Virus record (IMG/VR): IMGVR_UViG_3300042863_001549
Location: 1-26,209 of that record
Length of the DNA stretch: 26,209 nt
Direction: 5' to 3' (one strand)
Source of the DNA: a virus
How positions within the stretch are numbered: the stretch's first letter is position 1; the number at the start of each line of letters is the position of its first letter. This document shows positions 1 to 26,209 of this stretch, one piece after another. The notes under the pieces are model-generated. The model had not been told where the DNA came from and ran no database searches. It worked only from the letters and a program-made list of their open reading frames with translations. The position numbers and the translations under genes are program-made.

Positions 1-2
1 TA

Positions 3-1727
3 ACACTAGACAAATATACCAGATTCTTCGGTGGTTCTCTTGATGGTATCAACTATCCATTTGTTGCTTTGAATTCGGATACAGTCAATAAAGACGGAAG
101 TTCATTCTTATTCAGTAATGTTACCATCAAGCAAGGTGAAGTTGTCACACGCCAGTTTCTAATGGATTCAACAAATACCAAGAGAAGATTTGAAATACCA
201 TCTGCAAACGTTGATCTTAATACAGTAATTGTTACTGTTCAACAATCTTCATCTAATACAGATACCTTTGTCTATAATATTGCAGAAGATTTGACCGAAA
301 TTACAAGAGATTCAAAGGTATACTTTATTGAAGAAAACGAAGATGGAAATTATAGAGTTTACTTCGGTGATGATGTAATTGGCAAGAAACCTACAAATGG
401 CAATATCATCAATATCACATACATTGACAATGCCGGTTCAATAGCCAATAAGATCAATGTCTTTACAATTGTTGAATCGGTTGGCTCATTCAATGATAAT
501 GTTCGCATATCTTCTACTGGTGCATCATATTCTGGTACTGAGAAAGAAACAATTGAGCAGGTCAAGTATCGTGCACCATACTTCTACTCAGCACAGAACC
601 GCGCTATTACCATATATGACTATGAAACTCTGGTTACCAAAGACTATCCAAACATCGATTCAGTGGCTGTATGGGGCGGTGAAGACAATATTCCTGTTGT
701 TTACGGTAAGGTATTCTTATCATTGAAGACTAAGGAAAACTACTTCTTAACTAATTTGGAAAAAGAAAGCATTAAGAACAGTCTAATCACAAATAGAAAC
801 GTCTTAACTGTTATACCTGAAATCGTTGATCCGTCTTATACATACATCTTTGTTCGCGGATACGTATATTATGATCCGACTTTAACTCAATACACAGCGG
901 CCCAGATTAAAAGCTTTGTCGTTGCTTCTATTGAAGACTATAAGACAGACTATCTCGGTAAGTTTAAGTCTGGTTTTCAAAAGTCGGTAATACAGCAGTA
1001 TATTCAGGACTCGGAAAAATCTATCACTGGTTCCGATATTAAGGTTATACTTCAAAAGAGAATTCCAATCACACTAAGTCAAACAAAAAGCTATACCGTT
1101 GATTATGGAATACCTATAAAGAAAGGCGATTTCAATAGCTCAATATCATCTTATCCTTCATTAGGCATTGTTGATACTAACTTTGTTACAAGACAGGTAT
1201 TCTTTGAAGAGGTGCCATCAATAAGCTCTGGTATTGATAGAATCGATATTGTAAATGGCGGTGTAAACTACAGCACAGTTCCGACAGTTACTATTGTCGG
1301 CGATGGCACAGGAGCAACAGGTATTGCTAAACTTTATGGTGGTAGAATTGCGTCGATTGAATTGACCAATAAAGGTTCTAATTATACAAGAGCTATTGTA
1401 ACTATATCGGGAGAAACAGGATCAGGTGTTGTTGTGGATCCTATTCTTCAGTCTCGCGTCGGAACTCTTAGAACATACTATCTAAACGAAAATGGCGAAA
1501 AAGTATTCGTCAACAATAATGCTGGAACAATAGACTATGATAATGGTATAATTGTTCTTAAGTCTCTATTACCTGTGTCGGTAGCAACAAATGCTTATTA
1601 TGAACCAAATGTATTGACGATAAATACATTTGTAGACAAAGAAATTATTACCTCTATCAGAAATAAGATTATAGACATTGATGTTGATAATCCGCTCTCA
1701 TATCAAATAGAAATTGTTTCAGCATAA
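3..1727 (+). CDS. gp6: Baseplate wedge protein gp6 (T4-like), 5'-truncated by window edge
   Basis: The reading frame is open to the first complete codon (position 3), so the gene begins upstream and the in-frame TTG at 69 is not its real start. The visible part is about 574 residues; T4 gp6 is about 660. The segment around 566-760 (YRAPYFYSAQNRAITIYDYE, then IDSVAVWGGED) is the typical gp6/J-like baseplate signature. gp6 forms the dimeric ring that ties the six wedges around the tail hub. Around 1236-1449 there is an inserted beta-rich repeat (IVNGGVNYSTVPTVTIVGDG, then a second half beginning IELTNKGSNYT). The same repeat recurs in the next two genes. The C-terminus (IDIDVDNPLSYQIEIVSA) is followed three bases later by the gp7-like start. 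Family assignment is by recognition of the conserved stretches and the gp6-gp7-gp8 order. Confidence 0.87.
   Translation, partial: TLDKYTRFFGGSLDGINYPFVALNSDTVNKDGSSFLFSNVTIKQGEVVTRQFLMDSTNTKRRFEIPSANVDLNTVIVTVQQSSSNTDTFVYNIAEDLTEITRDSKVYFIEENEDGNYRVYFGDDVIGKKPTNGNIINITYIDNAGSIANKINVFTIVESVGSFNDNVRISSTGASYSGTEKETIEQVKYRAPYFYSAQNRAITIYDYETLVTKDYPNIDSVAVWGGEDNIPVVYGKVFLSLKTKENYFLTNLEKESIKNSLITNRNVLTVIPEIVDPSYTYIFVRGYVYYDPTLTQYTAAQIKSFVVASIEDYKTDYLGKFKSGFQKSVIQQYIQDSEKSITGSDIKVILQKRIPITLSQTKSYTVDYGIPIKKGDFNSSISSYPSLGIVDTNFVTRQVFFEEVPSISSGIDRIDIVNGGVNYSTVPTVTIVGDGTGATGIAKLYGGRIASIELTNKGSNYTRAIVTISGETGSGVVVDPILQSRVGTLRTYYLNENGEKVFVNNNAGTIDYDNGIIVLKSLLPVSVATNAYYEPNVLTINTFVDKEIITSIRNKIIDIDVDNPLSYQIEIVSA
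1236..1449 (+). repeat. Beta-rich 'IVNGG..Y..PTVTI.GDGTGA' repeat pair inside gp6
   Basis: Two successive half-units are visible in the translation. The first contains IVNGG, Y, PTVTI and GDGTGATG; the second contains IELTNKGSNYT, VTI and GSGV. The same two-unit pattern is present in the gp8-like protein (about 4539-4770), and several units are in the gp7-like protein (about 2403-3353). This is protein-level similarity; the DNA copies are not identical. Confidence 0.7.
1619..1626 (+). promoter_or_regulatory. Candidate T4-type late promoter (GATAAATA) upstream of gp7
   Basis: The octamer GATAAATA differs from the T4 late-promoter consensus TATAAATA only at the first base. It lies inside the end of gp6, about 105 bases before the gp7 start. 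T4 late promoters consist of this single -10-like element recognised by the gp55 sigma factor. No -35 element is expected. The assignment is by motif and position only. Confidence 0.4.
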
Positions 1728-1730
1728 AAG

Positions 1731-3938
1731 ATGATCAGCAACAACAAAATATCAAATTTAATCGAATCGCAAGTTCCGTTCTTTGTTAGGAACGACCATG
1801 AAAACTTCGTCGCTTTTGTGGAAGCTTACTATGAATTCTTAGAACAGCAAACAGGTGTTGTGAACGTCACTAAGAACCTATTAGATCAAGCAGATGTTGA
1901 CCTGACTGATATCTTTGTTGAGAAGTTCTACGATAACTTTCTTCCATTTATTCCAAAAGATACTGCTGTAGATAAAACTCTTATTCTAAAGCACATCAAG
2001 GACTTCTATCGTTCAAGAGGTACCGAAAAGTCTATCAGATTCCTTATGAGAATTTTGTTTGATGAAGATGTTGAATTCTATTACCCACAGAGAGATATTC
2101 TAAGAGTATCCGATGGTAAATGGTTCCAAGAAAAATCTGTCAAGATCACAAATATAAAAGTTAATGGTGTTGCTAACAGTTCTTTAGGAATAGAAACTAA
2201 ATTCGTCAATAGAAGAATCACAGGCGATGTTTCAAATGCATTTGCTCTAATCGAAAGAACTTCATCATACTACGAAGGCACTTCTCTTGTTCGTGAGCTT
2301 AAGCTATCAAACCAGTATAGAACATTTGATTCGGGTGAAGGAATAACATCAAATTTTATTGAAAACGGTGTTGAAAAGACAATCACGGCCAATCTTTTCT
2401 CTGGCGGTATCAATACTGTTGAGATCACTAATCGCGGAACAAGATATCAAGTTGGTGATCAGGTAATAATTGAGAGTGGAACTGGAAGTGGCGGCGTTGT
2501 TATTGTCACATCCGTTAGTAGTGGTAATCTAAGCTCTATTGCAGCACTAAATGGTGGTGCTGGATTCCAAAAAGGAAATCAAGTCCTGATTACTGGTGGC
2601 GGCGGATCAGGAGCAAATGCAAATGTTTCTTCAGTTTCAGCAGACAACTTTTATCATCCTAACTCATACAATATTATCTATACTACTATACAATCGATAG
2701 CAAATGCAAATATCAATAATATTAACTATGGTCTGTATTTCTCTGGGTTTACAAATCCTGCTAATGCTAACACTACACTAGCAAACTCTCTTTCTTACTT
2801 TGTTTATGCCAACACTGGTCCAATCACAGGCGTTCTTCTATACAATTTAGGTTCTGGTTATCTAACCGCTCCTACAATTACCGCTCAAGCTAATACAAGA
2901 GTGAGAAATCTTGGTATTCTTGGTAAAATGAGAATTGTTAATGGTGGTACTGGATACTATATTGGAGACACTATTGAGTTTATAAACGTTCCTGGCGGAA
3001 CTGGATCTGGTGCAGCAGCTAGAGTTGCTAATGTTGATATGGCACAATCCAATACAATCAGTGCTGTGGCGTTCGTGAGTGTTCCTGGTCAAATTACTGG
3101 CGGTTCAGGATATGAACAACTATTGCTACCAATAGCTAATGTTGTATCGGCAAATGCTCAAGCTTCTAATGCCAATATTCAAGTTACCGCTGTTCTTGGA
3201 TCAGGAGAAACCTTATATTCTGCGAACTCTGTAGAAGGTCAAATTTTAAGTCTTGAAATTCTATCTCGCGGTTCAGGATACACAACCATACCAACTTTAA
3301 ATCTTACACAATCTGGTGATGGAACTGCACAAGCTGTAGCTACAATCATTACAGGAACATTTACATATCCTGGTAGATATCTAAACGACGATGGTCATAT
3401 CTCTTCATACAACTTTATTCAAGACAGAGATTATTATCAGAAGTTCTCTTATGTTGTTAAGGTAAAGCAATCTTTAGATAAGTATCGTTCGGTTCTTAAA
3501 AATCTAATACATCCTGCTGGTATGAAACTATTTGGTGAGTATTTAACTGTGGATGAAGGAGCAAATCTAAATCTTTCTGTTAGAGGAACATCGGACAATC
3601 TAGTTTCCACTATAACCAGAACATATGATTTTTATAAGGGAAATGTGGGCATCAACTATAGTTCTCACGGTTTAAATACCAATGATATTGTATATCTGGA
3701 ATGGTTGACAGGTAACTTATCGCCGTCTAACATAGCAACGGCTGTTGCTGCCAATGTTGTAAATGCTTCTTACGATAGTGTGGCTGGACCATATAAGATT
3801 AGAACAGTGGTAAATACAGACTACTTCATAATCAACACTGTTCCTTATATTGCCAACACTCTTGTTTCGACATATCTAGCCAATACGCTTCTTCCTAACA
3901 CTTCGGGAACAGTGAATGTTGGCAAAGTTATATACTAA
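1731..3938 (+). CDS. gp7: Baseplate wedge protein gp7-like, with internal beta-repeat array
   Basis: 735 residues, against about 1030 for T4 gp7. As I recall the T4 sequence, the N-terminal part here corresponds to the C-terminal third of T4 gp7. The FVRNDHENFVAFVEAYYEFL stretch matches the T4 block with FEAFCEAYIQYL, and DFYRSRGTEKSIRFLMRILF matches the T4 block with DFYSTKGIEASYKFLFKVLY. Residues about 565-600 (DRDYYQKFSYVVKVKQSLD, then LIHPAGMKLFG) match T4's RSRSYYVMKIKS...RFVHPVGFGF. Between these blocks, residues about 225-541 are a beta-repeat array absent from T4. The large T4 N-terminal portion is missing. The protein would initiate wedge assembly at the baseplate. The start at 1731 lies 3 bases after gp6 with only a weak purine-rich leader, suggesting coupling. 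Confidence 0.82.
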   Translation: MISNNKISNLIESQVPFFVRNDHENFVAFVEAYYEFLEQQTGVVNVTKNLLDQADVDLTDIFVEKFYDNFLPFIPKDTAVDKTLILKHIKDFYRSRGTEKSIRFLMRILFDEDVEFYYPQRDILRVSDGKWFQEKSVKITNIKVNGVANSSLGIETKFVNRRITGDVSNAFALIERTSSYYEGTSLVRELKLSNQYRTFDSGEGITSNFIENGVEKTITANLFSGGINTVEITNRGTRYQVGDQVIIESGTGSGGVVIVTSVSSGNLSSIAALNGGAGFQKGNQVLITGGGGSGANANVSSVSADNFYHPNSYNIIYTTIQSIANANINNINYGLYFSGFTNPANANTTLANSLSYFVYANTGPITGVLLYNLGSGYLTAPTITAQANTRVRNLGILGKMRIVNGGTGYYIGDTIEFINVPGGTGSGAAARVANVDMAQSNTISAVAFVSVPGQITGGSGYEQLLLPIANVVSANAQASNANIQVTAVLGSGETLYSANSVEGQILSLEILSRGSGYTTIPTLNLTQSGDGTAQAVATIITGTFTYPGRYLNDDGHISSYNFIQDRDYYQKFSYVVKVKQSLDKYRSVLKNLIHPAGMKLFGEYLTVDEGANLNLSVRGTSDNLVSTITRTYDFYKGNVGINYSSHGLNTNDIVYLEWLTGNLSPSNIATAVAANVVNASYDSVAGPYKIRTVVNTDYFIINTVPYIANTLVSTYLANTLLPNTSGTVNVGKVIY
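2403..3353 (+). repeat. Array of beta-rich 'NGG.GY' repeats inside gp7-like protein
   Basis: Residues about 225-541 contain a series of related units: VEITNRGTRYQVGDQVII, AALNGGAGFQKGNQVLI, LLYNLGSGYLTAPTITAQ, MRIVNGGTGYYIGDTIEF, and ILSRGSGYTTIPTLNLT. Most are followed by a G[TS]GSG[AG] turn. They separate two blocks that are adjacent in the T4 gp7 C-terminal region, so the array looks like an insertion. Confidence 0.7.
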
Positions 3939-3941
3939 ATA
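3935..3941 (+). promoter_or_regulatory. CTAAATA element before gp8 (possible late promoter variant)
   Basis: CTAAATA includes the gp7 stop codon (TAA 3936-3938) and lies 18 bases before the gp8 start, in a TATACTAAATAG context. It resembles the T4-type late -10 box but is one base short of ATAAATA. The same heptamer recurs at 15836, 16433 and 23371, always just before a gene. Because TAA stops partly create it, chance is a real alternative. Confidence 0.25.
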
Positions 3942-3959
3942 GTAAAAATAGGAAAAGAA

Positions 3960-5288
3960 ATGTCTTCAATTTACACTAAAAGTATGCAAATCTATAATGC
4001 CGAGAATTTTAAGGCATCAATTGGAGATACAAGTCTGCCATACGTTTACTTTACATTCGGTAAGGTAGATGAATGGACAAGTGAAGGTGCTCCTCCTCAA
4101 GCTAATAGCTCTATCGACACATTCAATCAAGTTTGGAAAAATATGATTGGTGCTAAGAAGATTGTTGGTAATGATATTCGTCTTGCTATCCGCAGATTTG
4201 ATTGGGTATCAGGAACAGTTTATACAGAATATGATGATTCCGAAGCAACTTTAGATATGAATGATCCTGATGTTAAGTTTTATGTTGTTACTGATGAATG
4301 GAATGTATATAAATGCCTTGGCAATAACAATAGCGGTGCATCGACAGTTAAACCAACAAGCATCAATACATATTTGGCCGAACAGTTATCCGATAAGTAC
4401 ATCTGGAAATTTATGTATCAGCTATCGGATGAAGAAAAGCTTCGTTTTACCACAACCAATTTTATACCAGTTCGTACACTAACTGAAGATAATGGAACAT
4501 TGCAATGGCATGTTCAAAATAGTGCTGTACAAGGTTCGATTGGATCAATAAAGATTGTAAATGCAGGATCTGCTTATTCTGTAGCTACTCCTCCTACAAT
4601 CACTATTACTGGCGATGGAACAGGTGCTGAAGCTGCCGCAACTGTCAATACAACAACATTTGGCATAGAAAGCATTTTAATTACAAACAAAGGGCAAAAT
4701 TACACATACGCTAATGCAGCCTTTACTTCTGCTAATGGCAGTGGAGCAAATGCAAGAGTTATTATGAGTCCTACAGGTGGTCATGGTGCTAATCCTGTAG
4801 AAGAACTTGGAGGATCTTTTGTTATACTTAATCCAAGACTAAGAGGCTCGGAATCAGATATCATAGACACTCAAAACGAAATTAGACAGATAGCATTAAT
4901 TAAAAATCCTGTATTGAGAGATGGTACTACAATAGCTTCTGGACTAGTATATTCACAAACAACATCGGTAACGTTAGATCCAGTAGGCGACAACTATGTA
5001 GAAGATGAATATGTTTATCAAGGAATAAGTCTAGCGTCTGCATCATTTAAAGGTAGAGTTGTAAGTTGGAATTCTGGATTGAATCTTTTAAACTTGATAG
5101 ATGTGTCTGGAACTTTAACAACTGATCCATTAACAGGCGACACATCAAAAGCTTCTCGTCAGGTTCAAAGCAGCATTAACAAAGCTTTTACTCCATATAC
5201 AGGAAGTTTATTGTACATAAATAATATTACACCAATTCAAAGAGCTACAGATCAAACAGAAGATTTTAAGATCGTGGTTTCATTTTAA
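3960..5288 (+). CDS. gp8: Baseplate wedge protein gp8-like
   Basis: 442 residues (T4 gp8 is 334). The N-terminal part has the gp8 pattern: a short first strand, then YVYFTFGKVDEWTSEGAPP (T4: TIFITFGRSEPWSS) and WKNMIGAKKIVGNDI...RRFDW (T4: WTHMMGTVKVLPSML...RRDW). The C-terminal PIQRATDQTEDFKIVVSF matches T4 PIIMAMDQTEEINILFTF. gp8 is a dimeric beta-sandwich protein on the periphery of the wedge. Residues about 194-270 are a beta-repeat pair (IVNAGSAYS, PPTITITGDGTGAEA, ILITNKGQNYTYA) that explains most of the extra length. The start has a good AGGAA ribosome binding site at 3950-3954. It follows gp7 after 21 bases and is followed by the DUF4815 gene after 25. Confidence 0.85.
   Translation: MSSIYTKSMQIYNAENFKASIGDTSLPYVYFTFGKVDEWTSEGAPPQANSSIDTFNQVWKNMIGAKKIVGNDIRLAIRRFDWVSGTVYTEYDDSEATLDMNDPDVKFYVVTDEWNVYKCLGNNNSGASTVKPTSINTYLAEQLSDKYIWKFMYQLSDEEKLRFTTTNFIPVRTLTEDNGTLQWHVQNSAVQGSIGSIKIVNAGSAYSVATPPTITITGDGTGAEAAATVNTTTFGIESILITNKGQNYTYANAAFTSANGSGANARVIMSPTGGHGANPVEELGGSFVILNPRLRGSESDIIDTQNEIRQIALIKNPVLRDGTTIASGLVYSQTTSVTLDPVGDNYVEDEYVYQGISLASASFKGRVVSWNSGLNLLNLIDVSGTLTTDPLTGDTSKASRQVQSSINKAFTPYTGSLLYINNITPIQRATDQTEDFKIVVSF
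4539..4770 (+). repeat. Beta-rich repeat pair inside gp8-like protein
   Basis: The translation contains IKIVNAGSAYS, TPPTITITGDGTGAEAAA, then ILITNKGQNYTYANA and GSGANARV. This is the same two-unit layout as in gp6 (about 1236-1449). It sits between the conserved gp8 N-terminal body and the conserved C-terminal end. Confidence 0.7.
5216..5223 (+). promoter_or_regulatory. Candidate T4-type late promoter (CATAAATA) upstream of DUF4815 gene
   Basis: CATAAATA lies inside the 3' end of gp8, 90 bases before the ATG of the large tail protein. It differs from TATAAATA only at the first base. The spacing is the same as that of the 11419 element from its gene. Motif and position are the only evidence. 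Confidence 0.4.
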
Positions 5289-5313
5289 TCCCAGTGAAGA
5301 GGAAAAAGACTAA

Positions 5314-8300
5314 ATGACTGTAGGTTCAGATTACGCAAATACAGAGGCTTACAACTTATCAACAGATTTGAATGTAACTCCATATTATGACGATTATGTA
5401 GATAAGAAAGAGTATTACAGAATCCTCTATAAGCCTGGTTTTGCCGTTCAGGGGCGCGAACTTACTCAAATGCAGACAATTCTGCAAAAGCAGATCACAC
5501 GATTTGGTAGACATATTTTTGAAGAAGGTACAATTGTTCTTCCTGGTAATTTTCAATTATTTGCAAATAATGATTCTTCGGCTTCTGGAGCTTTAGACTA
5601 TGTAAAGATTAGAGATGTTGATAACTCAAATAATAACATAACACTATCAAACTTTGATGGTGTTGTACTTCGTGGCGCAACATCTAATATTACCGCATAT
5701 GTTAATATTATTGCTGATGGTTCTGAAATTAGCTCTAATACCAAAACACTTTATGTTGATTATCTTTCAGTCAGTTCTTCAAATACAGCACAAAAAACAT
5801 TTCTTAACAATGAAACTCTCGTATCAAATGTAGGTAATGTTGTTACTGTATCATCAAATGCTACAGGAAAAGGATCAGTTTTTCGTATTACAGAAGGTGT
5901 TATATTCTCAAAAGAACATTTTGTATACTTCCCAGAGCAGGAAGTTATTTTAGATCGATATAATGATAATCCAACAGCTAAAGTTGGATTTAATATTATT
6001 GAAAATATTGTTGATTATACTGTTGATAGCACTCTACTTGATCCAGCTCTTGAATCTTCAAACTATTCTGCACCAGGTGCTGATCGTTTAAAACTAACAG
6101 CAGTTTTGGAATCTCGCGCATTTGATGACACTGAAGGTGTTCCAAACTTTACCACTCTTTTCACTATCAAAGATGGTGTTATTCAAACATACAATCAAAG
6201 AACTCAATACAGTATTCTTAAAGATGAATTGGCAAAGAGAACATTTGATGAGTCCGGAGATTACTATGTTTCTGGTCTCGATGTTGAATTAAGAGAAAAC
6301 GCAGATTCAGGCACAAATGGAGGTTTAATTTTAGCAGCACTTAATCCAGATGCAAACTTAATTTCCGTTCGCGTTAATCCTGGTACAGCTTATGTTAAGG
6401 GATACGAAGTTGAAATAATTCGTCCAGAATATTTGATTACTCCTAAATCTACACAATATATTAATGTAAATTCTCAAATTGTATCTGCTTTCATGGGATC
6501 TTATGTTACTGCCAATAACATGTCGGGCCATCTTGAACTTGATGAAGGTATTACTATCGATCTTCTTGACAGATATAATAGAAGAGTTTCAAATGGCATA
6601 TTTACAGCAGCGGCTGTAGGTAATACTATCGGTACAGCTACCGTTATGAGCGTTGAATATAACAGCGGTGTATTAGGAACATCTGATGGTAGAGTAGATA
6701 TCTATATCACTGATATCCGTATGCTAGGAAGCAACAGCTTCTCATCTGTGAAGAGCTTGTATAGTAACAATGCAACAACTGCTGATTTTGGCGCCGATAT
6801 TGTTCCAGATAGCACAACAAATACTACAGTTCTAAGAGAACCGTTTAACGCGCCTCTATTGTATTACACTGGTTCTAATTTTACCAGAAAAGTAAAAGAT
6901 TATAGTGATCTACCAGACACAACATATTACTATACTACGACAATACCCGTAACAATTGCATCGGATGGTTCATTCACTGCGTCTGCGCCAGGTTCGGACT
7001 CTCTTCCTTATACAGGAACACTTTCTACAACAGACAAGAGAGAACTTTTCTTAAATCTTGAAACATCCGTAAACGTTGCTATGTCAGGAACTGTTGATGC
7101 TACTATTGGTAGTAACCTTGTTAATGGTTTTTCAACCACTTGCACTCGTTTAAATGCCGGAGAAAAAGTTCAGTTCTCAGGAAATTCTCTCACATTTACA
7201 GTTTTGAGTACACCTACAAGTGACTCTGGCACTGGTATATTACAATTAGCAGAACTTAATGTACCATCGCTTAACGGCAATACACTTTTCAGACACTACG
7301 GTGCAGGTAGCTTTATTGACTTAACAACGAAAGGTGTAACAAGTGGCACAGTACGTTCTGTAACCGCTGCTACTCCAACATTAACATTGAATCTAAATGA
7401 AACTTTCCCTGCGGGAGGCACAACAGCAGCATTATCATTTAGATCAGCCAGAACATCTGCTATACAAACAGGTAAAACATTAAGACCAAGCAGATATGTT
7501 AAAATTAATTGTGCAAATGCTGTCACTACTGCTGGACCATTTAATCTTGGATTCTCTGATGTTTATAGAATAAAGAGCATTGTAAAGAAATCTTCAAGTT
7601 TCCCAACATCAAATACTGATGGAACAGTAGTTACATCCCAGTTCATTTTCAATAATGGACAAAAAGATACTCTATACGATATAGCTACTATTAAACCAAC
7701 AACAAGTCTTGCTACAACAGACAGACTTCTTGTTGAATTGGATTATTTTATACCAGATTTCTCACAAGGTAAAGGATTCTTTACTGTCGATTCTTATCCA
7801 GTTAACGATATCGCATCTTCAAGCACAACAATAGGCACAGCCGAAATTCCTATCTACACATCACCATCATCAGGTAAAAAATATGACTTGAGAAATCATA
7901 TTGACTTTAGACCTGTAAAGACAATTACAGCAACAGACGCAACATCTCCAGGCAGTGCTACAGAAGATCCAGGAAAATCAAATTCGTTTAATTTTACATC
8001 TAGCACACTTGCTTTGGCTTCACCATCTTCCGAAATTAATTTCGATTACTCATATTATGTTGCGAGAAAAGATATTGTTCATGTGAGCAAGAATAAACTA
8101 TTCTCTATCACACAGGGACAACCGGCCGCTCTTCCTATTACTCCTCAAATACCAGAAGATGAATTGGCCATAGCTGAATTGACCATTGCTCCATATCCAT
8201 CTATCTCATCTTATTATGGTAAGATTATTGGTAGACAAGATATCGCATCTTCAAGCAGAAGACTTGCTTCTGTCCGCCAAACAATGCGTGATCTTGGTGT

Positions 8301-11292
8301 TATGAAGAGTAGAATTGCAAATCTTGAATATTATGCGTCACTCAGCTTGTTAGAAAAGAGTGCTGCTGATATGTTAATTCAAGATGAAGCCGGTCTTGAT
8401 AGGTTTAAAAATGGTATCTTCGTTGATACTTTCCGTAATCACTCATTAGGAGACTCATCAAATCCAGATTATCGTATTGTTGTTGATCCTGTTGAAAATA
8501 GCATCCGTCCTCTATATTCTATGCAATCTATCAACTATGATTATCTTTCTGGTTCGAACGTAAGAAAGACCGGTGATCTGATCACTCTTGACTATAGTGA
8601 AGTCGAGTATGCAAACATATCTTCTGTTACCGCAACATTGAACACTGAAAGATCAACATATAGCTTTGTTGGTAATATGACACTTGTTCCAGAAAGTGAT
8701 ATTTGGATCGACACTATCACTCTACCACCAAATGTTATTGACATACAAGATGCTAGTTTGGATGGCCTAGGTGATGCTCAACAAGTAGGTGGCGTAACAA
8801 CCACATGGAATGCTTGGAAAACTTATGTTAGTGGATATACAGTTTACAAAGGAGAAGGTGCCACAAAGACTTTAGTTGGAACATATACAAATCTTACTGC
8901 CGCTCAGGCAGCCGCTGAAAATATTAGAACGACAAGCTTTGGAGCTACTATTGAAACAACATCTATAAATGAAAGAACAGGTTCGGAAGCATACACTTTT
9001 TCTGATGCTGACAGCGTTTCAACAGGTAGTAAAGTTGTAAATACCGATATTGTGCCGTATATTAGACCACAAGTTATTGTCGGATCTGTTACTGGTATTA
9101 AACCTTACGCAAAATATAAGTTATTCTTTGATAATATTGATATGACCTCTTATGTAAGACCGGTTACATATGCTGAATATCTAAATGCTGGAAATATCAC
9201 AAGTTGGACATATAATGTGGGCAGTGATATTTTAGCTGATGCTAATGGTGAGTTGTGGTTTAGATTGAGTTTACCAAATACAGATAATTTAAGATTTACT
9301 GTAGGTTCAAAACTTGTAAGAATTACAGACAGTTTGACAAACTCTGGAGAAGAAACATCTTTTGCTGAAAAAGCTTTCTTTGCACAAGGTACGATTCAAA
9401 CAAAGCAAGATACTATTCTTTCGACGAGACAGGTTGATATAAGAAATGTTCCGCTATTCGAAACAAACAATAGTGCAACATTCCAAACTTTACCTCCTTT
9501 AACTCCACCTAAGAAAAAAAGAAATTTTAATCGTGATTTACCTGACAATATTGTGCCAAGAAACAACAAATGCTGTCTTGCATATGTATTGCCAATTAAA
9601 GTTCCTAACGGCGAAGAAGGCATTTTCTTAACTTCTGTTGATATATTCTGTGCTGAAAAACATCCTACTCTTGGTATGTGGTGTGAAGTAAGAGAACTTG
9701 ACAGTGGTGGTGGAATCACAGGTAATGCTGTTCCATTCTCTGCTGTATGGTTTACAAATGCTGAAGTTCCTATTTCTACTAATGGTAGAGATAACCCATT
9801 AAATGTTGCATTTGAAGCTCCAATCTTCTTGTATGCTAATAAGTCTTATGCTTTCATTATCCATCCAGAAGCGACAAATCCAAACTATTATTTTTGGATC
9901 TCAAGAATTGGTCAGACAGATAGAAATACAAATTTGCAAGTAACAGGTCGTGCTTATAATGGTGCAACATTCACAACAAACAATGATACAATTTGGGTAT
10001 TAGAAGAAAAGACCGATCTAACATGCAAGTGGTATCGTGCATCATTCAATGTAGGATCAGGATATTTTGAAATTGGAAATCAACCAAAAGAAAAGTTGTA
10101 TTTGAATAGCATTGTAGGTAGTCTTGAAGGATTCGGTGAACCATTCGTCACAGGTGATAGAATCACTCTATCTGGAATTCAGGCCAATACTGGGGACTTC
10201 ATTATTGGCAAATCGTCTGGAATCAATGCTAAAGTCATAAGCATTTCTAGTGGAACTTATAAAACATCAAATATTAGATTTACATCTAGTGAAGGTGTAA
10301 CGATTAAGTATGGTGCAAATGGTGTAGTCAAGGCAGATTCGGAAGCTTCAACTGTAAGTACCGTTTCAAGTATCACTAGAGGTGTTGGATTCCTTGAATA
10401 CTATAAGGAATCTCCAACATCAACCCAAATGATCCTATCAAGTTCAAATGGCAAGTTCTCTGTAGGCGAAACAATATTTGATATCTCAGATGAAGGTTCA
10501 GCAAATATTGCTTCTATCAATAACTTAAGATATTCTGTTATAGATTTTGAACCGGCAGTTATTAACTTTGTTCGAACTGGCGTTTCGTATGAAATGGCAA
10601 CATATTCAAATACTGGAACAGCAGACGCATACTTTACTTTTGATGCTAGTGAAAACTATATATTTGATGAAGAAAAAGCTGTATTCTCTCGCTCTAACGA
10701 AATTGCAGCGTCAATAAATTATTCCAATAAAATTAGATCAACAATGACAACAGCTACAGATTATCTATCTCCAGTATTTGATCTTAGAAAATCACATTCA
10801 ATCATTGTTGATAATCTAGTAAACTCGAATACTGTTGGCGAAGCAGCCACACAGGGTGGGCAGCTATTTAATAAGTACATTTCGAAGATTGTGACATTGG
10901 CCGACTATCAAGATGCAGAAGATATGAATGTGTTCTTAACAGCATATCGTCCACCAGATACGGATGTGAAAGTCTGGATGAAACTGTTAAATGGTGAAGA
11001 TTCTGATCCTATGTCTCAGAAAGTTTGGATTGAAATGGAAAAGAGTTATGGTGGTGATGTGACGTATTCTTCAATCGCTAACAAGAACGATTTCAAAGAG
11101 TATAAGTATCTCTTGCCAGCACAAACTGTAAGCACTGGTGGACTTGATGCTAACGGTATATTCACATATAAAGTTGGTGATGCAACATTCAGTACCTTTA
11201 AGTCGTTCCAGATCAAAATTGGTCTTCTTGCCGATAATAGCGCAGTTGTACCAAGAGTTGCCGATCTAAGAACAATAGCATTGCAGATTTAA
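5314..11292 (+). CDS. DUF4815/VrlC-like giant tail or baseplate protein
   Basis: 1992 residues, the largest protein in the window. Residues about 23-80 (YYDDYVDKKEYYRILYKPGF, AVQGRELTQMQTILQKQI, HIFEEGTIVLPG) are the classic start of the DUF4815 family of T4-like marine phages, often annotated VrlC-like. Residues 997-1040 (RIANLEYYASLSLLEKSAAD, FKNGIFVDTF) form a predicted helical or coiled segment typical of the family. Residues about 1420-1590 (KCCLAYVLPIKVPN, GIFLTSVDIFCAEKHPTLGM, KSYAFIIHPEA) form a beta-sandwich-like module seen in phage tip proteins. The C-terminus ends VPRVADLRTIALQI, also family-typical. The AAGAGGA site at 5297-5303 supports the start. Its place after gp8 suggests it replaces the T4 gp9-gp12 set, possibly as the wedge arm that carries fibres. 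The family is clear; the exact role is inference. Confidence 0.82.
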   Translation: MTVGSDYANTEAYNLSTDLNVTPYYDDYVDKKEYYRILYKPGFAVQGRELTQMQTILQKQITRFGRHIFEEGTIVLPGNFQLFANNDSSASGALDYVKIRDVDNSNNNITLSNFDGVVLRGATSNITAYVNIIADGSEISSNTKTLYVDYLSVSSSNTAQKTFLNNETLVSNVGNVVTVSSNATGKGSVFRITEGVIFSKEHFVYFPEQEVILDRYNDNPTAKVGFNIIENIVDYTVDSTLLDPALESSNYSAPGADRLKLTAVLESRAFDDTEGVPNFTTLFTIKDGVIQTYNQRTQYSILKDELAKRTFDESGDYYVSGLDVELRENADSGTNGGLILAALNPDANLISVRVNPGTAYVKGYEVEIIRPEYLITPKSTQYINVNSQIVSAFMGSYVTANNMSGHLELDEGITIDLLDRYNRRVSNGIFTAAAVGNTIGTATVMSVEYNSGVLGTSDGRVDIYITDIRMLGSNSFSSVKSLYSNNATTADFGADIVPDSTTNTTVLREPFNAPLLYYTGSNFTRKVKDYSDLPDTTYYYTTTIPVTIASDGSFTASAPGSDSLPYTGTLSTTDKRELFLNLETSVNVAMSGTVDATIGSNLVNGFSTTCTRLNAGEKVQFSGNSLTFTVLSTPTSDSGTGILQLAELNVPSLNGNTLFRHYGAGSFIDLTTKGVTSGTVRSVTAATPTLTLNLNETFPAGGTTAALSFRSARTSAIQTGKTLRPSRYVKINCANAVTTAGPFNLGFSDVYRIKSIVKKSSSFPTSNTDGTVVTSQFIFNNGQKDTLYDIATIKPTTSLATTDRLLVELDYFIPDFSQGKGFFTVDSYPVNDIASSSTTIGTAEIPIYTSPSSGKKYDLRNHIDFRPVKTITATDATSPGSATEDPGKSNSFNFTSSTLALASPSSEINFDYSYYVARKDIVHVSKNKLFSITQGQPAALPITPQIPEDELAIAELTIAPYPSISSYYGKIIGRQDIASSSRRLASVRQTMRDLGVMKSRIANLEYYASLSLLEKSAADMLIQDEAGLDRFKNGIFVDTFRNHSLGDSSNPDYRIVVDPVENSIRPLYSMQSINYDYLSGSNVRKTGDLITLDYSEVEYANISSVTATLNTERSTYSFVGNMTLVPESDIWIDTITLPPNVIDIQDASLDGLGDAQQVGGVTTTWNAWKTYVSGYTVYKGEGATKTLVGTYTNLTAAQAAAENIRTTSFGATIETTSINERTGSEAYTFSDADSVSTGSKVVNTDIVPYIRPQVIVGSVTGIKPYAKYKLFFDNIDMTSYVRPVTYAEYLNAGNITSWTYNVGSDILADANGELWFRLSLPNTDNLRFTVGSKLVRITDSLTNSGEETSFAEKAFFAQGTIQTKQDTILSTRQVDIRNVPLFETNNSATFQTLPPLTPPKKKRNFNRDLPDNIVPRNNKCCLAYVLPIKVPNGEEGIFLTSVDIFCAEKHPTLGMWCEVRELDSGGGITGNAVPFSAVWFTNAEVPISTNGRDNPLNVAFEAPIFLYANKSYAFIIHPEATNPNYYFWISRIGQTDRNTNLQVTGRAYNGATFTTNNDTIWVLEEKTDLTCKWYRASFNVGSGYFEIGNQPKEKLYLNSIVGSLEGFGEPFVTGDRITLSGIQANTGDFIIGKSSGINAKVISISSGTYKTSNIRFTSSEGVTIKYGANGVVKADSEASTVSTVSSITRGVGFLEYYKESPTSTQMILSSSNGKFSVGETIFDISDEGSANIASINNLRYSVIDFEPAVINFVRTGVSYEMATYSNTGTADAYFTFDASENYIFDEEKAVFSRSNEIAASINYSNKIRSTMTTATDYLSPVFDLRKSHSIIVDNLVNSNTVGEAATQGGQLFNKYISKIVTLADYQDAEDMNVFLTAYRPPDTDVKVWMKLLNGEDSDPMSQKVWIEMEKSYGGDVTYSSIANKNDFKEYKYLLPAQTVSTGGLDANGIFTYKVGDATFSTFKSFQIKIGLLADNSAVVPRVADLRTIALQI

Positions 11293-11296
11293 AACT

Positions 11297-11512
11297 ATGA
11301 AGAAAACTGAGATTCCTGGTGTATATAAAGTAGCAGAAGGTATCCTTGTAAACAGGGATACCGAAGCTCTTCAAAAATATAAGAAGAAGCGCGAAATTAA
11401 GAGAAGAACCGAGCAACAGATAAATACTTTAGAGCAAAAAATGTCCAAGATTGATAAGTTGGAAAGCGATCTGGAAGAAATCAAATCACTATTAAAAAAG
11501 TTGGTAGAATAG
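11297..11512 (+). CDS. Small coiled-coil protein of unknown function
   Basis: 71 residues, lysine- and glutamate-rich. The N-terminal segment (IPGVYKVAEGILVNRD) is followed by a helix from about residue 25 with heptad hydrophobics (INTLEQKMSKIDKLESDLEE, IKSLLKKLVE). No signal peptide or membrane segment is visible. The gene lies 4 bases after the DUF4815 gene and 4 bases before an S74 fibre, with no strong Shine-Dalgarno, so it is probably translated by coupling. Small proteins with this 'PG.YK...GI..N.D' opening occur, as I recall, in other marine T4-like phages, but no function is known to me. It could be a small baseplate or fibre-assembly factor. A perfect 7-bp hairpin lies 42 bases inside the gene. 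Confidence 0.72.
   Translation: MKKTEIPGVYKVAEGILVNRDTEALQKYKKKREIKRRTEQQINTLEQKMSKIDKLESDLEEIKSLLKKLVE
11339..11362 (+). other. Hairpin within the 5' part of the small coiled-coil gene
   Basis: GGTATCC (11339-11345) and GGATACC (11356-11362) are perfectly complementary across a 10-base loop. An outer AGC/GCT pair (11332-11334 with 11366-11368) sits across a small internal loop. There is no following T run, so it is not a classical terminator. It may be an mRNA structure or processing site, or chance. Confidence 0.35.
11419..11426 (+). promoter_or_regulatory. Candidate T4-type late promoter (GATAAATA) upstream of S74 fibre
   Basis: GATAAATA lies inside the small coiled-coil gene, 90 bases before the fibre ATG at 11517. 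It matches NATAAATA, and the distance equals that at 5216 relative to its gene. Confidence 0.4.
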
Positions 11513-11516
11513 ACAA

Positions 11517-12710
11517 ATGGCATTAGCAAACGTAGCACTAACAAACACATTTGATGAATGGCGTACTAGAACGAATCAGTTGGTAGTTCAAAGTAATTTT
11601 TATGAAGTTAATTTGCCAAATTATACATATGCTAATAACATTGGTGTTCAAGCTAATGCTTATGCTAACATTATTGGTGTACAAGCCAATTCTTTCGCTT
11701 CTGTTGCAATAGCGAGTAATAATATAACAGTTGGTAATGGTGCTAATTCTTATGCTAATACTAATATAACAGCAGCCAATACATTCCTTAAAAATTATAT
11801 AGCTAGTTCTAACATAGCAGTTGGTCAAGGCGCTAATAACTTTCTTCTGGCTGTTATAACAGGCGCTAATACCGCAGTTGGCAATGGAGCTAATAATTTC
11901 TTTAAGGCCACAATGAATGGTGCTAACGCCGATGCAAGAATTGCAACAAATCTAACATCAGGCACTGTTCCATCTGCTCGTATAAGCGGATCTTATACCG
12001 GAATCACAGGCGTAGGCACAATTGATACAGGTACTTGGAATGCCACAAATATAGCTCTTAATAAAGGCGGCACAAACGCATCCCTGACCGCAAGTGCGGG
12101 TGCGGTAGCTTATTCTACCGCTTCTGCTCTTGCTTTAAGTGGCGTAGGCGCTTCTGGTTCAGTATTAACTTCAGCAGGAACTTCTGCTCCTACTTGGACG
12201 GTACAATCATCTTTACAGGTTGGCTATGCTACTGTAGCAGGATCTGCAGGTTCAGCAACAACGGCTGGTAGTGCTACTACTGCCGGCACTGTCACAACAG
12301 CAGCACAGCCAAGCATCACTTCAGTTGGAACATTAACATCACTTGCTGTATCGGGCGCTATAACCGCCGGCGGTGATATTACAGCATTTAGTGCTTCAGA
12401 TAAGAGATTGAAGACTAATATATCTCAGATACAAGATTCTCTTCACAAAGTAAATAGCATTAATGGCATAACATTTGATTGGAACGAAGAAGGTCAAAAA
12501 TCTCGTCAGTCGGAAGAAGAAGTTTTTGGTAATAGACGCGAAGCTGGTGTAATAGCTCAAGAGATTGAAGAAGTATTACCAGAAGTGGTAGTTACCAGAA
12601 AAGATGGTTATAAAGCGGTCAGATATGAAAAACTTGTTCCACTACTAATCGAAGCCATCAAAGAACTAACAGCAAAAGTTGAAATGCTAGAATCAAAAGT
12701 TGGAAAGTAG
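11517..12710 (+). CDS. Tail fibre with C-terminal S74 intramolecular chaperone (self-cleaving)
   Basis: 397 residues. Residues about 35-145 are alanine/asparagine-rich repeats with an 11-residue rhythm (ANAYANIIGVQ, ANSFASVAIAS), suggesting a right-handed coiled coil. Residues about 150-225 are the common fibre module with GTIDTGTWNATNIALNKGGT. The C-terminal domain is a peptidase S74 chaperone: SDKRLKTNI, GITFDW, AGVIAQEIEEVLPEVV, YEKLVPLLIEAIKEL. The Ser-Lys pair is intact (Ser294 and Lys299), five residues apart as in phage endosialidase. Cleavage is therefore expected before Ser294, releasing a C-terminal fragment of about 104 residues after trimer folding. The gene is 4 bases after the coiled-coil gene and 4 bases before the adhesin. 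Its ribosome binding site is weak. Confidence 0.87.
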   Translation: MALANVALTNTFDEWRTRTNQLVVQSNFYEVNLPNYTYANNIGVQANAYANIIGVQANSFASVAIASNNITVGNGANSYANTNITAANTFLKNYIASSNIAVGQGANNFLLAVITGANTAVGNGANNFFKATMNGANADARIATNLTSGTVPSARISGSYTGITGVGTIDTGTWNATNIALNKGGTNASLTASAGAVAYSTASALALSGVGASGSVLTSAGTSAPTWTVQSSLQVGYATVAGSAGSATTAGSATTAGTVTTAAQPSITSVGTLTSLAVSGAITAGGDITAFSASDKRLKTNISQIQDSLHKVNSINGITFDWNEEGQKSRQSEEEVFGNRREAGVIAQEIEEVLPEVVVTRKDGYKAVRYEKLVPLLIEAIKELTAKVEMLESKVGK

Positions 12711-12714
12711 ATAG

Positions 12715-13818
12715 ATGGCTACACCAGCATCACCAAATCCACTAAGTTTTAGTCAGATAAACACTGAAGTAGGAAATGCTTCAGGTGCCACACTCAATAT
12801 GGGCAATGCAAAACTTCGTGGTTTATTTCAAGACTTTTCAGGCGAGATTGCTATGTCTTCTGGTCGTGGTAGATCATGGCCGCCGCCAATGACTAGGTAT
12901 ACATCAAGCACTTCTATTTCAGTTCCTGCTGGAATGACAACTATGCTTGTAAAAGCTTGGGGAGCTGGCGGAGGCGGCGGTGGGTGCGGCTCTGGTAATA
13001 ACGGAAAAGGCGGAACAGGCGGTTCAGGTCCTTTTATGTATGTTTCTATACCCGTAACTCCGGGCTGGACGCTCTCTTTGACTATTGGTACAGGTGGAAT
13101 TGGAGGTCAACCTGTTACTGGAGCGATTTCTCCGTATGCAGCGGAAGGTGGTGGTGGCGGTGGATACAGTTCAATATATGTAGGTGGTACTGCTTTATTA
13201 ATAGTTGGCGCAGGCGGCGGCGGTGGAGGCGGTGGCAGTCTTAGCAACGATCACGGCGGATCAGGTGCTGGCGGCGGTACAACATCTACTTTTCCAAGTG
13301 GATTCGCAGGATATAATGCCGGAGCTGCTAGTGGAAATGCTGGAGGCGGCGGTGGCGCAACTCAAGGTGCTGTTGGCGCTGGCGGTAGTGGTGGAGATCC
13401 AGGCATTGCTGGTAGTGGTCAAAACGGTGGTGATGGTGGAAGTAATTCAACGCCCGCATCCGCCGGAGGTTCTCCTGGTGGCGGCCGCGGCGGCAACAAC
13501 GGCAACGAAAGTGGCGGCGGCGGTGGTGGTGGAGCTGGATATTTGGGCGGCGGTGGCGGCGGTAGAAATAATGCTGGCACTAATGGCGTTGGAGGTGGTG
13601 GTGGTGGAGGCGGTTCAAGTTATGTGGGAGGCGGTGTCACTATACTAACTCAAACACCCGGGAATAACGGTGGGTTCGGAGGCGGAAGTGTAAGTCCTCC
13701 AAGCAATACTGACACAGCTTATACTTATCTTTACGGCTACGGCGGCAGCGGATCATCACTTACTGCCGTTCAAGGTGGTGACGGATTCCAAGCAATGATG
13801 GCTATTGCATTCTACTGA
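12715..13818 (+). CDS. Glycine-rich adhesin-like protein
   Basis: 367 residues. Residues 1-50 (NPLSFSQINTEVGNASGATL, NMGNAKLRGL, SGEIAMS) are the 'SFSQINTELG' opening seen on many phage tip proteins. From about residue 65 there is a beta-strand lead (SISVPAGMTTMLVKAWGAGG) and then a long glycine-rich body with runs of 4-8 glycines (about 12955-13690), separated by short aromatic or Ala/Ser pieces such as YSSIYVGGTALLIVGAG. The end (GGDGFQAMMAIAFY) resembles the usual 'GGDG...I.F' terminus. By analogy with gp38-type glycine-rich adhesins of T-even phages, the body may form a polyglycine-II helix sandwich presenting receptor-binding loops. This is structural analogy, not demonstrated homology. 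The GGC/GGT runs raise local GC well above the neighbours. Confidence 0.75.
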   Translation: MATPASPNPLSFSQINTEVGNASGATLNMGNAKLRGLFQDFSGEIAMSSGRGRSWPPPMTRYTSSTSISVPAGMTTMLVKAWGAGGGGGGCGSGNNGKGGTGGSGPFMYVSIPVTPGWTLSLTIGTGGIGGQPVTGAISPYAAEGGGGGGYSSIYVGGTALLIVGAGGGGGGGGSLSNDHGGSGAGGGTTSTFPSGFAGYNAGAASGNAGGGGGATQGAVGAGGSGGDPGIAGSGQNGGDGGSNSTPASAGGSPGGGRGGNNGNESGGGGGGGAGYLGGGGGGRNNAGTNGVGGGGGGGGSSYVGGGVTILTQTPGNNGGFGGGSVSPPSNTDTAYTYLYGYGGSGSSLTAVQGGDGFQAMMAIAFY

Positions 13819-13830
13819 TGTTGTCATTCA

Positions 13831-13838
13831 AATAAATA
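13831..13838 (+). promoter_or_regulatory. Candidate T4-type late promoter (AATAAATA), intergenic
   Basis: This lies in the 40-base gap between the glycine-rich adhesin and the next gene, the largest gap in the window. AATAAATA fits NATAAATA and is 20 bases before the ATG, with an AAAGG ribosome binding site (13845-13849) in between. It is the most convincing promoter candidate here because the only non-coding gap of this size carries it. Confidence 0.5.
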
Positions 13839-13858
13839 AAAGAAAAAGGTAAAAACTA

Positions 13859-14197
13859 ATGGCAGCTTATGTAGAATTGTATATGGATCAAGGGGCTAAT
13901 TTTAAAAATGTCATCAATCTAACTGATGACGTTACAAATTCTAGTATTTCCCTTCTGAATTATAATGTTCGTAGTCAAATGCGTAGATCGTACTATTCGA
14001 TAAACGCAAGTGCTGATATCGTATGTACCATAACAGATTCCAGTAATGGTGAGATCACTATGTCTCTGGGTTCTGCGAATACATCCAACATAAAGGCTGG
14101 AAGATATCTATTTGATCTGGAAACTGTTGACGGTACTGGTATTGTAAATCGCGTGATTGAAGGTATCATAACAGTCACACCACAAGTAACAAGATAG
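13859..14197 (+). CDS. Small virion-type protein, predicted Ig-like beta-sandwich, unknown function
   Basis: 112 residues starting MAAYVELYMDQGANFKNVIN. The pattern is of alternating beta strands (VRSQMRRSYYS, IVCTITDSSNGEITMSL, AGRYLFDLETVD, RVIEGIITVTP). Proteins of this type (a 'YVELYIDQG..F...I.L.DD' opening and an 'EG.ITVTPQVTR' ending) are, as I recall, frequent next to fibre genes in T4-like marine phages. They resemble the Ig-like N-domain of baseplate upper proteins. Function is not known to me; a fibre-attachment or decoration role is a guess. The start has an AAAGG site with a 9-base spacing and is preceded by a candidate late promoter. The next gene begins 10 bases after its stop. 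Confidence 0.7.
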   Translation: MAAYVELYMDQGANFKNVINLTDDVTNSSISLLNYNVRSQMRRSYYSINASADIVCTITDSSNGEITMSLGSANTSNIKAGRYLFDLETVDGTGIVNRVIEGIITVTPQVTR

Positions 14198-14207
14198 GCA
14201 TAAAACA

Positions 14208-14504
14208 ATGGCCACAAAAGTAATAGTCAATTCTACAAGTCCAAATAGAGTTTCAAGCAAAACTACTGCTGTAAACGTGAACGTAAATTCTGTAGGTCCA
14301 AATAGAGTTTCGGTAAATAATCAACAAAGAGCAACTATCAGAACTGTTGGTGTTGTTCCAGAAATCGAATTCTTTAATAGACTTGCGCTTTTAACAGACG
14401 TTGATGCTTCCGATCCAAACAACAATGAGACATTGGTCTATGACCAGACTTTAAACAAGTATGTAATTAAAACTTTACCAATCGTAGATGGAGGAACATT
14501 CTAA
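14208..14504 (+). CDS. Small fibre-associated protein ending in DGGTF
   Basis: 98 residues. The N-terminal half contains a direct duplication: VNSTSPNRVSS and VNSVGPNRVSV, encoded by related 26-base stretches (14229-14254 and 14286-14311) 57 bases apart. The C-terminal half (LALLTDVDASDPNNNETLVY, DQTLNKYVIKTLP) looks like a short collar or tip module seen in marine phage fibres. The last residues (VDGGTF) resemble the end of the next protein (LDGGIF). The stop TAA is immediately followed by the ATG of the next gene, and the DGG codons form that gene's ribosome binding site. No function is assigned; a structural link between fibre and baseplate is possible. Confidence 0.65.
   Translation: MATKVIVNSTSPNRVSSKTTAVNVNVNSVGPNRVSVNNQQRATIRTVGVVPEIEFFNRLALLTDVDASDPNNNETLVYDQTLNKYVIKTLPIVDGGTF
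14490..14495 (+). promoter_or_regulatory. Strong ribosome binding site GGAGGA inside upstream gene's last codons
   Basis: GGAGGA ends 9 bases before the ATG at 14505. It is read as the Gly-Gly of the terminal DGGTF motif of the preceding protein. This fixes the start of the fibre gene and couples it to the preceding gene (TAA directly followed by ATG). Confidence 0.6.
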
Positions 14505-15839
14505 ATGGCGAATACAGTCATTCAAATTAAAAGAAGCGTGGCAACAACCGCGCCTACGGCTGGTTCGCTATCTGCTGCGGAACCAGCGTATTCATATCTT
14601 TCCAATAAGCTATTCATCGGTTCTTCCGATGGATCTCAAGTAATTGAAATTGGCGGTCGTTACTATGTTGATACTGCTGTTAGAGCAGATTTAACAGCTA
14701 ATCAATCATTATTGATTGCTAACTTAGCATTTGATAAAGCTAATGCTGCAAACGTACTTGCTTATAACACAGGTATTGGAGCAAACGCTTGGGCAAACGC
14801 TGTAGGTGTTGCTGCTAATTCTTGGGCAAATATTGTTGGTATATCGGCTAATGCTTGGGCAAATTCTGTAGGTGTTGCTGCTAATAACTATGCAAACGGA
14901 ACATTCGTTAAGCTTGTAGCAGGCAATCAAACCATTACAGGAAATCTTGCAATAACAGGTAGTTTGACAATATCAGGCAATGCGTTCTCTATTGATACTG
15001 AAACATTAAGAGTTTCCGATCCTCTAATTTATCTTGCTGGTAACAACTATACTTCCGATATTGTTGATATCGGTTTTGTAGGTAACTATAACAATGGTTC
15101 AGCAAATCTACACACTGGTATTTTCCGCGATGCGACAAATAAAGAATACTATGTTTTTGATAGTTACGATAAAGAACCTGTTCCAAATCACATCGACACA
15201 TCAGCAAACGGTTTCAGTTTAGCGGTTATTAACGCTACTATTAGAACAAGCAATTTGATTCTTGGTGGTGCTAATGCCATCACAACAATAAACAATATCG
15301 GTCTCGCGTCTAATGCTTGGGCAAATTCTGTTGGTGTAGCAGCCAATTCTTATGCCGCACTTGCTTTTAGTAAAGCGAATAGCGCAGTTCAGACAGGATT
15401 TGTGACAATCACAGCAGGAGGAACTTCTCTTGTAGCTGATTCAAATAATGATACGCTGACTATAACTTCGGCAAACGGTGTTACTATTGTAGGTGATGCT
15501 GGTACAGACTCTATGGTTCTTGGACTAAGTCCAACAGGAGTCACAGCAACATCATACGGCGGTGCTGCAACAGTTGGAACCTTTGTAGTAAATGAGTGGG
15601 GTAGAATTACTTCGGCTGGTAATACAGCTATCGCAATTGATGCCGCAGCTATCACAAGCGGAATCTTATCTGTTCCTAGAGGAGGCACTGGAGCATCTAC
15701 TTTCGCAAATAATGGTATCTTATTCGGCAACATTACAGGCGCAGTCAGAGTAACAGCAGCAGGTACAGAAGGAAATGTTCTTCAAGTAAATAGTCAAGGT
15801 ACACCACTATTCGGTATGCTTGATGGAGGTATATTCTAA
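14505..15839 (+). CDS. Tail fibre protein with N-terminal attachment domain and 11-residue repeats
   Basis: 444 residues. Residues 1-50 (MANTVIQIKRSVATTAPTAG, LSAAEPAYSY, KLFIGSSDGSQVIEIGG) resemble the N-terminal domain of phage fibres and of the Bordetella phage Mtd protein, and are related to the start of the Gly-X-Y fibre at 16477. Residues about 86-130 are hendecads (ANAWANAVGVA, ANSWANIVGIS, ANAWANSVGVA). A second patch lies around residue 265-290. Later modules are about 145-230, about 300-345 (GTSLVADSNNDTLTI, VTIVGDAGTDS) and about 385-444 (VPRGGTGASTFANNGILFG, ending LDGGIF). No S74 or enzymatic signature is visible. It is probably a trimeric fibre; the receptor is unknown. The start is fixed by the GGAGGA site. 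Confidence 0.78.
   Translation: MANTVIQIKRSVATTAPTAGSLSAAEPAYSYLSNKLFIGSSDGSQVIEIGGRYYVDTAVRADLTANQSLLIANLAFDKANAANVLAYNTGIGANAWANAVGVAANSWANIVGISANAWANSVGVAANNYANGTFVKLVAGNQTITGNLAITGSLTISGNAFSIDTETLRVSDPLIYLAGNNYTSDIVDIGFVGNYNNGSANLHTGIFRDATNKEYYVFDSYDKEPVPNHIDTSANGFSLAVINATIRTSNLILGGANAITTINNIGLASNAWANSVGVAANSYAALAFSKANSAVQTGFVTITAGGTSLVADSNNDTLTITSANGVTIVGDAGTDSMVLGLSPTGVTATSYGGAATVGTFVVNEWGRITSAGNTAIAIDAAAITSGILSVPRGGTGASTFANNGILFGNITGAVRVTAAGTEGNVLQVNSQGTPLFGMLDGGIF
14763..14904 (+). repeat. 11-residue (hendecad) repeats in fibre
   Basis: Consecutive units ANAWANAVGVA, ANSWANIVGIS, ANAWANSVGVA and a partial ANNYANG follow each other without gaps. A period of eleven residues with alanine and small aliphatics at fixed positions fits a right-handed coiled coil. 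Similar units are in the fibre at 11517. Confidence 0.6.
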
Positions 15840-15842
15840 ATA
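15836..15842 (+). promoter_or_regulatory. CTAAATA element before coiled-coil gene
   Basis: CTAAATA overlaps the stop of the preceding fibre gene (TAA 15837-15839) and lies 23 bases before the next ATG. The intervening 26-base gap is AT-rich. It may be a weak late promoter variant or simply a stop-codon coincidence. Confidence 0.25.
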
Positions 15843-15865
15843 ATTAATAAAGTGAGTGTTACATA

Positions 15866-16477
15866 ATGAGTGATCCAAATAAGTTTATTAATACCTATAT
15901 TGATACAACAATTGCTACTCTCCACGAATATGTGGGGAGTAGTCTCCAACTTAAGACCCAACTAAAATTGGCTAATGATTTGTTAGTTGAGAGAGATGCC
16001 ACTATTACACAATTAACCAGTGAAATTGAAAGCATCAATAATAATTTTTCTACCAATCAAGATAACACTGAAACAATGAAAGTAGCACTACTTTCTTGTC
16101 AAGATAGACTTAAGATAGCCGAAGAATCTCACAGTGCCATCAGTTCAAAAGTATCTCATATGGATACTTTGTTAAAACAATTAGGCGATATGAAGAATGA
16201 GATTAAAACTAGAGATGATCAAATTGCATCTTTGAATACTGACATAGTTACCAAAGATACTCAAATATTATCATGCAACGAAAAAGTCAATAACTTAACA
16301 TCAGCTTTAACAGACAAAGATAAGTTGATTTCAGAACTAACTAAAAAATTAGAAAAATTGACACCACCTCCACCTGTTCCAAAAACTGATGTGGCAAAGA
16401 ATGTCAAAGAGTCATCTACGGTAAAGGTTCAACTAAATACTAAGACCAAAACGAAAGATCCAGATGACGACTTTTAA
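15866..16477 (+). CDS. Long coiled-coil protein of unknown function
   Basis: 203 residues. The opening MSDPNKFINTYIDTTIATLH is followed by almost continuous helix to about residue 165, with repeated D/E/K/S-rich heptads (LTSEIESINNN, LKQLGDMKNEIKTRDDQIAS, LTDKDKLISELTKKLEKL). Next comes a proline hinge (TPPPPVP) and a charged tail ending KTKDPDDDF. No transmembrane or signal segment is visible. The stop overlaps the next gene's ATG in TAATG, so the 1485-residue fibre is translationally coupled to it. This suggests a linked role such as fibre chaperone, hinge or baseplate connector, but that is inference. A strong hairpin is present about 50 bases inside the gene. The leader has only a weak GTGAG purine stretch. 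Confidence 0.75.
   Translation: MSDPNKFINTYIDTTIATLHEYVGSSLQLKTQLKLANDLLVERDATITQLTSEIESINNNFSTNQDNTETMKVALLSCQDRLKIAEESHSAISSKVSHMDTLLKQLGDMKNEIKTRDDQIASLNTDIVTKDTQILSCNEKVNNLTSALTDKDKLISELTKKLEKLTPPPPVPKTDVAKNVKESSTVKVQLNTKTKTKDPDDDF
15915..15942 (+). other. 11-bp hairpin inside the start of the coiled-coil gene
   Basis: CTACTCTCCAC (15915-15925) pairs with GTGGGGAGTAG (15932-15942) over a 6-base loop, with one G-U pair. An alternative shorter hairpin (GGAG 15936-15939 with CTCC 15944-15947) would compete with it. There is no T run, so it is not an intrinsic terminator. Confidence 0.45.
16433..16439 (+). promoter_or_regulatory. CTAAATA element before the large Gly-X-Y fibre
   Basis: CTAAATA lies 37 bases before the ATG at 16477, inside the end of the coiled-coil gene and in a sense frame (not using a stop codon). 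It would serve as an extra late start for the fibre if this variant is functional. Confidence 0.2.
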
Positions 16478-19400
16478 TGCCAAACACAACAATCCAACTT
16501 AAAAAGTCAAGCACACCCAGTGCTAAACCAGCAGATTTGGCCAACGGCGAGTTAGCGATTAACTTTGCCGATGGCAAACTGTTTTATAAGAATACCACAA
16601 GTTCTATTGTAGAAATTTCACCGACAACATTATCTTTTGGTACAGTGAGTGCTAATGGCACACTACTTGTGGCTGACACTGTAGGTGATATTCTAACAAT
16701 TTTACCTGGCAATAATATTACTATTGTAGGCGATGCTGTTAATGATAGAATAACAATCTCTGCAAATATTCAGTCGGGACTTCAAGGTACTCAAGGTACT
16801 ACAGGTACTCAAGGTACAACTGGTACGCAAGGAATAACAGGCACTCAAGGTGTCCAAGGTATATTAGGTACACAAGGAACAACAGGTAGTCAAGGTACTA
16901 CTGGTACACAGGGAACAACAGGTACTCAGGGTACAACTGGTACGCAGGGAACAACTGGTACTCAAGGTCTTCAAGGCACTCAAGGATTCCAAGGTATTCA
17001 AGGCCGTCAAGGTATTCAAGGTGCTAATGGGTTCCAAGGACTTCAAGGCACACAAGGCGCAAATGGATTCCAGGGTCTTCAAGGTACACAAGGTTTCCAA
17101 GGTATTCAAGGCACAACTGGTACTCAAGGTGCTAATGGATTCCAAGGTACTACAGGCACTCAAGGCGCTAACGGATTTCAAGGCATCCAGGGAACAACAG
17201 GTTCTCAAGGTACTCAAGGACTTCAAGGCACAACTGGTACTCAAGGTATTCAGGGAACAACTGGTCTTCAAGGTACCACAGGCACACAGGGAACAACTGG
17301 TACTCAAGGTGCGACAGGTACTCAAGGCGCAACTGGTACTCAAGGTACCACAGGTACTCAAGGTGCTAATGGATTTCAAGGCATTCAAGGCACAACAGGT
17401 ACGCAAGGCGCAACTGGAACACAGGGAACCACAGGTCTTCAAGGCACTACAGGCACTCAGGGGGCTAATGGATTTCAAGGTCTTCAAGGCACAACAGGTA
17501 CACAGGGCATTCAAGGTCGTCAAGGTGCTAACGGCACTCAAGGCATTCAAGGCACAACAGGTACTCAAGGCGCCAATGGATTCCAAGGTCTTCAAGGCAC
17601 TACCGGGACACAAGGAACAACAGGTACTCAAGGCACTAATGGCACTCAGGGTACAACAGGCATTCAAGGCGCCAATGGATTCCAAGGTACAACAGGCACA
17701 CAAGGTATTCAAGGTACTACTGGTACTCAAGGTGCAAATGGATTCCAAGGTATACAAGGCACTCAAGGTCGTCAAGGTACAGATGGATTCCAAGGTATTC
17801 AAGGTCGTCAAGGTATCCAAGGAGCAAATGGATTCCAAGGTCTACAAGGCATTCAAGGCGCCAATGGATTCCAAGGTATTCAAGGCACTACCGGGACACA
17901 AGGAACAACAGGTACTCAAGGCACCACAGGAACTCAAGGAACAACAGGTACCCAAGGTGCTAACGGATTCCAAGGTATAACTGGTACTCAAGGCACTAAT
18001 GGTAGTCAAGGTACAACTGGTACTCAAGGCACCACTGGTACTCAAGGCGCTAATGGCTTTCAAGGCATTCAAGGCACTCAGGGTCGTCAAGGTACAGATG
18101 GATCTCAAGGTATTCAAGGTCGTCAAGGTATCCAAGGAGCAAACGGATTTCAGGGTACTACTGGAACACAGGGAACAACTGGTACTCAAGGACTTCAGGG
18201 TACAACCGGAACTCAAGGACTTCAGGGCACAACAGGACTTCAAGGTATCCAAGGCACAACAGGTCTTCAAGGATTCCAAGGTATTCAAGGCATATTGGGT
18301 GTTCAAGGTACAACCGGACCTTCAACTCTTATCAACGCTACTGCCGTTACAGTTAACGATACTGTATTTCCAGTATTCGTAACAGATGCTGGCTCAAACC
18401 AGACAGCGCAAACATCACCAGGTTTTACATATAATCCTTCATCTAATACATTATCTGTTATCGGTAATCTAGGTGTTGGAACTACTTCACCGACAAGTTT
18501 TGGTGCAGGATATACCACATTAACGACTCTAGGTTCTAGTGGTGGTGTATTTGAAGCTAAGGGCGCATCTGGTTCTAATCTTCGATTACAAGCAGATAAT
18601 GCGTATGGTATGGTTGATATGAATAGCAACCACCCATTAATTTTACGCACGAATGCAACAGAGCGTATGCGTATTGATGCAACAGGTAATGTAGGAATTG
18701 GTACCACTGCTCCTACGGCACTGTTAGAAGTTAGAGGAACAAGTCTAACTCCAAATTCTTACATTGCGATAACAACGCCAGCCGGTGGCGGTGGTGCTCG
18801 TACACCAGCGTTATTACTCAAAGATGAATATTATGCTTCTCAAGGAGGATTAACAGGATCGTATGTTGCTTCAGTTAGAGCTGGATTGGATATAGAAATT
18901 GCCAGTTCTTCTACAAATACTTATACAAATCGTGCTAAGTTTTTAATCGGTGGTGGTAATACTAGAGAATTTAGTTTCCTTGGTTCTAGTAATAGCGGAA
19001 CAAGTTATACAGAATATGCAAAAATTGATAGTTCTGGTAATTTTGGCATTGGCATAGCTTCTCCGACATCAAGAATTCATGTCTACGGAACCACGGCCCC
19101 CACACAGCAGATAACCATAGACGGAACGTCAACTACTTCCAGCCTCAAGCTTTCCTATAACGGAAGCCAAGTTGGATTTTTCCAGAACTACCAGAACACA
19201 GAGATTAACTTCGGAACAGCTGTTTCCGCTCCTATTATGTTCTACACTAATAATACAGAAAAAATGAGGTTAACCTCTGCTGGCAACTTTGGCATTGGTA
19301 CTGCTTCTCCAACATCTCTTTTACATGTCTCTGCAAATTCTGCTCGATTGACTATTCAACAGTCTATTGCTGGCAGTTTCTTCAGTGGTATAGATTTTAC

Positions 19401-20934
19401 ACAATATGGCGGTCCAATATTAGGAGGGTTGATCTTTAATCAGAGTAGCGGCGAAATTAGACTAAATGCCGCCGCCTCTTATTTCCCTACGATTTATTCA
19501 AACGGAACAGAAGTTGTCCGTATAACCACAGCAGGTAATTTTGGTATTGGAACAACCACACCATCTGAAAAATTCGAAGTAACTGGCAGAGGTTTTTTCA
19601 ATTCTGGGGTCCGCCTTGGAACAGGTTATTCTGCGCTTGATGTGGCAACTGGTGCTGGTGGGCTTTACTTGAGTGGGTCGCAGGGCGCTCTTAATCATGT
19701 TTTCATTAGTCCATCTGGTAATGTTGGTATCGGCATTACAGCGCCAACAGCCAAACTTACAGTTGCTAATGGCACAAGTGCAACAAGCACTCACATCTAT
19801 GGTACATACACTGATGCTTCTAATTATGAGCGATTCAATTTAACTGCTAATTCTACAGGCAACTTTTTAAGTTCTGAAGCAGCAGGAACAGGCACAGCAA
19901 GAGATATAAAAATTGCAGCAGGATCATCATCTGTAATTTTAACCACTTCTGGATTTGCTAATTTTGGCGCAACAAAAGTTTATGGTTCAAATTGGGGAGC
20001 AGGATATCATGATAGTGCATTAACAGCAAGCACCTTTGAAATTGCTAATGGTATTGACACTGTTTGGGTAAAACTTACTGCTGATGCTGCTAATAATATG
20101 GCTCAACGTAATGGAACAATAGCCCAAACTTCTCGCATCTATGGCACATACACTGATGCTTCTAACTACGAACGACTATCTCTATCAGCAAATTCTTCTG
20201 GCCATTACATCATTGGGGAAAAAGCAGGTACAGGTTCTGCTAGACCACTGTATCTTGGTGCTAATAATGCTACCGCTGTAACTATCGATACTGCTGGTCG
20301 TGTTGGTATTGGAACTAATTCTCCATCATATAAACTACATGTAAATGGTGCTGGATCTCAGGACATTTACATTAGTTCTTCGGACAATAGTGAAACAGGT
20401 TTGAGGTTCGCTGGAGCAGGCACTCGAGGCAGAATCTACGCTGACGCTTCTTATAATATGTATATTCAGCCAAACGCGCAATATAATAATCCTTATGTGA
20501 TTATGAAAGCTGAAAATGATAGCGTCAATCAAATTCGAGTTGGTATTAACACCACGACCCCTGGATATACTTTACAGGTCAATGGTTCATTCGCAGCCAC
20601 AACTAAGAGCTTCGTAATTGATCATCAAAGCAAGCCTAACCATAAACTAAGACACGGTTCTTTGGAAGGTCCTGAAAACGGCGTCTATGTTCGTGGGCGT
20701 AGTAATACAAACGTGATTGAACTACCTGAATACTGGACATGGCTCATCGATGAAGATTCAATCACTGTGACACTCACATCAATTGGTAAGCATCAAAAAC
20801 TTGTTGTAGAGAAAATTGAAAACAACAAGGTGTACATTACTGGAGAAGCAAAAATCAACTGCTTCTACATGATTAATGCAGAACGCAAAGACGTTGAAAA
20901 ATTAGAAGTGGAAATTAAAAATGACAACATTTAA
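16477..20934 (+). CDS. Large tail fibre with collagen-like Gly-X-Y shaft
   Basis: 1485 residues. Residues 1-48 (MPNTTIQLKKSSTPSAKPAD, LANGELAINFADGKLFYKN) are a fibre N-terminal attachment-type domain. Residues about 55-98 share a module with the 14505 fibre (GTLLVADTVGDILTI, ITIVGDAVNDRITIS). Residues 101-615 are about 172 uninterrupted Gly-X-Y triplets (GTQ, GTT, GFQ, GIQ, GRQ, GAN) with hardly any proline. Residues about 650-1370 contain eight 'GN.GIGT..P' units, each followed by a short beta module. Two units with YGTYTDASNYER are duplicates. Residues 1377-1485 are a conserved-looking C-terminal domain (KSFVIDHQSKPNHKLRHGSL, EGPENGVYVRG) widespread on phage and bacterial fibres, perhaps a trimerisation or chaperone cap. 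It has no S74 SDKRLK pair. The start overlaps the upstream stop in TAATG. It is likely the longest appendage of the phage. Confidence 0.85.
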   Translation: MPNTTIQLKKSSTPSAKPADLANGELAINFADGKLFYKNTTSSIVEISPTTLSFGTVSANGTLLVADTVGDILTILPGNNITIVGDAVNDRITISANIQSGLQGTQGTTGTQGTTGTQGITGTQGVQGILGTQGTTGSQGTTGTQGTTGTQGTTGTQGTTGTQGLQGTQGFQGIQGRQGIQGANGFQGLQGTQGANGFQGLQGTQGFQGIQGTTGTQGANGFQGTTGTQGANGFQGIQGTTGSQGTQGLQGTTGTQGIQGTTGLQGTTGTQGTTGTQGATGTQGATGTQGTTGTQGANGFQGIQGTTGTQGATGTQGTTGLQGTTGTQGANGFQGLQGTTGTQGIQGRQGANGTQGIQGTTGTQGANGFQGLQGTTGTQGTTGTQGTNGTQGTTGIQGANGFQGTTGTQGIQGTTGTQGANGFQGIQGTQGRQGTDGFQGIQGRQGIQGANGFQGLQGIQGANGFQGIQGTTGTQGTTGTQGTTGTQGTTGTQGANGFQGITGTQGTNGSQGTTGTQGTTGTQGANGFQGIQGTQGRQGTDGSQGIQGRQGIQGANGFQGTTGTQGTTGTQGLQGTTGTQGLQGTTGLQGIQGTTGLQGFQGIQGILGVQGTTGPSTLINATAVTVNDTVFPVFVTDAGSNQTAQTSPGFTYNPSSNTLSVIGNLGVGTTSPTSFGAGYTTLTTLGSSGGVFEAKGASGSNLRLQADNAYGMVDMNSNHPLILRTNATERMRIDATGNVGIGTTAPTALLEVRGTSLTPNSYIAITTPAGGGGARTPALLLKDEYYASQGGLTGSYVASVRAGLDIEIASSSTNTYTNRAKFLIGGGNTREFSFLGSSNSGTSYTEYAKIDSSGNFGIGIASPTSRIHVYGTTAPTQQITIDGTSTTSSLKLSYNGSQVGFFQNYQNTEINFGTAVSAPIMFYTNNTEKMRLTSAGNFGIGTASPTSLLHVSANSARLTIQQSIAGSFFSGIDFTQYGGPILGGLIFNQSSGEIRLNAAASYFPTIYSNGTEVVRITTAGNFGIGTTTPSEKFEVTGRGFFNSGVRLGTGYSALDVATGAGGLYLSGSQGALNHVFISPSGNVGIGITAPTAKLTVANGTSATSTHIYGTYTDASNYERFNLTANSTGNFLSSEAAGTGTARDIKIAAGSSSVILTTSGFANFGATKVYGSNWGAGYHDSALTASTFEIANGIDTVWVKLTADAANNMAQRNGTIAQTSRIYGTYTDASNYERLSLSANSSGHYIIGEKAGTGSARPLYLGANNATAVTIDTAGRVGIGTNSPSYKLHVNGAGSQDIYISSSDNSETGLRFAGAGTRGRIYADASYNMYIQPNAQYNNPYVIMKAENDSVNQIRVGINTTTPGYTLQVNGSFAATTKSFVIDHQSKPNHKLRHGSLEGPENGVYVRGRSNTNVIELPEYWTWLIDEDSITVTLTSIGKHQKLVVEKIENNKVYITGEAKINCFYMINAERKDVEKLEVEIKNDNI
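16777..18321 (+). repeat. Gly-X-Y (collagen-like) repeat region 1
   Basis: From Gly101 to Pro615 every third residue is glycine, about 172 triplets without a break. At the DNA level there are long direct repeats. A block of about 75 bases starting at 17767 recurs at 18082 with a few changes (315 bases apart). A block of about 40 bases with the rare ACCGGGACACAAGG spelling occurs near 17601 and 17886. Synonymous variation elsewhere is high, so the region as a whole is older than these copies. Confidence 0.9.
18463..20570 (+). repeat. Eight 'GN.GIGT..P' fibre repeat units
   Basis: Units begin at about 18463, 18685, 19036, 19282, 19534, 19717, 20296 and a degenerate copy at about 20535. Each reads approximately G-N-x-G-I-G-T-x-x-P-[ST]-x-x-L-x-V. 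Spacing is uneven (183 to 579 bases) because different modules are inserted between them. Confidence 0.75.
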
Positions 20935-21133
20935 CATCACTATTACTGAAGAATCTAAACTTGCAGGTATTACAGCAGCAAGAAACAAATATAATGAAAG
21001 CCAACCTGAAATAATTACCGATGAAGAAGGTATCGAAATACCTAATCCTGCAATTATAAACACCGACGAGGATTATGTTCAGTTTGTAATGGACAAAGCT
21101 TCTGAGAGTTATGCTAATCAGTACGGAACGTAA
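20921..21133 (+). CDS. Small fibre-cassette protein, unknown function
   Basis: 70 residues starting MTTFNITITEESKLAGITAA. It has an acidic middle (IITDEEGIEIPN) and the end TDEDYVQFVMDKASESYANQ. It begins 14 bases inside the end of the large fibre gene, and its stop is directly followed by the ATG of the first LamG gene, so it is tightly coupled on both sides. A purine-rich GTGGAAATTAAAA leader precedes the start. Short proteins of this kind beside fibre genes in aquatic phages are familiar to me but unassigned. A fibre-specific chaperone or tip adapter is a reasonable guess from position. There is no enzyme motif or membrane segment. Confidence 0.68.
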   Translation: MTTFNITITEESKLAGITAARNKYNESQPEIITDEEGIEIPNPAIINTDEDYVQFVMDKASESYANQYGT

Positions 21134-21814
21134 ATGGGTATCGCATATAATCCAAAAGTAGTTACTAATGGTCTTGTTTTTAATTTTGATGCTAGAAACA
21201 TCAAATCTTATCCTGGTACAGGAACTGCTTGTTATGATTTGGCTGGACAAACAACTGTTGGAGAAACAGTAAATTCTCCAACATTTAATGCAAACGGTTA
21301 TTTTTCTTTTGCAACTGATGACTATATTAGATTTCCAAACTCAACAGCATTAGATGTACAAACTTTTACTATTGAAGTTTGGGTAAGAACAAATGCAACT
21401 AGTCAAAATGGATTTTGGTTTGAAAAAGGCACTGTAAACAGTCAATATTCTTTGTTTCAGGAAGGCGGCGGCATCGTATGTAGAATTAATAATACAACAG
21501 GATCTGTTAATACTATTAATCCCGCAACAGCAACTTATATGAATACTACTAATTGGTACCAAGTTGTATTTACATTTACATCTGGTAGTCAAATTTGTTA
21601 TATTAATGCTGTACAAGTTGGGACCGGTACAACTGTAGCAACTCTTGCTACCAATACAGGCGGGATGTCTATTGGAGCATACGGTGGATACACTGGAAGC
21701 AGAGGTTACTTTTATAACGGTGATCAATCTATAGCAAAAGTTTATAATAGAGTTTTAACACCCAATGAAGTCCAACAAAACTTCAACGCAACAAGGAGTC
21801 GTTATGGAATTTGA
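21134..21814 (+). CDS. LamG-like (concanavalin jellyroll) protein 1
   Basis: 226 residues. The N-terminal motif (PKVVTNGLVFNFDARNIKSY) and the strand pattern FTIEVWVRTN, WYQVVFTFTSGSQICYINAV, SIGAYGG, IAKVYNRVLT are those of the LamG/concanavalin-like jellyroll superfamily, often glycan-binding. The C-terminal helix plus tail (VQQNFNATRSRYGI) is shared with the two paralogues downstream. This copy is the most divergent: DARNIK and CYDLAG replace the DAGNTK and WTDLSG of the others. The codons of the conserved tail carry AAGGAG and the ATG of the next gene, which overlaps by 11 bases. It has no fibre shaft of its own, so it is probably a tip protein or a free-standing receptor-binding subunit. 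Confidence 0.8.
   Translation: MGIAYNPKVVTNGLVFNFDARNIKSYPGTGTACYDLAGQTTVGETVNSPTFNANGYFSFATDDYIRFPNSTALDVQTFTIEVWVRTNATSQNGFWFEKGTVNSQYSLFQEGGGIVCRINNTTGSVNTINPATATYMNTTNWYQVVFTFTSGSQICYINAVQVGTGTTVATLATNTGGMSIGAYGGYTGSRGYFYNGDQSIAKVYNRVLTPNEVQQNFNATRSRYGI
21793..21798 (+). promoter_or_regulatory. Ribosome binding site AAGGAG that sets the start at 21804
   Basis: AAGGAG lies 5 bases before the ATG at 21804, inside the last codons of LamG protein 1. It favours this ATG over the in-frame ATG at 21765, which has no comparable site and would add 13 unlikely residues. Confidence 0.7.
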
Positions 21815-22061
21815 AACTAGACAATATGTAATCTTCAATGTATCGGAACTTGATAGCATAGACTTCTCACAAGTATTAGAAACAAGTGCTGATACTGTTC
21901 GTCGTTCAGTAGATGGAACACTAACATTCGTCAAGTGGGATGGTAATGTGCCACTATGTGTTGAGTCTCTAACAACCAAAGGTGAGTATTTGACTCACAG
22001 TGAGATCCTTGCTGAAATGAACACAGAAGCATGGACAATACCAATGTCAGAGGAAATGTAA
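21804..22061 (+). CDS. Small fibre-cassette protein between LamG genes
   Basis: 85 residues from the ATG at 21804 (chosen for the AAGGAG site; a longer frame starts at 21765). The sequence (MEFETRQYVIFNVSELDSID, FSQVLETSADTVRRSVDGT, TFVKWDG, LTTKGEYLTHSEILAEMNTE) looks like a compact alpha/beta protein. Similar short proteins ('YVIFNVSE.D.IDFSQV', 'KWDG..P.CV..L') accompany fibre genes in other aquatic phages as far as I recall. No function is known to me. It overlaps LamG 1 by 11 bases, and the next gene's GTG start follows its stop directly. A chaperone or adapter role for the neighbouring jellyrolls is a positional guess. Confidence 0.7.
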   Translation: MEFETRQYVIFNVSELDSIDFSQVLETSADTVRRSVDGTLTFVKWDGNVPLCVESLTTKGEYLTHSEILAEMNTEAWTIPMSEEM

Positions 22062-22718
22062 GTGGGATTAAGTCATTCACCAAAGATTGTTACTGACGGA
22101 TTGGTGCTGTGTTTAGATGCTGGTAATACCAAGTCGTATCCTGGTAGCGGAACAACTTGGACTGATTTAAGTGGTAATGCAAGAAATGCAACTAAAGGCG
22201 GGAGTCAATCTCCAACATATCCATTGTGGAACGCAGCTGGATATTTTGAGTTTACCGGAGGTGTCATCGCTGATAATTACAGTCGTTTCACAGTGACCAC
22301 CCCAACTATGACAGCCCTTACAGTTTTCACTTATCATTATTCCACGCAAGCCAGTGGGCATGTGCTGAGACACAGCACTGATTCTATGCAGATAGGTCCA
22401 AACGGTTACACAGCCGGACTTTCGTATAATGATGTGGCTTGTAGTCGATTAGATACTCTTAACACATGGGTCAGTGATGCACTCACTTTCAATGGTACAG
22501 TATTACGCGGTTATCGCAATGGAGTACAATACAGCACTACTACCAGAGGATCAACGGCAACCATAGCAGGTGGGACGCTGAATATTGGCTCTCGCAGTGA
22601 TAACTATCATGATCACTATGTAGGCAGAATAGCTATGGTAATAATATATTCAAAGGTATTGACGGCTGAGCAAATCCAACAAAACTTCAACGCACTTAGA
22701 GGAAGATACGGTATATGA
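22062..22718 (+). CDS. LamG-like (concanavalin jellyroll) protein 2, GTG start
   Basis: 218 residues. The GTG start at 22062 is supported by alignment of its first residues (MGLSHSPKIVTDGLVLCLDA) with LamG protein 1 (MGIAYNPKVVTNGLVFNFDA) and by a GAGG leader just upstream. The DAGNTKSYPGSGTTWTDLSG block is identical to that of protein 3. A typical jellyroll strand series follows, then the conserved ending IQQNFNALRGRYGI. The middle third (about 22260-22560) differs strongly from both paralogues, as expected for a specificity region, and parts of it are more GC-rich than its flanks. The stop overlaps the next ATG in ATGA. It is probably a carbohydrate-binding tip component. Confidence 0.8.
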   Translation: MGLSHSPKIVTDGLVLCLDAGNTKSYPGSGTTWTDLSGNARNATKGGSQSPTYPLWNAAGYFEFTGGVIADNYSRFTVTTPTMTALTVFTYHYSTQASGHVLRHSTDSMQIGPNGYTAGLSYNDVACSRLDTLNTWVSDALTFNGTVLRGYRNGVQYSTTTRGSTATIAGGTLNIGSRSDNYHDHYVGRIAMVIIYSKVLTAEQIQQNFNALRGRYGI

Positions 22719-23374
22719 GTGTATTTGCTGGACCAGAAATAGTTAATAGTGGATTAGTATTATCTTTAGATGCGGGCAATACTAAGTCATATCCAGGATC
22801 AGGCACGACATGGACTGATTTGAGCGGTAATGGGAATATTGGAACTCTCACAAATGGTCCAACTTATAGTAGTGTGAATGGTGGGTCTTTGGTTTTTGAT
22901 GGAGTTGATGATAAGGTATCAACAAACTATAAACCTTCCGGAGCAAGAAGTTATTTTATTTGGGTAAAATTTAACTCTCTTACCCATCCTTCTGGTTTTC
23001 AACTAACAGGAACTCAAGAATCGAATGCTTATACTTACATAGGAATACAAAATGGAGGAGATGTTTATTATTATGCTGGCACAGCCACTACTGGAGGAAA
23101 TATTGGAAATCCAGTGACAGTTAATACTTGGGTAAATCTCGGATTTGTTTTATTTTCCGATGGTTCCAGAAGAGTATATAAAAATGGTATAGAAATACAT
23201 TATAATACTGGTGGATTAGGAGGAACTGCAACTGCTGAATTTTCGGTAGGTTGTATTAATAATGCCTATAATGTAAATGGAAACATACCACAAGTTTCCA
23301 TTTACAGCAAAGCACTGACAGCAACAGAAATCCAACAAAACTTTAACGCTCTTCGCGGTAGATTTGGAATCTAA
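22715..23374 (+). CDS. LamG-like (concanavalin jellyroll) protein 3
   Basis: 219 residues, overlapping protein 2 by 4 bases (ATGA) with AGAGGA (22699-22704) as ribosome binding site. It starts MSVFAGPEIVNSGLVLSLDA and then has the same KSYPGSGTTWTDLSGNGN block. SLVFDGVDDKVSTNY and SYFIWVKFNS are classic LamG signatures, and the later strands include VNLGFVLFSDGSRRVYKNGI. It ends IQQNFNALRGRFGI. Unlike the two preceding copies, its last codons do not contain a Shine-Dalgarno or an overlapping ATG. They are instead followed by CTAAATAG. It is likely a glycan-binding subunit; the ligand is unknown. Confidence 0.83.
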   Translation: MSVFAGPEIVNSGLVLSLDAGNTKSYPGSGTTWTDLSGNGNIGTLTNGPTYSSVNGGSLVFDGVDDKVSTNYKPSGARSYFIWVKFNSLTHPSGFQLTGTQESNAYTYIGIQNGGDVYYYAGTATTGGNIGNPVTVNTWVNLGFVLFSDGSRRVYKNGIEIHYNTGGLGGTATAEFSVGCINNAYNVNGNIPQVSIYSKALTATEIQQNFNALRGRFGI

Positions 23375-23377
23375 ATA
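23371..23377 (+). promoter_or_regulatory. CTAAATA element before the second Gly-X-Y fibre
   Basis: CTAAATA overlaps the stop of LamG protein 3 (TAA 23372-23374) and is only 5 bases before the ATG at 23383. That is too near to be a normal promoter for that gene unless the message were leaderless. It is listed for completeness with the other CTAAATA sites. Confidence 0.12.
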
Positions 23378-23382
23378 GTAAC

Positions 23383-25830
23383 ATGGCCAATACATACAAA
23401 AATATAGTAATCACTCCAAATAGAGATACGGATGCAGCGAATGTTCCTTCCATTCGCTTTTCTGGTGGTGATGGAACTTCAAATACGGATATCAACGTAA
23501 GAGTATATACAACTCAAAGCGGAACATTATCTTTTGAAGGTTCTGCTGGCCAGTTATTTTCTATTACCAATGACCTGACAAATACAATCTTTTCAGTTAA
23601 TGACGTTTCAGGTATTCCTTCACTTGAAATTGATGCTGCTGGTTTAGTAAAACTAACTGAGTTTGGTGGTAACGTTGCTGTTGGTAGAGCTAATGCCACT
23701 TATAAAGTTGATGTGGTCGGCGGTGTAAATGCTAGTGCATTCTTTATCAATGGTCAGCCGACAAACATTCAGGGTATTCAGGGCCTTCAAGGGCGTCAAG
23801 GTATTCAAGGTACTACAGGATCTCAAGGCATTCAAGGCACATTAGGTCTCCAAGGTACTACAGGATCAACAGGTGGGACTGGATCAACCGGTCTTCAAGG
23901 CATTCAAGGAACAACAGGATCAACAGGTGGGACTGGATCAACCGGTCTTCAAGGCATTCAAGGAACAACAGGATCAACAGGTGGTACTGGTGGTACCGGT
24001 CTTCAAGGCATTCAAGGAACAACAGGATCAACAGGTGGTACTGGTGGTACCGGTCTTCAAGGCATTCAAGGCATTCAAGGTATTCAAGGTCGTCAAGGCA
24101 TTCAAGGAACCGATGGTCTACAAGGCCGTCAAGGCATTCAAGGCACTACAGGATCAACAGGTGGTACTGGTCTTCAAGGTTTTCAAGGTATTCAAGGTAC
24201 ATTAGGTCTTCAAGGCATCCAAGGAACAACAGGATCTCAGGGTATTCAAGGTTTAAGAGGTGCCTCTGATTGGACTCCAAACTTCTCTGGTGGTGTAACA
24301 CAATCATCATCCGATTCGTCTACATTTACTAAATCAACTGGTAATAATGCTGTTTGGGACGGTCAAGTATATTCCACACAAGGTTATGTGAGAGGCGCCT
24401 ACGCTACAGCAAGAGCATCAACGACTACTGCTCCTATTATGTTTGGTCTTAATTCTGACCCATCTACTGATGGTAATTATACAAGTATGGACTATGCGAT
24501 ATACTTTGTAGGTGACGGCACAATTCAGATTTATGAAAATGGATCACAAATTTCAACACATGGCGCATACACAACATCTTCAGTTCTCACAGTAACATAT
24601 GATGGTGTAAATGTTCGTTACTATAATGGTGCGACACTTTTAAGAACTGTTGCTAGAGCAATAGGAAATCCATTATATTTCGATAGTTCTTTCTACAGCA
24701 CAGGAACAAGTCTCAACTCTGTTGGTTTCGGTCCAATGGGTGAAAGTATTCAAGGCATCCAAGGCACATTAGGTCTACAAGGATTCCAGGGCATTCAAGG
24801 TACAACTGGTACTCAAGGTTTCCAAGGTATTCAAGGTACAACTGGCACTCAAGGTTTTCAAGGTATTCAAGGTACTACAGGATCAACAGGTGGTACTGGT
24901 GGTACCGGTCTTCAAGGTTTCCAGGGCATTCAAGGTCGTCAAGGTATACAAGGTGCAAATGGATTCCAGGGCATTCAAGGCACTACAGGATCAACAGGTG
25001 GTACTGGTGGTACCGGTCTTCAAGGGTTTCAAGGTACTACAGGATCAACAGGATCAACAGGTGGTACCGGTGGTACCGGTCTTCAAGGTTTCCAGGGCAT
25101 TCAAGGCTTTCAAGGCATTCAAGGTCGTCAAGGTATACAAGGTGCAAATGGATTCCAGGGCATTCAAGGCACTACAGGATCAACAGGTGGTACTGGTGGT
25201 ACCGGTCTTCAAGGTTTTCAGGGTATTCAAGGAACAACAGGATCAACAGGTGGTACTGGATCAACCGGTCTTCAAGGTTTCCAGGGCATTCAAGGCACTA
25301 CAGGATCAACAGGTGGTACTGGTGGTACCGGTCTTCAAGGCATTCAAGGAACAACAGGATCAACAGGTGGTACTGGTGGTACAGGTCTTCAAGGCTTTCA
25401 AGGCATTCAAGGGCGTCAAGGTATTCAAGGAGCCAATGGATTCCAGGGCACTACAGGATCAACAGGTAATACTGGTGGTACCGGTCTTCAAGGGTTTCAA
25501 GGTACTACAGGATCAACAGGATCAACAGGTGGTACCGGTCTTCAAGGGTTTCAAGGTACTACAGGATCAACAGGATCAACAGGTAATACTGGTGGTACCG
25601 GTCTTCAAGGCTTTCAAGGTATTCAAGGTATTCAAGGTCGTCAAGGTATTCAAGGCACCGATGGTCTTCAAGGTCGTCAAGGCATTCAAGGAACAACAGG
25701 CGGTACTGGTGGTACCGGTCTTCAAGGCTTTCAAGGTATTCAAGGTACAAGTGTTCAAGGCACAACTGGAACAATCGTCAGTAGTGCTAATGGTAGGTCT
25801 ATACTAATTTCAATGATTTTTGGTCGATAA
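23383..25830 (+). CDS. Second collagen-like tail fibre with jellyroll insert
   Basis: 815 residues. Residues 1-126 are an N-terminal domain common to aquatic phage fibres (YKNIVITPNRDTDAANVPSI, GQLFSITNDLTNTIFSVND, GLVKLTEFGGNVAVG). Residues 131-293 are about 55 Gly-X-Y triplets. Residues about 296-455 are a globular beta-rich domain (DWTPNFSGGVTQ, MDYAIYFVGDGTIQIYENGS, LTVTYDGVNVRYYNGATLLR) that looks like a concanavalin/SPRY-type jellyroll. Residues 458-790 are a second Gly-X-Y shaft of about 111 triplets. Its frame breaks once near the end (GTSVQG), and a short hydrophobic tail follows (SILISMIFGR). There is no strong Shine-Dalgarno directly upstream. The Gly-X-Y DNA contains perfect tandem repeats, so length is probably variable between isolates. 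It likely acts as a receptor-binding or spacer fibre. Confidence 0.84.
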   Translation: MANTYKNIVITPNRDTDAANVPSIRFSGGDGTSNTDINVRVYTTQSGTLSFEGSAGQLFSITNDLTNTIFSVNDVSGIPSLEIDAAGLVKLTEFGGNVAVGRANATYKVDVVGGVNASAFFINGQPTNIQGIQGLQGRQGIQGTTGSQGIQGTLGLQGTTGSTGGTGSTGLQGIQGTTGSTGGTGSTGLQGIQGTTGSTGGTGGTGLQGIQGTTGSTGGTGGTGLQGIQGIQGIQGRQGIQGTDGLQGRQGIQGTTGSTGGTGLQGFQGIQGTLGLQGIQGTTGSQGIQGLRGASDWTPNFSGGVTQSSSDSSTFTKSTGNNAVWDGQVYSTQGYVRGAYATARASTTTAPIMFGLNSDPSTDGNYTSMDYAIYFVGDGTIQIYENGSQISTHGAYTTSSVLTVTYDGVNVRYYNGATLLRTVARAIGNPLYFDSSFYSTGTSLNSVGFGPMGESIQGIQGTLGLQGFQGIQGTTGTQGFQGIQGTTGTQGFQGIQGTTGSTGGTGGTGLQGFQGIQGRQGIQGANGFQGIQGTTGSTGGTGGTGLQGFQGTTGSTGSTGGTGGTGLQGFQGIQGFQGIQGRQGIQGANGFQGIQGTTGSTGGTGGTGLQGFQGIQGTTGSTGGTGSTGLQGFQGIQGTTGSTGGTGGTGLQGIQGTTGSTGGTGGTGLQGFQGIQGRQGIQGANGFQGTTGSTGNTGGTGLQGFQGTTGSTGSTGGTGLQGFQGTTGSTGSTGNTGGTGLQGFQGIQGIQGRQGIQGTDGLQGRQGIQGTTGGTGGTGLQGFQGIQGTSVQGTTGTIVSSANGRSILISMIFGR
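23773..24267 (+). repeat. Gly-X-Y region 2a with 54-bp tandem repeats
   Basis: Residues 131-293, about 55 triplets. From 23863 there are four tandem copies of a 54-base unit (starts 23863, 23917, 23971, 24025), each six triplets. Copies 1 and 2 are identical; copies 3 and 4 are identical to each other over most of the unit. Confidence 0.88.
24754..25752 (+). repeat. Gly-X-Y region 2b with long direct repeats
   Basis: Residues 458-790, about 111 triplets built from GIQ, GFQ, GTT, GST, GGT, GLQ, GRQ and GAN. A stretch of about 100 bases is perfectly repeated (from about 24925 and from about 25114, 189 bases apart). The 17-mer GGTACCGGTCTTCAAGG occurs roughly ten times in regions 2a and 2b. Confidence 0.88.
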
Positions 25831-25849
25831 AAAGTAAGGTTACAAAAAA

Positions 25850-26209
25850 ATGGCAGATCCAAATATTTTTAATACAACAGTAATTAGTGGCAATACAGCA
25901 GTTCAAAACGTAACCACTGTATTAACCAGTGTTGTGTCAAATGCTGCTGCTTCTGGTAGAGTTTATAGAATCAATTCTTTGATTATCGCAAACGTCGATG
26001 GTGTGAATGCGGCTGATGTTACCGTTGATTTATTCCGATCATCTATTTCCTATAAAATTGCAAGTACTATTACTGTTCCTGCAGATGCTTCTCTTATAGT
26101 TATATCAAAAGAAAATTCCATATATCTTCAGGAAGGCGATTCTTTAAGATGTGCTGCATCGGCAAATAATGATTTAATGGCAGTATGTTCATTTGAGAAT
26201 ATAGCATAG
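25850..26209 (+). CDS. Small conserved-type phage structural protein, unknown function
   Basis: 119 residues, ending exactly at the last base of the window with TAG. It reads MADPNIFNTTVISGNTAVQN, then VYRINSLIIANVDGVNAADV, VDLFRSSISYKIASTITV, and the end DLMAVCSFENIA. The whole chain looks like a small beta-sandwich. Proteins with the core 'INS.IVSNVDG.NAADVTVDL.RS' are common next to tail-fibre genes of T4-like marine phages in my recollection, but their role is not established. The gene follows the second Gly-X-Y fibre after 19 bases. A TAAGGT leader (25835-25840) lies about 9 bases before the ATG. It may be a head or tail decoration protein or a fibre-attachment component. Confidence 0.75.
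   Translation: MADPNIFNTTVISGNTAVQNVTTVLTSVVSNAAASGRVYRINSLIIANVDGVNAADVTVDLFRSSISYKIASTITVPADASLIVISKENSIYLQEGDSLRCAASANNDLMAVCSFENIA

Follow-up and report, generated by a model that had tools for sequence, protein, structure and literature searches.

The last codons of lectin-like phage tail genes seem to serve both the protein end and the ribosome-binding signal of the next gene

Signals at gene ends and the relatives of LamG tail genes

The placement of the Shine-Dalgarno (SD) sequence of one gene inside the 3' end of the preceding gene is a known general rule, described in a 2009 study (PMC2784483) and in the work of Eyre-Walker (1996) cited therein. According to the account in PMC2784483 the SD is concentrated 4-11 nt before the start codon, and where it falls in the last codons of the upstream gene it constrains the end of that gene, as in the phage genes described here. 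That study gives the rule as a mean over the unrelated genes of whole genomes, whereas here one C-terminal motif is followed across a lectin family, with a rate of SD-like tails about twice that of other overlapping genes (70% vs 33%) and with additional shifts of register and residue. Termination-reinitiation coupling in the description of Huber et al. (2023, PMC10666635) is likewise dominated by -4 and -1 overlaps; the present junctions differ in that the LamG1 overlap has 11 bases, coupling is putative, and each pair joins diverged paralogues or unrelated genes rather than known subunits of one complex.

Lectin-like genes with a Laminin_G_3/concanavalin A-like domain and the same C-terminal tail are found among tail-fibre or virion structural genes of the T4-like cyanophages S-SKS1 and S-PM2 and of Flavobacterium phage immuto. 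In S-SKS1 (three tails) and S-PM2 (one) the next ATG is at least 12 bases past the stop codon, unlike the overlaps reported below, and in immuto (one tail found) the next start is at +1 and there is no SD.

Lambdoid phages possess linker sequences, conserved short stretches at module edges associated with mosaic exchange. Shuffling of protein fragments within phage genes is reported as well (PMC10684548). The present locus would likewise swap modules within genes, but its boundary also holds a coding end, a stop, a start and a ribosome-binding signal, and lies in an array of lectin paralogues. An SD in the upstream gene end is already known, while a joint shared by phages with differing cores is less expected. 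The family also provides a natural experiment, one protein motif in hundreds of copies with or without ribosome-binding-site duty, so that the strength of selection becomes directly measurable, both for synonymous codons and for a single amino acid.

The gene array and its three tails

The window is the whole analysed stretch of 26,209 nucleotides of the IMG/VR virus record IMGVR_UViG_3300042863_001549. In many environmental phages a lectin-like tail gene seems to encode, in its last codons, the end of the protein and the ribosome-landing signal of the next gene at once. The features concerned are as follows.

21134..21814, + strand: LamG1, gene of a 226-aa lectin-like (LamG) tail protein (Pfam Laminin_G_3, E 2.7e-20)
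21752..22176, + strand: joint block from LamG1 end to LamG2 start (95% identity to locus L081)
21793..21798, + strand: AAGGAG, SD-like signal with a 5-nt spacer to the ATG at 21804 (sequence)
21794..21808, + strand: LamG1 tail codons AGG AGT CGT TAT GGA (R S R Y G) (sequence)
21804..22061, + strand: 85-aa gene, function unassigned, starting 11 bases inside LamG1 (ORF)
22049..22054, + strand: AGAGGA in the last codons of the 85-aa gene, 7 nt 5' of the LamG2 GTG (sequence)
22062..22718, + strand: LamG2, 218-aa LamG gene with GTG start (Pfam Laminin_G_3, E 2.2e-12)
22698..22712, + strand: LamG2 tail codons AGA GGA AGA TAC GGT (R G R Y G) (sequence)
22698..22703, + strand: AGAGGA in the LamG2 tail, weak SD candidate (sequence)
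22715..23374, + strand: LamG3, 219-aa LamG gene with a 4-base (ATGA) overlap with LamG2 (Pfam Laminin_G_3, E 1.3e-11)
23312..23698, + strand: joint block from LamG3 end to the start of the collagen-like gene (87.6% identity to L081)
23354..23368, + strand: LamG3 tail codons CGC GGT AGA TTT GGA (R G R F G), without SD-like signal (sequence)
23383..25830, + strand: collagen-like tail gene, ATG 8 bases 3' of the LamG3 stop (ORF)

The start of the 85-aa gene was set at 21804, while the ORF list opens this frame at an earlier ATG; Pfam and PHROG searches gave no match for its product, and its relatives occur in phages S-SKS1 and immuto. The three lectin-like proteins exceed the curated cut-off of Laminin_G_3 (PF13385; 27.6 bits) with 73.5 (LamG1), 47.8 (LamG2) and 45.3 bits (LamG3). 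The AlphaFold2 model of LamG3 (mean pLDDT 88.8) has a jelly-roll fold; its top PDB matches are chains of arabinanase AbnA and of trans-sialidase, with a TM to query of at most 0.73, and among its top viral structure matches many bear concanavalin A-like or LamG-like names. Matches to clostridial toxin binding domains in structure and sequence, and a sub-threshold Pfam match of LamG1, represent the common lectin fold and are silent on toxicity.

The motif, [RK]-x-R-[YF]-G, forms the end of a confidently predicted C-terminal helix (residues 203-217 of the LamG3 model) and is probably maintained by protein constraints. In the 12-residue tails of uncoupled genes the first position is R or K in 230/233 and the second is R in 213/233. 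The possibility that the motif is conserved because of the nucleotide signal was rejected, since the motif persists in uncoupled genes and is part of a helix predicted with confidence.

The first-pass annotation had noticed that the tail codons of LamG1 and LamG2 contain AAGGAG or AGAGGA followed by the ATG of the next gene, with overlaps of 11 and 4 bases, and this observation was confirmed. LamG1 ends with ACA AGG AGT CGT TAT GGA ATT TGA; its SD spacing of 5 nt to the 85-aa gene is inside the 4-11 nt range, and the same layout (AAGGAG 5 nt before a -11 start) recurs in four other loci (L053, L081, L091, L200). LamG2 ends with CTT AGA GGA AGA TAC GGT ATA TGA before the LamG3 ATG at 22715, and its signal is weak: the gap between AGAGGA and ATG is 11 nt, the second arginine codon is AGA without a GGAG core, and the spacing aligned to AGGAGG is 12 nt, outside that range. 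LamG3 was said to have lost both signals; it ends with CTT CGC GGT AGA TTT GGA ATC TAA and indeed has neither, but 'lost' goes beyond the sequence: a relative (L011) with the same downstream gene at +8 has AGA GGA AGA at this place. The next gene starts at -11 for LamG1, at -4 for LamG2 and at +8 for LamG3, i.e., only LamG2 belongs to the -4/-1 class. The three copies of the window prove nothing alone; more than chance holds as a family-wide association.

Codon choice across the family

In the whole family 199 of 553 tails have the next start at -4 or -1. The survey included 288 distinct R.R[YF]G tails, 113 with a -4/-1 overlap and 139 without overlap (next ATG from +8 onwards, or no next ATG); 22 tails with the next ATG at 0 to +7, 12 with a -11 start and 2 unclassified ones were omitted from the main comparison. 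The measure was the SD energy over the five motif codons. Confirmation loci were retrieved by patterns blind to the R.R codons and were set apart by sequence context rather than by contig, so a few share sampled contigs (e.g., L171 and L041).

The survey, which the first-pass annotation had proposed, tied codon choice strongly to downstream overlap, and the result was replicated; AGGAG codons unlinked to overlap were not what it gave. Over all R.R[YF]G tails the energy was about -8.9 kcal/mol with overlap (n=113) and -4.7 without (n=139). The discovery set gave -8.87 (n=66) vs -4.41 kcal/mol (n=78; p 9e-15), the confirmation loci -8.91 (n=47) vs -5.02 kcal/mol (n=61; p 6e-11), and a small additional set -8.24 (n=21) vs -3.68 kcal/mol (n=19; p 3e-5). 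With a single tail per locus the median p over 200 draws was 8e-20. Against synonymous codons drawn by the usage of each own gene the overlapping tails were extreme (percentile 0.151, n=113, p 3e-18), while the others were neutral (percentile 0.494, n=139, p 0.12). Within loci the overlapping tail had the stronger SD in 31/35 comparisons, and in discordant sister pairs the overlapping member was stronger in 34/44, with the opposite direction in 8/44. Evidence in the other direction comes from overlapping R.R tails, of which 7/60 at -4 and 10/53 at -1 lack any SD core, and from K.R tails, which even with overlap are just weakly SD-like (-4.60 kcal/mol, n=56; -3.34, n=73 without overlap).

The codons responsible shift with the position of the next start. 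AGG makes up 9.5% and GGG 7.6% of arginine and glycine codons, respectively, in LamG bodies; both are enriched at overlaps, AGG occupying the second tail arginine in 66/105 overlapping tails and 29/125 others. In the register analysis, used instead of a first positional profile that was uninformative (AGA GGx at the first arginine produced a background signal in every class), AGG at -4/-1 starts was at the first arginine in 4/113 and at the second in 71/113, and at -11 starts in 7/12 and 0/12, so the signal lies one codon earlier. With its own codon usage as reference the -11 class reached percentile 0.288 (n=12, p 0.09), being too small to differ. The commonest aligned spacings were 8 and 12 nt in the -4 class and 11 and 15 nt in the -1 class; in the latter, 11 marks the limit of the usual spacing, with some cores aligning at 12 or 15. 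AGA/AGG at the first arginine was not clearly tied to overlap (35/61 vs 17/45, p 0.05; 31/43 vs 23/38, p 0.35). The residue between the arginines was glycine in 120/132 overlapping tails and 96/158 without overlap; in the small last set the preference, at 17/21 vs 11/19, was not significant (p 0.17), and 23 of 31 within-locus comparisons were ties (7 higher, 1 lower).

According to these data the annotation's interpretation, that protein motif and expression coupling are joined, is partly supported: codons and middle residue change with coupling, but the motif itself is independent of it. The explanation considered probable is that of a protein-constrained motif whose codons are tuned as an SD for overlapping starts, with the tail lying within a joint at which cores are exchanged. 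The motif can double as an SD because arginine may be written AGA or AGG and glycine GGA or GGG. When the next start is at -11, -4 or -1, selection would act on synonymous codons and partly on the middle residue to place an SD upstream of it; the ribosome would terminate and the next gene be initiated on the site, i.e., by translational coupling. When the next start is distant this selection would be absent and the codons would follow the usual bias of the gene. The SD is probably bound and the genes coupled, and the codons appear to be selected rather than inherited.

The strongest competitor, which is plausible though the less favoured reading, is that only the general rule operates: a gene closely followed by another start, a few bases away at most, would always carry the SD of that next gene in its last codons, with nothing special in the LamG motif. 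The rule is published for 530 genomes in PMC2784483, the 85-aa gene of the window likewise ends in AGAGGA 5' of the LamG2 GTG, and 33% of 298 other overlapping pairs of the same loci have an SD of -6 kcal/mol or better. LamG tails are clearly stronger at this threshold (70% of 182 overlapping tails); moreover, the register of the motif positions follows the start, a different residue may stand between the two arginines, and the shared joint exceeds what the rule covers.

It is rather unlikely that shared ancestry explains the association, with overlap junctions descending from one or few ancestral joints carrying AGAGGGAGG, the others from different junctions, and codons inherited rather than selected. 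Some joints are indeed common to different phages at 90% identity or more, and paralogues of one phage share codons more at gene ends than in the middles (one version of this comparison was matched, for conservation only). However, the effect persists when the downstream gene is not a LamG gene (-9.12 kcal/mol, n=47 with overlap, vs -4.57, n=119), differing codons reach the same outcome (CGT GGG AGG, AGA GGG AGG, CGA GGA AGG), registers match at three start positions, and the sister-pair and one-tail-per-locus tests hold. Where the downstream gene is LamG the values were -8.72 vs -6.20 kcal/mol (p 0.096), with just 4 R.R tails without overlap.

Pausing at rare codons or purine runs near the stop, promoting re-initiation without SD pairing, would fit the enrichment of AGG and GGG but is improbable: the common codon GGA is used in 47/118 overlapping R-G-R[YF] tails, the rare CGG is unenriched (1/65 at each arginine of overlapping tails), and in 6/12 of the -11 class AGG AGY stands one codon earlier, as SD spacing demands. 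Hardly credible is chance or an artefact of start calling, by which ATGs in ATATGA and TAATGG would be called whatever the codons: starts were indeed called on ORF length alone, at least one -11 call (L042) is probably false because L044 and L108 have the shared ATG at +31, but SD played no part in the calls, 117/199 of the -4/-1 downstream ORFs were identified as LamG by blastp, among the loci listed the called ATG is typically where the LamG N-terminus begins, miscalls would dilute the association rather than generate it, and the confirmation loci, own-codon null and one-tail-per-locus results disfavour it.

Bacteroidota hosts make little use of SD, and the few low-SD cases go in the expected direction but are too few: the immuto junction mentioned above and two junctions of a Flavobacteriaceae bin (L418; -6.2 and -2.4 kcal/mol). 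A scan of 395 Bacteroidota genomes for the tail matched only that bin, and a crude per-locus index, taken from SD strength at the other genes, failed to predict the SD of the tails (rho -0.20, p 0.07). One apparent case of a non-LamG gene borrowing the tail (L203) was rejected, as the upstream ORF translation, judged by reading, looks like a divergent LamG.

A joint shared between phages

The tail lies in a DNA joint formed by the LamG end, the stop/start and the beginning of the next gene, and cores could be exchanged there without breaking frame or expression. The first block of the window comprises the last 21 codons of LamG1 (including stop), the 85-aa gene and the first 38 codons of LamG2; the second comprises the last 21 codons of LamG3 (including stop) and the start of the collagen-like gene. 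In the comparison with L081 the first joint is 95% identical, whereas the flanking LamG1 and LamG2 cores have 28-29% amino acid identity. At the level of sequence the codon association, the register shift, their replicates and shared joints with unlike flanking cores are all present. Core identity was measured for the window against L081, L133, L209 and L053 only, and of these L081 and L133 have high-identity joints.

This pattern suggests, most clearly in the window and L081, an exchange of cores in which the downstream gene keeps its SD. In this best case the proposal that new genes are appended after any LamG copy is better reversed, the SD tail staying with the gene downstream. In L133 the LamG1 tail is less similar to the window (82% nucleotide identity) than the core is (91%), so a tail and the gene after it can also move separately. 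Homologous recombination in the joint probably produces the core swaps, and the shared joint may let phages exchange variable lectin parts with expression intact. If this is true, it also explains how phage lectin arrays, presumed to bind receptors, can exchange their variable parts at no cost to expression, a point relevant to how these phages alter the targets to which they adhere.

A wider proposal, put forward tentatively and somewhat short of even odds, is that one portable element, the LamG tail-to-head joint, serves both expression and recombination, combining a required helix end, an SD tuned to the next start, the overlapping stop/start and a conserved N-terminal segment. It would provide the homology by which lectin cores are swapped, inserted or deleted in phage tail arrays, and the needs of the mRNA would choose even an amino acid of the lectin (glycine at -4/-1, often serine at -11). 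Ends of shared blocks within LamG genes fell in the 30-80% interval of the gene in 0/34 cases (breakpoints from 21 locus pairs, not all independent) and in other ORFs in 16/41; fast divergence of LamG middles could contribute to this. Three blocks restricted to the joint were seen, of roughly 200-230 bp.

Tail codons and gene order in the window

The window record (26,209 bases, from a virus and possibly a fragment) carries baseplate-wedge-like genes upstream and also collagen-like tail genes, two of which flank, in this order, a 70-aa ORF, the lectin-like gene LamG1, an 85-aa gene, LamG2, and LamG3. The features discussed here are the following:

21134-21814, LamG1, Pfam Laminin_G_3 match
21804-22061, 85-aa gene, overlapping the LamG1 end
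22062-22718, LamG2, GTG start, Pfam Laminin_G_3 match
22715-23374, LamG3, Pfam Laminin_G_3 match
from 23383, collagen-like gene after LamG3

LamG1 ends in ACA AGG AGT CGT TAT GGA ATT TGA and overlaps the next gene by 11 bases, with the overlapping ATG at the good spacing of 5 nt after AAGGAG. LamG2 (AGA GGA AGA TAC GGT ATA TGA) overlaps its neighbor by 4 bases, and here the ATG follows AGAGGA by 11 nt, a weak and distant signal. LamG3 ends in CGC GGT AGA TTT GGA ATC TAA, with the next ATG 8 bases beyond the stop. The tail codons, signals, and overlaps described in the first-pass annotation are correct as read from the sequence; its statement that LamG3 lost both signals fits the tail CGC GGT AGA and the ATG at +8, while loss itself cannot be claimed.

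The 85-aa gene gave no Pfam or PHROGs match at the limits used; its relatives (6 records) occur in phages S-SKS1 and immuto (Flavobacterium phage), and in the fetched contigs several begin within the end of a LamG gene. Its product may serve the lectin array in an accessory or assembly role. This gene carries AGAGGA in its own end, 7 nt before the LamG2 GTG (TAAGTG; 22049-22064), so that a Shine-Dalgarno (SD) sequence in the upstream end is not restricted to LamG genes.

Shine-Dalgarno potential and gene overlap

The discovery set was collected with a pattern neutral to arginine codons (at least 120 viral stretches), the confirmation set with further patterns without the R.R part, and a third small set with one more pattern. 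In 553 of 576 places the anchor QN[FY][N/D/E]A began within 17 residues of the protein end; the C-terminal motif R.R[YF]G is thus nearly always terminal. The downstream start was called from ORF length alone, blind to SD, as the first ATG opening 45 or more codons (20 or more for an ORF that leaves the locus), and its position is given relative to the LamG stop. SD potential was taken as the energy of the duplex between the 16S tail and the five motif codons.

The proposed association of codon choice with downstream overlap was found in all three sets: duplex energy was -8.87 (n=66) with -4/-1 overlap versus -4.41 (n=78) where the next ATG was absent or lay no closer than +8 in the discovery set (p = 9e-15), -8.91 (n=47) versus -5.02 (n=61) in the confirmation set (p = 6e-11), and -8.24 (n=21) versus -3.68 (n=19) in the third (p = 3e-5). 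The effect was kept in R-G-R tails alone, where the middle residue is constant (61 versus 45, p = 1e-8; 43 versus 38, p = 1e-6), and when each of 200 draws took only one tail, chosen at random, from every locus (p at most 2e-16). Of 35 loci with both tail kinds, 31 had the overlapping tail stronger, 3 showed no difference, and 1 had it weaker. Relative to the codon usage of the same gene, overlapping tails were extreme (percentile 0.151, n=113) and the others neutral (0.494, n=139); neither the 12 tails of the -11 class (0.288, p = 0.09) nor the 22 with the next ATG at 0 to +7 (0.392, p = 0.42) differed significantly from own usage. Under a wider tail definition GGR AGG formed the x-Arg pair in 74/132 overlapping and 18/158 other tails, AGG making up 9.5% of arginine codons in LamG bodies. 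AGA/AGG at the first arginine showed no clear association with overlap, as expected from its distance to -4/-1 starts.

With a non-LamG downstream gene the energies were -9.12 (n=47, overlap) and -4.57 (n=119); with a LamG downstream gene the difference was non-significant (-8.72, n=66, versus -6.20, p = 0.096), only 4 tails being without overlap. The SD core was absent in 17/113 overlapping R.R tails, overlapping K.R tails, with lysine first, were weak (-4.60, n=56), and SD use across the rest of the locus did not predict tail SD. K.R tails with the next ATG at 0 to +7 (n=35) were without SD (mean -2.19 kcal/mol); our guess is that they come from phages of low-SD hosts, e.g., Bacteroidota.

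The register of the signal follows the overlap type. In -11 starts the ATG lies in TAT GG and the SD one codon earlier than with -4/-1 starts: in the -11 class, whose 12 members include one probably false start call, AGG occupied the first arginine in 7/12 and the second in 0/12 (AGG AGY, Arg-Ser, in 6/12), versus 4/113 and 71/113 in the -4/-1 class. Aligned SD-ATG spacing was 4-5 for -11, mostly 8 or 12 for -4, and mostly 11 or 15 for -1. The middle residue shifted as well, with glycine in 120/132 overlapping versus 96/158 other tails (p = 2.5e-9; non-significant in the third set alone, 17/21 versus 11/19) and serine in 6/12 tails with -11 starts, 2/113 with -4/-1 starts, and 22/139 without overlap. 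By eye, proteins after an ATGA overlap usually start with MS and those after TAATGG with MG or MA across the family, so that the type of overlap limits the choice of second residue in the following protein as well.

Probable exchange at the joints

Shared descent of the joints, the DNA running from one LamG end into the next gene, is an alternative to selection on tail codons, from which it is only partly separated. Among 44 discordant nearest-relative pairs the overlapping tail was stronger in 34, equal in 2, and weaker in 8; in the pairs with an identity of at least 60% it was stronger in 8/11, with the opposite in 2.

The window and a related locus, L081, have 95% DNA identity over a stretch that begins with the last 21 LamG1 codons, takes in the 85-aa gene, and ends at LamG2 codon 38, while the flanking LamG1 and LamG2 cores share only 28-29% amino-acid identity; likewise the last 21 LamG3 codons into the collagen-like gene are 87.6% identical and the core 37%. 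Identity to another locus, L133, also breaks at LamG2 codon 38 (core 27%). For its LamG1, DNA identity is 91% in the core but falls to 82% in the tail, so tails can change on their own too. In L133 a LamG end plus collagen-like gene start is present twice (11624-12818), a pattern that insertion or duplication of a LamG gene at this joint would leave.

Blocks of at least 90% identity from 21 locus pairs had 34 ends inside LamG genes, of which none fell at 30%-80% of the gene, versus 16/41 in other ORFs. Three shared blocks consist of a LamG-LamG junction alone (L145/L204, L223/L287, and L068/L265; 209-227 bp, 92-98% identical, with both ends inside the flanking genes); that of L145/L204 (209 bp, 97.6%) starts 59 nt ahead of one LamG stop and reaches 114 nt into the following LamG gene. 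These three pairs were compared by DNA identity and extent, and core identity was taken for the window against L081, L133, L209, and L053. In a comparison matched for conservation, same-phage paralogues shared more codons at identical residues than different-locus pairs, by +0.11 to +0.14 over the N-terminal ~50 and the C-terminal ~24 residues and by a smaller 0 to +0.07 in the middle. Fast divergence of the LamG middle could contribute to block ends and codon sharing; however, 28% core identity adjoining 95% identical DNA is hard to obtain in this way.

SD-tuned tail codons with coupling, together with core exchange at the joint, are probably the right explanation. From these alignments the joint likely has a role in exchange, and that the LamG joint is a portable expression-and-recombination element is a tentative reading, somewhat short of an even chance; the L133 tail and the LamG contrast with its four tails weigh slightly against both this reading and the explanation by SD-tuned codons. 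The idea of appending genes after any LamG copy needs correcting: at least in the clearest case, the window versus L081, the joint appears to belong with the downstream gene.

Dual coding and the protein motif

That the last codons of a gene carry the SD of its successor is a general rule, published for 530 genomes (PMC2784483), and overlaps of -4/-1 are, according to PMC10666635, the usual arrangement of coupled genes. Among open-licence PMC papers listed for phage LamG proteins and for conserved C-terminal motifs with an SD, no title dealt with a LamG tail as SD of the next gene. An energy of -6 kcal/mol was reached by 70% of LamG overlapping pairs (n=182) and 33% of non-LamG overlapping pairs from the same loci (n=298), a contrast that is conservative if anything, since the control includes some LamG ends lacking the anchor. 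Judged by sequence, the LamG tail is a family-wide, unusually strong variant of known dual coding.

Codons and coupling go together, as the first-pass annotation proposed and the overlap association supports; its joining of the protein motif itself to coupling is true of the codons, but the motif is conserved independently. In uncoupled genes (12-residue tails) the first position was R/K in 230/233 and the second R in 213/233. The LamG3 model (64-sequence alignment, mean pLDDT 88.8) places the motif at the close of the C-terminal helix 203-217, in blocks of pLDDT 93-98. The motif is thus a feature of the protein, exploited by the mRNA signal.
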